A stretch of DNA of 64,000 bases from Sulfuriferula sp. (GTDB lineage: Bacteria; Pseudomonadota; Gammaproteobacteria; Burkholderiales; Sulfuriferulaceae). Location: assembly GCA_013140765.1 (NCBI GenBank), contig JABFSE010000008.1, forward strand, positions 62,001-126,000, read 5' to 3'. How positions within the stretch are numbered: the first letter of the stretch is position 1; each line of letters begins with the position of its first letter. Made by a program: the position numbers and the translations under genes. Of this stretch, positions 1-64,000 are shown piece after piece. The notes under the pieces were generated by a model. The model made no database searches, was not told where the DNA came from, and saw only the letters and a list, made by a program, of their open reading frames with translations.

Positions 1-453
1 AAAAAACACGTTGACGACATCGCCAGCAAATACATTATCGAGGGCGAAACCTCAGACGGCGCAGTCATGTTTATCCCCGCCGAAGCCGTATTTGCCGAAA
101 TCCACGCCTACCACGTTGATTTAGTTGAATACGCCATGTCGCGCCGTGTATGGATAGTGTCGCCAACCACACTCATGGCGGTACTCAACACCGCTCGTGC
201 CGTGATTAAAGATGTCGAAACCCGCCGTCAAGTCCACATTATCAAAGACGAATTATCCAAGCTCGGCAAAGACTTCATCCGTTTCGACGAGCGCATGAAA
301 AAGCTCGCCGACCATATCCGCATGGCGAATAAAGATGCCGAAGAAGTCCACATCACCAGCCAAAAAATCAGCAAACGTTTCAGCCAGATAGAGGCAGTCG
401 ATTTAGCGCACCTGCGTGCCCCCACCCCAGCATTATTACCCGATGAAGAATAA
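1..453 (+). CDS. rmuC: DNA recombination protein RmuC, C-terminal part
   Basis: Only the last 150 codons lie in the window; the reading frame is open to base 1, so the gene begins upstream. The RmuC family is thought to limit recombination at short inverted repeats and has a nuclease-like core. The visible part shows the family's conserved stretch MFIPAEAVFAEIH near residue 23 of the fragment, followed by a helical tail with the pattern LGKDFIRFDERMKKLADHI that is typical of the RmuC C-terminus. The ATG at 67 is internal and not a start. The stop at 451 is followed 10 bases later by the start of a DUF2288 gene, so the two are probably co-transcribed. Confidence 0.9.
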   Translation, partial: KKHVDDIASKYIIEGETSDGAVMFIPAEAVFAEIHAYHVDLVEYAMSRRVWIVSPTTLMAVLNTARAVIKDVETRRQVHIIKDELSKLGKDFIRFDERMKKLADHIRMANKDAEEVHITSQKISKRFSQIEAVDLAHLRAPTPALLPDEE

Positions 454-463
454 GGAAGCCAAC

Positions 464-766
464 ATGACCACCCCGCTAGAACTCATGCGTGACCAACTCA
501 ACACCGAAACCGCCAAAGCCGATTGGGCAGAGCTACTCCCCTTCTTTGCCAAAGGTCAATTGATACTGGTAGCCACGCAACTAGACCTAGTCGAAGTCGC
601 TGCCCACATCGCCACCGACAACGCCGAACACATACACACGTGGATGACTAGCGGTCAACTGGTCAAGCTCGACGACGATACCGCATTAGATTGGGAACAA
701 CGCAAACCCGCCATCTGGACAGTAGTCGTCGCCCCGTGGATATTGGTACAGGAGCGCGGGCATTGA
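464..766 (+). CDS. DUF2288 family protein
   Basis: A 100-residue cytoplasmic protein with no signal peptide or membrane segment. It matches the DUF2288 pattern: an N-terminal helix with LNTETAKADWAELLPFFAKG, then LDLVEVAAHIATDN, and a C-terminal WTVVVAPWILVQE segment. The family has no assigned biochemical role. The ATG at 464 is preferred over the upstream ATG at 416 because AAGGAAG sits 6 bases before it and because the family starts near MTTPLELMRDQL. The gene follows rmuC with a 10-base gap. Confidence 0.85.
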   Translation: MTTPLELMRDQLNTETAKADWAELLPFFAKGQLILVATQLDLVEVAAHIATDNAEHIHTWMTSGQLVKLDDDTALDWEQRKPAIWTVVVAPWILVQERGH

Positions 767-1061
767 GGTTTTATATCGCGACAGCATCCTATCCCGAACT
801 TTGCATAAACCCAGCAACCCGCAATGAATCGCTATTTTGTCGAGCTAATCAATTTTCAGGCAAAGCACCCCCAACCCCGAGCATCGGGCTGTAGCGTTGG
901 CAGTTATAGATGGAAGGTTTAGGCATATTCACGCCTAGCCAGACAGACGTGTTGACGTCAGGAAGAGTTGGTTACAGGCGGTTTGACCAGAAACAATCGC
1001 TCAGTGAGTGTCCAGATCAAGTGCTTGAAGGGATAGGCCGACGGGTTTTATAAAAATATTG
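767..1061. other. Intergenic region with no supported gene
   Basis: About 300 bases between the DUF2288 gene and the FitAB promoter. A 32-codon reading frame (823-921, plus) has no homology that I recognise and no ribosome binding site. A small CCCGA/TCGGG hairpin lies near 876-890 but has no T-run after it, so it is not a convincing terminator. Base composition is mixed. It may be decayed coding DNA, given the TA remnants next to it. Confidence 0.5.
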
Positions 1062-1107
1062 TTGACAGCGTGATATCAATGATTACAATGAAATCATTGC
1101 TGTAATC
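1062..1107 (+). promoter_or_regulatory. Promoter and palindromic operator of the FitAB pair
   Basis: TTGACA (1062-1067) and TACAAT (1084-1089) are separated by 16 bases, a strong sigma-70 type promoter. Two interleaved inverted repeats overlap it: CAATGATT (1077-1084) with AATCATTG (1092-1099), and GATTACA (1081-1087) with TGTAATC (1101-1107). Both arm pairs are perfect. Ribbon-helix-helix antitoxins of the FitA type bind such palindromes to repress their own operon, so this is the likely autoregulatory operator. Confidence 0.75.
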
Positions 1108-1123
1108 GAATAGGAGTCATGAC

Positions 1124-1363
1124 ATGGCCAGTATTACCATACGCAACCTCAATGAAACAGTGAAAGCGGATTTGCGCATACTTGCCGCACAACACGGGCA
1201 TTCTATGGAAGAAGAAGCCAGGCAGATTCTACAGCGAGCTTTGGTCAATAGTCCCAATGGGCTAGGCAGTAAAATCGTGCAGCGTTTTGCAGAAATAGGT
1301 GGCGTGAACCTTGCCACGCCTGCGCGCAGCCAACCTCGTCCCAGTCCTGATTTTGCACCGTAG
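1124..1363 (+). CDS. fitA: FitA-like ribbon-helix-helix antitoxin
   Basis: A 79-residue protein beginning MASITIRNLNETVKADL, followed by HGHSMEEEARQIL, the characteristic N-terminal ribbon and two helices of FitA/VapB-type antitoxins. The basic N-terminal part would bind the operator just upstream, and the C-terminal tail (about residues 45-79) would wrap the PIN toxin. An AGGAGT sequence lies 6-7 bases before the ATG. The toxin gene starts 7 bases after the stop. The pair looks intact, unlike most other TA genes in this window. Confidence 0.88.
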   Translation: MASITIRNLNETVKADLRILAAQHGHSMEEEARQILQRALVNSPNGLGSKIVQRFAEIGGVNLATPARSQPRPSPDFAP

Positions 1364-1370
1364 TTGACGC

Positions 1371-1799
1371 ATGATATTACTCGACACCAATGTGCTTTTC
1401 GAGCTCATGCGACCACAACCCAATGAGCACGTATTGCGTTGGATAGACCAGCATGCCAGCGCAAGTTTATGGATTAGTGCCATTACCCGTGCTGAAATAA
1501 TGTTAGGTTTGTCATTACTGCCTGACGGTAAGCGTAAACAACAGTTGATGGATATTGCAACCAACATCCTGAACGAAGATTTCGCCCATCGCTGCTTGGC
1601 TTTTGAACAATACGCCGCCGATTATTATGCAACCATCGTCGCTACCCGCACAAAACTAGGCATCCCCATAAGTGTAGAAGATGCACAAATTGCCGCTATC
1701 GCACTGACTAATTCATTCAGCATCGCCACGCGCAATGTAAAAGATTTTAATCATATCGAAGGCTTAACCATTATAGACCCATGGGGAAACACCACTTGA
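1371..1799 (+). CDS. fitB: FitB/VapC-like PIN-domain ribonuclease toxin
   Basis: A 142-residue PIN-domain protein. The expected acidic metal-binding residues are present: D5 in LLDTNVLFE, E42 in ITRAEIMLG, D104 in SVEDAQIAA and D125 in TRNVKDF. PIN toxins of this class cleave RNA, commonly tRNA, when released from the antitoxin. Length and motifs match complete family members, so it is probably functional. It is co-transcribed with the FitA-like gene 7 bases upstream. Its 3' end overlaps, on the other strand, the end of a residual RHH reading frame. Confidence 0.88.
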   Translation: MILLDTNVLFELMRPQPNEHVLRWIDQHASASLWISAITRAEIMLGLSLLPDGKRKQQLMDIATNILNEDFAHRCLAFEQYAADYYATIVATRTKLGIPISVEDAQIAAIALTNSFSIATRNVKDFNHIEGLTIIDPWGNTT

Positions 1800-1947
1800 T
1801 AGCCGATACAATAATCCCCGAATACCTTAATCGCAGATCTAGCGCAGCAACATCAATCAACCGATTAATGCTGACATGGCGACGCGCAGACAACTCTTTT
1901 AATCGTCTATGTTTATCGTCAGGCAAACGTATCGTTAATGCGCTCAG
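1771..1947 (-). pseudogene. Residual RHH antitoxin reading frame without an ATG start
   Basis: The minus-strand frame from 1947 encodes about 58 residues with a clear ribbon-helix-helix start, LSALTIRLPDDKHRRLKEL followed by SARRHVSINRLID. No ATG, GTG or TTG is in frame; the best candidate start is a CTG at 1947-1945 that overlaps the stop of the preceding PIN fragment as CTGA, with an AGGAG sequence 8 bases upstream. The frame ends inside the 3' end of the opposite fitB gene with residues that do not look native. I read it as an antitoxin remnant, or possibly a CTG-started protein. Confidence 0.6.
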
Positions 1948-2083
1948 TGTATTATCTCCTGAGGCTGTAAAAATGCGTCGGGTGTGATAGCACTCATTGT
2001 ACTAAATCTTAAATCCTGATGACGCATATCCCGTAAATTCCTGGTTACAATATATTGAAAGCCATCAGCCGTTGCGCATTCAC
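1944..2083 (-). pseudogene. C-terminal fragment of a PIN-domain toxin
   Basis: The minus-strand frame encodes ADGFQYIVTRNLRDMRHQD and then ITPDAFLQPQEIIH, the usual C-terminal end of PIN_3-type toxins (VTRNxRD followed by TPxxFL). The N-terminal two thirds, with the catalytic acidic residues, are missing: homology stops where the neighbouring vapC gene ends at 2080. Its stop codon overlaps the RHH remnant, so the two fragments were probably one toxin-first operon that lost its 5' end by deletion. Confidence 0.7.
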
Positions 2084-2484
2084 CTTCCAAACGGATTAAA
2101 CACCCGTACAGGAAAGCGCTCAAAATCACGCACGTTGCGTGTTACCACGGTGAGGTTGTGCGTGATTGCGCAAGCGGCGATCATCGCATCTTCATAAACG
2201 GTATTAGATTGCTTGTGCATGAGTTTGGCCCATAAACGGAAAACTGCCGCATCCATATCTATCAGATTATAGGTAGCAGCAACCTGATTAAGCCAGCTCT
2301 CCAATAACACGGCTTTGTCTACATCTTGCTCACGGGTGATTTCAATACCTGCTTGTATTTCTCCCATAGTCACGGCACAGAGATGCAAATCAGCATCTGC
2401 AATAGCCTCTATCCATGCCACGACACCTCCGTGTGGGCGGATTCTGCGGAGTTCAGAAACAATGTTAGTGTCAAGTAAATACAC
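2080..2484 (-). CDS. vapC: VapC-like PIN-domain toxin
   Basis: A 134-residue PIN-domain protein starting at a GTG (2484) one base after the antitoxin stop. That start gives the standard N-terminus VYLLDTNIVSELRR; longer starts would run into the antitoxin gene. Metal-binding residues are visible at D5, E42 (TMGEIQAG), D99 (VYEDAMIAA) and D120 (TRNVRDF). The protein ends with FPVRVFNPFGR, a normal C-terminus for this group. It appears complete and is paired with a Phd/YefM antitoxin. Confidence 0.87.
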   Translation of the reverse strand: MYLLDTNIVSELRRIRPHGGVVAWIEAIADADLHLCAVTMGEIQAGIEITREQDVDKAVLLESWLNQVAATYNLIDMDAAVFRLWAKLMHKQSNTVYEDAMIAACAITHNLTVVTRNVRDFERFPVRVFNPFGR

Positions 2485-2485
2485 G

Positions 2486-2746
2486 CTAATCCCCAAGCAC
2501 TTCAATATCACGCCGTTGCGCCATACCTCGTTGAGGTAATACCATATCGCCGCGAGCAACATCTGACAATAACAACGTTTTAAGGGATGGCCGCGCAGCG
2601 TTATTCAGCCGTCGCCATTCGGCTATAGGCACTAAAATAGCCGTTTCAACACCGCGTCGTGCTACCACCTGCGGACCTTGGTTGACACAAGCATTCAGCA
2701 ATTCACTAAATCGCGCTTTTGCATCTTGTACGGGCCAAATATTCAT
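2486..2746 (-). CDS. Phd/YefM-type antitoxin
   Basis: An 86-residue protein with the Phd/YefM fold signature MNIWPVQDAKARFSELL, then QVVARRGVETAILVPIAEW. Such proteins neutralise the adjacent toxin and bind operator DNA through the N-terminal domain. The residues after about 55 would be the toxin-binding tail. AGGAG (complement of 2752-2756) lies 5-6 bases before the ATG at 2746. The PIN toxin gene begins one base after its stop. Confidence 0.87.
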   Translation of the reverse strand: MNIWPVQDAKARFSELLNACVNQGPQVVARRGVETAILVPIAEWRRLNNAARPSLKTLLLSDVARGDMVLPQRGMAQRRDIEVLGD

Positions 2747-2751
2747 GATGG

Positions 2752-2778
2752 CTCCTATGTATGACTGGTTGTATGACT
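2752..2778 (-). promoter_or_regulatory. Direct-repeat operator upstream of the Phd/VapC pair
   Basis: GTATGACT occurs twice, at 2759-2766 and 2771-2778, spaced 12 bases apart (about one helical turn), immediately upstream of the ribosome binding site. The second copy runs into the palindrome ACTAGT. This arrangement fits an autoregulatory Phd-type operator. A weak promoter (TTGCGC, 17-base spacer, TAAACT on the minus strand) lies just beyond. Confidence 0.5.
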
Positions 2779-2893
2779 AGTTTACTTTGCATTGATTCAT
2801 TGCGCAATATAGTTATGCATTTTGAGTGCATGCTTGATTCTTCATCGAAAATCACGATGAAGAAATGCTAATCCACTCAGAAAATAATCGCAA

Positions 2894-2919
2894 TTTGTTG
2901 GAAAGTTAGAACTGACCCC
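2894..2919 (+). repeat. Single arm of the GTTAGAACTGACCCC repeat
   Basis: These 26 bases are identical to the right arm of the perfect-looking inverted repeat at 9001-9068. Related copies lie at 7829-7891 and 31633-31690. Here only one arm is present and it sits directly before a truncated relE fragment, as if an inverted-repeat element recombined or excised at this point. It resembles REP-type palindromes mobilised by RAYT transposases, none of which is in the window. Confidence 0.7.
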
Positions 2920-2939
2920 TCTGTACTTTAACGGGTTCA

Positions 2940-3056
2940 CTAGATGGGCTATGGCGTTATCGCGTGGGTGATTATCGCGTCATTTGTGAGATACGAGATA
3001 ACACCGTGTGTATTCTGGTTTTGCAAATCGGCAACAGACGAGAAATTTACCGATAA
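2940..3056 (+). pseudogene. C-terminal fragment of a RelE/ParE-family toxin
   Basis: The plus frame encodes [20 protein letters not shown], then [15 protein letters not shown] and a stop at 3054. This is the conserved C-terminal beta-sheet of RelE-type ribonuclease toxins ([13 protein letters not shown]... VGHRxxxY). The N-terminal half and the partner antitoxin are absent; a repeat arm lies 21 bases upstream. It is a dead fragment. Confidence 0.75.
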
Positions 3057-3224
3057 CGCCTAAGCACATCAAACACCACCCCAGCAACTGCCGCAAAATG
3101 TCACATTACGCCATGCTACGTCTGTGTTGTGGGTTATAAATTCACGGTCACTATTATTTTTTTAATTTATTAACTATATGTTTTTTATAATTTTAATAAA
3201 TTAAATTACACCAACAGCCCAAAC
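3057..3224. other. AT-rich region upstream of the pilin promoter
   Basis: No coding signal was seen. Bases 3145-3210 are strongly AT-rich with T and A tracts. In sigma-54 driven pilin genes such a region commonly holds IHF and PilR activator sites; I cannot assign exact sites here. Confidence 0.45.
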
Positions 3225-3240
3225 TGGCACAGCGGTTGCG
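3225..3240 (+). promoter_or_regulatory. Sigma-54 promoter of the pilin gene
   Basis: TGGCAC (3225-3230), five bases, then TTGCG (3236-3240) matches the sigma-54 consensus TGGCAC-N5-TTGCW with the invariant GG and GC correctly spaced. Transcription would begin near 3251, giving a leader of about 50 bases before the pilin ATG at 3303. Pilin genes are known to be transcribed by RpoN with the PilSR two-component system in several proteobacteria. Confidence 0.85.
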
Positions 3241-3302
3241 TATTAGTATGCAAACGCCGAACAAGACGTTTTGCTAAAACCACTTAACTTAGGAGAAACA
3301 CC

Positions 3303-3641
3303 ATGAACCAAATGCAAAAAGGTTTTACCTTGATCGAATTGATGATCGTTGTTGCGATTATCGGTATTTTGGCTGCTGTTGCGTTGCCACAATATAAATC
3401 TTACACTCAAAAATCTGCTGATGCCGCTTGTCTTGCAGAGGCAACAGGTATTGCTCATGGCATGGCGGCCGCAAATGCAAATGCCGATACAGGTCTGCTG
3501 TCAACATCACCATTGAAAGCTTGTGATACAGGTGCCGTACCAACAACACTGAGTACCGCCGTAGTGACTTTTGCAAATGCGGCAAAAGGCACAAAATCAG
3601 TTAGCTGTGATTACAGCACTGGTGCTTGCTCATTAAGCTAA
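3303..3641 (+). CDS. pilA: Type IV major pilin
   Basis: A 112-residue type IVa pilin. The short leader MNQMQKG ends at the prepilin peptidase site G7/F8, followed by the class III motif [20 protein letters not shown], which is the membrane-spanning and assembly helix. E12 is the conserved Glu5 of mature pilin. Four cysteines (C43, C74, C102, C109) can form two disulfides; C102-C109 would close a small C-terminal D-loop. The globular domain is short for a pilin. AGGAG lies 7 bases before the ATG. A sigma-54 promoter precedes and a strong terminator follows, so it is a single-gene unit. A glycosyl ligase gene follows. Confidence 0.95.
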
Positions 3642-3660
3642 TCGCTTAGTTTAATTTCTA

Positions 3661-3698
3661 AAAATAAAAGAGAGGCTTTTTAGCCTCTCTTTTATTTT
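3661..3698 (+). terminator. Rho-independent terminator of pilA
   Basis: A perfect 17-bp inverted repeat (3661-3677 and 3682-3698) with a 4-base loop; the GC core is AGAGAGGCT/AGCCTCTCT and the flanks are A- and T-rich. The downstream T-rich arm supplies the U tract. Its stability fits a highly expressed pilin mRNA. Confidence 0.92.
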
Positions 3699-3778
3699 CG
3701 GCATTATTTGGCTCCCGTGTTGTTAGCAGCCGTTATACTCTCTCACCAATATGTACATTTATCAAAATAGGCATCATT

Positions 3779-5200
3779 ATGCTACGTCTTAAGACTGGTA
3801 TCAACTTGCAATATATTATCTTTACCGCTTTTTTAGGACTGATTAGTCTGTCTCCCAGCCTCAACATCATCCCTAAAGTATTAATCACAACCAGTTTCCA
3901 CGATAGTCAACGCCTGCTAGAATTATTACTAATAGGCTTGGTATTATTACACACGTTCATCAACGGCACTGTTGGTCTAGTCACGCATCAGCGTATGCGT
4001 TACGCGATCTATAGCCTTATTTTGCTTGCCATTACCTCATCTTATTTAGCCATCTCCCCACGTCATGCCTTAATAGAAATCAGTTTATTTGCAGGCTTGT
4101 TTTACCTCAGTTTATTCGTCAGCCATTTGTACCGTGAACACACTACGCTATTGCTTAAATGGCTGGTTTACGCTTTTTGGGCGAGCATTATTTTCTCTAT
4201 GGTGTCGTTTTATGTAGGCTATATTACGGCGACTATTTTTAACACCCCCGTTATTTGGCCTGCGCCGTTAAAAGGCTTTAGCAACATACGCTCTTTTAAC
4301 CAATACCAGCTGTGGACATTGGGCTTAGTTACCCTACCCTTGCTGGCTTTTGAGTTTAGGCGTACCAGCACGCGCTGGTGGCTGCATGTTGGCTTAGTGG
4401 CTTGGTTTGTATTGCTGTTTTTCGCTTCATCTCGCGGCGCGTTACTGGCTTGGGGTGTAGGTATTGTAGTAACAGCGATAGTCTATCGTCAAACCGCCGG
4501 CACGTTTATCCGCCTGCAATTAGCGTATATCACCGCAGGGTTTATCAGCTATCAAGTCTTATTCCAGCTCATACCCGCACTAAAAAAATCCGCCGTCGTC
4601 ACAGGCACCGTCCTACGCGACTCAACCAGTGACCGCGTGCAATTATGGCAATTAGCAATCAATTTAATTGAACATCACCCGATTTTCGGCATAGGAGCTA
4701 TGGGCTTTGCCTGGGTAAACGCAGGCGTAGCGCATCCACATAACAGCGTGTTGCAACTCATGTCAGAATGGGGGCTACCTGCGGCATTGATTATCTTAAG
4801 TATTGCAGGTTACGGATTAGCTTGCTGGCTAAAAAGATTTAACATCACCAGCCTGCAAGCCGAAGCCGAAACCAAGCACAATGCCAGCTTAGTCGTCGTA
4901 CTGTTCTTCACCCTAGTCACCAATGCCGCGTACTCATTAGTCGATGGCGTAATCGTCATGCCCATTAGCCAGGTAATGATGTTCAGCATTGTGGGACTCA
5001 TGTTAGGCATTTATCAGCACCACAATACCCCAGACACCCATCGCAAAGCCTTATTCAGTCGCATTTTTGCTGGTGTAGTCCTCGTTGCATTAGCGTGGGC
5101 AAGCCTACCCGAAATCATTCAGGGCTTTACCGATACGCAAAAACATTTTTCCATCAACTACCCAGCCGCAGGTCCTAGAATGTGGCTGGAAATCAAGTAA
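3779..5200 (+). CDS. Wzy/O-antigen-ligase family membrane protein, likely pilin glycosylation ligase
   Basis: A 473-residue integral membrane protein with roughly eleven hydrophobic segments. It carries the Wzy_C (O-antigen ligase) pattern: SSRGALLAW near residues 217-225 and the periplasmic loop HPHNSVLQLMSEWGLP near 319-334. Members join lipid-linked glycans to lipid A, to other glycans or to pilin serines/threonines (TfpO/PilO, PglL). The position just after pilA matches the tfpO arrangement in Pseudomonas, so transfer of a glycan to pilin is the best inference; a cell-surface polysaccharide polymerase is the alternative. The gene has its own start after the pilA terminator. Confidence 0.8.
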   Translation: MLRLKTGINLQYIIFTAFLGLISLSPSLNIIPKVLITTSFHDSQRLLELLLIGLVLLHTFINGTVGLVTHQRMRYAIYSLILLAITSSYLAISPRHALIEISLFAGLFYLSLFVSHLYREHTTLLLKWLVYAFWASIIFSMVSFYVGYITATIFNTPVIWPAPLKGFSNIRSFNQYQLWTLGLVTLPLLAFEFRRTSTRWWLHVGLVAWFVLLFFASSRGALLAWGVGIVVTAIVYRQTAGTFIRLQLAYITAGFISYQVLFQLIPALKKSAVVTGTVLRDSTSDRVQLWQLAINLIEHHPIFGIGAMGFAWVNAGVAHPHNSVLQLMSEWGLPAALIILSIAGYGLACWLKRFNITSLQAEAETKHNASLVVVLFFTLVTNAAYSLVDGVIVMPISQVMMFSIVGLMLGIYQHHNTPDTHRKALFSRIFAGVVLVALAWASLPEIIQGFTDTQKHFSINYPAAGPRMWLEIK

Positions 5201-5283
5201 GCGTGTCGTGTTGGTTTCATCTCGAATGCTCTTTGGAGTTCATTTGAATGTTTTTTTAGTTTGTGTATATTATGGAGGCATGA

Positions 5284-5583
5284 ATGCTTTTACATTGGTT
5301 CGATACAAAAGAAGCTGTGTTGTTAGGTAATAAACTAGCTGACAATTTAACATCTGAGCTTAAAAAATCAAATACCAAAAAGACAAATGGAACAACAGAC
5401 ACTAGTGCAAAAGCTGTGCAAAAAACTTTTGTTTTGTTTGATAAATATAAGCAAACGACTAAACCTAATTTTTATCAGAAATCTAAGTTGGCAAACGAGT
5501 TTAAGTGGCGGCTTTTAGCTCAAGGACATGCCATCGATGTTGTCGATGCTTTAACACAAGAACTTATTTTTTACATGAAGTAA
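5284..5583 (+). CDS. Small hypothetical protein upstream of the OGT-like gene
   Basis: A 99-residue protein that I do not recognise. It has no signal peptide or membrane segment. The middle (residues 25-45) is rich in Lys, Thr and Ser and probably disordered; the rest looks helical. GGAGG sits 5 bases before the ATG at 5284, and a TPR/glycosyltransferase gene begins 12 bases after its stop, so the two are very likely translated from one mRNA. It may be a partner or acceptor of that enzyme, but nothing in its sequence shows a function. Its base use is more AT-rich than that of the housekeeping genes. Confidence 0.7.
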   Translation: MLLHWFDTKEAVLLGNKLADNLTSELKKSNTKKTNGTTDTSAKAVQKTFVLFDKYKQTTKPNFYQKSKLANEFKWRLLAQGHAIDVVDALTQELIFYMK

Positions 5584-5595
5584 GGGGCTGGTTGT

Positions 5596-7683
5596 ATGTT
5601 TAAGAAAATAATGAGTTTATTCTCTAAAGAGGCATCCTCAAATTGTAAACCAGATGATTTCATCGATTACCCTAGTCCTTTAGCCACTATAGACCCAGCG
5701 TCAAAAACGGCTGAAGCACTCAAAATTGCAGGCGATCAGGCAATCAATTCAAATAAGCTGGAGGATGCGCTAGATTATTACAGGGAGTCCTTAAAACTTA
5801 TACCTCATCAACCTAAAGTGCATAACAATTTGGGTATTGCACTATATTATCTAAAACGACTAGATGAGGCATTGATCAGTTACAACCATGCAATCACACT
5901 TGATCCCAATAATGCACAAGCGCATAACAATCGCGGGCTGGTGTTATATGATTTAGATCGCTCAGATGAGGCACTACTCAGCTATGCTCGGGCATTGGAA
6001 ATTAAGCCAGATTACGCAGAGTCATACAACAACCGTGGGTTGACGCTAAATGGGTTGAATTATGCAAATGAAGCATTAATGAGCTTTCAGCATGCTCTCG
6101 CACTTAAACCTAATTACGCCGAGGCGTATAACAATCAAGGGGTAGCACTTAAAAAACTGGAGCGGTTGCATGAGGCGTTAATTAGTTACGAGCACGCACT
6201 GGCTCTTAAATCCGATTATACTGAAGCGTTTGTAAATAAGGGGCTGGTGCTTGATGGTCTTGCACGACTAGATGAGGCGTTAATCAGTTATGAACACGCA
6301 TTTGCACTTAACCCTGATTTTGAGTATTTATATGGCTCATGCCTATTCCTTAAAAAAAGACTATGTAATTGGGATGAACTTGATTATCACTTAGTACAAG
6401 CTGAAGAAAAAATACAACAAGGTGAAAAAGCAGTAATTCCATTCATAGCTTTGGGGCTCTCAAACAATCGGGCGATACAAAAAAAGAGCGCAGAAACATT
6501 CACACAGAATAAATTCCCACTTAAAAATCATGCTAGATCAATTGTAAAGAGAGCTAAACGTGACAAAATACGTGTAGGTTATTTTTCTGCTGACTTTTGT
6601 AATCATGCGGTATCTATTTTAACCGCTGAACTATTTGAGGTTCATGATAGAGCTAATTTTGACATTATCGCTTTCTCTTTTGGAACAGATAGCCAAGATG
6701 CAACAAGAGCGAGATTAAAGACTGCTTTTGACCAATTCATTGATGTACATGATCAAACAGATCAAGATATAGTGACGTTGTCTAGGAACATGGAGATTGA
6801 TATTGCTATTGATTTGGGTGGGCTGTCAGGGGATTGTCGCCCTGGTATCTTCGCCTTGCGGGCGGCACCTTTACAAGTAAACTATTTAGGCTATCCTGGG
6901 ACAATGGGAGCCGAGTATATTGACTACATTATTGCAGATGACACGATTATCCCACCTACGCATCAGATTGATTATACAGAAAAAGTTATTTATTTACCTA
7001 GCTTTCAAGTGAATGACACAAAACGCTTGATTGCCAATAAAGTATTTACCAGAGAGTCATTAAATTTACCTGCAAGTGGCTTCGTATTTTGTTGCTTTAA
7101 TAACAACTATAAAATAAACCCACATAACTTCGATAGTTGGATGCGTATCCTACAACGGGTTGAAGGCAGCGTACTTTGGCTTATTGATAGCGGTAGCACC
7201 TACATTAACAATCTAACTAAAGCAGCTGTCTTGAGAGGTGTTGACCCCAAGCGTTTAGTATTTGCCCAGCGAGTACCGCTGTCTGAGTATTTGGCAAGAT
7301 ACCGTGCTGCTGATTTATTTTTAGATACGCTACCTTACAATGCGGGCACAACGACGAGTGACGCGCTTTGGGCGGGGCTGCCCGTACTAACATGTTTAGG
7401 AGAAACTTTTGCTGGCCGGATGGCGGCAAGTTTGTTGAATGCAATTCACTTACCAGAGCTAATTACCACCACGCAAGCTGAATATGAGAATCTCGCAGTG
7501 TCACTGGCAAAAAATCCTGACCAATTATTAAGACTTAAAGCTAGTCTAGCTAATAACCGCCTAACTACACCTCTGTTTGATACCCAACAATTCACTCACA
7601 ATATCGAATCGGCTTATAGACAAATTTATGAGCGTTATCACTTAGGCTTGCCCCCAGCGCATATTTATGTGAACCGATATTAA
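5596..7683 (+). CDS. TPR-repeat O-linked GlcNAc transferase-like (SPINDLY family) protein
   Basis: A 695-residue cytoplasmic protein with two parts. Residues about 37-255 are six or so tetratricopeptide repeats (for example NNRGLVLYDLDRSDEALLSY). Residues about 320-690 are a glycosyltransferase 41 domain: VGYFSADFCNHAVS near 327, YLGYPGTMG, FNNNYKINP and LFLDTLPYNAGTTTSDALWAG near 573, which match the UDP-sugar binding and catalytic motifs of OGT. Bacterial members add sugars to Ser/Thr of surface proteins such as flagellin or adhesins. The acceptor is unknown; the pilin and ligase genes upstream suggest a surface glycosylation locus. Some repeats are near-identical at the DNA level, indicating recent repeat duplication. 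Confidence 0.85.
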   Translation: MFKKIMSLFSKEASSNCKPDDFIDYPSPLATIDPASKTAEALKIAGDQAINSNKLEDALDYYRESLKLIPHQPKVHNNLGIALYYLKRLDEALISYNHAITLDPNNAQAHNNRGLVLYDLDRSDEALLSYARALEIKPDYAESYNNRGLTLNGLNYANEALMSFQHALALKPNYAEAYNNQGVALKKLERLHEALISYEHALALKSDYTEAFVNKGLVLDGLARLDEALISYEHAFALNPDFEYLYGSCLFLKKRLCNWDELDYHLVQAEEKIQQGEKAVIPFIALGLSNNRAIQKKSAETFTQNKFPLKNHARSIVKRAKRDKIRVGYFSADFCNHAVSILTAELFEVHDRANFDIIAFSFGTDSQDATRARLKTAFDQFIDVHDQTDQDIVTLSRNMEIDIAIDLGGLSGDCRPGIFALRAAPLQVNYLGYPGTMGAEYIDYIIADDTIIPPTHQIDYTEKVIYLPSFQVNDTKRLIANKVFTRESLNLPASGFVFCCFNNNYKINPHNFDSWMRILQRVEGSVLWLIDSGSTYINNLTKAAVLRGVDPKRLVFAQRVPLSEYLARYRAADLFLDTLPYNAGTTTSDALWAGLPVLTCLGETFAGRMAASLLNAIHLPELITTTQAEYENLAVSLAKNPDQLLRLKASLANNRLTTPLFDTQQFTHNIESAYRQIYERYHLGLPPAHIYVNRY

Positions 7684-7912
7684 GCAACATTTCTTTATTT
7701 CTTTGGAGGCATATCATTAAATAAGTGGATGACACCTGTTAACTGAGCGAGTAGGATAACTTACTGACAGGGGAGCGGCATCAATGCCCGCTTTCCCATG
7801 CACGGATTGGGGTCAGTTCCCACGGATTGGGGTCAGTTCTAACATTACAACATCTAATCAAGCTAAATATTGCAATGTTAGAACCGACCCCAAAAAACAC
7901 GGGAAAAGGAGG
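7684..7912. repeat. REP-like repeat cluster: 20-bp tandem copy plus inverted GTCAGTTCTAAC arms
   Basis: The 20-base unit CACGGATTGGGGTCAGTTCC is tandemly duplicated at 7801-7820 and 7821-7840 with one change. From the second copy an 18-base arm (7829-7846, GGGGTCAGTTCTAACATT) is repeated in inverted form at 7874-7891 with one mismatch, leaving a 27-base loop. The sequence belongs to the same family as 2894-2919, 9001-9068 and 31633-31690. No gene is seen in 7684-7912. Confidence 0.75.
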
Positions 7913-8145
7913 GTAATCCCCCCAGCAGAACTGCCCCAAGAATGGCGTAAAAAAATCATGTTACTATCAATGACACAATGGATGCAGGACTTGCGAATGG
8001 TGTCTTGATGCTCATCCCCAAGAAAAGACACGCCGCAAAACGCGCCCTTATGTCATTTGCAGGTGTTGGCAAGGGGCTCTGGGGGAATACGCCTGATGAA
8101 GTAAATACAAGCATTAAAGAAATCCGCGATTCATGGACAAGATAA
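7913..8145 (+). pseudogene. Frameshifted antitoxin remnant of a VapBC-type pair
   Basis: Two plus-strand frames together resemble one antitoxin. The first (from about 7913) gives PPAELPQEWRKKIML, an AbrB/VapB-like N-terminus, and the second gives TINDTMDAGLANGVLMLIP followed by KKRHAAKRALMSFAGVGKG and a stop at 8143. A single-base shift near 7960-7970 separates them. AAGGAGG precedes but is followed by GTA rather than a start codon. The end overlaps the toxin start by 13 bases, normal for this TA layout. I read it as inactivated. Confidence 0.55.
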
Positions 8146-8324
8146 GCGCAATTCTATCTAGGATACAAGGCGAACGTGTTTACATCGACACCAACATCTT
8201 CGTTTACTTTTTGGATCAAAATGAGCGGTATTTTGACATTGCCATACCATTCTTTCAGTTGTTCGATGAGGGCGTATCGCTTGCTCACACGGGTGCTGAT
8301 CTATTCAGCAAACTACGCTTGTGA
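8133..8324 (+). pseudogene. Truncated VapC-like PIN toxin
   Basis: The frame encodes 63 residues: MDKISAILSRIQGERVYIDT then NIFVYFLDQNERYF, which is the N-terminus of a PIN toxin with its first catalytic Asp in YIDTNIF. Family members are about 130-150 residues, so more than half is missing, including the other acidic residues. The last dozen residues do not look native. It overlaps the decayed antitoxin upstream and ends just before a BrnA gene on the other strand. Confidence 0.7.
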
Positions 8325-8365
8325 GTTGAACTTACTATCGCATACAGCCGATATTTCATGTTTTT

Positions 8366-8692
8366 TTACCCTAGTTTTTTTAACCAGTCTGGATTTTTTT
8401 TAACCAAAAGCTGTAATGCGGCATCCATGCGCGTCTGCCAACCCTCACCAGTTGAGCGAAAGTAAGATAAAACCTCAGGGCTATACCTTACGCTCACCTG
8501 CTCCTTGCGATTAGCGTTAATAGGTCGTCCGCGTTTTTTGCAATATGTCTCGACACCCTTTTGCACTTCTTCACGACTCAATGGGCGATCATTTTCGTCC
8601 TTACCATCCCAAATAAAATCGCCATTCGGCGGCGCTGTTTTCAAAGATTCCAAAATTATTTTACGCTGTATAGTCATTTTCGAGCCATTCAT
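8366..8692 (-). CDS. brnA: BrnA-like antitoxin
   Basis: A 108-residue protein. The C-terminal half has the BrnA ribbon-helix-helix pattern KRGRPINANRKEQVSVRYSP then EVLSYFRSTGEGWQTRMD. BrnA binds the RelE-fold toxin BrnT and represses the operon. The ATG at 8692 is chosen because GGAGG lies 7 bases upstream; a longer reading with start at 8752 would run through the brnT remnant. It overlaps the 3' end of that remnant, as is usual for brnTA. The antitoxin looks intact although its toxin is broken. Confidence 0.82.
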   Translation of the reverse strand: MNGSKMTIQRKIILESLKTAPPNGDFIWDGKDENDRPLSREEVQKGVETYCKKRGRPINANRKEQVSVRYSPEVLSYFRSTGEGWQTRMDAALQLLVKKNPDWLKKLG

Positions 8693-8922
8693 GATAAACC
8701 TCCCTTTCTTCTTTGCTTGCCGTGCGAAAACTGATGATATGAAACTGTTCATTGGGCAGGTACATATGAGAAAGACTGGACACGTTCTTCACCATTCCTA
8801 ACGCTATCCACGTCAAGTCGAAATAGGCTATCCAACACTAACCCTGCATCGGCAAAATCCAGATGATGCTTTTCGAGATTAGTTACTCGCTCTTTTTCGC
8901 CCCATGTAAAACGTGATTTCAT
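8661..8922 (-). pseudogene. brnT: Frameshifted BrnT toxin
   Basis: From the ATG at 8922 the first frame reads MKSRFTWGEKERVTNLEKHH and continues to GEERVQSFSY, the N-terminal two thirds of BrnT, then stops at about 8750. The next frame supplies the missing end, NEQFHIISFRTASKEEREVY, finishing at 8661. BrnT normally runs as one frame with the end RIISARKATxxERxxYE, so one base was lost or gained near 8770. The toxin should be non-functional unless the frameshift is bypassed. Confidence 0.75.
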
Positions 8923-8923
8923 C

Positions 8924-8957
8924 TAATTATTGTAGATGCGATAATTAAATTAGTCAA
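8924..8957 (-). promoter_or_regulatory. Promoter/operator of the brnT-brnA remnant
   Basis: On the minus strand TTGACT (complement of 8952-8957) and TACAAT (complement of 8929-8934) are spaced by 17 bases, an excellent sigma-70 promoter that starts transcription close to the brnT ATG. TAATTAT (8924-8930) and ATAATTA (8941-8947) form an inverted repeat across the -10 region, a likely BrnA operator. The promoter looks preserved though the toxin gene is broken. Confidence 0.65.
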
Positions 8958-9000
8958 ACTAAAATCGCCACCTTTCTTGCGGAATTTATGTTTATGTGTT

Positions 9001-9068
9001 TACGGGGTCAGTTCTAATTTTCCAACAAATAAGATTTTGTTTGTTGGAAAGTTAGAACTGACCCCGTA
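9001..9068. repeat. Near-perfect 29-bp inverted repeat (GTTAGAACTGACCCC family)
   Basis: Arms 9001-9029 and 9040-9068 match at 28 of 29 positions with a 10-base AT-rich loop, so RNA or single-stranded DNA would fold into a long hairpin. The right arm is identical over 26 bases to 2894-2919. The form (short palindrome between genes, GGGGTCAG/CTGACCCC core) is like REP elements moved by RAYT transposases. It lies at the right edge of the decayed TA patch, before the ypfJ-like gene. Confidence 0.85.
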
Positions 9069-9145
9069 CAAAGCATTTGAATGCAAACGGCATCAGTAAA
9101 TCGGTGTAAATTAACGTTTGTTTTTATATTTGATGAAGCCATGCT

Positions 9146-10009
9146 ATGCGCCTAGATGATGAACGTGAGAGTAGTAATGTGGAAGACCGACGGGGTGAGA
9201 GTGGACGTGGGGTGGGCATTCCTGGCGGTAAGCTCGGGATAGGTGGGATAGTGCTGGTGCTGGTGGTGAGTTATTTTACGGGTATCAGTCCTAATACTTT
9301 GCTGGGTATGGTTCCTAATACGGGCACACAGCAAGCTACACCTATGTCTGCGCCGCCTGCAAATGATGAAAAGACTGTTTTTGTGTCTAAAATACTGGCT
9401 GACACTGAAGATACTTGGCAAGGCGTTTTTCAAGCCGCTGGGAAAACTTACCCAGCACCTAAATTAGTGTTATTTACGGGGAGTACGCCGACTGCATGTG
9501 GTAATGGTAGTGCGGCGATGGGACCGTTTTATTGTGGCGCAGATCAGAAAGTTTATATTGATTTGGCTTTTTACCAAGAACTCAAAGATCGTTATCATGC
9601 GCCGGGTGAATTTGCTGAGGCTTACGTGATTGCGCATGAAGTTGGGCACCATATACAGCATTTATTAGGCACTTCCGATCAAGTACAACAAGCGCAACAA
9701 AAAGCAGCAAACTCAGCGGTAGCAAACGCGCTATCGGTACGACTAGAGTTGCAGGCGGATTGCTATGCGGGGATATGGGGGTATCACGCCGACCAAACCG
9801 AACACCGCATCGAGCCCGGCGAGGTTGAGCAGGCACTCACAGCGGCGGCGGCAATTGGCGATGATCAGTTACAAAAACAATCGCAGGGCTACGCTGTGCC
9901 TGACACGTTCACGCACGGCACATCTGCCCAGCGGGTGAAATGGTTTACACGCGGCATGGAAACAGGCGATTTGGCGCAATGCAATACATTTGCCGCTAAA
10001 GACTTGTAA
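9146..10009 (+). CDS. ypfJ: YpfJ-type neutral zinc metallopeptidase
   Basis: A 287-residue protein of the PF04228 metallopeptidase family. An acidic/basic N-terminus (MRLDDERESSNVEDRRG) is followed by one membrane segment at about residues 30-48 and a periplasmic domain. The zinc motif HEVGHHIQ lies near residues 164-171, followed by LQADCYAGIWGYHA with a further conserved Asp. Four cysteines in the domain (CGNG, YCGA, DCYAG, QCNTF) may form disulfides. The substrate is unknown. The ATG at 9146 follows an intergenic region with the inverted repeat; no strong ribosome site is evident. Confidence 0.88.
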   Translation: MRLDDERESSNVEDRRGESGRGVGIPGGKLGIGGIVLVLVVSYFTGISPNTLLGMVPNTGTQQATPMSAPPANDEKTVFVSKILADTEDTWQGVFQAAGKTYPAPKLVLFTGSTPTACGNGSAAMGPFYCGADQKVYIDLAFYQELKDRYHAPGEFAEAYVIAHEVGHHIQHLLGTSDQVQQAQQKAANSAVANALSVRLELQADCYAGIWGYHADQTEHRIEPGEVEQALTAAAAIGDDQLQKQSQGYAVPDTFTHGTSAQRVKWFTRGMETGDLAQCNTFAAKDL

Positions 10010-10019
10010 TTTAACGGCC

Positions 10020-10496
10020 TTAATTATCAGGATGATTTTGCATCCGCACCAGTGCCCTTGATGAGCGCGGTACACATACGTTATCGGTCGGCGTTGCTTG
10101 GCGCGGGGTGTAGTCTGGCGTTTTGCATGACAAATCCAGATTCGTTGTCATGGGATTGGGTTTACCTGCGACGATTGCTGTTTTATTTTCGTTGGCAATG
10201 CGCATCGCGTCTTGGTGAGTGACGCAAAGCATGTCATCAGCTTGCGCCAATCTGGGTTCGTAGCCTGCTTTACAAGCTGGCGCAACGACATGTGCTTGCT
10301 CATTAACAACGACTGGTTTGGTTGCTGTCGTTGGTTTAACCGCCTGACTATGCGCCTTGTGTTTTATTTTTTGTTTTTTAATATTTTTTTTAACATCATG
10401 TACGCGCTGCACTTTGTTAAGTGAGCTATCACCCGACTCCGCATAGCTTAAACCATAGCAACAAAACGTAAATAACACGATTGATAATAGACGCAT
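10020..10496 (-). CDS. Secreted protein with two cysteine-bounded repeats
   Basis: A 158-residue protein with a cleavable signal peptide (MRLLSIVLFTFCCYGLSYAE). A Lys/His-rich linker (residues 27-60) follows. The rest has two related units: CKAGYEPRLAQADDMLCV followed by a tail ending RIANENK, and CKTPDYTPRQATPTDNVCVP followed by RALVRMQN. The pattern C-x5-PR-x-A-x3-D-x2-CV resembles a short repeat found in many secreted bacterial proteins of unknown role (CxxGYVWREAxPxDxVCV). Each unit probably forms one disulfide. GGAGG lies 5 bases before the ATG. It converges on the ypfJ-like gene with a 10-base gap. Confidence 0.75.
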   Translation of the reverse strand: MRLLSIVLFTFCCYGLSYAESGDSSLNKVQRVHDVKKNIKKQKIKHKAHSQAVKPTTATKPVVVNEQAHVVAPACKAGYEPRLAQADDMLCVTHQDAMRIANENKTAIVAGKPNPMTTNLDLSCKTPDYTPRQATPTDNVCVPRSSRALVRMQNHPDN

Positions 10497-10592
10497 ACGA
10501 CCTCCAAAGACTGTTTAGCACAAATTGCACATGGCGATAATTTGTAAGATAACAGCTGTCTTATGAATAAGCAATACACTGCAATTAATACA

Positions 10593-11051
10593 CTACAAAA
10601 ACCGCTCCAATCGCCGCCGACTGGCGTTATCTAACTGTTCAATATCGTTAATTACAAATTGCAAACCGTGGCTATCGGCGATTAACAGCCGTGTCCATGT
10701 CAGGCGACGGATGTCTTCTTCGCCTTTGAGGGTGAATGTGGTTTCGCCTTTATCGGTGCTGACTTGCCAGATGCTAGGCGTGGCGTAGCTGGAGACGCTG
10801 TTGATACGCTGTATTTCAGGCATAAATTCGCGTTGCGAAAGCAAGGTATTGAGGGCGGTCCGACTGTGTTCGTCTAATTGTGTGATGTCATCTATCCAAG
10901 CTAATTCATTGCCTGTGTTGCTGACGATGGACACCCCCGTATCAGGGGATGATAACGGGAACGCACGCACGGCGACGATGTTGAAATGCGCGACCCCAGC
11001 GTTGTCGGTGTAACACCATGATGCAGGTGTGTGTTGAACTAGGTTAAGCAT
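10593..11051 (-). CDS. DUF1854 protein associated with cyanophycin metabolism
   Basis: A 152-residue protein of the DUF1854 family. It is mostly beta-strand with conserved ELAWIDDITQLDEHSRTAL and FTLKGEEDIRRL, and ends in a helix ERFL. The start at 11051 overlaps the stop of the ABC exporter gene by 8 bases, so the two are translationally coupled. NCBI protein family names link this DUF1854 group and its ABC partner to cyanophycin gene clusters, which agrees with the cphA genes across the divergent promoter. Its biochemical role is not known; an accessory subunit of the exporter is a reasonable guess. Confidence 0.82.
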   Translation of the reverse strand: MLNLVQHTPASWCYTDNAGVAHFNIVAVRAFPLSSPDTGVSIVSNTGNELAWIDDITQLDEHSRTALNTLLSQREFMPEIQRINSVSSYATPSIWQVSTDKGETTFTLKGEEDIRRLTWTRLLIADSHGLQFVINDIEQLDNASRRRLERFL

Positions 11052-13299
11052 CGTCGCCCTCCTCGCTATCGACTTGTCGTGCCTGTGCTTCGTAGAGCTG
11101 CGTGTACATGCCATTACGCGCTAATAATTCATCGTGGTTGCCCACTTCAACGATGCGACCTTTGTCCATCACCACCAGTTTATCGGCATGACGCAAAGTG
11201 CTGAGTCTATGCGCGACCGCAATGGTGGTACGCCCACGCACCAGATTTTCCAGCGCGGCTTGGATTTCACGCTCGGTGGTGGTATCAACCGACGAGGTGG
11301 CTTCGTCGAGGATTAAAATACGCGGGTCTATGAGCAAGGCGCGGGCGATGGAAATACGCTGGCGCTCGCCGCCTGATAGCGCCTGCCCACGCTCACCTAC
11401 CAGCGAGTCATAACCATGTGGCAAACGCAGGATAAAGTCGTGCGCATGAGCGGCACGGGCGGCGGCAATGATTTCTGCGCGACTGGCTTCAGGCTTGCCG
11501 TAGGCTATGTTTTCCGCAATAGTGCCAAAAAACAAGAATGGCTCTTGCAATACCAGCCCAATATGGCGGCGATATTCAGCGACAGGAATACTGCGTACAT
11601 CCACGCCATCTATCCAGATTGCACCTTCGGTGACATCATAAAAGCGACACATCAAGTTCACCAGCGTGCTTTTGCCAGAGCCACTATGCCCAACCAGCCC
11701 TATCATTTCACCAGGCTTAATATGCAAATCCAAGCCGCGTATCACACTGCGGTTGCCATAACGAAAGCCGATATTGCGCAATTCGATTTCACCACGCACA
11801 CTAGGTAAATGCACAGGTTGCACAGGTTCAGGCACACTGGAAACGTGGTCTAGAATATCAAAAATTCGCTTTGCGCCAGCGGCTGATTTTTGCGTCACCG
11901 ACACGATGCGACTCATCGAATCCAGCCGCGAATAAAAACGGCTGATATACGCCAAAAATGCAGTGAGTACGCCCACCGTAATCTGATTATGCGCCACCTG
12001 CCAGATACCAAACGCCCATACGATGAGCAAGCCGATTTCAGTCAGCAAGGATACTGTAGGCGCAAACAGCGACCACACCGCGTTGACCTTGTCGTTAACC
12101 TGCAAATTGCGCTGATTAGCATCACGGAACCGCGCCATTTCGCGGCGTTCCTGCGCAAATGCTTTGACCACGCGGATACCAGGGATGGTATCGGTGAGCA
12201 CGTTGCTAATCTCCGCCCATATTCTGTCGGCTTTTTCAAAACCAAAGCGCAGCTTGTCGCGCACCACGTGTATCATCCAAATGATGAATGGTATTGGCAA
12301 TAACGTAACTAACGCCAACCACGGATTGATGGAAGCCAATATCGCCGCTGTCATCAATATCACCAGCACGTCAGTGGCGAAATCGAGCAAGTGTAGCGAC
12401 AAGAATATGGAAATACGGTCAGTTTCACTGCCGACCCGCGCAATCAAATCCCCCGTGCGCTTGCCGCCGTAAAACGCCAGCGACAAGGTGTGCATATGTT
12501 CATACGTCGCCAAGCGCAAATCCATACAAATACGCTCGCTTACCCGCGCCAGCAAATAGGTGCGCCACCAACCCAAGCCCCAAGCCAATAACGCCGATCC
12601 GAATAGCCCTAGGATATAAGGCATGACTTGATACGCGTCTATGGGTTTACCATTTTGAAACGGTATCAGCACATCATCCATCAACGGCATGGTTAAATAA
12701 GGCGGAACCAGCGTTGCCGCCGTCGCGCCCAGCGTCAACAAGAAACCCAGCACCAATTGCCATTGATAAGGTCGCGCAAATCGCACTAACCGTAGCAGTG
12801 CCCAAGTGGAAGGTGCAACGGCACTCACCTGCTCACAAATCACACAATCGGTTTCGCCTTCAGGCAAGGGGGCGAGGCAATTACTACACACAGCCGAGCC
12901 ATCTTCATCTGTTGCGGTTTGCAAGCGATGGTTAAATGCTTGCACCAAGCGCTGCGCCGCCGCGTTGTGCGCTAAGGTGTAATGCCAAGACGCTAAACGC
13001 GTACCAGCCAGCTCAATATCGATACTCGCCACGCCTGCATAATCACGCCGATGTAGTTGCTGGTTATTAGCGGCAATATCAATAAATTGCCATGCGGCAT
13101 CACCAGCATTTGCCAACAAACGCTGGTTAGTCAGTACCAATACCCCATCGGCAAATTGTAGTTGCGCATCTAAATCCAGCCGCATCCAAGCGACAATAGA
13201 TTCATTTGCGGCAAGCTGAGGGCTTAATTTTTCTGCCCAAACAGCAGGAAAATCATCAGTAAGACTAGATTTTTCAGAGGAAATAACAGACACTGTCAT
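11044..13299 (-). CDS. Cyanophycin-associated ABC exporter (fused membrane and ATPase domains)
   Basis: A 751-residue ABC half-transporter. Residues 1-130 form a soluble domain with a PH-like stretch (VLVLTNQRLL), then a zinc ribbon (CSNC near 136 and CVIC near 152). Six membrane helices occupy about 175-480. The ATPase domain has Walker A GHSGSGKST near 536, signature LSGGERQRISIARALL near 638, Walker B ILILDEATSS near 659 and the H-loop AHRLS. It should work as a homodimer in the inner membrane. The substrate is not shown by the sequence; its place beside cphA'/cphA and DUF1854 suggests cyanophycin-related peptides or amino acids. The N-terminal PH-like plus zinc-ribbon extension is unusual for exporters. 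Confidence 0.88.
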   Translation of the reverse strand: MTVSVISSEKSSLTDDFPAVWAEKLSPQLAANESIVAWMRLDLDAQLQFADGVLVLTNQRLLANAGDAAWQFIDIAANNQQLHRRDYAGVASIDIELAGTRLASWHYTLAHNAAAQRLVQAFNHRLQTATDEDGSAVCSNCLAPLPEGETDCVICEQVSAVAPSTWALLRLVRFARPYQWQLVLGFLLTLGATAATLVPPYLTMPLMDDVLIPFQNGKPIDAYQVMPYILGLFGSALLAWGLGWWRTYLLARVSERICMDLRLATYEHMHTLSLAFYGGKRTGDLIARVGSETDRISIFLSLHLLDFATDVLVILMTAAILASINPWLALVTLLPIPFIIWMIHVVRDKLRFGFEKADRIWAEISNVLTDTIPGIRVVKAFAQERREMARFRDANQRNLQVNDKVNAVWSLFAPTVSLLTEIGLLIVWAFGIWQVAHNQITVGVLTAFLAYISRFYSRLDSMSRIVSVTQKSAAGAKRIFDILDHVSSVPEPVQPVHLPSVRGEIELRNIGFRYGNRSVIRGLDLHIKPGEMIGLVGHSGSGKSTLVNLMCRFYDVTEGAIWIDGVDVRSIPVAEYRRHIGLVLQEPFLFFGTIAENIAYGKPEASRAEIIAAARAAHAHDFILRLPHGYDSLVGERGQALSGGERQRISIARALLIDPRILILDEATSSVDTTTEREIQAALENLVRGRTTIAVAHRLSTLRHADKLVVMDKGRIVEVGNHDELLARNGMYTQLYEAQARQVDSEEGDDA

Positions 13300-13371
13300 A
13301 AAGTTGTAAGTAGATGTAAACGTAAATTCTACTGGTGCGTTAAGTATCAGTACAGCATTATTATAATTAGC

Positions 13372-15516
13372 ATGCCGACTATGACCATTTCACCCCGCGA
13401 CATCAAATTTTTACGCATCATGCCATTACGCGGTCCTAACATTTGGACCTACCGCCCTGTATTAGAAGCATGGGTGGACATTGGTGATTTAGAAGACTCC
13501 CCGTCCAACACCATCCCTGGCTTTAACGACCGTCTTATCGCGCAATTACCCAGCCTCATAGAACACCGCTGTAGCGTGGGTGAGCGCGGTGGCTTTTTGC
13601 AACGTTTACGTGATGGTACTTGGCCTGCACACATACTCGAACACGTCACGCTAGAGTTACAAAATTTAGCAGGTATGCCAGGCGGCTTTGGCAAAGCGCG
13701 TGAGATGGATCGGCGCGGCGTGTATAAAGTCATCGTTCGCGCTTGGCATGAAGATGTCACCCGCGCCAGCCTGCATTACGCACGCGAATTAGTGCTGGCG
13801 GCGATGGATGACCGTCTTTTTGATGTTGATGCCGCCATCGCAAACCTACGTGATTTAGCCGAGTCTAAGCTACTCGGCCCATCCACTTACAGCATTGTTG
13901 ACGCGGCAGATGATCGCAACATTCCTGCGATACGCTTAAACGCAGGTAATTTAGTACAGCTAGGCTACGGCGCGGCACAACGGCGCATCTGGACAGCAGA
14001 AACAGGACAAACCAGTGCCATTGCCGAATCGATTTCACAAGACAAAACACTGACCAAACGACTACTCAAAGACGCTGGCATTCCCGTGCCCGAAGGCGTG
14101 GATGTCAATAGCCCAGCCGATGCTTGGGCAGCCGCTGAAGACATCGGCGTACCTGTTGTGGTCAAACCCTGTAGCGGCAACCACGGTCGCGCGGTATTCA
14201 CTAACCTCACCGAACGCGCAGAAATCGAAGCCGCTTACGATGTCGCACTGGAAGAAGACAGCGGTGTCATTGTAGAACGCTTCATCGAAGGTCAAGAACA
14301 CCGCTTGCTCGTTATCGGCGGCAAGCTCGTCGCCGCCGCACGCGGTGAAATCGCCAGCGTAGTCGGTGATGGCAATCACAGCATTAGCGAACTGATAACA
14401 TTACAGCTTAATTCCGACCCACGCCGTGGCACAACCGAAGAGCACCCGCTCAACCTTATTCGCATTGACAGCGCGGTTAGCCTAGAGCTTGCTCGCCAAG
14501 GCTATGATGCAGATAGCATCGTGGCCGCTGATAGCCTAGTGATAGTGCAACGCATAGGCAATGTTGCGTTTGATTGTACCGACGAAGTCCACCCCAGCAC
14601 TGCCGCTATCGCAGGGCTTGCGGCAAAAATCGTGGGGCTGGATATTGCAGGCATAGATTTGGTGGTTGCCGATATTAGCCGCCCCTTAGCCGAACAAGGC
14701 GGTGCTATCGTCGAAGTCAACGCAGGGCCAGGCTTACTCATGCACCTCAAACCCGCCGCTGGCAAGCCGCGTCCCGTTGGGCAAGCGATAGTCAACCAGC
14801 TATTTTCTGAACAACAAAATGGACGCATTCCTGTTATCGCCGTTGCGGGCAAATCAGACAGTACGGCTGTTGCGCAATTACTGGCGCATTTAGTCTGCTT
14901 AGATAATCAACGTGTGGGATTAGCCAGTCAAGCGGGCTTGTTTATCGGTCGCCGCTTGGTATTAGCAAATAACCGCGCTAACTGGCATGAAGCCCGCAAG
15001 CTATTATTGAACCCACTCATCGAAACAGCCATTATAGAAACACCTGCACGCAGTTTACTCAGCGAAGGTCTGGTATATGACCGTTGTCAGCTCGCTATTT
15101 TGACTGGCATAGATGCCAACGAAGACTTGAACGAATTCGCCATTAACACAGCAGAAAAACGTTTTAACACTTACCGTACTTTTGTCGATGTTGTACTGCC
15201 CTCAGGCGCGGCTATTTTGAATGCCGAAGATGCGCAATTAGTCGAAATGCGTGATCTATGCGACGGCGCAGTGATTTTTTATGCTGAAAACAGCACCTGC
15301 CCCGCTCTAATCCACCATCGCGCCGAACAAGGTAGTGCTGTGACCGTCGTCGAAGGGCATATACGCTTATATCAAGGCGATACCGATACTGATTTTGGCA
15401 GCGTCGCCCAATTCAGCCATATCCCCACGCCCGTATTACTCGCTAGTCTCGCCGCTGCTTGGGCGTTGAATATAGACATAGAACTTATTCGTGCAGGCTT
15501 GCACGCTTACCCTTAG
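13372..15516 (+). CDS. cphA': Cyanophycin synthetase-like protein with degenerate Mur-ligase P-loop (CphA')
   Basis: A protein of 714 residues (711 if translation starts at the ATG at 13381). It has the CphA N-terminal domain (LRGPNIWTYRPVLEAWVDIG), an ATP-grasp domain at about 210-480 (VVVKPCSGNHGRAV, VEVNAGPGL), and a shortened Mur-ligase-like domain. At about residue 490 the ATP-binding loop that is GTNGKTT in the neighbour CphA reads GKSDSTA, losing the lysine-threonine pair. The C-terminal Mur lid domain is also missing. It should therefore catalyse only the ATP-grasp step (peptide bond to Asp), or use Asp-Arg dipeptides as cyanobacterial CphA2 does. A TATAAT at 13362-13367 so close to the first ATG favours the start at 13381. 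Confidence 0.88.
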   Translation: MPTMTISPRDIKFLRIMPLRGPNIWTYRPVLEAWVDIGDLEDSPSNTIPGFNDRLIAQLPSLIEHRCSVGERGGFLQRLRDGTWPAHILEHVTLELQNLAGMPGGFGKAREMDRRGVYKVIVRAWHEDVTRASLHYARELVLAAMDDRLFDVDAAIANLRDLAESKLLGPSTYSIVDAADDRNIPAIRLNAGNLVQLGYGAAQRRIWTAETGQTSAIAESISQDKTLTKRLLKDAGIPVPEGVDVNSPADAWAAAEDIGVPVVVKPCSGNHGRAVFTNLTERAEIEAAYDVALEEDSGVIVERFIEGQEHRLLVIGGKLVAAARGEIASVVGDGNHSISELITLQLNSDPRRGTTEEHPLNLIRIDSAVSLELARQGYDADSIVAADSLVIVQRIGNVAFDCTDEVHPSTAAIAGLAAKIVGLDIAGIDLVVADISRPLAEQGGAIVEVNAGPGLLMHLKPAAGKPRPVGQAIVNQLFSEQQNGRIPVIAVAGKSDSTAVAQLLAHLVCLDNQRVGLASQAGLFIGRRLVLANNRANWHEARKLLLNPLIETAIIETPARSLLSEGLVYDRCQLAILTGIDANEDLNEFAINTAEKRFNTYRTFVDVVLPSGAAILNAEDAQLVEMRDLCDGAVIFYAENSTCPALIHHRAEQGSAVTVVEGHIRLYQGDTDTDFGSVAQFSHIPTPVLLASLAAAWALNIDIELIRAGLHAYP

Positions 15517-15524
15517 GCTAACTC

Positions 15525-18092
15525 ATGGAAATCTCTCGCATACGCGCCTTACGCGGTCCTAATTTATGGAGTCGGCACACCTCAGTGGAAGCTATCGTGC
15601 GTTGCACGCCTAGCGAATCTGACCTTATCAACCAGCCAGATTTTGAAACCCGCTTACGGGCGCGTTTTCCCGCGATAGGCGCATTAGAACCCATAGGCGG
15701 CAACCATCATATATCTATGGCGCACGCATTGGAAGTTGCCGCGTTGGAATTACAAGCTCATGCAGGGTGCTCTGTTACTTTTAGCCGCACCACGCCCACG
15801 ATAGACGCAGGCGTATATCAAATCGCTGTCGAATATACAGAAGAAAGCGTGGGTCGATTAGCCCTAGATTACGCATTGCAACTGTGCTTCGCCGCAACCA
15901 ATAACACGCCGTTTGATGCCGATGCCGCGCTCCATGCGCTACGCGAGCTAGATGAAGATATTCGCCTAGGACCCAGCACAGGTGCTATCGTACAAGCCGC
16001 CGTTAATCGCGGTATGCCGTACCGCCGCTTAACCGATGGTAGCATGGTGCAAATCGGCTGGGGTAGCCGCCAACGTCGCATACTCGCCGCCGAAACTGAC
16101 GCGACCAGCGCCGTCGCCGAAGCCATAGCCCAAGATAAAGAGCTGACCAAAATGTTGCTTGAAGCAGCTTGCGTGCCCGTGCCCGCAGGTCGCCCTGTGA
16201 TCGATGCTGAGGACGCATGGGTCGCCGCGCAAAAAATCGGCTGTGCAGTCGCTGTCAAACCACAATTTGGCAATCAAGGTAAGGGGGTCGCTGTCAATCT
16301 GGAAACCCGCGAACAAGTCATAGCCGCTTATCACGCCGCCAGCAAAATCAGTACCGAAGTCATCGTTGAACGCTACATCACTGGGCACGATTACCGTTTA
16401 TTAGTCATAGGCAACCAGCTCGTTGCCGCCGCCCGCCGCGACCCGCCGCATGTATTTGGCGATGGCGTACATAGCATTGCCGAATTAGTCGCCAACATCA
16501 ATTTAGACCCTCGTCGCAGTGATGGGCACGCCACGTCATTAAGCAAAATCCGCTTGGATGACATTGCCTTGGCAACACTGACTAAACAAAATTTCAGCGT
16601 CGATAGCATTCCCGCTATGGGGGCGTTAGTCGTGTTGCGCAACAACGCCAATCTGAGCACAGGCGGCACGGCAACCGACGTGACCGACGACGTGCATCCT
16701 GAACTCGCTGCCCGTGCCGTGGATGCGGCGCGGATGATAGGGCTGGATATTTGCGGCGTAGATGTATTATGCAATAGCGTACATCAACCGCTAGAACAAC
16801 AAGGCGGCGGTATCGTTGAAGTCAATGCCGCACCTGGCTTGCGTATGCACCTCGCGCCCTCGTTCGGCAAACCGCGTGATGTGGGCGCGGCGATTATTAA
16901 CAGCATGTTTGCCGCTGATGACAATGGACGTATTCCCGTCGTCGCCGTCGCAGGCACTAACGGCAAAACCACCACCGTGCGCCTGACCGCCCACCTGCTC
17001 ACCCACAGCGGCTTGCGAGTCGGCATGACTAACTCCGACGGTGTTTACATTAGCGGGCTACGCATAGACACAGGCGACTGTAGCGGCCCTAAAAGTGCCC
17101 GCAACGTACTAGCTCATCCCGAAGTCGATGCCGCCGTATTAGAAACCGCCCGTGGCGGCGTATTGCGCGAAGGCTTGGCTTTCGACCATTGCGATGTGGC
17201 GATAGTCACCAATATCGGCATAGGCGATCATCTAGGCTTGAATTACATTAACACGACCGACGAGCTGGCAGTGGTGAAGCGTATCATCGTTGAGAACGTC
17301 GCACCGCAAGGTTACGCCGTACTCAACGCTGCCGACCCTGCGGTAGTCAAAATGGCAGACAGTTGCCCAGGTAAGGTTATTTACTTTGCCCAAGAACGCC
17401 ACCACCCTGTCATTGCCACCCACTGCGCACGCGGGCAACGTGTTATCTTTGTCGAAGACGGCTACATCGTCGCTAAACAAGGCGATGTTATCGAACGCAT
17501 TGCGCTGGCTTATATCCCGCTAACGCGCAATGGCAGTATCGGCTTTCAAATCGACAACGCGATGGGCGCAATAGGCGCGGCATGGGCGTTGGGGCTAGAT
17601 TGGGCTATCATCCGCCGAGGAGTGGGCGATTTTGTCAACGATGCGCTCACCGCACCAGGGCGTTTTAACGTATTCGACTATCGCGGCGCAACACTCATTG
17701 CTGACTACGGACACAACCCCGATGCCATCATTGCACTGGTTGCCGCGATAGAGCGCATCCCCGCACTACAACGCCACGTAGTCATTAGCGGCGCAGGCGA
17801 CAGACGCGATCAAGACATCAGCCAACAAACCGAAATACTCGGTGACAAATTCGACCAAATAATCCTCTATCAAGACCAATGCCAACGCGGTCGTGCTGAC
17901 GGCGAAGTCTTAGCCTTATTACGCGCTGGGCTGGTTCATGCCACACGGGTTAAACAAATTGATGAGATAAACGGTGAATTTAACGCCATAGATTTAGCAT
18001 TATCACGCCTACAAGCAGGCGACGTGTGCCTGATATTGATAGACCAAGTTGAAGCAGCATTAGCGCACATTGCCGCTAGGATAGCGACATAG
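15525..18092 (+). CDS. cphA: Cyanophycin synthetase CphA
   Basis: An 855-residue enzyme that makes cyanophycin, an Asp backbone with Arg side chains, from free amino acids and ATP. Domains in order: CphA N-terminal domain (IRALRGPNLW at residue 6), ATP-grasp (about 220-470, with VKPQFGNQGKGVAVNL), Mur-ligase-like central domain with intact P-loop AGTNGKTTT near residue 477, and a C-terminal lid domain with DYGHNPDAI and GAGDRRDQD. All key motifs are present and the length is normal. It starts 8 bases after the stop of cphA', so the two form one operon. The pair layout (cphA', cphA) is typical of betaproteobacteria. Confidence 0.95.
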   Translation: MEISRIRALRGPNLWSRHTSVEAIVRCTPSESDLINQPDFETRLRARFPAIGALEPIGGNHHISMAHALEVAALELQAHAGCSVTFSRTTPTIDAGVYQIAVEYTEESVGRLALDYALQLCFAATNNTPFDADAALHALRELDEDIRLGPSTGAIVQAAVNRGMPYRRLTDGSMVQIGWGSRQRRILAAETDATSAVAEAIAQDKELTKMLLEAACVPVPAGRPVIDAEDAWVAAQKIGCAVAVKPQFGNQGKGVAVNLETREQVIAAYHAASKISTEVIVERYITGHDYRLLVIGNQLVAAARRDPPHVFGDGVHSIAELVANINLDPRRSDGHATSLSKIRLDDIALATLTKQNFSVDSIPAMGALVVLRNNANLSTGGTATDVTDDVHPELAARAVDAARMIGLDICGVDVLCNSVHQPLEQQGGGIVEVNAAPGLRMHLAPSFGKPRDVGAAIINSMFAADDNGRIPVVAVAGTNGKTTTVRLTAHLLTHSGLRVGMTNSDGVYISGLRIDTGDCSGPKSARNVLAHPEVDAAVLETARGGVLREGLAFDHCDVAIVTNIGIGDHLGLNYINTTDELAVVKRIIVENVAPQGYAVLNAADPAVVKMADSCPGKVIYFAQERHHPVIATHCARGQRVIFVEDGYIVAKQGDVIERIALAYIPLTRNGSIGFQIDNAMGAIGAAWALGLDWAIIRRGVGDFVNDALTAPGRFNVFDYRGATLIADYGHNPDAIIALVAAIERIPALQRHVVISGAGDRRDQDISQQTEILGDKFDQIILYQDQCQRGRADGEVLALLRAGLVHATRVKQIDEINGEFNAIDLALSRLQAGDVCLILIDQVEAALAHIAARIAT

Positions 18093-18130
18093 CGTTTCAC
18101 GTTCACGCACTCAGTGCGCGTACAAAAATG

Positions 18131-18166
18131 GTGCACTAATGCCGCATATAGCACCTTATTTGTGCT
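18131..18166 (+). promoter_or_regulatory. NtrC-like enhancer palindromes
   Basis: Bases 18150-18166 read AGCAC-CTTATTT-GTGCT, a perfect inverted repeat with the GCAC-N7-GTGC geometry of NtrC sites (consensus TGCACC-N5-GGTGCA). A second, weaker block GGTGCACTAATGCCGCATA spans 18130-18148. They lie about 80-115 bases upstream of the predicted sigma-54 start site, a normal enhancer distance. A GCACTCAGTGC palindrome further up (about 18108) may be another half-site cluster or the end structure of cphA mRNA. Confidence 0.55.
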
Positions 18167-18219
18167 GAGATTAGCGTGATACAAAATCATAACTATATGT
18201 TTATTAAAAACATTTTATA

Positions 18220-18235
18220 TGGCACAACAATTGCT
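18220..18235 (+). promoter_or_regulatory. Sigma-54 promoter downstream of cphA
   Basis: TGGCAC (18220-18225), AACAA, TTGCT (18231-18235) is a full match to the sigma-54 consensus TGGCAC-N5-TTGCW. The predicted start is near 18246-18247. The first gene downstream starts at 18389, after a strong terminator at 18306-18332, so the promoter appears to serve only the short interval between. Confidence 0.82.
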
Positions 18236-18246
18236 ATTATGATAGT

Positions 18247-18332
18247 GGGGTGTGAGGGTTAGTGATAATTCTTACGCACCGTTTTCATCCTCCATGCGGT
18301 ATTAAGGGCATCTTCGGATGCCCTCTTTTTTT
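18247..18332 (+). ncRNA. Candidate sigma-54-dependent small RNA
   Basis: The interval from the predicted start to the end of the T-run is about 86 bases and holds no credible reading frame. It can fold as two hairpins: 18249-18258 with 18271-18280 (GGTGTG pairing CGCACC with one G-U, then a mismatch and further weak pairs), and the terminator hairpin at 18306-18323. Between them 18281-18305 is predicted to be single-stranded and contains TCATCCTCCATG, whose CCTCC is complementary to a GGAGG ribosome binding site. This is the layout of an Hfq-type base-pairing RNA. With NtrC-like sites upstream it may be analogous in regulation to the NtrC/sigma-54-dependent NrsZ RNA of Pseudomonas; no sequence relation is claimed. 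Confidence 0.6.
18306..18332 (+). terminator. Rho-independent terminator of the candidate small RNA
   Basis: GGGCATC (18306-18312), the stable tetraloop TTCG, and GATGCCC (18317-18323) form a perfect 7-bp GC-rich stem, followed by TCTTTTTTT. It is 210 bases after the cphA stop and 57 before the next start, so it ends a transcript that begins between them; read-through cphA mRNA would also stop here. Confidence 0.93.
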
Positions 18333-18388
18333 GCGACGACGGCATAACAACGCGTACAATACGTTTTTTCGTTTTTACCCACGCCACC

Positions 18389-20287
18389 GTGATACGCCTT
18401 ACTCAGCTCACCCTTGCCCGCGCCGCTAAAGTCTTGTTGGAAAACACCAGCCTGTCTATCCACCCAGGTCAGAAAGTAGGCTTAACAGGCGCAAATGGCA
18501 CAGGAAAATCCAGCTTATTCGCACTATTACGCGGCGAATTGATAGCGGAAGCGGGGGATTTGTATCTACCCGCAACGTGGGTAGTCGCGCATGTGGCACA
18601 AGACACGCCTGCACTGCAACAAGCGGCATTGGATTTCACCCTCGACGGCGATACCCGATTACGCCACATCGAACATCAGCTCACTTTAGCCGAAGCCGCT
18701 AACGACGGTCATCGTGTGGGTGAACTACACGCCGAATTAAGTGCCATAGACGGCTACTCAGCCCGCGCCCGTGCCGCTGAATTACTGCACGGGCTAGGTT
18801 TTAGCGATACTGATTTAACAAAATCAGTCGCCGCGTTCTCAGGTGGCTGGCGCGTGCGGCTCAATTTATCACAAGCACTCATGAGTCGTTCAGATTTATT
18901 ACTGCTAGACGAACCCACCAACCATCTCGATTTAGATGCGGTTATCTGGCTGGAAGGCTGGCTCAACAGCTATGCGGGCACATTATTGCTAATTTCACAT
19001 GATAGAGATTTTCTTGATGCCGTTACCACGCACATAGCCCATATTGAACAACGCAATATCAAGCTCTACACAGGGTGCTATTCTGATTTTGAACGCCAAC
19101 GCGCCGCCCATCTTGCGGTACAGCAAGCCCTGTTTGATAAACAGCAACGCGACCGCGCTCATTTAGAGCGTTTTATTGAACGTTTCCGCGCTAAAGCGAC
19201 TAAAGCCCGCCAAGCCCAAAGCCGCATCAAAGCCCTAGCGCGGATGGAAGACATTAGTGCTGCGCATGTTGATTCAGTTTTCAGCTTTAGTTTCCGCGAG
19301 CCCATCAGCGCACCCGACCCACTGCTAGATTTACGCCACGCCAGCGTCGGTTATAGCACGCAAGCATTGATTGCGAATATCGAACTCACCGTGCGTACAG
19401 GTGAACGTATCGGCTTATTAGGACGCAACGGCGCAGGCAAATCCACGCTGATTAAACTACTCGCTGGCGAACTTGCGCTATTGCATGGCACACGCACTGA
19501 AGGCAAAGGCTTGAGCATAGGCTATTTTGCGCAACACCAGTTAGAACAACTACGCCCTCAAGAATCCGCATTGCAACACATTATGCGGCTTGCGCCTGAC
19601 ACCCGCGAACAAGAATTACGCGATTTTTTAGGCGGCTTTGATTTCCGAGGCGATGCCGCTACCCAGCCCTGTGCGCCGTTTTCAGGCGGTGAAAAATCAC
19701 GCCTCGCACTCGCTTTGTTAATATGGCAACGCCCAAATTTACTCTTGTTAGACGAACCCACCAACCACTTGGATTTGGACATGCGCCAAGCACTCAACTA
19801 CGCGCTACAAGATTATCAAGGTGGCGTAGTGCTGGTATCGCACGATCGCGCTTTGCTATCCACTACCTGCGATCGCTTTCTCATCGTCCACGACCATAAA
19901 GCTACCGACTTTGACGGCGATTTAGATGATTACCGTGACTGGCTCAACCAGCAACGCATCAATTTAACAGCCAGCAACCCAGACAAACTAGAGCGCAAAC
20001 AACAACGCGAGCAAAGCGAACAACAGCGTCAGGCATTATTAGCCCAGCGTCGCCCACTCATTAAAGAAATCGACAAAATCGACCAACAACTCACATTATG
20101 GCAAGCAGAAAAAAGCCAGTTAGACAGCCAATTAACCGATACCCAACTCTATGAAGTAGCGCAACGCCTGACCTTACAAGACCTATTAAAACGCCAAGGC
20201 GAATTAAGCAATCAAATAACAACCGCCGAAGAACGTTGGCTAAGTCTCAACGAAACACTAGAAACCTTGGATGCCAGCACGCACTAA
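18389..20287 (+). CDS. yheS: ABC-F ATPase YheS
   Basis: A 632-residue soluble protein with two ABC ATPase domains and no membrane segments, so an ABC-F translation factor rather than a transporter. Walker A motifs are GANGTGKSS (about 35-43) and GRNGAGKST (about 349-357); the signature sequences FSGGWRVRLNLSQAL and FSGGEKSRLALALL are followed by LLLDEPTNHLDLD in each half. The C-terminal 90 residues are a Gln/Lys/Glu-rich coiled coil. The overall sequence follows YheS of E. coli closely. ABC-F proteins bind the ribosomal E site and relieve stalled complexes. The start is a GTG giving MIRLTQLTLARAAK. Confidence 0.93.
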   Translation: MIRLTQLTLARAAKVLLENTSLSIHPGQKVGLTGANGTGKSSLFALLRGELIAEAGDLYLPATWVVAHVAQDTPALQQAALDFTLDGDTRLRHIEHQLTLAEAANDGHRVGELHAELSAIDGYSARARAAELLHGLGFSDTDLTKSVAAFSGGWRVRLNLSQALMSRSDLLLLDEPTNHLDLDAVIWLEGWLNSYAGTLLLISHDRDFLDAVTTHIAHIEQRNIKLYTGCYSDFERQRAAHLAVQQALFDKQQRDRAHLERFIERFRAKATKARQAQSRIKALARMEDISAAHVDSVFSFSFREPISAPDPLLDLRHASVGYSTQALIANIELTVRTGERIGLLGRNGAGKSTLIKLLAGELALLHGTRTEGKGLSIGYFAQHQLEQLRPQESALQHIMRLAPDTREQELRDFLGGFDFRGDAATQPCAPFSGGEKSRLALALLIWQRPNLLLLDEPTNHLDLDMRQALNYALQDYQGGVVLVSHDRALLSTTCDRFLIVHDHKATDFDGDLDDYRDWLNQQRINLTASNPDKLERKQQREQSEQQRQALLAQRRPLIKEIDKIDQQLTLWQAEKSQLDSQLTDTQLYEVAQRLTLQDLLKRQGELSNQITTAEERWLSLNETLETLDASTH

Positions 20288-21026
20288 TCACTGGCTACAC
20301 AGCTCACCGCTGTACGCGCCATTTTTAACCCTGCCCCGCGCACTCACGCAAACGCGAGACATCAGCCTGCTCAACCACCATGCCCGCGAATTAAATATCT
20401 GCAATGCGAACGGACTACCCATACAATTCGTCCTCCAGCAAGCCAATATGGGCTATGAAACCCACATCAACAGCACAGGTGAAATCCCCACCCGCACCGA
20501 CAATTGGCATGATTACTTCAACGCCTTAGCATGGCTAATCTGGCCGCGCACCAAAGCGGTACTCAATGACTTACACCTACGCGCAGGCATCACCAGCACC
20601 CGCAACCGCCCACGCGACGCACTCACCCTATTAGACGAAAGCGGTGTTATCGTCGCCTGTAGCGATACCCAATTATGGCAACAGCTCGCACAACATCAAT
20701 GGCAGGATTTATTTATCGACCAACGCGAACGCGTCAAAGCCAACATGGCTTTCCACCTGCTAGGTCACGCGCTCTATGAAAAACTACGCCATCCCTACCC
20801 CAGCATCACAGGCAAATGTACCCTTATTTCCGTCACCGCTGATTTTTTCCAGCACGATACTTACACGCGCCAACAGCATTTAGATCAACAACTCGCGCAA
20901 CAACTCAGTGCTACGCCACCCCTCACAGCCAGCCTATTTCCACCCCTGCCACTACTTGGCATCCCCGATGCAGTGCCTGAAAACGCCTATGCCGCGTATT
21001 ATCAAAATCGCTTAGTGTTTCGGTAG
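20271..21026 (+). CDS. DUF3025 family protein
   Basis: A 251-residue protein with the DUF3025 signature NWHDYFNALAWLIWPRTKAV near residue 82 and further conserved LLDESGVIVACSD. No signal peptide, membrane segment or known catalytic motif is visible. The family is common in beta- and gammaproteobacteria and has no assigned function. The start overlaps the end of yheS by 17 bases, which implies translational coupling. Confidence 0.85.
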   Translation: MPARTNHWLHSSPLYAPFLTLPRALTQTRDISLLNHHARELNICNANGLPIQFVLQQANMGYETHINSTGEIPTRTDNWHDYFNALAWLIWPRTKAVLNDLHLRAGITSTRNRPRDALTLLDESGVIVACSDTQLWQQLAQHQWQDLFIDQRERVKANMAFHLLGHALYEKLRHPYPSITGKCTLISVTADFFQHDTYTRQQHLDQQLAQQLSATPPLTASLFPPLPLLGIPDAVPENAYAAYYQNRLVFR

Positions 21027-21083
21027 AGCGGGAAAGTCAGGTTGACTGATTACAATGATGCGACTATATCGCCAGCAAATAAT

Positions 21084-21110
21084 TTGACAACCTTTTTTTG
21101 TGAGTACAAT
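21084..21110 (+). promoter_or_regulatory. Possible promoter of the second brnT-brnA remnant
   Basis: TTGACA (21084-21089) and TACAAT (21105-21110) are both good hexamers but their spacing is only 15 bases. They lie just before the brnT start at 21118, so the mRNA would be nearly leaderless, as at the other brnTA locus. Confidence 0.45.
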
Positions 21111-21117
21111 AATTAAC

Positions 21118-21316
21118 ATGAAAATCAGCTTTGACCCCGCCAAAAGCGATCACAACATGTCTGAACGTGGGCTACCATTCACGCTTATTGAACAAATGGA
21201 ATGGTCGGGCGCAGTCATTAAAGAGGATACCCGCAAAAACTATGGTGAAAGCCGTTATCTTGCGTAAGGCGAATCAACGAGAGGTGAAAGATTATGAACA
21301 AAAAACCCAACGCTGA
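21118..21316 (+). pseudogene. brnT: BrnT toxin with an internal deletion
   Basis: The first frame gives MKISFDPAKSDHNMSERGLP and continues to EDTRKNYGESRYLA, then stops at about 21266. The C-terminal BrnT motif VILRKANQREVKDYEQ follows immediately in another frame, ending at 21316. Compared with a complete BrnT of about 90 residues, roughly 20 residues of the central strands are missing, and the deletion shifted the frame. The toxin should be dead; the overlapping brnA is intact. Confidence 0.78.
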
Positions 21317-21587
21317 ACTAATTGACGACGAGAATCCCGAATGGACGGTATCAGATTTTGCCGAAGCACGTCCTGCCCGTGACGTGCTTCCCCAGATTTT
21401 CAGCGCAAAAACCGCACAAAAAATACTCAAACCTCGCGGTCGCCCTCGTGCTGAATATCCAAAAGAACGCATCAACATTCGACTGTCACACGAGGTTATC
21501 CAGTATTTCAAATCCGAAGGTGACGGGTGGCAAACTCGCATAGACTCAGCTCTTCGCCAATTTATCACCGAGCATCAAGGACACTAA
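21294..21587 (+). CDS. brnA: BrnA-like antitoxin
   Basis: A 97-residue protein whose C-terminal half reads KPRGRPRAEYPKERINIRLS then HEVIQYFKSEGDGWQTRIDS, the BrnA ribbon-helix-helix pattern. It overlaps the broken brnT by 23 bases. GAGAGGTG lies about 10 bases before the ATG. It shares its C-terminal motif with the BrnA at 8366-8692, but the N-terminal halves differ, so the two loci were acquired separately or have diverged far. Confidence 0.85.
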   Translation: MNKKPNAELIDDENPEWTVSDFAEARPARDVLPQIFSAKTAQKILKPRGRPRAEYPKERINIRLSHEVIQYFKSEGDGWQTRIDSALRQFITEHQGH

Positions 21588-21637
21588 TCAACTAACTGGT
21601 AACCTCCGAATCATTTGAAACGCGCCACTCAGTGTTT

Positions 21638-22675
21638 TCAGCCCCGCACAGGCGGCAACCATTTTTGCACTGAGCGCGGTAAGCGTTCAAATACGCGGAT
21701 ACGCACGCTGTGCCAAAAAGCTGACAGCATTAACAATGCCATACCGATGACAAATGCCACCAAGGCAAAGCTAAAGCTCACCATGTCGTATTGTTTCAAC
21801 AAGGCGGCAAAAGTAAATAACACATAAGCCAATGCCGACACCATCAATGCGCGTCTATCCACACAGATAGAAATCAACGCCACGCCCAAATACACAGCCA
21901 ACACTGCCAACGCCTGTAAGCCCGTCACCACACCACCTGATGCCGTTAATGACGTAAACACGGGATGAATTAGCAGTGGTGCGGCGAGTAAATGTAACCA
22001 AAAAGCCACATCGGAACGCCCTGTTTGACGTTCAATATCACTCATATCCCACTTCATCGCTAACAAAAACACCACCACGCCGACGACGAACAACAGCGGA
22101 GTCAGCGACACCACGCCGAACCACGTTTTAATCAACTGTAACACCACGGCCAGCACTGCAATCGCCACCGCCGCCACCCCTGCCGCGACCGTAATCGGCA
22201 CATGAAAACGTTGCCAATGCGCCATCGCCACTAAACCCGCCGCCAAGCCTGACACCAGCAACTGTATCACTAGCTCCGTTTCGCCTACACCGCCTAAGTG
22301 CATATTACCGCCCAACAACACCATCGTGCCAGCAAACACGCCGCCTACACAAGCGAACAACAACACAATAGACGGCAACGCCATGCGTCGCACACGGGTG
22401 AAAAACTCAGCTAATCCCCAAGCAAAGCCAGCAACGATGAAGCCGCTAATACCAGGCGAGGTAATTAACGCACCTAAAAAAGCCACTGCCGACAGCAATA
22501 ACACGCTGGCTATCACCACGAACACATCGTTAAAACCAGAAATTAGGCGGAAATGCTCTTCGTCAACCGAGCTAGATTGCGCCTGTTCAGCGACATAGTT
22601 GCGAAACGCCTGTGCTGTCTGCGCGGGTACGATGCCTGCGTCAACTGCCGAATTAAGATCTTCATCTGTGTACAT
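21638..22675 (-). CDS. Multi-pass membrane protein of unknown function
   Basis: A 345-residue protein with a short soluble N-terminal helix region (residues 1-50, MYTDEDLNSAVDAGIVPAQT) and about ten hydrophobic segments through residue 330. It resembles DUF2157-like membrane proteins in layout but I cannot name the family firmly. No transport or catalytic motif was seen. The gene lies 16 bases after recX in the same direction and may be at the end of the recA-recX transcript. The tail RVFERLPRSVQKWLPPVRG is basic and cytoplasmic. Confidence 0.75.
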   Translation of the reverse strand: MYTDEDLNSAVDAGIVPAQTAQAFRNYVAEQAQSSSVDEEHFRLISGFNDVFVVIASVLLLSAVAFLGALITSPGISGFIVAGFAWGLAEFFTRVRRMALPSIVLLFACVGGVFAGTMVLLGGNMHLGGVGETELVIQLLVSGLAAGLVAMAHWQRFHVPITVAAGVAAVAIAVLAVVLQLIKTWFGVVSLTPLLFVVGVVVFLLAMKWDMSDIERQTGRSDVAFWLHLLAAPLLIHPVFTSLTASGGVVTGLQALAVLAVYLGVALISICVDRRALMVSALAYVLFTFAALLKQYDMVSFSFALVAFVIGMALLMLSAFWHSVRIRVFERLPRSVQKWLPPVRG

Positions 22676-22691
22676 AAATTGACCTTCTAGG

Positions 22692-23189
22692 TTAAATAGT
22701 CACTGCGTGTTTCATGACTTTATAAATCACATCCATCTCAAAACCGCGTGACTGCAAGAATCGCATTTGTTTATTGCGTTCTTGCTGTGTCGTGGCTGGT
22801 TCGCCGTATTTTTTTTGCCAAATGAGTAAAGCGCGGTCAAATTCGCTGTCTTGCAGATTTACCAAAACATCGCTAATCAGCGACTCAGCCACGCCTTGCT
22901 GGCGTAGCTCATGCTCAATTTTGCGACTGCCAAAACGCATTTGGCTGGCATGAGCACGTTGCTCTGCGTAACGCGCATCAGACAACCAGCCACGCTGTTC
23001 TAAATCATCTAATAAAGCAGTGAGTTTTTCGGTATCCTCAGTGTGAGGACTAAGTTTACGTTGTAGTTCTAAACGCGTATGTTCACGCCGTGCCAATGCG
23101 TCAACCGCACGGGCACGGAGTGATTTTTCTACCTTAGGACGCGCTTCAGGATCGGCTGTAAACGGCTCGTCCTCAGGTTCGATGCGCAA
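22692..23189 (-). CDS. recX: Regulatory protein RecX
   Basis: A 165-residue helical protein made of RecX three-helix repeats: RAVDALARREHTRLELQRKL, then LEQRGWLSDARYAEQRA with the conserved SDxRYAE motif, and RFGSRKIEHELRQQGVA. RecX binds RecA filaments and limits their extension. It starts 12 bases after the recA stop, so the two are co-transcribed, the usual arrangement. An N-terminal extension rich in Asp, Glu and Pro (1-22) precedes the family core. Confidence 0.93.
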   Translation of the reverse strand: MRIEPEDEPFTADPEARPKVEKSLRARAVDALARREHTRLELQRKLSPHTEDTEKLTALLDDLEQRGWLSDARYAEQRAHASQMRFGSRKIEHELRQQGVAESLISDVLVNLQDSEFDRALLIWQKKYGEPATTQQERNKQMRFLQSRGFEMDVIYKVMKHAVTI

Positions 23190-23201
23190 GCTCGTAACCT
23201 A

Positions 23202-24239
23202 TCAGACTTCGTCTTTGCTTGCCGCATCACCGATTTTAACGGTATGCGGAATAATACCAATCGCGGCACGCACTTTATTCTCTATTTCACGTGCGATTTC
23301 TGGATGCTCACGCAAATACTCACGTGAATTATCCTTGCCTTGACCAATTTTTTCACCGTTGTAAGCATACCAAGCACCTGCTTTATCAACGATTTTGTGA
23401 ACTACACCCAGCTCGATAATTTCACCTTCACGAGAAATACCTTCGCCATACAAAATATCAAATTCAGCCTGCTTAAATGGCGGCGCAACTTTATTTTTGA
23501 CCACTTTAACGCGCGTCTCAGAGCCGACGATTTCCTCACCTTTTTTAATTGCGCCAGTACGACGTATATCCAAACGCACCGAAGCGTAGAATTTCAGCGC
23601 GTTACCGCCCGTGGTGGTTTCAGGGCTACCAAACATCACGCCGATTTTCATACGAATCTGGTTAATAAAAATCACCAAGGTATTCGTGCGTTTGATATTA
23701 CCCGTCAGCTTACGCAAGGCTTGGCTCATCAAACGCGCTTGCAAACCCATATGCGAATCGCCCATTTCGCCTTCGATTTCAGCTTTAGGTGTCAACGCCG
23801 CCACCGAATCCACTACCACAATATCAACCGAACCCGAACGCACCAACATGTCCGCAATTTCCAACGCCTGCTCGCCCGTATCAGGCTGAGAAATCAGCAA
23901 TTCACCGACATTCACACCCAGTTTTTGCGCATATTGCGGGTCTAGTGCGTGTTCCGCATCAATAAACGCCGCCGTACCACCTAGTTTCTGCATTTCAGCA
24001 ATAACTTGCAAAGTCAACGTGGTTTTACCCGATGATTCAGGACCGTAAATCTCCACCACCCGCCCACGCGGCAAACCGCCTACGCCCAGCGCAATATCCA
24101 AGCCCAACGAACCCGTGGAAACCACCTGCACATCATTCACCACCTCGCCATCACCCAAACGCATGATAGAACCTTTGCCAAAACTTTTCTCGATTTGCGC
24201 CAAGGCTGCGGCAAGTGCTTTGCTTCTATTTTCGTCCAT
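23202..24239 (-). CDS. recA: Recombinase RecA
   Basis: A 345-residue RecA of normal length. Walker [10 protein letters not shown] is near residue 66, the DNA-binding loop regions ([18 protein letters not shown] and [20 protein letters not shown]) are complete, and the C-terminus is acidic as usual. It promotes strand exchange and LexA cleavage. AAGGAAA precedes the ATG by about 7 bases. I looked for a LexA box (CTGT-N8-ACAG) in the 55 bases upstream and did not find a convincing one. Confidence 0.97.
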
Positions 24240-24293
24240 ATATTTTCCTTGTCATTGAGTGTGATGTACCGTTCGCGATTATCGCATAAAAAC

Positions 24294-24788
24294 TTACCCC
24301 AGCAATGCTTCTACCCCAGCTAATGCCGCCGCGACCGCTAGTGCGCGGATTTCGTCGCGGTCACCTTGGAACTGATAGGTGGTTACCGATGTTGTGCCGT
24401 CGCGCGTTGCCCAGCCTATACACACGGTGCCGACGGGCTTTTGCGGTGTGCCGCCACCTGGACCTGCGATGCCTGAAATTGAGAGGGCAATATCTGCCAA
24501 GCTGTGTTGCAATGCCCCTGTTGCCATTTCGCGCACGGTATTTTCGGAAACAGCACCATGCAAATTGATAATGTCCATGCTCACGCCCAATTGCGCGTGT
24601 TTGGCATCGTTACTGTAAGTAATAAAACCTCTGTCATACCATGCCGAGCTACCGGGTACAGCGGTCATCACCATGCCTACCCAACCGCCCGTACATGATT
24701 CGGCGGTGGCTAATGTCATACCGCGCTGGCGTAATATCCGCCCTGTTGCTACGGCTAATTGATACAGTTCGGCATCAGTTGGTCTCAT
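24294..24788 (-). CDS. pncC: Nicotinamide-nucleotide amidohydrolase (CinA C-terminal type)
   Basis: A 164-residue stand-alone CinA C-terminal domain. Conserved motifs are TLATAESCTGGWVGM with the catalytic Ser, GFITYSNDAKHAQLGV, SISGIAGPGGGTPQKPVGTV and the ending. The enzyme converts nicotinamide mononucleotide to nicotinate mononucleotide in NAD recycling. The ATG at 24788 overlaps the pgpA stop as ATGA, so I prefer it to the upstream ATG at 24800, which lies inside pgpA. Confidence 0.92.
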   Translation of the reverse strand: MRPTDAELYQLAVATGRILRQRGMTLATAESCTGGWVGMVMTAVPGSSAWYDRGFITYSNDAKHAQLGVSMDIINLHGAVSENTVREMATGALQHSLADIALSISGIAGPGGGTPQKPVGTVCIGWATRDGTTSVTTYQFQGDRDEIRALAVAAALAGVEALLG

Positions 24789-25273
24789 GTCAACACCCAT
24801 AACATCATGTATAAGCTGGCGATGGCAAACCCTGCCGCCAACAAATCATCCAGCATCACGCCTAAGCCGTTTTTAATGTGCGTATCAAACCAGCTAATCG
24901 GGAACGGTTTCCAAATATCAAACAAACGAAATAGCCCGAATGCGACCGACCACCACAGCACACTGAGTGGCGTAAATACCAGCACCAGCCACATAGCAAC
25001 GATTTCATCCCAGACGATACCGCCATGGTCAGACACGCCTAGATTACGTCCTGCCACATCACAAATATAAATCCCCGCGACGAAAGCCAGCGCAATCAAC
25101 ACTAGCATTTGCGTTTGATTCAACACCAGCATCAAGCCATAATACAAAGGCAAAGCGACCAGCGTACCCCACGTACCAGGGGCTTTAGCTGCTAATCCCG
25201 CGCCGAAGCCAAACGCTAAAAAATGCGCAGGATGGCGGCTAACAAAATGCCAATCAGCACGCAAAATGATCAT
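24785..25273 (-). CDS. pgpA: Phosphatidylglycerophosphatase A
   Basis: A 162-residue membrane protein of the PgpA family. The conserved segments FGFGAGLAAKAPGTWGTLVA and DHGGIVWDEIVAMWLVL with the metal-binding acidic residues are present, with four membrane helices. It dephosphorylates phosphatidylglycerol phosphate in the inner membrane. Its start overlaps thiL by 20 bases, and its stop overlaps pncC. The thiL-pgpA order is standard in proteobacteria. Confidence 0.93.
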   Translation of the reverse strand: MIILRADWHFVSRHPAHFLAFGFGAGLAAKAPGTWGTLVALPLYYGLMLVLNQTQMLVLIALAFVAGIYICDVAGRNLGVSDHGGIVWDEIVAMWLVLVFTPLSVLWWSVAFGLFRLFDIWKPFPISWFDTHIKNGLGVMLDDLLAAGFAIASLYMMLWVLT

Positions 25274-26213
25274 ATCCCGCTAAGTTAAACGACATCAATT
25301 GCCCATCGGCATCAACGCATTGCAGTCCACCATCAGCAACGATTGCGCCTATGCTCGTCAGCCGTATATTGAGCGTATCCGCGAGTGCTAAGATAGTCGC
25401 CGTTTGCACCGCAGGTGCGGTAAAGCATAATTCGTAATCATCGCCACCTGCTAACACGCATCGATCATAATCAGGATGCGCGACTAAATCGGCAACGATT
25501 TCGCTGCTAGGCAAAGCAGTGTAATGCAAGCACGCCCCCACTTGGCTACGTTGCAAAATATGTCCTAAATCGGCTAACAAGCCATCAGAAATATCTACCG
25601 CGCTGTGAGCAATTTGGCGTAGCGCGATACCTAATGCCACTCGGGGTGTGGGTGCGTGCAAGCGTTGTGCAAGTGCCGCCATATCCACCTCGTTTAATTG
25701 CAGTCGCCCCTGCATCGCCGCTAACGCAAATGCCGCATCGCCTAGCGTACCTGACACCCAAATAACATCTCCCACCTGCGCACCATCACGTCGCAAAGCC
25801 TGATTAACAGGCACTTCGCCTATCACCGTCAGCGTCAAGCTCAATGCCCCACGCGTGGTATCGCCGCCCACCAAACGTATCTGGTACGCATCTGCACAGC
25901 GATACAGGCCAGCCGCATAACTTGCCAGCCAGTCCTCATTGACTTCAGGCAAACTAATCGCCAAGGTACACCAGCGCGGCGTTGCGCCCATTGCAGCGAG
26001 GTCGGATAGATTAACCGCTAGGCTTTTCCAACCTAGCAAATCAGGGTCGGCATCAGGGAAAAAATGCACACCCGCCACCAGCGTATCAGTCGAAACGGCA
26101 AGTTGCGTATGCGTATTAGGTTGCAATAAAGCACAATCGTCACCTACCCCCAACACCACATCAGGCGTAGGGCGAGAAAAGTATTGCTGGATGAGATTAA
26201 ACTCACTAGACAT
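25254..26213 (-). CDS. thiL: Thiamine-monophosphate kinase
   Basis: A 319-residue enzyme of the PurM/ThiL fold that phosphorylates thiamine monophosphate to the active diphosphate. Motifs include GVGDDCALLQPNTHTQLAVS then TDTLVAGVHF near the N-terminus, VNLSDLAAMGATP, and VGGDTTRG, and DISDGLLADLGH in the C-terminal half. Length is normal. It starts one base after the nusB stop and belongs to the rib-nusB-thiL-pgpA operon. Confidence 0.94.
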   Translation of the reverse strand: MSSEFNLIQQYFSRPTPDVVLGVGDDCALLQPNTHTQLAVSTDTLVAGVHFFPDADPDLLGWKSLAVNLSDLAAMGATPRWCTLAISLPEVNEDWLASYAAGLYRCADAYQIRLVGGDTTRGALSLTLTVIGEVPVNQALRRDGAQVGDVIWVSGTLGDAAFALAAMQGRLQLNEVDMAALAQRLHAPTPRVALGIALRQIAHSAVDISDGLLADLGHILQRSQVGACLHYTALPSSEIVADLVAHPDYDRCVLAGGDDYELCFTAPAVQTATILALADTLNIRLTSIGAIVADGGLQCVDADGQLMSFNLAGYDHFAC

Positions 26214-26214
26214 A

Positions 26215-26652
26215 TTATCTGGGCGCGCGAGGCTTATTCACTTCTGCGCTACGCACTTGCGCAGCGATTTTGTCCATTACGCCATTGACGTATTTATGCC
26301 CATCCGTGCCGCCAAATGTTTTAGTCAATTCCACCGCCTCATTGATAATCACACGGTAAGGCACTGCTAAGCTATGCAGTAACTCTTGCGTACCCAACAA
26401 CAACACAGCGTGTTCTACGGGGCTTAATTCGGACATCGCCCTATCGACAAAATGCGATATGCGTAAATCCAACTCAGCCACATTCGCCACTACACCATGC
26501 AATAGGCTGGACAACATCGCCTCATCGACTTCAGGATAGCCCGCATCTTCACGCAATTGCGTCATTACATCATTGACAGGCTGTTGATTTAACAGCCATA
26601 AATAAATACCTTGTACCGCGAATTCACGCGATTTACGTCTATTTCCGCTCAT
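26215..26652 (-). CDS. nusB: Transcription antitermination factor NusB
   Basis: A 145-residue all-helical protein with the NusB pattern: RRKSREFAVQGIYLWLLNQQ at the N-terminus, then LSPVEHAVLLLGTQELLH, VIINEAVELTKTFGGTDGHK and YVNGVMDKIA. NusB with NusE binds boxA RNA to drive rRNA antitermination. Its start overlaps the ribH stop by 4 bases (ATGA type), the common ribH-nusB coupling. Confidence 0.95.
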   Translation of the reverse strand: MSGNRRKSREFAVQGIYLWLLNQQPVNDVMTQLREDAGYPEVDEAMLSSLLHGVVANVAELDLRISHFVDRAMSELSPVEHAVLLLGTQELLHSLAVPYRVIINEAVELTKTFGGTDGHKYVNGVMDKIAAQVRSAEVNKPRAPR

Positions 26653-27116
26653 AACACCTTCAATAAGTTAGCCATTTCAATCGCACATTCTGCCGCTTCC
26701 GCACCTTTAACTACCGTGCGGATATGCGCTTGCTCGTCGGTATCCGTCGTCAACACCGCATTTGCAATCGGCACACCCGTATCCAACTGCACGCGGGTAA
26801 TCCCACTCGCCATTTCGTTCGATACCACCTCAAAATGGTAAGTATCGCCACGCACCACAGAACCTATTGCCACCAGCGCATCATACTTGCCGCTCAACGC
26901 CAGTTTACGTAAAGTGATAGGTATTTCCAAAGCACCTGGCACGTTAATAATCAGCATGTTATCAGATTTAACGCCCAATTCCGCCAGCTTATCCACGCAC
27001 GATGCCAGCAAAGCATCACAAATATCGCGATTAAAACGGCTCATCACAATCGCAATCCGCAACGTCTCGCCCGCCATATTTGTTTCTACTTCACGTGTAT
27101 TTTTGTATGTTGCCAT
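26649..27116 (-). CDS. ribH: 6,7-dimethyl-8-ribityllumazine synthase
   Basis: A 155-residue lumazine synthase. Conserved sites are IVMSRFNRDICDALL, VPGALEIPITLRKLA, AIGSVVRGDTYHFEVVSNE with the catalytic His, and GVPIANAVLTTDTDEQA. It condenses the ribityl-pyrimidine with the butanone phosphate made by RibB and assembles as a capsid-like shell. In this genome it is separated from ribBA by a nuclease gene and a DUF4160/DUF2442 pair. The start used gives the normal length. Confidence 0.95.
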   Translation of the reverse strand: MATYKNTREVETNMAGETLRIAIVMSRFNRDICDALLASCVDKLAELGVKSDNMLIINVPGALEIPITLRKLALSGKYDALVAIGSVVRGDTYHFEVVSNEMASGITRVQLDTGVPIANAVLTTDTDEQAHIRTVVKGAEAAECAIEMANLLKVL

Positions 27117-27172
27117 GTTTACCCTTAAAAACTAAATAGTCGCGACCAACTCAACGACACGCTCAAAAAACA

Positions 27173-27439
27173 TCAAACTGGCGCAATTTTCGCCACCAAT
27201 GGAAATAATTCAGGCTGGCGTATCGACTCGACCGCCAAATCCACATCCAACAACGGCCAATATAAATGATTAGCACTGGGCCATTCCACCGTTGTAATTT
27301 GCGCCAACGTAGCTGACTGAAACCAAGGAAAATCAGTATAGGGCACAAACAGCTCATCTCCCCGCAAATTAAGCCAAAAGCCGTGGTTAGACGCTAAAAA
27401 CACCTCGACCCCAGTATCAGAAATAGCTGCGCCAAGCAT
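27173..27439 (-). CDS. DUF2442 family protein
   Basis: An 88-residue protein with the DUF2442 pattern FLASNHGFWLNLRGDELFVP then YTDFPWFQSATLAQITTVEW and YWPLLDVDLAVESI. The family is frequently paired with DUF4160 proteins in a TA-like layout, but its activity is not established. The ATG at 27439 is chosen because AGGAG lies 7 bases upstream; it overlaps the end of the DUF4160 gene by 23 bases. It is followed by ribH after 56 bases. Confidence 0.82.
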   Translation of the reverse strand: MLGAAISDTGVEVFLASNHGFWLNLRGDELFVPYTDFPWFQSATLAQITTVEWPSANHLYWPLLDVDLAVESIRQPELFPLVAKIAPV

Positions 27440-27650
27440 GGACAATCTCCTCATAATGACTACGTGTTAGCGATAATGCTTCATGAAGTTGCTGTTTTGA
27501 TAAACCTTGACTCATTGCCAATGCGATTTCAGGCTCTAGCCAAAATTTAGCCTCGCCATCCGTATGCGCAACATGCACATGCATACGCGCTTCTTCACGC
27601 GAAAAGAAAAAGAAACGAAATGCACCTTGTCGGAATACGGTTGGAGCCAT
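27417..27650 (-). CDS. DUF4160 family protein
   Basis: A 77-residue protein matching DUF4160: MAPTVFRQGAFRFFFFSREE followed by RMHVHVAHTDGEAKFWLEP. The HVHV segment after a basic residue is the family hallmark. The family is usually found with DUF2442, and the pair is suspected to be a toxin-antitoxin or similar accessory module. It starts 23 bases after the DUF262-HNH gene and overlaps the DUF2442 gene. Confidence 0.84.
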   Translation of the reverse strand: MAPTVFRQGAFRFFFFSREEARMHVHVAHTDGEAKFWLEPEIALAMSQGLSKQQLHEALSLTRSHYEEIVHAWRSYF

Positions 27651-27673
27651 GCCAATTATACCCCGACTTCTAT

Positions 27674-29023
27674 CTACGCAGCCTCAAGCCTAGGTCTCGC
27701 CCAATTACAGTACCTGTGTGTAAGCCTAGCATTTTCAGGGATGGTTTTTCCACCCATCCAGTACTGCTTAATATGATCAATCGCTGCATCATCAATAGAT
27801 TGGATACGCTGCTGACATATCGCACAAGTAGGATTCGCATTTATCATGATTTCTTTTAACTGATAAGAAAAACAACGCGGTTCTTTTTGATTAACACCAA
27901 GAATATTTTGCAGTGTCAATCGCCACTTATCAAATCGCATAGTAACAGCCTGAACAGAACTTGTAGATAACTCAATAGCATCAACAAACTCCTGATCTTC
28001 CGTCATAAGATAGATCAAAGCCTCTTTAATAGCATCAAGATGCTGAAAAACTCTATTCTTATCTTCTTTTGCAAAAGAGTACATTAGAATGTCAAATAAC
28101 GAGGTGTTGAATTTTTTTGGCTCCCAAAAACCATTAGGTTGCCCTTCCTTACCTTTATAAAATCGTTTGAAAGCATGATTATCGAATAGTGACCGAATAA
28201 TTTGACATGCATTCTTAAAAGCAGCTTTCAATTCAACCAGCTCTTTATCTGTTATATCTCGCTTTTCATACGCTTCAAGGTTTAGAAAGTTACGAATAGG
28301 TGCTTTATAATTTAGATACGTTTTATGATAAAACGCACAGAAGCGTAATACAAGCTCCTTATCTTTCATCCGTTTATCTGGTGATTTCAGACCGCAGATA
28401 TACATAAAATCAGGATCCGAAGCCATATCTTTTAATGCCACATTAAAATTTCCACGATACAAGCAGTTTCTTAACTCTTGATCATTTAGCTGAACGGATC
28501 CCGTGTTCAAACGTTCAAAAATTTCAAACTTGAGATTTTCACTCGAATCTTTTTGAAAAGTTATCGCTCGAATTTTGTAATAACGTACTTTATCTTGCAA
28601 TTCTTCAGATAGCTCAGAGAAACGTTTACCATTTAAGTCGGAACAAACATTCAAACCACTTAATTTAAATGGCTTTCCATCTGGAAAAACGCCATCAATA
28701 AATGCAAAAAACGAAGTCAAGCGCTGCTGCCCATCAATCACATACTCTTTTCCATCTTTTTCTTCAGACAAGTAAATAATTGGCAAAGGGATGCCCAGGA
28801 TAGCAGACTCAATTAACTTACTTGCTTTTGTGGCATCCCACACATACTGACGTTGAAAGTCTGGCTGTAAAATCAAACGCCCTCTTTTTTGTTTATCATG
28901 AAGAGAGCTAATTTCTAAATCGCCACTAGAAGTAAATATCCGATTATCCTGCTGAGGAATTAAAATCTCCTCTTCAACTTCAACTTCATCTTCAAATTTC
29001 AAATCAAAATCATCATCAACCAT
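27674..29023 (-). CDS. DUF262-HNH endonuclease, GmrSD-like
   Basis: A 449-residue protein. The N-terminal part has the DUF262 signature PDFQRQYVWDATKASKLIES and the nucleotide-binding motif YVIDGQQRLTSFFAF near residue 95. The C-terminus has an HNH nuclease: CAICQQR, AIDHIKQYWMGG and NARLTHRYCN. GmrSD and relatives are NTP-dependent nucleases that restrict phages with modified DNA; single-chain DUF262-HNH proteins have been linked to phage defence. The ATG at 29023 has GGGAG 5 bases upstream. It sits 27 bases after ribBA in the same direction and is more AT-rich than its neighbours, which suggests insertion into the riboflavin operon. Confidence 0.85.
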   Translation of the reverse strand: MVDDDFDLKFEDEVEVEEEILIPQQDNRIFTSSGDLEISSLHDKQKRGRLILQPDFQRQYVWDATKASKLIESAILGIPLPIIYLSEEKDGKEYVIDGQQRLTSFFAFIDGVFPDGKPFKLSGLNVCSDLNGKRFSELSEELQDKVRYYKIRAITFQKDSSENLKFEIFERLNTGSVQLNDQELRNCLYRGNFNVALKDMASDPDFMYICGLKSPDKRMKDKELVLRFCAFYHKTYLNYKAPIRNFLNLEAYEKRDITDKELVELKAAFKNACQIIRSLFDNHAFKRFYKGKEGQPNGFWEPKKFNTSLFDILMYSFAKEDKNRVFQHLDAIKEALIYLMTEDQEFVDAIELSTSSVQAVTMRFDKWRLTLQNILGVNQKEPRCFSYQLKEIMINANPTCAICQQRIQSIDDAAIDHIKQYWMGGKTIPENARLTHRYCNWARPRLEAA

Positions 29024-29050
29024 TATCACTCCCGTTGAAAACACCTTACC

Positions 29051-30139
29051 CTACTCTTCGCTATACCCAACCACCTCCAACCCGAACCCCGCCAACGAGG
29101 GCATTTTGCGTTGTTTTGCCATTAAGCGCATTTTACCTACGCCTACGTCTTTCAAAATCTGTGCGCCGATGCCGTAGTTGCGCACGTCCCATTTTTGCGC
29201 GGGTTTGACTTCGTTGCTGGGCAAGGCATGGCTCAATAATTCATCTGCCGTTTCAGGCCTATGCAACAGCACCAGCACGCCCGCGCCCGCCGTAGCGATT
29301 TTTTCCAGCGCACGGTTAACACCGTAGCTATGTAACGGGCTATCCATTTCCAGCACGTCCATCACCGAGACTGGTTCATGCACACGTGCCAAAGTCTCCG
29401 TTTCGGCACTGATTTCACCTTTGACTAATGCGAGATGCGCCGCACCTGAGATTTTTTCACGGTAAGCTATCAGCTTGAATTCGCCAAATGCCGTGGTAAT
29501 TGCCCGCTCGCCGACGCGTTCTATCAGGCTTTCGTTCTGGTTGCGATAATGTATCAAATCCACTATCGCACCGATTTTCAAACCATGCTCTTGCGCATAA
29601 ATTATCAAATCAGGCAACCGCGCCATATCGCCGTCTTCTTTCAAAATCTCGCAAATAACTGCCGCAGGCTCCAGCCCCGCGATGCCTGCCAAATCGCAAC
29701 CCGCTTCAGTGTGCCCAGCACGTATCAACACCCCGCCTGGTTGTGCGCGTAATGGAAAAATATGCCCAGGCTGGATAATATCCGTCGCCTTAGCATGTTT
29801 CGCCACTGCCGCTTGTATCGTGCAAGCGCGATCTGCGGCTGAAATACCCGTAGTCACGCCCTCGGCGGCTTCGATGGAAATGGTAAACGCGGTGCTGTAA
29901 GGCGATTGATTATCCGACACCATCTGCCGCAAACCCAGCTGTTTGCAACGCTCATCGGTCAAGGTCAAGCACACTAAGCCGCGCCCAAACTTCGCCATGA
30001 AGTTAATCGCTTCAGGCGTGGCAAATTCAGCCGCCATCACCAAATCGCCCTCGTTTTCACGGTCTTCTTCATCGACCAGCACCACCATCTTGCCAGCTTT
30101 GATGTCGGCGATAATATCTTCTATAGGGCTTAAACTCAT
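29051..30139 (-). CDS. ribBA: 3,4-dihydroxy-2-butanone-4-phosphate synthase with a non-catalytic GCHII-like domain
   Basis: A 362-residue two-domain protein. Residues 1-200 are a complete RibB domain ([23 protein letters not shown]) that makes the four-carbon unit of riboflavin from ribulose 5-phosphate. Residues 205-362 have the RibA fold ([27 protein letters not shown]) but lack the three zinc-binding cysteines of GTP cyclohydrolase II: where CxxxDxxxSxxCDC is expected the sequence reads [13 protein letters not shown]. This second domain therefore cannot be an active RibA, and a separate ribA must exist elsewhere. The start overlaps the ribE stop by 4 bases. Confidence 0.93.
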
Positions 30140-30732
30140 TTAGATTCCTGATAATTAAGGATACGTTCGGCGTAACGCGCCATCATGTCGATTTCCAGAT
30201 TAACACGACTGCCAGCGGTTAGCGTATGTAAATTGGTATTGCTTAATGTGTGTGGAATCAGGTTAATGCTGAATTCATCGCCAGCCACGCGGTTCACCGT
30301 CAAGCTCACGCCATTGACCGTCACCGAACCTTTGGCCACAATAAACTTAGCAATGTCACTGGGCGCGTGTATAACCAGCTCAAAACAATCGCCCACCGCG
30401 TCAAAGCTGACCACAGCACCCACGCCATCGACATGACCAGACACCAAATGCCCGCCCAACCTATCCGCCAGCCGCAAGGCTTTTTCCAGATTGACCAACG
30501 CACCAGCAGGGAAACCCACCGTACAGCGGAAAGTTTCAGCCGACACATCCACGCTAAAACCCTGCGGCGACAAGGCAATCACCGTTAAACACACGCCATT
30601 GCACGCTATCGAGTCACCCAGTGCTACATCGCTTAAATCCAGCGTCGCCGCGTCTATCAACAAACGCGCATCGTCATTGCTAGGCGCAACCGCCGCCACC
30701 TTGCCCACCGCTTGAATTATCCCTGTAAACAC
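30136..30732 (-). CDS. ribE: Riboflavin synthase, alpha chain
   Basis: A 198-residue enzyme made of two similar lumazine-binding halves: [15 protein letters not shown] and [13 protein letters not shown] in the first, [15 protein letters not shown] and [12 protein letters not shown] in the second. It performs the final dismutation to riboflavin. It begins 9 bases after yebC and couples to ribBA by a 4-base overlap. No FMN riboswitch could fit upstream because the spacing is only a few bases. Confidence 0.95.
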
Positions 30733-30741
30733 AGCCGTCCT

Positions 30742-31467
30742 TTATTCGTCTATCACAGCAGAAGTATAAACCTCCTGCACATCATCCAGCGATTCGAGCG
30801 CATCCAGCAGTTTTTGCATTTTCACCGCATCATCACCCGTGAATTCAACCTCATTCTGCGGCTTCATGCTCACCTCGCCGAATTCCGCTTTGTAGCCAGC
30901 CGCTTCCAACGCCAGCTTGATATTATGCAACTCGTAAGGCGGCGTAATCACCTCGATACTGCCGTCTTCATGCGTCAACACATCGTCCGCCCCCGCCTCC
31001 AGCGCGGCTTCCATCAACGCATCTTCATCCACGCCTGGCGCAAACAACAACTGCCCACAATGCTGGAACTGAAAAGCCACACAGCCATCCGTCCCCATAT
31101 TGCCGCCAAATTTGCTGAACGCATGACGCACATCCGCCACCGTGCGCACCTTGTTATCGGTCAAGCAATCCACCATCACCGCCGCGCCGCCGATACCGTA
31201 GCCTTCGTAGCGTATTTCTTCGTAATTCACACCTTCCAAATCACCGCAACCACGCTTAATCGCACGCTCGACGTTATCTTTCGGCATATTATTGTCATAC
31301 GCCTTATCCATCGCCAAACGCAAACGCGGATTAGTCGAAGTATCCCCGCCACCCAACTTCGCCGCAACCGTGATTTCCTTAATCAAACGCGTAAAAATCT
31401 TGCCACGCTTCGCATCCGTCGCCGCTTTTTTATGCTTGATATTCGCCCACTTACTATGACCTGCCAT
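30742..31467 (-). CDS. yebC: YebC/PmpR family protein (TACO1-like)
   Basis: A 241-residue protein with the invariant start [20 protein letters not shown], then [16 protein letters not shown] and DNIERAIKRG-like [14 protein letters not shown]. Recent work places the family at the ribosome, where it eases translation of proline-rich stretches; older work describes a transcription regulator. Length and motifs are normal. It heads the minus-strand run yebC-ribE-ribBA. An AGAGGAT sequence precedes the ATG. Confidence 0.95.
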
Positions 31468-32034
31468 AACATCCTCTTTGGCTTACAGATGAAAAGCAGT
31501 GATTTTACCACTTTGCGACGGGTTACGATAACCCTAACCACCATCCTCGAAAAACATTACCGCTAGACGGCCATTGAGCTAATTGTAGTTAGTAACAATA
31601 TGGACAACTTCCTATGAAGCTTAACACAAAATACAGCAATGTTAGAACTGACCCCAAGAACACAGCAATGTTAGAACTAACCCCAAGAACACCAAGAACA
31701 TTATTAGAACTCGTATCATTCCCCTACATGCCCTGAAGCTGAAAGTATTAAACTACCTGATGTGATGGAGCAGGCTGAGTTGGGAGACATCGGCTAGACT
31801 TTAGGTCAGTCTCATTGAGATTAAACCTATGGGTCAGATAGGTGCCCCGACTCACTTCACGTTTATCACAAACCGAACGGTAACTTAGGTCAGCTTGGCA
31901 TCTGTCAGGTCAGAACCTGCATACGAGATACCGTCTTGAATAGCAAGCCACTTATTGGCGAAATCGGCATCAAACGACTTGCCAGCCACCTGAAGTTTCT
32001 GCATAGTCACACTTTTTTCAAACTCGCGCACATT
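31468..32034. other. Gene-poor interval between yebC and tex, with repeats and hairpins
   Basis: This 567-base stretch separates divergent genes. It holds the tandem repeat at 31633-31690, a TCTCATTGAGA palindrome near 31808-31822 and an AGGTCAGAACCT hairpin near 31907-31918. A minus-strand frame of 39 codons (32004-31885, [20 protein letters not shown]) has no ribosome site and no family that I recognise; it may be a fragment of a lost gene. The promoter of tex must lie near its right end. Confidence 0.5.
31633..31690 (+). repeat. 29-bp tandem repeat of the GTTAGAACTGACCCC family
   Basis: Two adjacent 29-base units (31633-31661 and 31662-31690) differ at one position (CTGACC versus CTAACC). 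Each begins ACAGCAATGTTAGAACT. They belong to the family found at 2894-2919, 7829-7891 and 9001-9068 but here are in direct rather than inverted orientation. A shorter third echo, ATTATTAGAACT, follows at about 31700. Confidence 0.8.
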
Positions 32035-34335
32035 ATGCTACCCGCTATAGAACAACGCCTTGCTCAAGAATTAAGTGTCCGCCCGCAACAAATTATTGCC
32101 GCTGTGAGTCTGCTGGATGAAGGCGCGACCGTGCCGTTTATTTCGCGTTACCGTAAGGAGGCGACGGGTGGGTTGGATGATACGCAAATGCGTTTGCTGG
32201 AGGAGCGATTAGCTTATTTGCGTGAACTTGAGCAACGTCGTGAGGCAATTATTAACAGCATTAGCGAGCAAGGTAAGCTCACGCCTGTCCTGCAACATGC
32301 GGTTGCGCACGCGGAAACTAAGCAAACATTAGAAGACTTGTATTTGCCCTACAAACAAAAACGCCGTACCAAGGCGCAGATTGCGCGTGAGGCGGGTTTA
32401 ACGCCGTTGGCGGACGCGCTGTTAAATGACCCTACGCTTAATCCTGACGACACTGCGCTGGCGTATATAGCCGCAGAAAAAGGCATTATTGACAGCAAAG
32501 CCGCACTAGAAGGCGCACGGCAGATATTGATGGAACGCTTTGCCGAGGATGCGAGCTTGCTGGCACGGCTACGTGCACTGGTGACGGATAACGGCATAAT
32601 GGTGTCCAGCGTCGTCAGCGATAAGGAAATCGAAGGCGCAAAATTCCGTGATTATTTTGATTACCGTGAGCCGCTCAAGGACATTCCGCCGCATCGGGCG
32701 TTGGCACTGTTTCGTGGGCGTAATGAGGGCATGTTGAGCATCGCCATCAAGCTCCCCGAGGAACTCAGCGATACGCCTGTACACCACCCCGCTATCGCGA
32801 TGATAGCGCAACAAGTCGGCATCCGTGCCGCTAACCGTGCGGCGGATAACTGGCTTAACGATAGCGTGCGCTGGACGTGGAAAATCAAGCTCGCGCTACA
32901 TCTGGAGCTGGAACTACTCGGCGAGCTACGCGAACGCGCTGAAGCGGAGGCGATTAAAGTATTTGCACGTAATCTGCATGATTTGCTACTCGCCGCCCCC
33001 GCTGGCTTACGCGCCACCATGGGGCTGGATCCTGGCATACGCACAGGGGTGAAAGTCGCAGTAGTTGATGCTACGGGTAAATTGCTGGACTACGCCACCG
33101 TTTACCCACACGCGCCGCGCAATGACTGGGACGGCGCATTGCACACCTTGGCGCAACTGGCGCAAAAGCATCAAATCGAGCTTATCAGCATAGGCAATGG
33201 CACAGCTTCGCGGGAAACGGAGCAACTGGCGGCAGACTTAATCGCCCGTTTACCTGCGTTAAATATGACCAAGGTGGTCGTCTCCGAAGCGGGCGCATCG
33301 GTGTATTCGGCTTCCGAATTCGCCGCGCGTGAGTTCCCGCAATTGGATGTCAGCATACGCGGTGCAGTGTCGATCGCACGACGCTTGCAAGACCCGCTGG
33401 CGGAGCTGGTCAAAATCGACCCCAAGGCAATAGGCGTAGGGCAATATCAGCATGATGTAAGCCAAAGCAAGCTAATGAAAAGTCTGGATGCGGTGGTGGA
33501 AGATTGCGTCAATGCCATAGGCGTGGACGTGAATAGCGCATCCGTGCCGCTATTGGCGCGGATTTCAGGCTTATCTACCAGCCTCGCGGAAAGCATAGTC
33601 AATTACCGCGATCAAAACGGCGTATTTGCTAACCGCATGGCACTCAAAAAAGTACCGCGTCTGGGCGATAAAACCTTTGAACTCGCCGCAGGTTTCCTAC
33701 GTGTGCGTGGCGACAATCCACTAGATGCGTCTGCCGTCCATCCTGAAGCCTACCCTGTCGCGGCGCGGATTTTGCAGGATTTAATGCAAAAACTGCAAGT
33801 GCCCAAAGCCGACGCGCTCATCGGCAAAGCGGGCGTATTCAATCAAATTGATGCCAGCCGCTATGTAGATGAACACTTTGGTGTGCCTACCATTAAAGAC
33901 ATTTTGCATGAGCTGGAAAAACCAGGTCGCGACCCCCGCCCTGCTTTCAAAACTGTCACTTTCAAAACGGGCGTTACCGAAATCAAAGACCTGAGCGTGG
34001 GCATGATATTGGAAGGTGTAGTCACCAATGTCACCAATTTTGGTGCATTTGTCGATATAGGCGTACATCAGGATGGGCTGGTTCACATCTCTGCTCTCGC
34101 GGATAAATTCGTCAAAGACCCGCACAGCGTTGTCAAAGCAGGCGACATCGTGAAAGTCAAAGTGCAGGAAATTGACGCGCAACGTAAACGCATTGCACTC
34201 ACCATGCGCTTGGCTGATGCGGTGGCTATCAACACGCCCGCACCCGCCAAAACCAACAGACCTGTACCCCGCCCAACAACGCAACCACAAGGCGCAATGG
34301 CAAATGCTTTAGCTGGGCTGTTGCTTAAAAAATAG
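32035..34335 (+). CDS. tex: RNA-binding transcriptional accessory protein Tex
   Basis: A 766-residue Tex protein. In order: helical N-terminal domain ([19 protein letters not shown] near residue 30), a YqgF-like RNase H fold ([17 protein letters not shown] near 329), helix-hairpin-helix region ([13 protein letters not shown], then [16 protein letters not shown]), and a C-terminal S1 domain ([20 protein letters not shown] near 655). Tex binds RNA and is linked to transcription and virulence-gene control. I start at the ATG at 32035, which gives [13 protein letters not shown], the normal N-terminus; an in-frame upstream ATG-less extension to 31936 has no family match. Confidence 0.94.
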
Positions 34336-34336
34336 C

Positions 34337-34948
34337 TCAATAAGCCACAATCACGGGGTCTAAACTACGCCAGAGATACCACGTTGCCACGCTACGCCAA
34401 GGTTGCCAACGTTGGGCATGTTGTTTTAACTTGGCTTTAGTATGCGGCAAAGTATCGGGATAATGTAGCGCAATCGCCCGTTGCAAGCCGATATCGTCTA
34501 GTGGTAAAACATCTGGGCGCAGTAAATTAAACATCAAAAACATCTCAGCACTCCACTGCCCTATACCGCGTATTTGCGTTAAGTCGCTGATAATTTCAGC
34601 GTCACTCATCGTATTCCACCCACTGGGCACGACCAAGCCTGCGACGAAATGCCGCGCTAAATCATGCAAGTATTCAACTTTGCGCTGTGAATATCCGCAT
34701 GAGCGCATATCAGCAACTGAACAAGCGGCAATCTCGGCTGGCGTGATGTCGGTCAGTGCAGACAGCCGCGCCCACACGCTATCTGCCGCTTTAACCGAAA
34801 TTTGCTGCCCTGTGATGGCTCGTGCCAATGTCACAAAAGCATCCCCGCGATTTTGCATTTTCCCCACTGGATAACGCGCAATCAAGCCAGCCATGACAGT
34901 ATCTGATTGGCTTAATTCAGCGCAGGCGATGTGCCAGTAATCGCTCAT
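34337..34948 (-). CDS. DNA-3-methyladenine glycosylase, AlkA type
   Basis: A 203-residue HhH-GPD base-excision glycosylase. The helix-hairpin-helix is LTQIRGIGQWSAEMFLMF, and the catalytic Asp lies in LPLDDIGLQRAI after RPDV. An ARAITGQQISVKAA segment near residue 42 is typical of the AlkA/Mag group. It removes alkylated bases. It follows the second yceI gene with no gap and converges on tex with one base between stops. Confidence 0.9.
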   Translation of the reverse strand: MSDYWHIACAELSQSDTVMAGLIARYPVGKMQNRGDAFVTLARAITGQQISVKAADSVWARLSALTDITPAEIAACSVADMRSCGYSQRKVEYLHDLARHFVAGLVVPSGWNTMSDAEIISDLTQIRGIGQWSAEMFLMFNLLRPDVLPLDDIGLQRAIALHYPDTLPHTKAKLKQHAQRWQPWRSVATWYLWRSLDPVIVAY

Positions 34949-35515
34949 TTAAGGTTGCATGGCTTCGACGGGGATAGTCAACGTCACATCATCACCGACA
35001 AACGGTGTGTATTTTGCCATATTAAAATCGCTACGTTTCACAACTGCCGTTGCATTCGCGCCGCAAGCAGCTTTTTTCGTCATCGGGTGCGGCATACAGA
35101 GCATAGAAGTTACCGTCAGCGTCACGGGTTTGGTGATGCCTTTAATGGTCAGGTCGCCATCCACAGCGGTGAGCTTATCGCCGTCAAATTTCAATTTACT
35201 GGATTTGAAAGTAATGCTGGGGTATTGCGCTGTATCAAAAAAATCCGCGCCTTGGATATGCTCATTAAATAACGCCGACCCTGTATCGACTGATTTCGCA
35301 TCGATGGTGACATCCACCGCCCCCGTTTTTGTAGCGCGATCTAACGTAATTGTGCCTTTTACCGTATCAAAACGGCTCATCTGGATGGAGTAACCAAAAT
35401 GGCTATAACTAAACACAGGCTTGGTATGATTCACGTCTATGTTATATGTTTCAGGTGCGGCATATACACTGGCTGAAAGACTAAGTGCGACGATTAAAAC
35501 GGATAATTTTTGCAT
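34949..35515 (-). CDS. yceI: YceI-family periplasmic lipid-binding protein
   Basis: A 188-residue protein with a signal peptide (cleavage after VYA) and the YceI lipocalin-like barrel: YNIDVNHTKPVFSYSHFGYS, DTVKGTITLD, FFDTAQYPSITFKSSKL and GDLTIKGITKPVTL. YceI proteins bind isoprenoid lipids such as ubiquinone in the periplasm. Two cysteines (MLCMPHPM, AACGAN) may pair. It is the third gene of a cytochrome b561-yceI-yceI run. Confidence 0.92.
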   Translation of the reverse strand: MQKLSVLIVALSLSASVYAAPETYNIDVNHTKPVFSYSHFGYSIQMSRFDTVKGTITLDRATKTGAVDVTIDAKSVDTGSALFNEHIQGADFFDTAQYPSITFKSSKLKFDGDKLTAVDGDLTIKGITKPVTLTVTSMLCMPHPMTKKAACGANATAVVKRSDFNMAKYTPFVGDDVTLTIPVEAMQP

Positions 35516-35524
35516 AACAAACTC

Positions 35525-36073
35525 CTAATTGAGCATCATAAAATGAAACCTCACCTGAACTTCATCCGCCACCACAGACGTATCCGCCCAAGCCCCCTCG
35601 CCTATCCCAAATGCGGCGCGTGAGATAGGGATACTGCCGTCTAACAACAAACTCGCTCCTGTCGATATGGCCGTAAATGGCACAACGACATCACGCACCC
35701 TGCCTTTAATTGTCAACTTACCTGCCGCTAGATAGCGATTGCCAGCCACCGCTTTAACACTGCTGGCAACAAAAGTAGCATTTGGATACGCCAGTACGTT
35801 AAACCAAGCCTTGCCTTTCACTTCGTCATTAGCCTCAGCACTACCTGCGTCTATACTGTTAAGCATCACCGTGATTTGCGCCTTAGCCGTTGCTAGATTT
35901 GCCGTATCCAAACTAATCTGACTACTAAACTGCGCAAAGTTCCCTGTCACCGCTACGCCCATTTGCTTGGACACAAAGCTGATATTGCTTTTAGCAGCGT
36001 TAATCACGCTAAAGTTCGCCGCCGACACTGATACCGAGGCAATGAGCAATAGCCATCCCAAAATCAGCTTCAT
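35525..36073 (-). CDS. yceI: YceI-family periplasmic protein, second copy
   Basis: A 182-residue protein with a signal peptide (cleavage after VSA) and a more divergent YceI domain: FSVINAAKSNISFVSKQMGV, KAWFNVLAYPNATFVASSVK and AGKLTIKGRVRDVVVPF. It begins 4 bases inside the cytochrome b561 gene. The pair of YceI proteins with cytochrome b561 suggests quinone transport or redox chemistry in the envelope; this coupling is seen in many proteobacteria, but the substrate is not known here. Confidence 0.9.
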   Translation of the reverse strand: MKLILGWLLLIASVSVSAANFSVINAAKSNISFVSKQMGVAVTGNFAQFSSQISLDTANLATAKAQITVMLNSIDAGSAEANDEVKGKAWFNVLAYPNATFVASSVKAVAGNRYLAAGKLTIKGRVRDVVVPFTAISTGASLLLDGSIPISRAAFGIGEGAWADTSVVADEVQVRFHFMMLN

Positions 36074-36615
36074 TTACGCACTCCCAAACAAGGTAACATA
36101 CGCCGCAACGTATCATCCTTCAACATAAAATGATGTTGCAATGCCGCACCGACGTGAATAATCAGCAAACTTAACAAACCGTAATTCAACCACTCATGAA
36201 CAGATTTAAGTGTTGCACCCAGCGGCTTATTGATACTGATTAAATCAGGGACAGGCAACACGCCGAACAGCACCACCTGAAACCCCAAAGCCGAGCTCAT
36301 CAACCAACCCGATAACGGCACTGCCAGCATCAACCCATACAACGCAACATGCACACTATGCGCGGCGACTACCTGCCAACGTGGCAACCCCGCCACCAGC
36401 GCAGGCGGACGATGCGTCAGCCGCCACAACACGCGTGCAATCAGCAACATCAGAACCACCATGCCTATCCATTTATGATAAGCATAAAGTTGCAACTTAT
36501 ACGGCGATAACGGCAAATCGCTCATATACAAACCCAATGGCCAAGTCAGCACTATCATCAGTGCCATTAGCCAATGTAAACCGATAGCGGGGTAGGTATA
36601 ACGATTATTCATCAC
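36070..36615 (-). CDS. cybB: Cytochrome b561
   Basis: A 181-residue membrane protein with four helices and histidines placed for two hemes: YPAIGLHWLMALMIVLTWPL, YHKWIGMVVLMLLIARVLWR, HSVHVALYGLMLAVPLSGWL and LLSLLIIHVGAALQHH. It oxidises ubiquinol or serves a related electron transfer in the inner membrane. It is first in the operon with two YceI proteins and overlaps the next start by 4 bases. The 100 bases upstream form a divergent promoter region with the deaminase gene. Confidence 0.92.
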   Translation of the reverse strand: MMNNRYTYPAIGLHWLMALMIVLTWPLGLYMSDLPLSPYKLQLYAYHKWIGMVVLMLLIARVLWRLTHRPPALVAGLPRWQVVAAHSVHVALYGLMLAVPLSGWLMSSALGFQVVLFGVLPVPDLISINKPLGATLKSVHEWLNYGLLSLLIIHVGAALQHHFMLKDDTLRRMLPCLGVRK

Positions 36616-36718
36616 GCAACATCCTATTTAATCAACGTAACGCCTATCATACCCGCGCTTGCCGCCAGCATCCATGTCCATTATCATGAAGCACATACTA
36701 CCTAACGACCGTCACACC

Positions 36719-38041
36719 ATGCACACAAGCACTGCCATAGACACGCTCATTAGCGCACGCTGGATTATCCCCATAGAACCTGCCAACACCGTATTGCACG
36801 ACCACAGCATTGCTATTGACGGTGGGCGTATTGTGGCTATTTTGCCGACCACGGAGGCACGACAGCAATTTGTTGCCGACCATTACCATCAGTTAACCGA
36901 TCACGTATTGATGCCAGGCTTAGTCAATCTGCACAACCATGCCGCGATGACTTTACTGCGCGGCTACGCTGACGATTTAGCTTTAATGACATGGCTAAAA
37001 GGGCATATCTGGCCTGCCGAATCACGCCATGTTTCCAGCGAATTTGTCCGTGACGGCGCACGGCTGGCTTGTGCAGAAATGCTCAAAGGCGGCACGACCT
37101 GCTTTAACGATATGTATTTTTTCCCCGAAGCGGTAGCAGAAGTCGTTGTAGAAACAGGCATACGCGGCGTGATGGGGATGGTCGTCATAGAATTCCCCAC
37201 CGCTTACGCCAGCGACCCCGATGATTACCTCAGCAAGGGTTGCGCCATGCGTGATCGCTGGCAACAAGAGCCGCTACTCAGCTTCACCCTCGCCCCGCAC
37301 GCGCCTTATACCATCAGCAACATGACGTTTGAAAAAATCAACGTTCTCGCTAATCAGCTTGATGTGCCCATACACATACATTTGCACGAAACAGCCGACG
37401 AAATCACGCAAAGTCTAGCGCAATACCAACAGCGTCCATTAGCCCGTTTACACGAACTAGGCTTACTCAGCCCCAACCTCATTGCCGTTCACGCCGTGCA
37501 TTTTAACGCGGATGAAATCGCACTGCTTGCCAAACACGGTAGCCATATCGCCCATTGCCCAGCCTCCAACCTCAAGCTCGCCAGCGGGTTTGCGCCCATT
37601 GCACAGATGCTAGATAACGGGCTGAATGTCGGTATCGGCACAGACGGCGCGGCGAGTAACAATAAGCTGGATATGTTTAGCGAAATGCGCCTGACCGCAT
37701 TATTAGCCAAAGGCGTTGCCAACGATGCCGCCGCCCTACCCGCCCATACTGCGCTCACCATGGCAACATTGAACGGCGCACGGGCATTGAGCTTAGATGA
37801 TAAAATCGGCTCGCTGGTCACTGGCAAACAAGCTGATTTAATCGCTGTCGATTTAGCCCAAATTAACACCCTACCCACCTTTGACCCCGCGTCAGCACTG
37901 GTTTATAGTGCAGGGCGCGAGCAAGTTAGCCATGTTTGGGTCAACGGCAGATTGCTGGTTGATAATCATCAATTAACCCAACTCGACGAACGCGCCCTCA
38001 AAATGAATGCCAAAATCTGGCAAAACCGCATTACCGCTTAA
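36719..38041 (+). CDS. mtaD: 5'-methylthioadenosine/S-adenosylhomocysteine deaminase
   Basis: A 440-residue amidohydrolase of the TrzA/MtaD group. The metal site is complete: LVNLHNHAAMTLLRGYADDL with HxH, HIHLHETADE, AVHAVHF and GIGTDGAASNNKLDMF with the catalytic Asp. Such enzymes deaminate MTA and SAH to the inosine forms, part of methionine salvage. I chose the ATG at 36719 (MHTSTAIDTLISARW) because upstream residues show no family similarity. A DedA gene follows after 8 bases. Confidence 0.88.
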   Translation: MHTSTAIDTLISARWIIPIEPANTVLHDHSIAIDGGRIVAILPTTEARQQFVADHYHQLTDHVLMPGLVNLHNHAAMTLLRGYADDLALMTWLKGHIWPAESRHVSSEFVRDGARLACAEMLKGGTTCFNDMYFFPEAVAEVVVETGIRGVMGMVVIEFPTAYASDPDDYLSKGCAMRDRWQQEPLLSFTLAPHAPYTISNMTFEKINVLANQLDVPIHIHLHETADEITQSLAQYQQRPLARLHELGLLSPNLIAVHAVHFNADEIALLAKHGSHIAHCPASNLKLASGFAPIAQMLDNGLNVGIGTDGAASNNKLDMFSEMRLTALLAKGVANDAAALPAHTALTMATLNGARALSLDDKIGSLVTGKQADLIAVDLAQINTLPTFDPASALVYSAGREQVSHVWVNGRLLVDNHQLTQLDERALKMNAKIWQNRITA

Positions 38042-38049
38042 GGAATAAC

Positions 38050-38661
38050 ATGCTACACGAATTGATTAACTGGCTACTCGCCACCGTCCATGATTGGGGT
38101 TACGCGGGTATTTTCATCCTCATGGCACTAGAATCCACCGTCTTGCCCATACCGTCAGAGCTGGTCGTTATTCCCGCTGGCTACTTAGCTTTTCAAGGCA
38201 AAATGAATCTCGCCTTGGTCATACTTGCCGCCACTTTTGGCAGTCTCGCAGGCGCATCGCTAAACTATGTATTCGCGCTATGGGTAGGCCGTCCATTTTT
38301 AGAACGCTGGGGGAAATATTTTTTTGTACGCCCGCCGCTATTGCATAAAACCGATGCGTTTTTTGCCAAGCACGGCAAAATCTCCACCTTTACAGGGCGT
38401 TTAATCCCAGGCATACGGCATTTAATCTCACTACCCGCAGGACTCACGCGCATGAACCGCACCGCATTTGCCCTCTATACACTGCTCGGCGCGGGAATAT
38501 GGTCAAGCACATTGGCGCTGATAGGCTATTTTATCGGTGATAATCTAGCTTTAATTAACGAATATTTACATATTTTAATCTTGACACTGCTAGGCTTAGT
38601 CGCCACAGCCATATTATTATATGTACTCTGGCAACGACGCATCGCACGCACAAACGGTTAA
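38050..38661 (+). CDS. DedA-family inner membrane protein
   Basis: A 203-residue membrane protein of the DedA/VTT family: ALESTVLPIPSELVVIPAGY with the membrane-embedded Glu, then FTGRLIPGIRHLISLPAGLT, the conserved Arg-containing motif. DedA proteins flip phospholipids or undecaprenyl phosphate across the membrane. It starts 8 bases after mtaD with AAGGAATA upstream. Confidence 0.9.
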   Translation: MLHELINWLLATVHDWGYAGIFILMALESTVLPIPSELVVIPAGYLAFQGKMNLALVILAATFGSLAGASLNYVFALWVGRPFLERWGKYFFVRPPLLHKTDAFFAKHGKISTFTGRLIPGIRHLISLPAGLTRMNRTAFALYTLLGAGIWSSTLALIGYFIGDNLALINEYLHILILTLLGLVATAILLYVLWQRRIARTNG

Positions 38662-38718
38662 TACAAGCACCACTGAATTTATTCACAACTATCTACACTC
38701 GGTCGTTACGGAGCATCC

Positions 38719-40677
38719 ATGTCACATATCGAATCTGTTTTACACGAAAACCGTGTTTTCCCACCTGGTAGCGCGTTTGTCGCGCAGGCAAATGTATCAG
38801 GGCTGGCGGCGTACCAGGAATTATGTGCTCAAGCCGCAACAGACTACGAGGGTTATTGGGCAGATTTAGCACGGCAACACATTTCATGGGAAACGCCGTT
38901 TACGCGCATATTGGATGAAACTAACGCGCCGTTTTATCGCTGGTTTGACGATGGTTATCTCAATGTGTCCTATAACTGCATAGACCGTCATTTAGCCACT
39001 CAAGCCGACAAAACTGCGCTGATTTTTGAAGCCGATGACGGTGCAGTCACGCATATCACTTATCAACAACTACACGACCGTGTTTGTGCATTTGCCAACG
39101 CACTCATTGCGCAAGGTGTAGTCAAAGGCGACCGCGTTGTCATTTACATGCCGATGAGTGCAGAAGCCGTCATTGCCATGCAAGCCTGTGCGCGTATCGG
39201 CGCGATACACTCGGTGGTATTTGGGGGCTTTTCTGCCAAATCATTGCATGAACGTATCGTCGATGCGCAAGCCAAACTGGTCATTACGGCTGACGGTGGG
39301 CTACGTGGCGGGCGCACTATTGCGCTTAAAGCCGCTGTTGACGACGCACTGGCACTCGGCGGTACACAGTGCGTGCATCGCGTCATTGTTTACCAGCGCA
39401 CAGGGCAAGCAATCGCTTGGCATGAAGCACGTGATTTATGGTGGCACGACAGCGTTGCAGGCATGGCGAATACCTGTGAGCCTGCCCGCATGAATGCAGA
39501 AGACCCGCTGTTTATTCTCTACACATCAGGCTCTACAGGTACACCCAAAGGCGTACAACACAGTAGCGCGGGCTATTTACTCGGCGCAATGACTACCATG
39601 CACAGGGTATTTGATGCCAAACCTGACACCGACGTATTCTGGTGTACCGCTGATGTAGGCTGGATTACAGGACATACTTACGTTGCTTACGGGCCATTAG
39701 CAATGGGGATGACGCAAGTGATATTTGAGGGCATTCCCACTTATCCCGATGCGGGACGGTTTTGGAAAATGATACAAGATCATCGCGTCACCACTTTTTA
39801 CACCGCACCGACGGCGATACGTTCGCTGATTAAACTAGGCGGGCATTTACCTGCGCGATATGACTTATCCAGCCTGCGTTTATTAGGCTCGGTAGGTGAG
39901 CCGATTAACCCTGAGGCGTGGATGTGGTATCACCAAGTGGTTGGGCAATCACGTTGTCCTATCGTTGATACTTGGTGGCAAACCGAAACAGGTAGCCACG
40001 TGATTGCGCCGCTACCAGGTGCGATTACCACTAAGCCAGGCTCATGCACACTGCCGTTGCCTGGTATTATGACCGACATTGTGAACGAAACAGGCGAGTC
40101 ATTAGCGTTTGGTCAAGGTGGCAATTTAGTCATTACCCGCCCTTTTCCCTCATTACTACGGACGCTGTGGAATAATCCTGAACGCTATGTGAAATCGTAT
40201 TTCCCTGAAGATTTAGGCGGCAAAATTTATTTAGCAGGCGACTCGGCACAACGCGATAACGACGGCTACTATTGGATTATGGGGCGTATAGACGATGTAC
40301 TTAATGTATCGGGGCATCGCTTAGGTACAATGGAAATCGAATCCGCTTTGGTCGCACATCCACTGGTTGCTGAAGCCGCTATTGTCGGTCGTCCGCATGA
40401 CATCAAAGGTGAAGCCATTGTTGCGTTTGTCGTACTAAAAAGTGAACGCCCTCAAGGCGACGCAGCCAAAGCCATTTCCGACACACTACGGAGCTGGGTT
40501 GCGCAAGAAATCGGTGCCATTGCCAAGCCTGACGAAATCCGTTTTGGCGACAACTTGCCTAAAACCCGCTCAGGCAAAATCATGCGTCGCTTATTGCGCA
40601 CACTCGCCAAAGGCGAAACCATCACACAGGACATATCCACTTTGGAAAACCCCGCTATCCTAGAACAGCTTAAATGA
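38719..40677 (+). CDS. acs: Acetyl-CoA synthetase (AMP-forming)
   Basis: A 652-residue ANL-superfamily ligase of normal Acs length. P-loop [20 protein letters not shown] near residue 272, WWQTETGSH near 418, the hinge [20 protein letters not shown] and the C-terminal catalytic Lys in [13 protein letters not shown], the residue regulated by acetylation in other bacteria. It converts acetate, ATP and CoA to acetyl-CoA. GGAG lies about 8 bases before the ATG. Propionyl-CoA synthetase is the main alternative, but the motif WWQTETG and the length fit Acs better. Its stop overlaps the yhdP start (ATGA). Confidence 0.92.
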
Positions 40678-43600
40678 TAGCCCTGTCGCGTCGCTGGCTG
40701 GCAATTAGTTTACGTTATCTGATATTGCCGTTACTGCTGGTTGTTATCTTATTACTAGCCAGTTTACGGTTATGGATATTGCCGCACCTAGACGATAGAC
40801 GGGAGGATATTGCCCGCATATTGAGCACCACCGCTGGGCAAAAAATCACCTTGGGTCAACTCACCGCCAGCTGGCAAGGCTGGCGACCTCAGTTACGCAT
40901 ACAGCAATTACGCGTTTACGATGCCGATAACCGCCCTGCGCTCCAGCTCATGGATGTCCACACATCACTGGCATGGAGTTCACTATTACGGGGCGAGTTA
41001 CGCCTTGCCAATTTAGCGGTGGATGATTTGATATTAAACATACACCGCACCACAGACGGCACAATTTACTTAGCAGGCATCAACCTCAATCGTGAAAACG
41101 ACAATAGCCAATTTACCGACTGGCTACTGAAACAAAGCAACATCAACATCAGCCACGCCACCCTAGCTTGGCAAGACGATGTACGCGCCGCACCATTGCT
41201 GCTCATCCGCGAAGTCAATTTAAGTTTGCAAAATAGCGGCAATAAGCACAAATTTCGCCTGACTGCCACGCCACCCAGCACCTTGGCGCAGCCTATCGTC
41301 GTAACAGGGCAACTCAGCGGCAATAGCCTAGCTAATTTGCCTGATTGGCAAGGGCAGTTCAATCTGGACTTGAAACAAGCTAATCTCGCCACCTGGCAAC
41401 CTTGGGTACGCTTGCCTATCGGCATTAACCGTGGCTTTGGCAATTTGCAACTGCAGCTACAAATTGCGCAAAAGCAAATCATCGCCATCACTGCCAACAC
41501 CGAACTGCAACAGCTCTCATTACAAGCGCAAACCGATTTGCCACGCCTTAACCTGCTCAATTTATCAGGACGCGTGCAATGGAAACGCCTAGGCGCGGCA
41601 CAGTCGTTAGATTTACGCCAAATCAGCTTACGCACCCAAGATTACGCCTATATCACCCCGTTCGATTTCTATCTACGCCATGCACCAGCAACCACAAGCA
41701 CGCCCGCCACCAACAAAATCACGGCAAACAATCTATGGCTACAATCGCTCACGCGCCTAGCCCCCTATATGCCACTAACACCGACGCAACGCGCCCAACT
41801 CAGCCTGCATCGCCCACAAGGTCGCTTACAAAAATTCAGCGCAAGCTGGCAAGGACAGCTTAATGCGCCCACGCAATATCAATTACAAGGGCAGTTTTAT
41901 CAACTAGGTCTCGTCGCCGATGCCGCTAACTCAGGGTTTAACCGTATTAGCGGGCAAATAAATGCCAATCAGGACACAGGCACGCTTACGCTCAATAGCC
42001 CAGGCGCACAATTCAATTTACCCGCTGTGTTATTTGAGCCCAACCTCAATTTAGACACCCTCACAGCGCAATTAACATGGCAGCAAAAAGCCGCGCGCTA
42101 CACCTTCAAGCTCACAGAAGCCAGCTTTGCCAACGCCGATTTAGCAGGCACGGCTTTTGGCGAATATCAATGGCAAGCAGGAAAACACGGCATCATTGAC
42201 CTCACAGGCGGGCTGTCTCGCGGCAACGGCAAGTTTATCTCGCGCTACATCCCGCTAGTAGCCAAACAGCCGACTTACAACTGGCTAAAAGATAACTTTC
42301 TAGGGGGACAAGCCAGTGATGTAAAATTTCGTCTCGCTGGCGACTTCACGCACTTTCCTTTCCATAATGATAAAAACGGCTTGCTCGATGTCATCCTTAA
42401 AGTCAAAAATGGTATATTGCGCCCAGCACCTGATTATCCAACCATCACCAACATCAACGCTAATTTGCACTTCGCAGGCACGCGTATGGAAATCAACGCC
42501 CAGCAAGGTGCGCTGTACGGCGCACAATTAGGCCGCGTGCAGGCGATTATCGCTGATTTATACGCACCTGATGAAATCCTCAATGTCACAGGTGTTGCCA
42601 ACGGCACGCTGAGCGATTTCATCAAATTCACCAACACCAGCCCCATCGCCCACACGCTAGACAATCTTACCGTAGGCGCAACCGCCACAGGTAATGCACA
42701 ATTACAATTAGCCTTAAACATTCCGCTACGTCACAGCATAGACACCACCGTCGCAGGCGTATTACGCTTCACCAACAACAACATCATCCCTGCATCACCG
42801 ATACCGCCGCTCACGGCAGTCACAGGCAAGCTCAACTTTACCCAAGCAGGCATTAACATCCCCGCGATGACATTACGCCTATTGGATGGCCCAGCCACAC
42901 TCACCGCGCAGACCAGCAATAACAGCACCCGCCTCAATCTCACAGGCACAATGAACGCCACAGGCTTGAGCCCTTACCTCGATGCCAATTTGCAAAAACG
43001 CATTACAGGCACTAGCGACTGGCAAGCCAGCCTACAACTCAATCGCGGCAAATTGGCTAGTAGCACATTCAACAGCGATTTGCTCGGTATGCGCATAGCG
43101 CTACCTGCCCCGTTACAAAAAGCTGCCAATCAAGTACAGAGCTTAAGCATCACTACTCAAGCGCAAACCAACAACACCCTCATCTCCGCCCGCTATGGCA
43201 AAGTAGCACAGGCATTATTACTCGATACACCTAACAATGGACACAATGAAATTACACGTGGGGCAATACGTTTTAATGGCGACGCAGTATTACCTGAGCA
43301 AGCAGGTATATGGGTAACAGGCAATTTAGCCCTAACTGATTTCGATGGCTGGATAGCACAGATGAATGACACTGCGAGCACTACGCCGCTGGCTATCGCA
43401 GGTATAGACATTACGCTAGACCAGCTCGATATTTTCAACCGCCGTTTTAACAACGTCAACATACGCGCCAAATCCAACACTAACAATTGGCGCACCAGCA
43501 TTAACAGCTCCGCCATGCAAGGCGATCTAACATGGACACCCAAACCGAATGCAACAGGGACACTGGATGCGAATTTCAAACGCCTGTATATTCCCAATGT

Positions 43601-44441
43601 CGCCGCTAATACTGCCACAATCAGCACCAGTGACGGCGAAAACTTACCCAGCATTAACCTCAATGTTGATGAGCTACAGCTAGGCGAGCGTACTTTAGGT
43701 AAATTAGAAGTGAATGCCAGCCCTGTCAGCGGCGGCTTGAATTTTGAACGCATACAACTCACGCACAAAGACAGCAAACTACGCATGTCCGCACGCTGGC
43801 GACCTAACAGCACGCCCGAAACAGACGCAAAAATTCATTTTGAAGTCTATGATATAGGGCAGTTTCTCAGCCGTTTTGACCATAACGACACCATTAAGCG
43901 CGGCACGGCGGTGATAGACGGGCAAGCCAACTGGAACGGTACGCCTATAGACATGACAGTCAAAACATTAGCAGGCAATTTCACACTGGTGGCTAAAAAC
44001 GGGCAATTTCTCAAAGCCGACCCAGGTGCAGCCAAACTACTGGGCGTACTTAGTTTGCAAGCATTACCACGCCGTATCGGGCTAGATTTTCGTGATGTAT
44101 TCAGCGGCGGCTTTGGTTTCGATGACATTACAGCCAATCTCAATTTGAATCGGGGCATTATTTACAGTAGCGATTTCAACATGCAAGGTCCCGCCGCTAC
44201 CGTCAAAATGGCTGGCTCAGTTGACCTGAATGCGCAAACACAACAACTACGTGCCGAAATTAACCCAAAATTAAGCGAAAGCGTCGCGCTTGCTAGTGGC
44301 TTGGTAGGCGGTCCCGTGGTAGGCTTAGGGGTATATGTGGCACAAAAGCTGTTCAAAGATCCTTTTGGGCAAGCAGTGAAATTCGAGTACTTGATTACAG
44401 GCGCATGGACAGACCCCGCCGTCACGAAAGTCAATCAATAA
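40674..44441 (+). CDS. yhdP: YhdP-family AsmA-like envelope protein
   Basis: A 1255-residue protein with one N-terminal membrane anchor (residues about 15-35) and a very long periplasmic part made of beta-rich AsmA-like repeats, ending in the DUF3971/AsmA_2 C-terminal region ([40 protein letters not shown]). YhdP, TamB and YdbH form bridges that carry phospholipids to the outer membrane in E. coli. Length is close to E. coli YhdP. The start overlaps acs by 4 bases, so its expression may be coupled to acs, an unusual pairing. Confidence 0.9.
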
Positions 44442-44444
44442 ATC

Positions 44445-44762
44445 ATGATGATACGCACACTATACTTACTGACACTACTAACACCCTGCACCGCATTAGC
44501 GCAGTCTTGCGTGATTGACGATGGAATATGGTTACAACCACGCACAGGCATGGTCATCCGCAACAGCAACATCGCCCCCTGTGTTGCAGAAGTTTTCACA
44601 GGTGATAAAATGAAAATCATCTACACAGACACCGACGAAACCAGTATCCAAGCAAATGAATTACGCCAATGGCTATTAGCACTCGGTTTACCCGCAACAC
44701 GTATCACCTTAGATAAAACAACCACAACAGCACCTATCCGCTTGGAGACTTACCATGAATAA
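44445..44762 (+). CDS. Small secreted hypothetical protein
   Basis: A 105-residue protein with a signal peptide (MMIRTLYLLTLLTPCTALAQ, likely cleavage after ALA). The mature part has two cysteines (SCVIDD, APCVAE) that may pair. The C-terminal part ANELRQWLLALGLPATRITL resembles the end of OmpA-like domains, in which short helices precede a strand, but it is too short for a full domain. It sits 3 bases after yhdP and overlaps the nitrilase start by 8 bases, so it belongs to one transcript. The function is not known. Confidence 0.65.
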   Translation: MMIRTLYLLTLLTPCTALAQSCVIDDGIWLQPRTGMVIRNSNIAPCVAEVFTGDKMKIIYTDTDETSIQANELRQWLLALGLPATRITLDKTTTTAPIRLETYHE

Positions 44763-45663
44763 AAATAATCCATCCAGCTTCGCGACCTCGAAAACCAGCA
44801 AGAAAACAGCACCCAGCGGCATTATCCGTGCCGCCGCCATACAAATGGCTTCTGGTCCTAATGTTGCCGCCAATTTAGCCGAAGCCGAACGACTCATCGC
44901 ATCCGCTGTCGCGCAAGGGGCAAAATTAGTCGCGCTACCTGAATACTTCGCCATCATGGGCTTAAAAGATACCGATAAATTAGCCGTTAAAGAAAGCGAA
45001 GGCAAAGGTCCCATACAAGCCTTTTTGTCACGTATGGCAAAACAGCACAAAATATGGCTAGTCGGCGGCTCTATTCCCTTGGCTTGCGACAACATCAACA
45101 AAGTGCGTAATAGTTGCCTAGTCTATGACGACAAAGGCAAACAAGTTGCCCGTTACGACAAAATCCACCTGTTTGGTCTGGATTTAGGTGCGGAACATTA
45201 TCAAGAAGAAAACACCATAGAATCAGGTGATGAAATCGTCGTGTTTGACACCCCATTTGGTCGAGTAGGCTTATCCATTTGTTATGACTTGCGCTTCCCT
45301 GAGCTCTATCGTGCTATGCCTAATGTGGATATTATTATCGTCCCATCCGCTTTTACTGCCACCACAGGCAAAGCCCATTTTGAAACATTGATACGCGCTC
45401 GCGCCATCGAAAATCTAGCTTATATTATTGCACCTGCGCAAGGTGGTTATCACTTATCAGGGCGCGAAACGCATGGCGACTCCATGGTGGTTGACCCTTG
45501 GGGTGTCGTGCTGGACAGACTACCGCGTGGTTCGGGTGTCGTCGTCGCCAACATCAATGCCGATTACCAAAACAGCCTACGCACCAGTCTGCCTGCGCTC
45601 AAACACCGCACCTTGGACTGTTCCCGCTTAAAAATCAAACTCACTGACAAGGCAACAACATGA
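44755..45663 (+). CDS. Carbon-nitrogen hydrolase (Nit1/NitFhit-like amidase)
   Basis: A 302-residue nitrilase-superfamily amidase with the catalytic triad Glu ([10 protein letters not shown]), Lys (YDKIHLFG) and Cys ([15 protein letters not shown]). The nearest type is the Nit branch, probably a deaminated glutathione amidase. A 20-residue Lys/Ser-rich N-terminal extension precedes the domain; translation could instead start later. It overlaps tldD by 4 bases (ATGA). The yhdP-nitrilase-tldD order is common in beta- and gammaproteobacteria. Confidence 0.9.
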
Positions 45664-47129
45664 GCACGCAAACAGGCATTTACATCCCCAGTGCCGACAC
45701 TTTATTCCAAACCGCGCACGAAACGCTGTTTGTGCCTAACAATCTGGAAATCAGCAAGCTCGATAGCGTATTCGGTCGGCTCATGGATCACCATCTTGAT
45801 TACGCGGATTTGTATTTTCAATACACCCGTTCCGAGGGCTGGAGTTTGGAAGAAGGACAAGTAAAATCAGGCAGTTTCAACATTGAACAAGGTGTAGGCG
45901 TGCGTGCGGTATCGGGCGAAAAAACCGCTTTTGCCTATTCTGACGACATCAGCCATGCCGCCTTAATCGCCGCCAGCGACGCAACGCGCGCGATCGCCAA
46001 AAGCGGCGGCAGTCATCAACATCACGCGCTAGTGCGTAAAAACGAACGCGAACTCTATCAACCACTAGACCCACTCACCAGTCTGAAAGATGCTGATAAA
46101 GTCGCACTATTAGAAAAACTGGAAAACTACGCTCGCGCCGCTGACCCGCGTGTCACCCAAGTCATGGCCAGCCTCGCGGCTGAATACGACGTGATTTTTG
46201 TCGCCCGTTCTGACGGTCACCAAGCCGCCGATGTACGTCCGCTGGTACGCCTATCGTTACAAGTTATCACCGAGCAAGATGGTCGCCGCGAACAAGGCTC
46301 TGCGGGCGGCGGCGGGCGTTTCAGCTATGAATACTTCACCGATGCAGTGCTTAAAAACTACGCTGAATTAGCCGTACATCAAGCCCTCACTAATCTATCT
46401 GCCAAACCCGCCCCCGCAGGCACAATGACAGTGGTACTCGGCGCAGGCTGGCCTGGCATTTTATTGCACGAAGCTATCGGGCACGGCTTAGAAGGCGACT
46501 TCAATCGCAAAGGTAGCTCCGCATTCAGCGGGCGTATAGGCGAGCGCGTCGCGGCAACAGGCGTAACCGTGGTGGATGACGGCACGATAGCGAACCGTCG
46601 CGGCTCGCTCAATATCGACGACGAAGGCAACCCTACCCAATGCACCACGCTGATAGAAAACGGCATCCTCAAAGGCTACATGCAGGACACACTCAACGCC
46701 CGCCTGATGGGCGTATCGGTCACGGGCAATGCTCGCCGTGAATCGTTTGCACACATTCCTATGCCGCGCATGACTAACACCTACATGCTCAATGGCGACA
46801 AAGACCCCAAAGAAATCATCGCTTCAGTCAAACACGGGCTGTACGCAGCTAATTTTGGTGGCGGGCAAGTTGACATCACCAGCGGCAAGTTCGTCTTCTC
46901 CGCCGCTGAAGCCTACATGATAGAAAACGGCAAAATCACCTACCCCGTCAAAGGCGCAACCTTAATCGGCAACGGCCCTGATGTATTAACGCGCGTATCC
47001 ATGATAGGTAACGACATGGCACTCGACTCAGGTGTAGGCACTTGCGGCAAGGAAGGGCAAAGCGTACCCGTGGGCGTAGGTCAGCCAACTTTACGCATAG
47101 ACGGGCTGACCGTTGGCGGTACAAGTTAA
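45660..47129 (+). CDS. tldD: Metalloprotease TldD
   Basis: A 489-residue TldD of normal length. The zinc motif [16 protein letters not shown] lies near residue 272, and further family motifs are [35 protein letters not shown] and [20 protein letters not shown]. TldD with TldE degrades unfolded peptides, matures microcin B17 and processes CcdA in E. coli. The partner gene tldE/pmbA is not in the window. A GCGCGGC/GCCGCGC hairpin follows at 47144-47165 without a T-run. Confidence 0.94.
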
Positions 47130-47216
47130 ACAACGGCAATATAGCGCGGCAGGACAAAGCCGCGCAACTGCTTTCACCACCCATATTTTCAACACTCACT
47201 TAATACAAACACCACC

Positions 47217-48611
47217 ATGATACGCACACGATTCGCACCCAGTCCCACAGGCTACTTACACATAGGCGGCGCACGCACTGCCTTATTCTCGTACGCTTTT
47301 GCCCGCCACCACCAAGGCACGTTCGTGCTACGCATAGAAGACACCGATTTAGAACGCTCCACACCCGAGTCCGTCGATGCCATACTGCAAGGCATGAGCT
47401 GGCTTAACCTAGATTATGACGAAGGTCCGTTCTATCAAATGCAACGTATGCCACGTTACAAAGAAGTATTAGCACAGCTCATAGACGCAGGTCACGCCTA
47501 TTATTGCTACGCCAGCAAAGATGAAGTCGAAATAATGCGCGAGCAACAACGTGCGGCAGGCTTAAAACCGCGCTATGACGGACGCTGGCGACCAGAGGCG
47601 GGCAAAGTTTTACCGCAAATCCCTGCTGATATTCAACCAGTAGTACGCTTCAAAAACCCGACCGAGGGCAGCGTCGCATGGCATGACGTAGTCAAAGGCA
47701 TCATAGAAATCAGCAACGCTGAATTGGACGACTTAATCATCGCCCGTCCCGATGGCACGCCCACTTACAACTTCTGCGTCGTTGTCGATGACTGGGATAT
47801 GAATATCACTCACGTTATCCGTGGCGACGACCATGTCAACAACACCCCGCGCCAAATCAACATCCTCAAAGCCTTAGGCGCAACCTTGCCGCAATACGGG
47901 CATGTGCCGATGATACTAGGCGCAGACGGCGAACGCTTGTCCAAACGCCACGGTGCTGTTGGTGTCATGCAGTATTTAGATGAAGGCTTCCTACCCGAAG
48001 CCCTCATCAACTATTTGGCGCGCCTAGGCTGGGCGCATGGCGACGAAGAAATTTTTAGCATGGCGCAATTCATAGCGTGGTTCAACCTCGAATCCATCAG
48101 CCGCTCCCCCGCTAAATTCAATCCCGAAAAACTACGCTGGGTAAATCAGCAATATATCAAAGCCGCAGACAACGACAGATTAGCCGATTTAGTGCGCCCA
48201 TTCATGGAAAAACAAATCGGCCCGCTCGCCGCCAGCCCAGCTTTAGCCGAAGTCATGCAATTGCTCAAAGACCGTGCCAGCACACTCATAGAACTCGCTG
48301 ACGCGGCAAAACTGTTCTACCAATACACCACGCCCGATGCTGAGTTATTAGCACTACACCTCACACCAGAAGCACATCAGGCATTACAACAACTCACGCA
48401 ACAATTAACCGAAATAGACTGGCACAAAGAAGCCATCCACGACGCAGTAAAAGCCTGCGTGACCGCATCAGGCTTAAAAATGCCCAAAATCGCCATGCCC
48501 CTACGCGTCATCGTCGCAGGCGTAACGCAAACCCCCAGCATAGACGCAACCTTATTACTGATAGGGCGTGAAACTGTGTTGGCAAGGTTGCAGGGGATAT
48601 TAGGGGCTTGA
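47217..48611 (+). CDS. gltX: Glutamyl-tRNA synthetase
   Basis: A 464-residue class I synthetase: [20 protein letters not shown] holds the HIGH motif and [20 protein letters not shown] the KMSKR equivalent. The C-terminal anticodon-binding region is helical and of normal length. It charges tRNA-Glu. The catalytic core includes [20 protein letters not shown]. It has its own leader of 87 bases after tldD and is followed by a repeat cluster. Confidence 0.96.
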
Positions 48612-48857
48612 TTGTCGAATAGTCTAGGGCTGTTTTTTTGACCCGCTAAGCATGACGCGTGATTTCGAAAGCATTGGTGTCAAGTCTTGGAAAGCATTGG
48701 TGTCAAGTCTTGCAATCCAACATTTACCCCAATTTAACACTAGGTATACGCGCTTGAAGAGTCGGGTGTCTAGGGTCTAGGGTCTAGGGTCGTAGGGTCG
48801 GGTGTCAGGTCTTGCAATCATACATTTTCAGCGTATTTAAGATGGTATGAACACAAT
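48612..48857. repeat. Repeat cluster: 23-bp tandem, TCTAGGG heptamers and a distal copy
   Basis: A 23-base unit AAAGCATTGGTGTCAAGTCT(TGG) occurs twice in tandem (48668-48690, 48691-48713). A related sequence GGGTGTCAGGTCTTGCAATC lies at about 48800-48819. Between them TCTAGGG is repeated three times exactly (48769-48789), followed by TCGTAGGG and TCGGGTG, giving a 7-base telomere-like array. No gene is present. The GTGTCARGTCTTGCAAT core resembles a REP family, different from the GTTAGAACTGACCCC one. Confidence 0.7.
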
Positions 48858-48885
48858 AAAAAACGGCGGTCATAGCCGCCGTTTT
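48858..48885 (-). terminator. Terminator of the prfB-lysS transcript
   Basis: AAAACGGCGG (48860-48869) and CCGCCGTTTT (48876-48885) form a perfect 10-bp stem with a 6-base loop, directly after the lysS stop at 48887. On the minus strand the stem is followed by a run of T (complement of 48858-48863). The flanks could also end transcripts from the left. Confidence 0.92.
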
Positions 48886-48886
48886 G

Positions 48887-50383
48887 TTATACCAAGCGCA
48901 TCTGCGGAAATAACACTACATCTCTAATACTTGCGCTGTCGGTGAGTAACATGACCAGCCTGTCGATACCGATACCACAGCCACCTGCGGGCGGCATACC
49001 GTATTCCAGCGCACGGATATAGTCTGCGTCGTAGTGCATCGCCTCTTCGTCGCCTGCTTCTTTTTGTGCGACTTGTTCCATGAAGCGTGCGGCTTGGTCT
49101 TCGGCATCGTTTAACTCAGAAAAGCCATTGGCTAATTCACGCCCTACCATGAACAGTTCAAAGCGTTCGGTAATCTCGGGGTTGGTGTCAGAGCGACGCG
49201 CTAACGGCGACACTTCGGCTGGGTAGTCGATGATGAAAGTCGGCTGTATCAGCAAGGTTTCTGTGGTTTCCTCAAAGAAGCTCAGTTGCAAACCGCCTAA
49301 ACCGTCAGTGGTGCGGTATTTGCCTTTGTGGGTTTCAAACCAGTTAATGAGCCAATCTCTATCGTTCAACTGTGCGTCAGTGTATTCAGGGTGATATTTC
49401 TGGATAGACTTAACAATAGTCAAGCGGTCAAACGGCTTGCCTAAATCGACTATCGTACCGTTATAGCTCACCTGCTCGCTCCCCGTTGCCACGCGCGCCG
49501 CTTCGCGTAACAAGGATTCGGTAAAGTCCATCAAATAACGGTAATCACGATACGCTTCGTAGAATTCCATCATGGTGAACTCAGGATTATGCCGTGTCGA
49601 TAAGCCTTCGTTACGGAAATTACGATTGATTTCAAATACCTTTTCCATACCGCCGACAACCAGACGCTTCAAGTACAGCTCAGGTGCGATGCGTAAAAAC
49701 AGCTCCATATCCAGCGCATTATGATGGGTTTTGAATGGCTTTGCCGCCGCGCCGCCTGGGATGGGGTGCATCATCGGCGTTTCCACTTCTAAAAAACCAT
49801 GCGCTATCATGAACTGGCGTATCGCCTGCACGATTTTAGATCGGGTCAAAAACACATTGCGCGAGTCATCGTTAGTCATTAAATCCACATAACGCTGGCG
49901 ATATTTTTGCTCTTGGTCAGTTAAACCGTGGAATTTTTCAGGCAATGGGCGTAGCGATTTGGTAATCAAACGCACGCTATGTGCTTGCACCGTCAGCTCA
50001 CCTGTTTTGGTTCTGAACAACGTACCCGTTGCCGCCACGATGTCGCCCAAATCCCAGTGTTTGAACGCGCTATGCACGTCTTCGCCGACGTTATCGTTGC
50101 TAACGTAAATCTGCAATTGTCCGCTCATGTCCTGCAAAGTGGCAAAGCTGGCTTTACCCATGACCCGTTTTAACATCATGCGCCCTGCGAATTGCACTTG
50201 AACCTGCTCGGCGACCAGCATTTCCTTATCGTGCGCGGCATATTGGCTATGAATATCGCCCGCGTAATCCTTACGCTCAAAATCATTCGGAAAAGCCACG
50301 CCCGCCGCACGCAATGCGGTTAGTTTAGCGCGACGTTCAGCGATCAGTTGGTTTTCGTCTTGTGCTTGTATCATCTCGGTCAT
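48887..50383 (-). CDS. lysS: Lysyl-tRNA synthetase (class II)
   Basis: A 498-residue class II synthetase. An OB-fold anticodon domain ([20 protein letters not shown]) comes first, then the catalytic motifs [40 protein letters not shown] (motif 2) and [13 protein letters not shown] (motif 3). The ATG at 50383 lies 2 bases after the prfB stop (TGA-GC-ATG) and is preferred to the in-frame TTG at 50389. The prfB-lysS pairing is conserved in proteobacteria. Confidence 0.96.
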
Positions 50384-50385
50384 GC

Positions 50386-51490
50386 TCAAACCCCTTGTTT
50401 CAAACTAGCTATAATAAATTCATCCAAATCGCCATCGAGGACTTTTTGGGTATTGGATATTTCCACACTGGTGCGCAAATCTTTAATGCGTGACTGATCC
50501 AGCACATATGAGCGGATCTGATGCCCCCAACCTACGTCGGATTTGCCTGCTTCCAGCTTATCCTGTTCCGCCTGGCGTTTGCGCAACTCGGCTTCGTACA
50601 TACGCGATTTCAACATAGACATGGCTTCGGCACGGTTTTTATGTTGCGACCTATCGTTCTGGCACTGCACCACGATACCCGTGGGAATATGCGTAATCCG
50701 CACCGCAGAATCGGTTTTGTTAATGTGCTGACCACCCGCACCGCTGGCGCGATAAGTATCCACGCGCAAATCGGCAGGGTTAATATCAACCTCTATGGAA
50801 TCATCAACTTCAGGATAAACGAACACGCTGGCAAACGAAGTATGGCGACCGCCAGACGAATCAAACGGCGACTTGCGCACTAGGCGATGCACACCCGTTT
50901 CAGTGCGCAAAAAACCGTAAGCGTATTCGCCATCGACCTTGATACTTGCCGATTTCACCCCAGCCACGTCGCCATCGGACACCTCCAACACCTCAGGCTT
51001 AAAACCCTTGCGCTCGCAATAACGCAGATATTGACGCAACAGCATCGAAGCCCAATCGCACGCTTCCGTGCCACCTGCACCTGATTGAATGTCGATAAAG
51101 CAGTTGTTCGGGTCCATCGGGTTAGCGAACATGCGGCGAAATTCCATGCCTTCGACCGTACTCGCCAGTGCCACAACATCGGCCTCTACGGCTTCCAGCG
51201 TCTCATCGTCATTTTCTTCACGCGCCATATCAAATAAATCACGCCCATCACGCAAACCCAGCGTCAAATTCTGTATGGTCAACACCACATTTTCCAGCGA
51301 CTTTTTCTCGCGCCCCAGCTCCTGCGCACGCTTAGGGTCATTCCAGATGGCGGGGTCTTCAGCCAGTACATTAACTTCTTCTAAACGATTAGATTTAGTA
51401 TCGAAGTCAAAGATACCTCCGAAGTTCGACGGTACGTTGGGCTAAATCGGTGAGTGAGGTATCTATAAGGTTAAGGCGTTCAGCATCCAT
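50386..51490 (-). CDS. prfB: Peptide chain release factor 2 with programmed +1 frameshift
   Basis: RF2 of 367 residues made by joining two frames. The first 27 codons from the ATG at 51490 end at an in-frame TGA; a +1 shift at CTT-TGA-C continues into the second frame, which runs to 50386. The body has the stop-recognition tripeptide SPF ([11 protein letters not shown]) and the catalytic GGQ loop ([13 protein letters not shown]). RF2 reads UGA and UAA, and the frameshift autoregulates its amount. Annotations that start at 51288 would miss the N-terminal 67 residues. Confidence 0.96.
51405..51420 (-). promoter_or_regulatory. prfB programmed frameshift site
   Basis: On the minus strand GGAGG (complement of 51416-51420), a short spacer, then TAT-CTT-TGA-C with the TGA at 51409-51407. 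This is the classic RF2 site: an internal Shine-Dalgarno-like sequence pushes the ribosome when RF2 is scarce at the TGA. Spacer length and the slippery CTT codon match other bacteria. Confidence 0.95.
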
Positions 51491-51641
51491 AATGTCAACA
51501 AGCTAGGTGTAAAACCGTAGATTATAACATCCACATCACAGCTAAAATGCGGGCTTCGACTACGCACTCACGCAAAATCATAAAAAACCTTGTGAAAACC
51601 ACCTCAACCACAGCAGTTTATTTACCAGCAAACACCTAAAA

Positions 51642-52481
51642 CTACCGCAACTGTCCATCTTGCTGAAAAAACTCTTGCGTCATGAAGTCTTCTAACCCTG
51701 CGTTGTCAACTGGGCGGGCTGATAGGGTGACGACGCGGTGTAGGCGTTGTGAATCCCATTGAAAATCGCCTTTATAGTAACGCCGTATTAGCTCTATCAT
51801 TTTGCGCACGATGGCGTGTTCTATGTCGGCGTTGTTGGCTTTTTCGACGGCGATGACTTCGCGGCGTGCGTTGCTGTAATCGTTCGTCCAGCCTCGGAAC
51901 GAAAATTCAGCGGTGTAGCTGTCCATGCGTAATATCCTGAATATGCCGTTTGTGCCACCTGATTTCAGGTTGCGTTTAATGATGTCGTCGCGTGTTTGCT
52001 CGGCACTCGGCGCGGGGGTGCTATCTGCGCCCCCAGCAGCAATGCGTTGCGCGGCAATGTAGGATTGCATATCGGGGAAATCAGCGGGATTAAGTTTAGT
52101 GGGCGCAGGGGTTTTACTAGTAGGCAATGGTGTTTGCGGCACGACAAAGCTAGGGTTGGCCTGCTTGCTGGCTATCACGGCACGCGGGGTGGATTTTACT
52201 GGCGGACGCGGCTGTGAATGTGAGGCTAGTTTGGGCTTAATGCTATCGGTTTTAGGCTTGGGGCGAGGTGCTTCGGGGGCTGACATTTCTACCGTTAAAG
52301 GCGATTGCCCGCCTTGCACGCCGCTGACGGCGGATTGCGGTGGCAGTGCGGGCAAAAAGAATAACACGCCCAAATGCACTAATAGCGAGACAATAGCCGC
52401 GACCAGCACGCTACGCCGCACGCGCAATTCTAAATAAGCGCGGCGCGGGGATACGACAGGTGAACGAAACGGATTACTCAT
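51642..52481 (-). CDS. TonB-like anchored periplasmic protein of unknown function
   Basis: A 279-residue protein: cytoplasmic basic start, one membrane helix at about residues 27-46 (VLVAAIVSLLVHLGVLFFLP), then a Pro/Lys-rich linker (residues 65-140) as in TonB or TolA, and a C-terminal folded domain from about 170 (GIFRILRMDSYTAEFSFRGW, then AIVRKMIELIRRYYKGDF). The C-terminal domain is not the TonB CTD, and I do not recognise the family. The architecture suggests a link between the inner membrane and a periplasmic partner. It lies alone between prfB and the zinc-finger gene. Confidence 0.7.
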   Translation of the reverse strand: MSNPFRSPVVSPRRAYLELRVRRSVLVAAIVSLLVHLGVLFFLPALPPQSAVSGVQGGQSPLTVEMSAPEAPRPKPKTDSIKPKLASHSQPRPPVKSTPRAVIASKQANPSFVVPQTPLPTSKTPAPTKLNPADFPDMQSYIAAQRIAAGGADSTPAPSAEQTRDDIIKRNLKSGGTNGIFRILRMDSYTAEFSFRGWTNDYSNARREVIAVEKANNADIEHAIVRKMIELIRRYYKGDFQWDSQRLHRVVTLSARPVDNAGLEDFMTQEFFQQDGQLR

Positions 52482-52506
52482 GCGACATTATGTGTGTATT
52501 TTTCAT

Positions 52507-52534
52507 AAAAAATGGACACCTTGCGATGTCCATT
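52507..52534 (-). terminator. Terminator after ilvE and the zinc-finger gene
   Basis: AATGGACA (52511-52518) and TGTCCATT (52527-52534) form a perfect 8-bp stem with an 8-base loop. On the minus strand it is followed by a run of T (complement of 52507-52512). It lies 22 bases after the zinc-finger gene stop and before the next gene's start region. Confidence 0.85.
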
Positions 52535-52556
52535 GGTTCAGCCTATCTCATCTAAT

Positions 52557-52757
52557 TTAATGCCCATGCACCACAGCACCTGCTTTGAGCCTGAATGTCG
52601 TGCCGCAGTAGGGGCATAATGCCTCGCCTGTTTTAGCTACATCGAGGAATACACGTGGGTGTGAGTTCCACGCTATCATGGCTGGCGTGGGGCAATGTAG
52701 TGGCAGGTCTTCACCGCCCACTTCGATAAAACGTTCAGTATTGTCGTGTTGTGTCAT
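52557..52757 (-). CDS. Zinc-finger domain protein (CHCC type)
   Basis: A 66-residue protein of the zf-CHCC family (PF10276), also found as a subunit domain in mitochondrial complex I. The metal ligands are visible in LHCPTPAMIAWNSHPRVFLD and ALCPYCGTTFRL: Cys, His and the CPYC pair. The bacterial role is not known. It starts 7 bases after the ilvE stop, so it is co-transcribed, an arrangement common in betaproteobacteria. Confidence 0.9.
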   Translation of the reverse strand: MTQHDNTERFIEVGGEDLPLHCPTPAMIAWNSHPRVFLDVAKTGEALCPYCGTTFRLKAGAVVHGH

Positions 52758-52764
52758 AACGGCC

Positions 52765-53685
52765 TCAAATATAGCTCAACCAGTCTGCGTGTTTAGGGTC
52801 TTTACCTGTCACGCAGTCAAAGTACATTTTTTGTAATTGGGTAGTAATCGGGCCACGTTCGCCCGTGCCTATCATGCGGTTATCTAGCTCGCGGATGGGC
52901 GTGACTTCTGCCGCCGTGCCTGTGAAGAAGGCTTCGTCTGCGCTATAGACTTCATCGCGGGTGATGCGTTTTTCTACCACTTGCAAGCCGATTTCGCCTG
53001 CTAATTGGACGATGGTGTCACGCGTAATGCCTTCTAATGCGCTGGTTAAATCTGGCGTGTAGAGTTTGCCGTTGCGGATGATAAAGACGTTTTCACCTGA
53101 GCCTTCAGCGACAAAACCGTCCACATCGAGCAATAAAGCCTCTTGATAGCCATCTTGCACGGCTTCTTGGTGGGCTAATATCGAATTCATGTAATTACCG
53201 TTAGCTTTGGCTTTACACATGGTGATATTGACGTGATGACGGGCAAATGATGATGTTTTAACGCGTATGCCTTTTTCTAAGGCTTCAGCCCCCATGTACG
53301 CGCCCCATGTCCAAGCGGCGACGATGACATGCGTAGATAAGTTTTTAGCGGAGATGCCCATCGCTTCTGAGCCGTAAAATGCCATAGGACGCAAGTAAGC
53401 GGATTCGAGGTTATTGTCACGCACGGCGGCTAATTGCGCGGCTTTGAGCGTTTCTTTATCGTAAGGGAGTTTCATCCCCAAGATGTGCGCGGAGCGAAAT
53501 AATCTATCCGTATGCTCTTGCAGACGGAATATCGCTGTGCCTTGTGGGGTTTTGTACGCCCGCACGCCTTCAAACACGCCCATACCGTAGTGCAGGGTGT
53601 GGGTTAATACGTGGGTGGTGGCATCACGCCAAGCTACCATTTTACCGTCATACCAAATTAAACCATCGCGGTCAGACATCGACAT
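52765..53685 (-). CDS. ilvE: Branched-chain amino acid aminotransferase
   Basis: A 306-residue fold-type IV PLP enzyme. Conserved parts are WYDGKMVAWRDATTHVLTHT, THTLHYGMGVFEGVRAYKTP, the PLP-lysine segment in TMCKAKANGNYMNSILAHQE, and DEVYSADEAFFTGTAAEVTP near the end. It performs the last step of leucine, isoleucine and valine synthesis. Length is normal. The gene follows glnE by 47 bases. Confidence 0.95.
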   Translation of the reverse strand: MSMSDRDGLIWYDGKMVAWRDATTHVLTHTLHYGMGVFEGVRAYKTPQGTAIFRLQEHTDRLFRSAHILGMKLPYDKETLKAAQLAAVRDNNLESAYLRPMAFYGSEAMGISAKNLSTHVIVAAWTWGAYMGAEALEKGIRVKTSSFARHHVNITMCKAKANGNYMNSILAHQEAVQDGYQEALLLDVDGFVAEGSGENVFIIRNGKLYTPDLTSALEGITRDTIVQLAGEIGLQVVEKRITRDEVYSADEAFFTGTAAEVTPIRELDNRMIGTGERGPITTQLQKMYFDCVTGKDPKHADWLSYI

Positions 53686-53732
53686 TGCATTTACTCCAAG
53701 GGCATTTAATCAATCTTCAATTGTATCGTACT

Positions 53733-56399
53733 TTACGCAAAAACTCGCGCCCATAATGCCTGAACTGCCTCGGCATATTGCGCTATATCGGCAAATTCTA
53801 CCCGCGCTGTTGTAGCACTTTGCAAACGTAGTGCGTGTTGCCGTATTCTAAATTGGCGATAAGCCTCGCGCACTTGCTCTGCCAGCACCGCATCAATTAA
53901 ATTTAATTGTGCGGCAATACGCAATAAGGCGAGATTGCCGACATTAGCGGTCAGTGCTTTATGCGTTGCGCTGTATGCCAATACGAGGTATTGCACGATA
54001 AACTCGACATCAACAATACCACCCGCGTCGTGTTTCAAATCAAATAAGTCGGTGTGGTTGGGGTGTCCATCGTGCATTTTTTGGCGCATGGCCACAATAT
54101 CAGCACGCAGTTTTTCAACATCTCGCACCTGCGTTAATATCTGGCAACGTATCGGTTCAAATTGCTCCCCCACGCTCGCACGCCCTGCCACAAACCGCGC
54201 TCGCGTCAGGGCTTGATGCTCCCAGGTCCACGCATGGTGCTGTTGATAATCAGTAAACGCGGCAATGCTACTCACCAGCAAACCCGATGCACCATCAGGA
54301 CGCAAACGCAAATCGGTCTCATACAACACACCCGCCGCTGTGGTGCTAGATAACCAAGTGTTAATCCGTTGCGCCAGGCGTGCGTAGTGCTCTGCCGCGT
54401 CGGGCGCATCGTCTTCGTATAAAAACACCATGTCCAAATCTGACGCATAACCCAGTTCGCGCCCACCCAGTTTGCCATAGCCGATAATGGCAAATTGGGG
54501 ATACGGCAAATGGCGATTACGCACGCCAGCCCAAGCCAGCAAAATAACTTCAGCTAAAATTAACGCGGCTAAATCAGACAAATAATCAGACAATTGCTCC
54601 AACGGTAATACACCCGCAATATCTTGCGCCAGCAGTTGCAGGGTGACGCGCTGACGAAAATGACGCATGGCATCCATTTGCCGTTCGGTATCACCTTCTA
54701 GCTCTAACATTTGCTCATGCAAATTTTGCTGTAATAAGGCAAAATCAGGCGGCGCGTATAATACCCGCGCATCTATCAGCTCATCCAGTAGCATAGGGGT
54801 GTTCGTCAAATACCGCGCCGCCCAAGGACTGGCGGCACACAAATTTGCCAATTGCCGCAAGGTCGCAGGATATTCTATCAATAACGCCAAATAAGCCGAC
54901 CGCCGTGCGATAGTTTCTAGCAAATCCAACATACGCGTTAAAGTCGCGTCACGCGGTGGCAAAGTCGCGGCTAATGCAATAATCTCAGGCACTAATACGG
55001 CAATTTGCAGCTTGGTTTTATCAGGTAATTGCACAAAACGCGCACTATGCCGTGTTAATTGTAAACGCTGATAAAGCAACGCAGCATCGCTATAACCCAA
55101 GTTTTCCAGTTGCATTATCGCCGTGTCGTCACTCAGCTCACCCTGCCACAAAGCACTATGCGGATGTGTAGTGCTATCATCCTGCGGCACGGCGAATACC
55201 TGATCAAAATGCCGCGTCACCTGCGACCTGTGGCTATTTAACACCAGCAAAAACTGCGCATAATCCGCATAACCCATACTCACTGCTATCCGCGCTTGAT
55301 CGTCAACCGCCGTCGGCAACATCTGCGTTTGCGCATCGTCTATGTATTGCAATCTGTGCTCTACATTGCGCAAAAAATAATAAGCCGCCAGCAATTCATC
55401 CACCGCCACCTGCGGCAAACAGCCTAAAGTAGCCAATATATGCAATACCGCGCGAGTGGATTTGTTGCGTAACTTGCTCAACTGCCCGCCGCGTATGAGC
55501 TGAAATACCTGCGCGATAAACTCTACTTCACGAATTCCGCCTGGTCCTAGCTTGATATTGTCCAGTCTGTCGCGCCGCACTACCTCACGCCGTATCTGCG
55601 CGTGCAATTCACGCATCGCCGCAAACGCATTAAAATCCAAATACTTACGGTAAACAAATGGACGCACTATCGCCTCTAATTCAGTCAAATTACTACCTGA
55701 CAAGGCCTTGCCCTTAATCCAGGCATAACGTTCCCATTCGCGCCCATGCGTGACTAAATAATCTTCAAATGCGCCATAGCTCATCGCCAACGGTCCTGCA
55801 TCCCCCCAAGGACGCAAGCGCGTATCAACGCGGAATACGAAACCATCAGCAGTAATATCCGAAATAGCCAAGCCTATTTTTTTAGCCAGCAACACAAAAA
55901 ACTGATGATATGAAAGCGGACGTTCACCTGTGGTTTCGCCCTCATCGGCATAGAGATAAACCAAATCTATATCCGATGACACATTCAACTCACCACCACC
56001 GAGCTTACCCATGCCGATAATCGCTAATTGCATAGCCGTGCCGTCGGCACACACAGGCATACCGTGTATCGTAGCCAACGCCGCAGTATGGAACTGCAAG
56101 GCGTGACGCACCGTGACCTCTGCCAAATCGCTACAAATACGCATTACTTCATGCACATCCGCCATCCCAGCCAAATCACGCACGATAATCTGCGCCATCA
56201 CCGCTTGGCGCAATTTGCGCAACACCCGCTGCAAATCCGCCGCATCGTTTACCGTTGCCGCATCCAACACCGCTTGCATCGTAGCCGCATCCCAAGGCGT
56301 GTTTATCCGCGCCAATAAGGCATCAGCAAATCCCACATCTGCCGCCAGCAAACGGGTTAAATAACGCGAATGTTGACTTGCCGCTACTATCGTATCCAT
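53733..56399 (-). CDS. glnE: Bifunctional glutamine synthetase adenylyltransferase/deadenylase
   Basis: An 888-residue enzyme with two nucleotidyltransferase halves: LAIIGMGKLGGGELNVSSDI in the first (near residue 126) and FAIIGYGKLGGRELGYASDL in the second (near residue 638). The first removes and the second adds AMP on glutamine synthetase, in response to PII proteins and glutamine. It is shorter than the E. coli enzyme (946) because of a shorter N-terminus and loops. It is one of several nitrogen-control genes in the window. Confidence 0.95.
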   Translation of the reverse strand: MDTIVAASQHSRYLTRLLAADVGFADALLARINTPWDAATMQAVLDAATVNDAADLQRVLRKLRQAVMAQIIVRDLAGMADVHEVMRICSDLAEVTVRHALQFHTAALATIHGMPVCADGTAMQLAIIGMGKLGGGELNVSSDIDLVYLYADEGETTGERPLSYHQFFVLLAKKIGLAISDITADGFVFRVDTRLRPWGDAGPLAMSYGAFEDYLVTHGREWERYAWIKGKALSGSNLTELEAIVRPFVYRKYLDFNAFAAMRELHAQIRREVVRRDRLDNIKLGPGGIREVEFIAQVFQLIRGGQLSKLRNKSTRAVLHILATLGCLPQVAVDELLAAYYFLRNVEHRLQYIDDAQTQMLPTAVDDQARIAVSMGYADYAQFLLVLNSHRSQVTRHFDQVFAVPQDDSTTHPHSALWQGELSDDTAIMQLENLGYSDAALLYQRLQLTRHSARFVQLPDKTKLQIAVLVPEIIALAATLPPRDATLTRMLDLLETIARRSAYLALLIEYPATLRQLANLCAASPWAARYLTNTPMLLDELIDARVLYAPPDFALLQQNLHEQMLELEGDTERQMDAMRHFRQRVTLQLLAQDIAGVLPLEQLSDYLSDLAALILAEVILLAWAGVRNRHLPYPQFAIIGYGKLGGRELGYASDLDMVFLYEDDAPDAAEHYARLAQRINTWLSSTTAAGVLYETDLRLRPDGASGLLVSSIAAFTDYQQHHAWTWEHQALTRARFVAGRASVGEQFEPIRCQILTQVRDVEKLRADIVAMRQKMHDGHPNHTDLFDLKHDAGGIVDVEFIVQYLVLAYSATHKALTANVGNLALLRIAAQLNLIDAVLAEQVREAYRQFRIRQHALRLQSATTARVEFADIAQYAEAVQALWARVFA

Positions 56400-56402
56400 A
56401 TC

Positions 56403-57605
56403 TTAAACCACCTGCCCCGCCACCCAACCAGACGACCAAGCCCATTGAAAATTATAGCCCCCCAACCAGCCTGTCACATCGACGACTTCGCCGATAAAAT
56501 ACAAGTTAGGCTGTTTTTTAACTGCCATGGTTTTGGATGACAACGCTTGCGTATCCACACCACCCAAGGTGACCTCGGCCTTGGCATAACCCAACGTGCC
56601 TGCTGGCATCAATGTCCACGCTGATAGCAAGTTAATCATTTGGCTAATATCTTTATTGCCATGCTCTATCAGCGGCTTATCCCAACCATGCAACGCACAC
56701 CATTCTTGTGCAAAACGCTTAGGTAAGTGTTCAGCCAGCAAATGGCTTAACAGGGATTTACTGTATCGATGTGCATTAAGCCAAGCCGCAATATCGAGTT
56801 GAGGCAATAAATTGATGTGTATAGGCTGTTTCTTGCCCGCGCCGTATAACTGATTTTGCCAATAACTAGATATTTGCAAAACAGCAGGGCCTGATAGTCC
56901 TTTGTGGGTAATTAACAGCGACTCGAGAAATACCGCTTTTTGCCCAGCACACGTGCTCGCCACTGCCAACGACGTGCCTGATAAAGTTTGCAATGCGGAC
57001 AAACTATCCGTATCCAATGCCAACGGTACTAACGCAGGTTGTGGTGCAATGACAGGAATGCCGAATTGCTCGGCGATTTTATAGCCGAATGGCGTTGCGC
57101 CTAATTGCGGTATCGCCAAACCACCCGTCGCTATAACTAATGACGCACAGATATAAGTTTTGTCATCGGTAATAATTTGATAGCCATCAGCCGTCATCGC
57201 GACAGCGGTGATTTGGCATGGTTGCGCCCAACGCACGCCGCCTACATCACACTCAGCGCGTAGCATGGCAATGATTTGCTGTGCGCTGTCGTCGCAGAAA
57301 AGCTGCCCTAGCGTTTTTTCGTGGTATTTGATACCGTAACGCGCCACCAGTTTGATGAAATCATGCTGGCTATATTGCGACAAAGCCGAGCGTGCGAAAT
57401 GGGGGTTTTGTGACAAAAAATTATCGGCACTCACGTCCAGATTAGTGAAATTGCACCTGCCGCCGCCAGAAATACGAATACGTTCGCCGATTTTAGCCGC
57501 ATGGTCTATCAGCAATACGCGTCGCCCGCGTTGCCCTGCCTGTGCCGCACACATCATGCCCGCCGCACCTGCGCCTATAATCACCACATCAAAATTATTC
57601 ACCAC
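56403..57605 (-). CDS. HI0933-family FAD-dependent oxidoreductase
   Basis: A 400-residue flavoprotein. The Rossmann FAD motif is VVIIGAGAAGMMCAAQAGQR, followed by the family motif RIRISGGGRCNFTN near residue 45. The C-terminal part has KTMAVKKQPNLYFIGEVVDV then TGWLGGYNFQWAWSSG, both typical of the BaiN/YhiN group. The substrate is not known. Its start overlaps the preceding small gene by 11 bases, and the stop is 3 bases before glnE, so it is in a dksA-led transcript. Confidence 0.9.
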   Translation of the reverse strand: MVNNFDVVIIGAGAAGMMCAAQAGQRGRRVLLIDHAAKIGERIRISGGGRCNFTNLDVSADNFLSQNPHFARSALSQYSQHDFIKLVARYGIKYHEKTLGQLFCDDSAQQIIAMLRAECDVGGVRWAQPCQITAVAMTADGYQIITDDKTYICASLVIATGGLAIPQLGATPFGYKIAEQFGIPVIAPQPALVPLALDTDSLSALQTLSGTSLAVASTCAGQKAVFLESLLITHKGLSGPAVLQISSYWQNQLYGAGKKQPIHINLLPQLDIAAWLNAHRYSKSLLSHLLAEHLPKRFAQEWCALHGWDKPLIEHGNKDISQMINLLSAWTLMPAGTLGYAKAEVTLGGVDTQALSSKTMAVKKQPNLYFIGEVVDVTGWLGGYNFQWAWSSGWVAGQVV

Positions 57606-58017
57606 CGATAAAGCTACGCCACCATGTTTTGCGATTATTCGGCACGATTTTAGCCTGCATCGCTACGGGCGCTATCTGACTCATTACCCAGCCTGGCAAG
57701 ACGCGCTCTTTACTAGAGCCACACGACACGCCCAAATTACTAGGGTCGTATATCACGATAAAAGTCGGTGCTTGGGTATCATCCGCATAAACTATGCCGC
57801 AGTAACGCTCTTCGTGCTCTTGACGTAACAAAGCATCAATACGCTGAATAAAATCGGCAACTTGACCCGCATCAGCAGGCGTAGCAGGCACATCCTGCCC
57901 TACCGCATAGAGATACCAACCTGCGCCCGTGTCTATGCGCGGCCAAAAAGCAGTTAATTGATCCCACGATAATAGGCTATACAACATGCCGTCTAATTTA
58001 GCCTGAAAAGCACTCAT
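57595..58017 (-). CDS. Conserved hypothetical protein between dksA and the flavoprotein gene
   Basis: A 140-residue soluble protein without a recognised domain. Residues such as WDQLTAFWPRIDTGAGWYLY then VGQDVPATPADAGQV and ERYCGIVYADDTQAPTFIVI look conserved and globular, with two cysteines (YCGIV, VSCGSS). The ATG at 58017 has GAGGAG about 8 bases upstream; a longer frame to 58068 would enter dksA. It lies 19 bases after dksA and overlaps the flavoprotein gene. Its job is unknown. Confidence 0.72.
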   Translation of the reverse strand: MSAFQAKLDGMLYSLLSWDQLTAFWPRIDTGAGWYLYAVGQDVPATPADAGQVADFIQRIDALLRQEHEERYCGIVYADDTQAPTFIVIYDPSNLGVSCGSSKERVLPGWVMSQIAPVAMQAKIVPNNRKTWWRSFIGGE

Positions 58018-58036
58018 GACTACACTCCTCGCAAAA

Positions 58037-58456
58037 TTAACGCGCGACTTGACGCTCTCTGAATTCATCCAAAGTTTTGCAATCTATGCACAACGTTGCT
58101 GTAGGTCGTGCTTCTAAACGCTTTAAGCCGATTTCTACACCACATGCTTCGCAATAGCCGTATTCATCCTGTTCAATGTTATGTATCGTTTTATCTATTT
58201 TTTTAATCAGCTTGCGCTCACGATCGCGATTGCGTAATTCCAGTGCCATATCTGATTCTTGGCTGGCGCGGTCATTCGGATCAGCAAACAAAGTTGCATC
58301 TTCCTGCATGGCATGTATCGTGCCATCTATATCTTGTGATAACTCCGCTTTCCAATCCTCTAAGATTTTGCGAAAATGGGCAAGTTGTCCCGCTGACATG
58401 TAATCTTCGTTTGGCTGCGGTGTATATGGTGTAAATTTTTTGAACTCAGTACCCAT
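58037..58456 (-). CDS. dksA: RNA polymerase-binding factor DksA
   Basis: A 139-residue DksA. The coiled-coil runs through about residues 30-105 with the two acidic residues at its tip (ADPNDRASQE), and the zinc finger is CEACGVEIGLKRLEARPTAT then CIDC. DksA acts with ppGpp at the secondary channel of RNA polymerase in the stringent response. All four zinc cysteines are present, so it is the canonical zinc form. It is divergent from cbbY. Confidence 0.95.
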   Translation of the reverse strand: MGTEFKKFTPYTPQPNEDYMSAGQLAHFRKILEDWKAELSQDIDGTIHAMQEDATLFADPNDRASQESDMALELRNRDRERKLIKKIDKTIHNIEQDEYGYCEACGVEIGLKRLEARPTATLCIDCKTLDEFRERQVAR

Positions 58457-58575
58457 GATAATTTTATCGCTTCCCGTTATGTTCTTGAAAAAAGCACGTC
58501 TATAAAGACATGCTCAAAAAGGCAAACTCACTTAATAACAGAATTATGCTCATAGAGCAACAAGGACACCCATAA

Positions 58576-59334
58576 ATGACATTACTAGCTCTGATTTTTG
58601 ACGTAGATGGCACACTTGCCGACACCGAACGCGACGGTCACCGCGTTGCATTTAACGCCGCGTTTGATGAATTTGGTTTAGACTGGCACTGGGATGTTGC
58701 CCTCTACGGCGAGCTACTCGCGGTCACAGGCGGTAAAGAACGGATGCGCTACTATGTCGAAAAATTTAACACCACCTATCAGCAACCTGCCGACTTTAAC
58801 GACATGGTCATCGCCCTACACAAAGCCAAAACCAAACACTACACCGAATTATTACAGCAAGGCGGCATTCCTATGCGCACAGGCGCGACGCGATTGATTA
58901 AAGAAGCGCGTGATGCGGGTATGCGTTTGGCGATAGCCACTACCACTACCCCTGAGAACGTCACCGCATTGCTCAAATACAGCTTGGCTGACGATGCCAA
59001 TGACTGGTTTGAAGTTATCGCCGCAGGCGATATTGTGCCCGCTAAAAAACCAGCCGCTGATATTTATATCTGGGCATTACAACAAATGAACTTACGCGCA
59101 CAAGACTGCTTTGCCTTTGAAGATTCTGAAAACGGCATTAAATCCAGCCTAGGTGCAGGCTTGAAAACGCTGGTCACCGTCAATGATTACACACTAGACC
59201 ACGATTTCACAGGCGCGACTGCCATCGTCAGCGATATGGGCGATCCTGATGCCAGCCCACAAGTCATTAGTGGTAGCCTGCATGGCGAGCCTTGCGTTAA
59301 TTTGAACGTCATTCGTGCTTGGCACGCGGCGTAA
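58576..59334 (+). CDS. cbbY: CbbY-type HAD phosphatase
   Basis: A 252-residue HAD hydrolase with the nucleophile motif IFDVDGTLADTERDGHR, motif II ATTTTPENV and motif III PAKKPAADIYIWAL with FEDSENGI. CbbY removes phosphate from xylulose-1,5-bisphosphate, a misfire product that blocks RuBisCO. The residues DTERDGHRVAFN and the length follow CbbY closely. No other Calvin-cycle gene lies nearby, but its presence suggests RuBisCO elsewhere in the genome. An ACAAGGA sequence precedes the ATG. Confidence 0.87.
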   Translation: MTLLALIFDVDGTLADTERDGHRVAFNAAFDEFGLDWHWDVALYGELLAVTGGKERMRYYVEKFNTTYQQPADFNDMVIALHKAKTKHYTELLQQGGIPMRTGATRLIKEARDAGMRLAIATTTTPENVTALLKYSLADDANDWFEVIAAGDIVPAKKPAADIYIWALQQMNLRAQDCFAFEDSENGIKSSLGAGLKTLVTVNDYTLDHDFTGATAIVSDMGDPDASPQVISGSLHGEPCVNLNVIRAWHAA

Positions 59335-59353
59335 ATTAAGCCGCATCACCGTT

Positions 59354-59393
59354 GCTATGTCGCGCTACCCGTAAATGAGTCGCACGACATAGC
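59354..59393. repeat. Inverted repeat after cbbY
   Basis: GCTATGTCG (59354-59362) is matched by CGACATAGC (59385-59393), a perfect 9-bp pair with a 22-base loop. There is no T-run after it. It lies 20 bases beyond the cbbY stop and may protect the mRNA 3' end or be a single palindromic unit. Confidence 0.5.
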
Positions 59394-59453
59394 CTATCGC
59401 TACGCATTTCAATTTATAATGTCATCCTATTTCACGTATTAGCATTGATTGCC

Positions 59454-59852
59454 ATGAGCCAAAAACCTATCCCCAGCGACGATGAACTCCGCGCCAAGAT
59501 GTCACCCGAGCAATATCACATTTGCCGTGAACATGGCACTGAACGCGCTTTTACAGGCAAATACTGGGATAACAAAGCTGCAGGACACTATCATTGCGCG
59601 GTATGCGGCGAGACGCTCTTTGATGCCACCACCAAATACGACTCAGGCAGTGGCTGGCCTAGTTTTTGGCAACCTGCCAACACCAGTGCCATCGAACAGC
59701 GCACCGACCACAGCCTGATGATGGCACGTACCGAAGTGCTATGTCAGCGTTGCCACAGCCATTTAGGGCACGTATTCAATGATGGCCCAGCACCCACAGG
59801 CTTGCGCTACTGCATTAACTCCGCCTCACTTAACTTTGAACCTACACGCTAA
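59454..59852 (+). CDS. msrB: Methionine-R-sulfoxide reductase B
   Basis: A 132-residue MsrB. Zinc ligands are in YHCAVCGETLF and VLCQRCHSHLGHVF; the catalytic Cys is in RYCINSASLNF, with substrate residues in YDSGSGWPSFWQPA. It reduces the R epimer of methionine sulfoxide in proteins with thioredoxin. The ATG at 59454 is preferred to an in-frame TTG at 59445. A ferredoxin-reductase-like gene follows after 4 bases. Confidence 0.95.
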   Translation: MSQKPIPSDDELRAKMSPEQYHICREHGTERAFTGKYWDNKAAGHYHCAVCGETLFDATTKYDSGSGWPSFWQPANTSAIEQRTDHSLMMARTEVLCQRCHSHLGHVFNDGPAPTGLRYCINSASLNFEPTR

Positions 59853-59856
59853 TTTT

Positions 59857-60552
59857 ATGCACACTGTTACCATTAGCGCGATACAGCAAGCCAGCCCTAG
59901 CGTTAAAATTTTTCGCTTAGATGATGCCCGTGGCGCGTTCCGTTACTTAGCAGGGCAATGGATAGATTTATATGTCAATATCGACGGCAAGGTCGAAGTT
60001 GGCGGCTATTCCATGACCTCTACGCCCACAAACCAAGGCTATTTGGAACTCGCCATTAAATCCAGCACGCGCCACCCTGTCACACGCTGGCTGCATGAGC
60101 ACGCCCAAGTCGGCGATAGCGTAACTATTTCCGACGGGCAAGGCACATTTTTTTACCAGCCTAACATGAGCCCACGCGTCGTCTTAGTCGGTGCAGGTGT
60201 TGGCGTTACGCCGCTCATCAGCATATTTCGCTATATCGCCGCCAGCGTGCCGCAAACCGATGCCACCTTGATTTACAGCATCCCCAGCCCTGACGAGTTT
60301 TTATTCCAAACTGACATTGAAAAAGCCAGCCAGCTACCCAACATACACCACATAGTCACCCTCACCCAAGCCGACGACAATTGGCAAGGGCGCACAGGAC
60401 GCATCACCGCCGATTTATTTTTATCTGCAGGTATGAGCGACGACACGCTCTATTACCTGTGCGGTCCGCAAGGCATGGTAGAAGACATTAGCGCAGTATT
60501 AACTAGTATAGCCGTCCCCGCCGAACGCATTATTTACGAAAAGTGGTGGTAG
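59857..60552 (+). CDS. FAD/NAD(P)-binding oxidoreductase, ferredoxin reductase type
   Basis: A 231-residue FNR-fold enzyme without an iron-sulfur domain. The FAD motif is GGYSMTSTP (RxYS type with R replaced by G), and the NAD(P) part is VLVGAGVGVTPLISIFRYIA then YYLCGPQGMVEDI. It closes with the aromatic KWW. The electron acceptor is not evident; the place after msrB could point to reduction of a thiol partner. The ATG at 59857 lies 4 bases after msrB. Confidence 0.85.
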   Translation: MHTVTISAIQQASPSVKIFRLDDARGAFRYLAGQWIDLYVNIDGKVEVGGYSMTSTPTNQGYLELAIKSSTRHPVTRWLHEHAQVGDSVTISDGQGTFFYQPNMSPRVVLVGAGVGVTPLISIFRYIAASVPQTDATLIYSIPSPDEFLFQTDIEKASQLPNIHHIVTLTQADDNWQGRTGRITADLFLSAGMSDDTLYYLCGPQGMVEDISAVLTSIAVPAERIIYEKWW

Positions 60553-60620
60553 CTTTGTAACTTGTGCTGACCATGCCAAGGCGAGGATAATCCACCGAAT
60601 CACTTAGCCTAAGGAAAACC

Positions 60621-61568
60621 ATGACAGCCATTCCATACCGCATCACCCTCATTGTCGCTTTATTGCTCCCCACGTTGAGCTTGGCAGACAACCCTGTACG
60701 TGACTATCCTGCGCAAAAAATCGCTGCTCATACCTACGTTATACACGGTCCGCTAGGTCAGCCATCGGTTACAAATCAAGGCTTTATGAACAACCCAGGC
60801 TTTATTGTGACTGACGACAGCGTCGTTGTAATAGACCCAGGTGCTAGTTTAGAAGCAGGACGCATGGTATTGCGCCAAATTGCCAAAGTCACCAAACTCC
60901 CAGTCAGCTATGTTTTTGACACCCACGTACACGGCGATCATTGGCTAGGTAACCAAGCGATTACTGAAGCCTACCCAAACGCACAACTACTCGCACACCC
61001 CGACATGATCAAGCTCGCGCAACAAGGTGAAGCCGAAGTTTGGGTAAATCGCGTCAACCAACTTACCAATAATTACACCGCATCCACCAAAGCCGTCATC
61101 CCCACCATACCCGTCGTTGACGACCAAACATTGACCATAGGCGGTGTACACTTCCACATCTATGCCCCAGCAAACGCACACAGCAAAACCGACATCATGG
61201 TAGAAGTAGTCGAAGATGCAACCTTGTTCACAGGTGACAACGTACTCAACAACTACATTGCCCGCATGGACGACGGCACATTTGCAGGCAGCATCGCCGC
61301 TTGCGACCGCGCCATTGCCTTACATGATAAACACTATGTGCCAGGACACGGTCAAACAGGCAATGTCGCCGTCGTCAAACGCTACCGTGATTATTTAGCC
61401 ACTTTGCTCGCCGCCGTCAAAGAACAAGTTGCTTTAGGCAAAGCTGATTTTGAGATGAAAGATACGGTAGCCGCCAAATTGAAAAAATTCCGCAATTTAC
61501 CAGGCTTTACCGAACAACTAGGCAAACAAATTAGTCTCGCGGTATTGGAAGTAGAAGCACAGAACTGA
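60621..61568 (+). CDS. Periplasmic metallo-beta-lactamase-fold hydrolase
   Basis: A 315-residue protein with a signal peptide (cleavage after SLA) and an MBL fold: THVHGDHWLGN near residue 103 gives HxHxDH, then ANAHSKTDIMVEV, LFTGDNVLNN and HYVPGHGQTGNV. It resembles the SoxH/quinoprotein relay MBL proteins of sulfur- or methanol-oxidising bacteria, and I would not call it an antibiotic-resistance enzyme on this evidence. AAGGA lies 8 bases before the ATG. It stands alone, with an AT-rich non-coding stretch of 253 bases after it in which I see no gene. Confidence 0.85.
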   Translation: MTAIPYRITLIVALLLPTLSLADNPVRDYPAQKIAAHTYVIHGPLGQPSVTNQGFMNNPGFIVTDDSVVVIDPGASLEAGRMVLRQIAKVTKLPVSYVFDTHVHGDHWLGNQAITEAYPNAQLLAHPDMIKLAQQGEAEVWVNRVNQLTNNYTASTKAVIPTIPVVDDQTLTIGGVHFHIYAPANAHSKTDIMVEVVEDATLFTGDNVLNNYIARMDDGTFAGSIAACDRAIALHDKHYVPGHGQTGNVAVVKRYRDYLATLLAAVKEQVALGKADFEMKDTVAAKLKKFRNLPGFTEQLGKQISLAVLEVEAQN

Positions 61569-61821
61569 TCACTGGGATAAAATCGTCACACAAGCGCGTG
61601 TCCATCTGTGACATGCGCTGATGAGCATTGTAAAGAAAAATTAAAAAACAATTTTTATCCAAATAAGCATCACAAAATCAGCTACTATCTGAACAACTTT
61701 GAATTTGGCTAAAAACCAGAACACCATGCCATACACGCTATCAGATAATAAACACCTACTACAATAAAGCAGACACTGCGCCGCTTAATCGAACACAAAC
61801 TCAATGAACAGCGCACACACC

Positions 61822-62130
61822 TTAATTCACCACCCACAATTGCGCTAAACGCACCGTAATCACGGCACTGCCTTGCATGACAATTAAGCCTGTACGGCGG
61901 TTGTCGCCTGTTTCGCTGAATTCAAACCGATAGCTACGGCGTAAGCCTAGCTGTCCATGGTCATTACGCGCCAAGCGCAGTTTATCCAATGCCACAGTGG
62001 CATCGAGTAATTGCACGTCGGCCTGGGTAGTTTCGCGCTTGGCGGTAGCAACGGCGATGTCGTGACATTTCATGCTGTCTAGCCAAAACCATGCCGCCGC
62101 TAGTGCCAGCGCAATGACTAACCACTCCAT
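61822..62130 (-). CDS. DUF3301 family membrane-anchored protein
   Basis: A 102-residue protein with an N-terminal membrane helix (MEWLVIALALAAAWFWLDSM) and a small domain with the DUF3301 pattern ETTQADVQLLDATVALDKLR then RSYRFEFSETGDNRRTGLIV. The function is not known. The start is directly adjacent to the rhlE stop, so it is co-transcribed. The pairing is common in betaproteobacteria. Confidence 0.85.
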   Translation of the reverse strand: MEWLVIALALAAAWFWLDSMKCHDIAVATAKRETTQADVQLLDATVALDKLRLARNDHGQLGLRRSYRFEFSETGDNRRTGLIVMQGSAVITVRLAQLWVVN

Positions 62131-63489
62131 TTACGCCTTACGCGGCAAGAATAAAGCGGCGACTTGCTTGCTACGCACGGGTTGATTCGCACGCACGATT
62201 AACGGCATGTCAGGCACTTCCACATCACCGCGCTCGCGTTTGGTGGTGGTCGCTGCCAACGATGGTTGCGACCGTTCTGGCTGTTTACGCTCGCTGCTAG
62301 GACGCTCAGTCCGCGCTGGGCGGGTAAACTCTGACGCAACGGCCACATCAGGCGCGTAACCTGGTATGATTTCTGATGATATTTTTTTACCCAACAGCTT
62401 TTCTATATCACTCAAGTAGCGCAACTCATCATCCGACACTAATGAAATCGCCTCGCCCGATGCACCCGCCCGTCCTGTACGACCAATACGATGCACGTAA
62501 TCTTCTGCCGCATGGGGCAAGTCAAAATTGACCACGACAGGCAATTGGTCAATATCTATCCCACGCGCCGCCACATCCGTCGCCACTAATACTTGTATCG
62601 CGCCTTGCTTGAATTGATCCAGTGCCTCTACTCGCGCCTGCTGGGATTTATCACCGTGAATAGCATTAGCAGGAATACCATCGCGCCCAAGTTGCTGTGC
62701 CAGTCGGTTTGCGCCTAATTTGGTACTGCAAAACACCAGCACTTGGTGAAGTTGGCGGCTTTTAATCAAATGCGTCAACAGCGCATGTTTGCGTGTTTTA
62801 TGTACGGGATGAACGATTTGCGTGACCGTTTCTGCGGTGGCGTTGCGCTTTGCGACTTCGATAAGTTGCGGCTGATTCATCATGCTATCAGCCAGTTTTT
62901 TGATTTCGCCTGAAAAAGTCGCCGAGAACATCAGGTTTTGCCGCCCCGCAGGCAGTAGCTCGGTAATGCGGCGCAAATCTGGCATAAAACCCATATCCAA
63001 CATACGGTCAGCTTCATCGAGGATAAGCATTTGTACTTGTGATAAATTCACCGTCTTATTTTGTACGTGGTCAAGTAAACGCCCAGGTGTTGCCACTAAA
63101 ATATCGACACCACCGCGCAATATATCAATTTGCGCATTCATATTCACACCGCCGTAAACCACGGTAATACGCAATGGCAAGTATTTACCGTATTTTTGTA
63201 CGCTTTCCTCCACCTGCATCGCCAATTCACGCGTAGGTATCAGTATCAACGCCCGCACAGGATGCCGCGCAGGAGATGGACTGCTGGTTGCAAAAGGGGC
63301 TAAACGGCTTAACATTGGCAACGTAAAGCCCGCTGTTTTGCCCGTGCCAGTCTGCGCACCTGCCATCACATCACAACCTGTCAACACCACTGGAATCACT
63401 TGCGCTTGCACTGGTGTAGGCTCGGTATAACCGCACTCCGCTACCGCACGCAGTATCTCAGGTACGAGACCGAGATCAGAAAAAGCCAT
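62131..63489 (-). CDS. rhlE: DEAD-box RNA helicase RhlE
   Basis: A 452-residue DEAD-box helicase: Q motif ([16 protein letters not shown]), [51 protein letters not shown], and [20 protein letters not shown] with [11 protein letters not shown] basic Ser/Arg/Pro-rich tail follows from residue 385. It remodels RNA during ribosome biogenesis and mRNA decay. A DUF3301 gene follows with no gap. Confidence 0.93.
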
Positions 63490-63675
63490 GCACTACCTCA
63501 TTCATTATCGACAAAGTGCTATTTTACAACATCCTCAAGCAGGAATGCGGTTTATATCTTGCTTAACACACAACAATTAGAATATAATTAAATGCTAATA
63601 TAATTCATCATCAGCAAAATAAACTACAAGCTGATAATATCACGACATGACAGACATAACAGGTGTAAGGATGCT

Positions 63676-64000
63676 ATGAATCAACGATTTAACTGCAAGC
63701 TCAAATTTAAGCCTAAATATAGCGCACTGTCGCTGGCCGTCATTACGGGCTTATTTACACTGAGCACAGCACACGCTGAAACGCTCAATTTTCAACAATG
63801 CGTCAATACCGCACTCAAGCAAAACTTTGACCTCGTCGCCAGTCGCGCTCAAATTGAGCAAGCGCAAGCAGGGTTACAAGAAGCAAAAGGCTATCGCTGG
63901 CCAAAAATCGTGCTTTCTATGGGCGCATCTTATACCGACAATGCGCTTAACGTATTTGGCACAAAATTATCGCAACGTAACGCCACCTTTAACGATTTTG
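63676..64000 (+). CDS. TolC-family outer membrane efflux protein, N-terminal part
   Basis: The first 108 codons of a gene that runs off the window. It has a signal peptide (residues 1-34, ending STAHA) followed by LNFQQCVNTALKQNFDLVAS and QAGLQEAKGYRWPKIVLSMG, the first long helix of an OEP/TolC repeat. AAGGA lies 5-8 bases before the ATG at 63676; an ATG at 63671 opens only a three-codon frame. Such proteins are the outer-membrane ducts of RND, MFP or type I secretion systems; the partners would be just downstream of the window. Confidence 0.88.
   Translation, partial: MNQRFNCKLKFKPKYSALSLAVITGLFTLSTAHAETLNFQQCVNTALKQNFDLVASRAQIEQAQAGLQEAKGYRWPKIVLSMGASYTDNALNVFGTKLSQRNATFNDF

Follow-up and report, generated by a model that had tools for sequence, protein, structure and literature searches.

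A neighboring pair of CphA-like proteins with complementary active sites, a candidate two-gene cyanophycin synthetase

Results

Two adjacent genes divide the active sites of CphA1

In the window, i.e., the whole stretch of 64,000 nucleotides of Sulfuriferula sp. DNA that was analyzed, two genes for CphA1-like proteins, here named cphA' and cphA, are arranged head to tail with a spacing of 8 bases. CphA' has an intact zinc-peptidase site in its N-terminal (N) domain and has lost the Asp pocket of its ATP-grasp (G) domain and the ATP site of its Mur-type (M) domain, while CphA has lost the N site and retains the Asp pocket and the Mur ligase site. This complementary presence and loss of sites goes together with conservation of the retained sites, consistent pairing of the two genes and a phylogeny that groups them. 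We propose, with a probability of roughly 0.57, that CphA' is a primer-making endo-cyanophycinase subunit and the partner of CphA in a two-gene synthetase. According to this proposal, a single CphA1 would have been duplicated once, and its sites would have been split over two genes. CphA would be the polymerase, its G domain adding Asp and its M domain adding Arg, and would have lost the N zinc site. We infer that the zinc peptidase of CphA' would cut long cyanophycin into short chains, acting in trans on CphA, which would extend them, and that the two proteins would act together, probably in a mixed oligomer. The M domain of CphA', which would not bind ATP in most lineages, would be kept as a scaffold and as a wall of the N-domain cleft, and its G domain would have lost the Asp pocket. 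If true, this would illustrate clearly how, in nature, a multi-site enzyme can share out its sites after duplication, and it would provide a ready-made control of primer supply in cyanophycin production. As a tentative extension, the pair might be an obligate two-subunit synthetase in beta-proteobacteria, in which the N domain of CphA' would be the sole cyanophycin hydrolase (primer maker as well as missing cyanophycinase) and the two ATP-grasp sites would be linked.

The locus contains the following genes:

13372-15516, + strand: CphA', 714 aa; N, G and M-core domains of the CphA1 type, M lid absent
15525-18092, + strand: CphA, 855 aa; N zinc site lost; retains the Asp pocket and Mur ligase site; Gln251 at the His267 position
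11044-13299, - strand: ABC transporter, cyanophycin metabolism-associated (NF052233; 1339 bits, cut-off 880)
10593-11114, - strand: DUF1854 protein, cyanophycin metabolism-associated (NF052234; 200 bits, cut-off 150)

The genes for the ABC transporter and the DUF1854 protein, whose names are those of NCBIfam, lie upstream of cphA' in divergent orientation, and homologues of each are found beside the pair at 76 of the 80 named loci. Using the NCBIfam equivalog for CphA1 (TIGR02068; cut-off 850 bits), CphA passes with 960.2 bits, and CphA' falls below the cut-off with 688.7 bits. The genome that contains the window (G000) comprises 2,175,092 bases in 40 contigs and is 100% complete.

Residues are numbered as in TeCphA1 (PMC9427784), and N-domain and polymer-contact residues as in SuCphA1 (PMC9262961). 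Our first alignment included 110 CphA' and 106 CphA sequences with those of the window; a later alignment included 132 distinct CphA' orthologues, which remained of 152 after removal of near-duplicates, and sequences of <600 aa as well as L158, an odd protein with none of the sites, were also left out. Because the residue pattern traces to one duplication, the 132 rows do not represent 132 independent events.

CphA', but not CphA, has the N-domain zinc-peptidase site

The N site of CphA' maps as follows:

13564-13644, + strand: metallopeptidase motif H65-x-C67-x19-H87-x2-E90-H91, intact (by alignment; H57, C59, H79, E82 and H83 of SuCphA1)

In CphA1, the Cx19HxxEH zinc-peptidase motif of the N domain makes primers, and it is present in 83% of non-redundant CphA1s (PMC9262961). 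All five residues of the site are intact in 132/132 distinct CphA' orthologues, and so is the inverzincin-like endo-cyanophycinase pattern as a whole (Cx19HxxEH together with H57, F67 and R70). The earlier note had described the N domain of CphA' as complete, which agrees with our data; the broken N domain is that of the neighbor. Among 106 pairs, 104 cover both N helices, and in every one of these CphA' has the motif and CphA lacks it. HxxEH is found in none of the 106 CphA sequences of the first alignment; outside that alignment, three CphA sequences (L182, L183 and L185) have a partial motif without Cys59.

The earlier note had also proposed a structure prediction and an alignment with CphA2. 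The AlphaFold2 model of CphA', made from an input alignment of 44 rows (L077, which has a stop, and L084 were left out), has a mean pLDDT of 89.6 and is confident in the M core. It fits SuCphA1 (7txv; 701 residues aligned, Z 48.6, rmsd 3.7) better than CphA2 (7ta5; 572 residues aligned, Z 24.8, rmsd 4.2).

The ATP-grasp domain of CphA' has ATP and Mg residues and no Asp pocket

The relevant positions in the G domain of CphA', all identified by alignment, are:

14176-14190, + strand: P-loop GNHGR; His271, corresponding to His267 of TeCphA1, is retained
14344-14346, + strand: Gly325 in place of the Asp-binding Arg323 (role of Arg323 from PMC9427784)
14548-14574, + strand: G-omega loop, 5 residues shorter, Asp-pocket Ser396 missing (loop alignment; gap in 110/110)
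14737-14739, + strand: Leu456 in place of the Asp-binding Arg458

The ATP-grasp domain had been thought complete, and this is true of its ATP and Mg residues; the Asp pocket is reduced to a Gly, a gap and a Leu. R323, S396 and R458 are lost in 132/132 CphA' orthologues. Because the pocket is lost throughout, and given that the R323A, R458A and S396W substitutions impair or abolish activity (PMC9427784), CphA' should not add Asp, and the suggestion that it does is unlikely to hold. The G-site residues K220, K261, H267, R309, D431 and E450 are all retained in 119/132 orthologues; N394 is scored as retained only via the alignment of the loop that is 5 residues shorter. Judged from these residues, the G domain of CphA' can probably bind ATP and a polymer end, without a place for incoming Asp. 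The conservation of the ATP/Mg residues, His267 and Arg309 in 119/132 orthologues suggests a further ATP-dependent activity of the G domain that lies outside our main model, and this second activity may use another acceptor.

In the remaining 13 of the 132 orthologues (G249, G138, G510 and ten further rows of family f123), the G site has decayed: R, L or A replaces H267, and two of the sequences also have a change at D431 or E450. These sequences belong to family f123 except that G510 comes from the window's order, and the N site is intact in 13/13. The N site thus appears to be the part that CphA' cannot do without.

The Mur-type domain of CphA' is degenerate and retains two polymer-contact positions

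Three features of the Mur-type domains bear on the ligase site and its fate:

14848-14868, + strand: degenerate Mur-type P-loop GKSDSTA, CphA' residues 493-499 (alignment)
15175-15189, + strand: Arg602 and Asp606 of the CphA' M core (S603 and E607 of SuCphA1); R and D in 132/132
16953-16973, + strand: intact Mur-type P-loop GTNGKTT of CphA (alignment)

The earlier note had contrasted GTNGKTT in CphA with GKSDSTA in CphA' and had reported that CphA' lacks the C-terminal lid, and both statements are confirmed. Lys481 of CphA aligns with Lys499 of TeCphA1, the equivalent in CphA' being Ser497, and the cphA' open reading frame stops before the lid with Arg731 and His748. In addition, the catalytic Asp585-His586 is replaced by Glu584-Asp585 in CphA', so that this protein of the window has none of the M-site residues K499, D585, H586, R731 and H748, whereas its neighbor CphA retains all five. 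In agreement with this, Pfam Mur_ligase_M and Mur_ligase_C match CphA and neither matches CphA'. The P-loop Lys is retained in 56/132 CphA' orthologues, and the complete Mur site and lid in 23/132 (Pandoraea, Ralstonia, Cupriavidus and a few others). Because these 23 retain the whole site, Mur-site loss does not define CphA'.

The M core of CphA' has a mean identity among CphA' sequences of 0.52 versus ~0.72 for the N and G domains, and only 8 of its 236 positions are invariant. The S603 and E607 positions are both among these eight, and the chance that two named positions would both be invariant is ~0.001. In the cryo-EM structure of SuCphA1, S603 and E607 of the M domain contact the polymer inside the N-domain cleft (PMC9262961). 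From this pattern of conservation, the M core of CphA' seems to be retained as a wall of the N site.

CphA retains both ligase sites and has Gln in place of His267

One position distinguishes the G domain of CphA from that of CphA1:

16275-16277, + strand: Gln251 of CphA at the position of His267 in TeCphA1 (alignment)

CphA of the window has every residue of the Asp pocket and of the Mur ATP site that we tested (R305, S378, R440, K481, D568 and H569). Of 106 pairs, 103 retain R323, S396 and R458 in CphA and 3 have gaps there, and the Mur triad is retained wherever the sequence reaches, except in one row that has lost the P-loop Lys. The suggestion that the pair divides labor, with CphA performing both ligations, fits these data, since the Asp pocket and the Mur site are kept in all covering rows bar one.

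His267 of the ATP-grasp P-loop seems to stabilize the acyl-phosphate in TeCphA1 (PMC9427784). We counted this position in 133 pairs, leaving out rows gapped at 267 (103 of the 106 pairs of the first alignment were used), and found Gln in 127 of 133 paired CphA; given this substitution, Asp addition by CphA itself is putative. CphA has His267 in 6 of the 13 pairs in which CphA' has lost it and in 0 of the 120 pairs in which CphA' has it (Fisher p = 2.5e-7, kinship ignored). All six cases are in family f123, and few events therefore underlie this linkage.

Pairing and phylogeny fit one duplication

As controls, we used unpaired CphA1s from the class and the phylum. The N, G and M sites occur together in 21 of 24 of these proteins, i.e., in 9/9 of the first set besides L128 and in 12/14 of the second set (two of the 12 with Ser for Thr500). 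The exceptions are L152 of the second set, which is L128 again, L195 of the second set, and G437 as the 24th protein, which has the N, M and Asp-pocket residues but Gln267. The unpaired CphA1 of G057, a genome of the window's order, retains every site. In a first survey of the order, at least two matches were found in 29 of the 32 genomes having a match; the three with a single match are G033 (the odd protein L158), G057 and G047, whose CphA' is close to the end of a contig. In a second survey, 24/24 genomes having a match had two (CphA' of G554 was found separately). At 80/80 named loci, which were found with CphA' as the query, CphA follows CphA' in the same orientation.

In a tree of the G domain made with a quick method, 34 CphA form one clade (support 98) and 33 CphA' form another (99). 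Together with the lone gene of G437, these clades form a larger group (99) that excludes the other unpaired CphA1s. This topology is what a single duplication would give if each copy then lost different sites.

Alternative explanations

Within CphA', constraint is strongest at the N site, which would also suit a protein that is above all the missing intracellular cyanophycinase, cutting stored polymer with its N domain and supplying primers only secondarily. Profile searches of the genome that contains the window found no cyanophycinase (TIGR02069, PF03575), IaaA (PF01112) or IadA dipeptidase (TIGR01975), and in a census of CphA1 the beta-proteobacteria, with 903 of 1,614 genomes the largest group, have a recognized cyanophycinase in only 2.8% (PMC10206079, Table 2). 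We nevertheless regard this explanation as unlikely: SuCphA1 cleaves slowly at its N site, the products being 4-mers rather than dipeptides (PMC9262961), cphA' is located directly upstream of the synthetase gene, and because the genome lacks the known dipeptidases, something else must finish the breakdown. A primer-making CphA' may also mobilize polymer, since cyanophycinases are usually absent from beta-proteobacteria and the searches of this genome yielded none. It is also rather improbable that the G domain of CphA' acts as a ligase with chemistry like that of CphA2, using cyanophycin chains or beta-Asp-Arg dipeptides in place of Asp. The retention of the six G-site residues in 119/132 orthologues despite the lost Asp pocket speaks for such a ligase, as does the presence of His267 in CphA exclusively in pairs whose CphA' has lost this residue, which would fit a link between the two G sites. 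Against it, each of the 13 orthologues with a decayed G site still has the N site, for which reason a ligase activity would be dispensable; moreover, CphA2 is reported to lack the N motif (PMC9262961), the model of CphA' is closer to CphA1 than to CphA2, and no source of dipeptides was found in the genome that contains the window. The latter result likewise argues against the reuse of dipeptides by CphA' that the earlier note had considered, as a recognized cyanophycinase would be the source. The model of that note as a whole, which assigns Asp addition or dipeptide reuse to CphA' and both steps to CphA, draws on the ATP and Mg ligands in the G domain of CphA'; it is very improbable in view of the universal change of the Asp-recognition positions, and it leaves the intact N site unexplained.

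A different and perhaps exported polymer, rather than ordinary cyanophycin, might be made by the pair. The ABC transporter and DUF1854 genes would fit such a product, as would the report that the Ralstonia eutropha genes gave no cyanophycin (PMC8560796), and so would the E215 position, which is Ala, Ser or Thr in 106/106 CphA. In TeCphA1, E215 holds the side chain of the terminal Arg, but SuCphA1 with E215A keeps about half of its activity (PMC9427784). The position varies in unpaired CphA1s too, and CphA retains both the M site for Arg addition and the Asp pocket; we therefore consider another polymer distinctly unlikely. Finally, the low identity of the M core is what would be expected of a decaying and useless copy, and for the L097/L112 species pair a dN/dS of 1.4 was obtained from the small number of CphA' lid codons that align (n=23). 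This explanation is scarcely credible, however. The dN/dS is <0.4 for N, G and M core in 9/9 species pairs with measurable synonymous change, where synonymous change was saturated in several comparisons with the window, the CphA side was compared in all but one of the 9 pairs, and the use of stop-to-stop open reading frames may have included upstream non-coding codons and inflated the N-domain values. CphA' is present in every genome of the second survey of the order that has CphA, and both copies are evenly expressed in Accumulibacter (PMC10687191). By dN/dS, pairing and conservation, we rejected CphA' as a pseudogene, an idea that is largely refuted.

Comparison with known synthetases

CphA1 (SuCphA1, 7lg5 and 7txv; TeCphA1, 7wac) shares with CphA' the N-G-M-core order, the fold over 701 residues, the N zinc site and the ATP and Mg residues of the G domain. 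It differs in having all sites in one protein, whereas in the window the Asp pocket, Mur ATP site and lid are missing from CphA' and the N site is missing from CphA. CphA2 has lost the Mur site, lacks the lid, retains the ATP-grasp domain and polymerizes beta-Asp-Arg dipeptides. Like cyanobacterial CphA2 (7ta5, 8fxh), CphA' of the window combines a retained ATP-grasp domain with loss of the Mur ATP site and lid, and CphA2 had been put forward as a precedent for it. The precedent fails: CphA2 is described as lacking the N motif (PMC9262961), which CphA' has in 132/132 orthologues, and CphA' is nearer to CphA1 in sequence and structure and is a member of a proteobacterial duplication.

The proposed division of labor between CphA' and CphA has counterparts in experiments on CphA1. 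The N domain of SuCphA1 has a slow endo-cyanophycinase activity, whose main products are 4-mers that serve as primers, and SuCphA1 with dead G and M sites renders the primer-dependent TmCphA1 primer-independent in trans (PMC9262961). An engineered SuCphA1 heterodimer (N-G+M+ / N+G-M-), in which one protomer carries the N site and its partner the G and M sites, is functional, if somewhat less so without primer (PMC9262961). That heterodimer was made by laboratory mutations, whereas the pair appears natural and widespread; by analogy, CphA' and CphA look like its natural version. TmCphA1, which lacks the N motif, is active alone when given primer (PMC9262961), and loss of the motif in CphA therefore need not imply a helper.

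The gene pair itself is already known. Group 1 clusters of non-cyanobacteria contain the same kind of neighboring cphA pair with an ABC transporter and no cphB (PMC10687191), and the neighboring CphA1 and CphA2 named in Sideroxydans (PMC5178258) are the same kind of pair. The passages on the pair in these two papers do not describe complementary active-site loss, and the main text of PMC9262961 has nothing on a paralog, two copies, Burkholderia or Bordetella. In a literature search that covered mainly freely accessible papers, we did not find complementary site loss in the pair described before.

A synthetase made of two genes, with its hydrolase residing on the partner protein, would bear on the scarcity of cyanophycinases and on the R. 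eutropha homologues that yield no polymer. According to reviews, the homologues of R. eutropha H16 gave no cyanophycin when overexpressed or in Escherichia coli (PMC8560796; PMC11362209). Unless synthesis requires both subunits and suitable conditions, this result speaks against the simplest view. Adames et al. in 2013 reportedly noted that a loop is missing from the second R. eutropha protein.

Additional cphA-like genes

The lone gene of G437 (L188 / L253), which belongs to the paired lineage, encodes a single chain that combines N site, Asp pocket and Mur site and already has Gln267. This genome is fragmentary, and the short contig ends inside the gene and carries an ABC transporter-like open reading frame; the gene is likely truly unpaired. 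G554 has a third cphA-like gene (L195) in addition to the pair; it has lost the N motif and has Gln267. G033, a genome of the window's order that has no pair, encodes a lone CphA-like protein of 775 aa (L158:3897-6221) with none of the N-site, Asp-pocket and Mur-lid residues (V267, I323, C458). In G263 (L152 and L144), a degenerate CphA1-like gene (K267, A396, N585 and no N site) occurs in the same genome as a gene for an ATP-grasp protein of 639 aa, a length like that of CphA2. At seven loci (L119-L122, L124, L125 and L157, in G317, G105, G228, G209, G295, G290 and G057), a CphA1 gene is followed by a gene for a separate protein of ~560-590 aa that matches the M domain only, and the one that we mapped (L157) retains K499, D585, H586, R731 and H748.

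Follow-up and report, generated by a model that had tools for sequence, protein, structure and literature searches.

Genes and features at the locus

The window, by which we mean the whole 64-kb stretch of Sulfuriferula DNA that was analyzed, carries a predicted small RNA gene between a cyanophycin synthetase gene (NF010623) and an ABC-F gene. The RNA lies 127 nt past the stop codon of cphA. The ABC-F gene starts with a GTG at 18389, 57 nt past the T-run of the terminator, which is the distance the initial annotation had given. Table 1 lists the features of the locus. Upstream, at 13372-18092, two cyanophycin synthetase genes lie side by side; the product of the first (714 aa) matches model positions 1-714 of 871 and has no match to the Pfam Mur ligase domain.

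Table 1. Positions in the window of the features discussed in the text
Feature	Position	Strand	Remarks
NtrC-type box GCACCTTATTTGTGC, palindrome GCAC-N7-GTGC, presumed enhancer	18151..18165	+	consensus match
Sigma-54 promoter, -24 TGGCAC / -12 TTGC	18220..18234	+	perfect consensus TGGCACAACAATTGC, no mismatch
Predicted small RNA, about 87 nt	18246..18332	+	start placed by prediction 12 nt past the -12 C; fold z = -3.8
RNA hairpin 1	18250..18277	+	covariation among congeners
Nearly invariant linear stretch TTCATCCTCCATGCGGTAT, anti-Shine-Dalgarno core CCTCC	18284..18302	+	presumed pairing region
Intrinsic terminator, TTCG loop, T7 tail	18305..18332	+	stem 18305-18324, T-run 18326-18332
Sigma-70-like site of the ABC-F gene, TTGCGA-N18-TACAAT	18331..18360	+	outside the RNA; 9/12 matches, attainable by chance

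The predicted RNA has three parts. A 5′ hairpin with covarying pairs comes first, a linear stretch that hardly varies, UUCAUCCUCCAUGCGGUAU, follows, and the RNA ends in a terminator with a U tail. Its fold has an energy of -32.1 kcal/mol (z = -3.8), and none of 200 shuffled sequences is equally stable. This agrees with the initial annotation, which had proposed an RNA of about 86 nt that ends in a strong terminator with a TTCG loop.

The same annotation had seen no open reading frame between promoter and terminator. Indeed, the open reading frames listed for the window include none of at least 90 aa over the RNA. The source species has a short ATG-CGG-TAT-TAA frame whose ATG lies inside the pairing region; this frame is lost in relatives, and we rejected it as a small coding sequence. 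A search of the window and 14 relatives against Rfam, a check that the annotation had suggested, gave no match to the RNA at the gathering threshold. The matches below the threshold are weak and belong to assorted small RNAs.

Promoter and NtrC box

The promoter was described initially as a full-consensus sigma-54 promoter, and it is free of mismatches. Its distance from the RNA and its fit to the consensus are those of a sigma-54-dependent small RNA, and rpoN is encoded in the genome. Perfect TGGCAC-N5-TTGC sites occur twice in the 64 kb, here and at 3225-3239. The second site, also on the + strand, is followed after 63 nt by an open reading frame for a type IV prepilin-like protein, at 3303. 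Type IV prepilin genes are classical sigma-54 targets, as in the PilR/sigma-54 control of pilA.

When one mismatch is allowed, the window contains 12 matches against a chance mean of 8.9, which is within chance. Hence the motif alone is weak evidence, and it is the conservation of the promoter that carries weight. The -24/-12 element is in place in all 13 congener copies for which upstream sequence is available.

Upstream of the promoter lies a box that falls within the interval of the initial annotation and was not named there. GCACCTTATTTGTGC fits the NtrC consensus TGCACCAnnnTGGTGCA (PMC8743547). In the five closest species the box is perfect and equally spaced, starting 69 bp before the -24 element. 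One further copy (L013) also has a perfect box, but further upstream. Across 38 members of the RNA family, which are related and thus not independent, a box with at most one mismatch is found in 24 (2.3 expected) and a perfect box in 7 (0.10 expected). In some members (L006, L007, L009 and those of families f6, f7 and f31) the box is degenerate or missing, so these members may use a different activator.

We searched the 18 genomes of the genus for the combined pattern of box plus promoter. Five genomes have the pattern ahead of the RNA, four ahead of amtB and two ahead of a nasA-like nitrate reductase gene; the amtB and nasA-like identities come from reading the translations. Further matches are found at an ATP-grasp gene, at a site (L171) that has no clear gene and, in some cases, apparently within coding sequence. 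The reversed pattern, our control, has no match in the same 18 genomes.

The source genome encodes both RpoN and NtrC, with ntrC on another contig (G000:C10) than the RNA (C25). It also encodes two Hfq proteins, near 74492 on G000:C28 and near 128268 on G000:C6. These paralogues are 71% and 59% identical to the Hfq query from E. coli, in a genome of 2.2 Mb.

Conservation within the genus

A search of relatives at the DNA level shows that congeners share a core at 18284-18334. With an RNA covariance model (R1) we then find exactly one copy of the RNA in each of 14 of the 18 genus genomes sampled (E-values from 5e-20 to 4e-9). Two nearly complete genomes that have rpoN and ntrC (G004 and G009) contain no convincing copy. 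G009 and G002 give weak R1 scores, but the pairing region is missing there and we did not count them as members.

The alignment falls into three zones. The 5′ hairpin varies freely in sequence while its pairing is kept, the second zone is the nearly invariant YUUCAUCCUCCAUGCGGUAUU, and the third is the terminator. In hairpin 1, 10 of the 11 consensus pairs show double-sided changes, and 94.8% of cells are paired. For both helices together the paired fraction is 95.6%, compared to 35-64% when the partner is slid. No shuffled alignment reaches the covariation score of the RNA. The terminator stem is conserved as well, including a double-sided exchange between G-C and A-U. Thirteen of the 14 members share the stretch TTCATCCTCCATGCGGTAT letter for letter, and the remaining one (L014) has two changes. 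Thus the comparison that was proposed with the initial annotation comes out in its favor: promoter, structure and terminator are kept in relatives while the flanks differ.

Relatives beyond the genus

R1 also gives weak matches in other families of the order. A sigma-54 promoter precedes these matches at the corresponding position, and UUUUCAUCCUCCUCC replaces UUUUCAUCCUCCAUG. From 14 members of other families we built a second model (R2), leaving out the promoter, and ran it on 399 genomes of the order. Of 13 R2 loci examined that were not used in building the model, 10 have TGGC-N7-YTGC 10-12 nt ahead of the RNA, against a background of 3e-4 per position. The other three comprise one near-match promoter and two loci without.

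Probable relatives of the RNA with the promoter in place thus occur in about eight families besides the source family, including f13, f48, f37 and f25, whose promoters had already been seen when the R2 members were chosen. A run of R2 on 39 further genomes yields two matches above 40 bits, both copies of f37 members. The weaker matches in these 39 genomes, below about 40 bits, lack a promoter at the expected position, and several of them turn out to be 3′ ends of amtB; we discarded them. A plasmid search with the relative from f13 gave no match.

The RNA of the window itself scores 39.1 bits with R2, near the noise level of 38.3. Judged by promoter, layout and shared core, its common descent with the RNAs of other families is probable.

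As a separate observation, seven loci (L124, L133, L136, L350, L353, L356 and L358) have a CU-rich stretch and a terminator right after the stop codon of an amtB-like gene. These 3′ ends are candidates for a nitrogen RNA derived from a 3′ untranslated region.

Alternative explanations of the locus

The initial annotation had linked the RNA to cphA′/cphA, and it could be tied specifically to cyanophycin synthesis, for example by regulating these genes in cis or in trans. Cyanophycin is a nitrogen store, and cphA ends close to the RNA. However, among the congeners examined cphA adjoins the RNA in the source species only; the upstream neighbor in the others encodes a TPR protein, an EamA transporter or MutL. 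Furthermore, most of the searched genomes with a close CphA relative, which are mostly betaproteobacteria, yield no convincing member of the wider family. Alternatively, the RNA could belong to the ABC-F gene as its 5′ leader or attenuator. Transcription would then start at the sigma-54 promoter and be subject to the conditional termination that is known in leaders of ribosome-protection ABC-F genes. Seven of the 14 congeners, source genome included, do have a codirectional ABC-F gene downstream. In other congeners a SpoIIAA-like gene lies downstream, and the complete unit exists without ABC-F, before a SpoIIAA-like gene or after mutL. Past the terminator there is also a separate promoter-like site for the ABC-F gene, of which GCGTACAAT is retained at the same position in the closest relatives (L002-L005). 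The neighbors change and the RNA unit stays, hence the RNA appears to be maintained as an independent gene. For the same reason both the cphA link and the leader explanation fail; we regard a leader as very unlikely and a specific tie to cyanophycin as highly improbable.

Could the unit lack a function altogether? A chance promoter match followed by the ordinary terminator of the cphA operon would agree with the one-mismatch motif count, which is at chance level. Yet this is excluded by the promoter, the covarying hairpin and the linear stretch, which are conserved in 14 genomes, and we give it next to no credence. A different alternative keeps the sigma-54 small RNA and changes its activator: if a protein other than NtrC acts at the promoter, the signal would not be nitrogen. 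Several candidate activators of sigma-54 are encoded in the genome, with 24 matches to the ntrC model, counting partial and response-regulator-only ones, and some members have a weak box or none. On the other hand, the sequence of the box at 18151-18165 agrees with the NtrC consensus, its spacing does not vary among the closest species, and amtB and a nitrate reductase gene are preceded by the same module. We therefore think a different activator unlikely.

A probable nitrogen-starvation small RNA

The locus is probably a gene in its own right, whose product is a small RNA that acts in trans in the response to nitrogen starvation. This reading builds on the promoter in 13 of 13 congener copies, the enrichment of the NtrC box, the box-plus-promoter pattern shared with amtB and the nasA-like gene, the covariation, the changing flanks, the presence of RpoN, NtrC and Hfq, and the promoter in 10 of 13 held-out loci. 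As far as comparative sequence evidence goes, it upholds the main proposal of the initial annotation, a sigma-54 small RNA gene that stands on its own.

When nitrogen is short, phosphorylated NtrC at 18151-18165 would activate sigma-54 polymerase at 18220-18234. The RNA of about 87 nt would then be made, and Hfq would bind it via the terminator tail. Translation of several mRNAs would be blocked when the CAUCCUCC region pairs with their Shine-Dalgarno regions (complement GGAGGAUG), with UUCAUCCUCCAUGCGG as the RNA stretch taken to pair with start regions in this multi-target repression. Hairpin 1 may shield the 5′ end and delimit the pairing region.

For the repression of targets we reason from the form of the RNA. 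CAUCCUCC lies outside the consensus helices and is unpaired in most predicted folds. An exposed CCUCC stretch and a U-tailed terminator (here with a tail of seven T) are two traits of Hfq-dependent anti-Shine-Dalgarno small RNAs, and both are present. Thus the RNA has the look of an Hfq-dependent repressor of translation.

Start regions of the source genome, ranked by duplex energy, come out no better than with shuffled seeds. Contiguous pairing is modestly enriched: at the loosest cut, 60 start regions pair, compared to 27-43 for shuffled seeds. The shuffled seeds do not keep CCUCC, so this excess may reflect Shine-Dalgarno pairing in general. We rejected two candidate targets. The pairing with nasT is found in the source species only and is not conserved, and that with murE, through GGAGGATGAA before a start codon, is likewise confined to the source species. 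Many matches to the GGAGGATGAA pattern are the opposite strand of the RNA gene itself.

Relation to known small RNAs

Small RNAs of the nitrogen response have been described in Pseudomonas. NrsZ of P. aeruginosa is controlled by NtrB/C and RpoN, NfiS of P. stutzeri has a sigma-54 site, and NfiR is linked to NtrC binding (PMC8395346, PMC6606865). The RNA of the window resembles them in belonging, on our reading, to the same response. However, NrsZ is about 226 nt long, is processed and lies beside ntrC, whereas our RNA has about 87 nt, a different locus (ntrC is on a separate contig) and no Rfam match. In addition NrsZ activates rhlA, while for our RNA we infer repression.

In its pairing region the RNA is closer to S17 of Bordetella, which together with Hfq acts as a repressor at ribosome-binding sites (PMC11722255). 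S17 and its family, RF02278, share the CAUCCUCC(UCC) stretch ahead of the terminator. S17, however, is made from a sigma-A promoter and by RNase E processing, in contrast to the sigma-54 promoter found here. A search of the source genome with RF02278 (cut-off 50 bits) does not list the RNA, and RF02278 is not among the Rfam matches up to E = 10 at 18180-18360. The genome contains a separate RF02278/S17-like RNA at G000:C19:44830-44892 (L107), which scores 45.8 bits against the cut-off of 50, and similar copies below the threshold occur in most of the genus.

SorY (RF02651), NmsRb (RF02877), ncS16 (RF02866) and CcsR1 (RF02791) also combine a 5′ hairpin, a CU-rich stretch and a terminator, but our RNA scores far below gathering with all four. 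For SorY it reaches 20.7 bits, and L119 reaches 31.7 bits, against a cut-off of 111. NcS25 of Burkholderia cenocepacia is alike in being a small RNA that pairs with a Shine-Dalgarno sequence; it has no sigma-54 motif upstream and does not respond to nitrogen depletion (PMC10117139).

The RNA is thus new as a family and not as a kind, since nitrogen RNAs under sigma-54/NtrC are already known and CU-rich small RNAs with this layout are widespread. The initial annotation had called it undescribed. With no Rfam family and no description found in the open-access literature (most subscription papers fell outside this scope), that part of the claim stands to this extent; the link to cphA, on which it was framed, does not.

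A wider scheme is possible, though we hold it to be doubtful. RF02278/S17 and one ancestral sigma-54/NtrC small RNA, spread over about nine families, may belong to one set of CCUCC RNAs in which the latter responds to nitrogen starvation. Different RNAs would then silence a shared pool of ribosome-binding sites under different stresses.

If our main reading is true, part of a large bacterial order gains a nitrogen-starvation small RNA comparable to NrsZ of Pseudomonas. Its regulatory cassette is readable from the sequence and its candidate pairing region is clear, so that targets can be sought directly. Moreover, the covariance models find members across families, and the promoter provides an independent feature that separates them from look-alikes.
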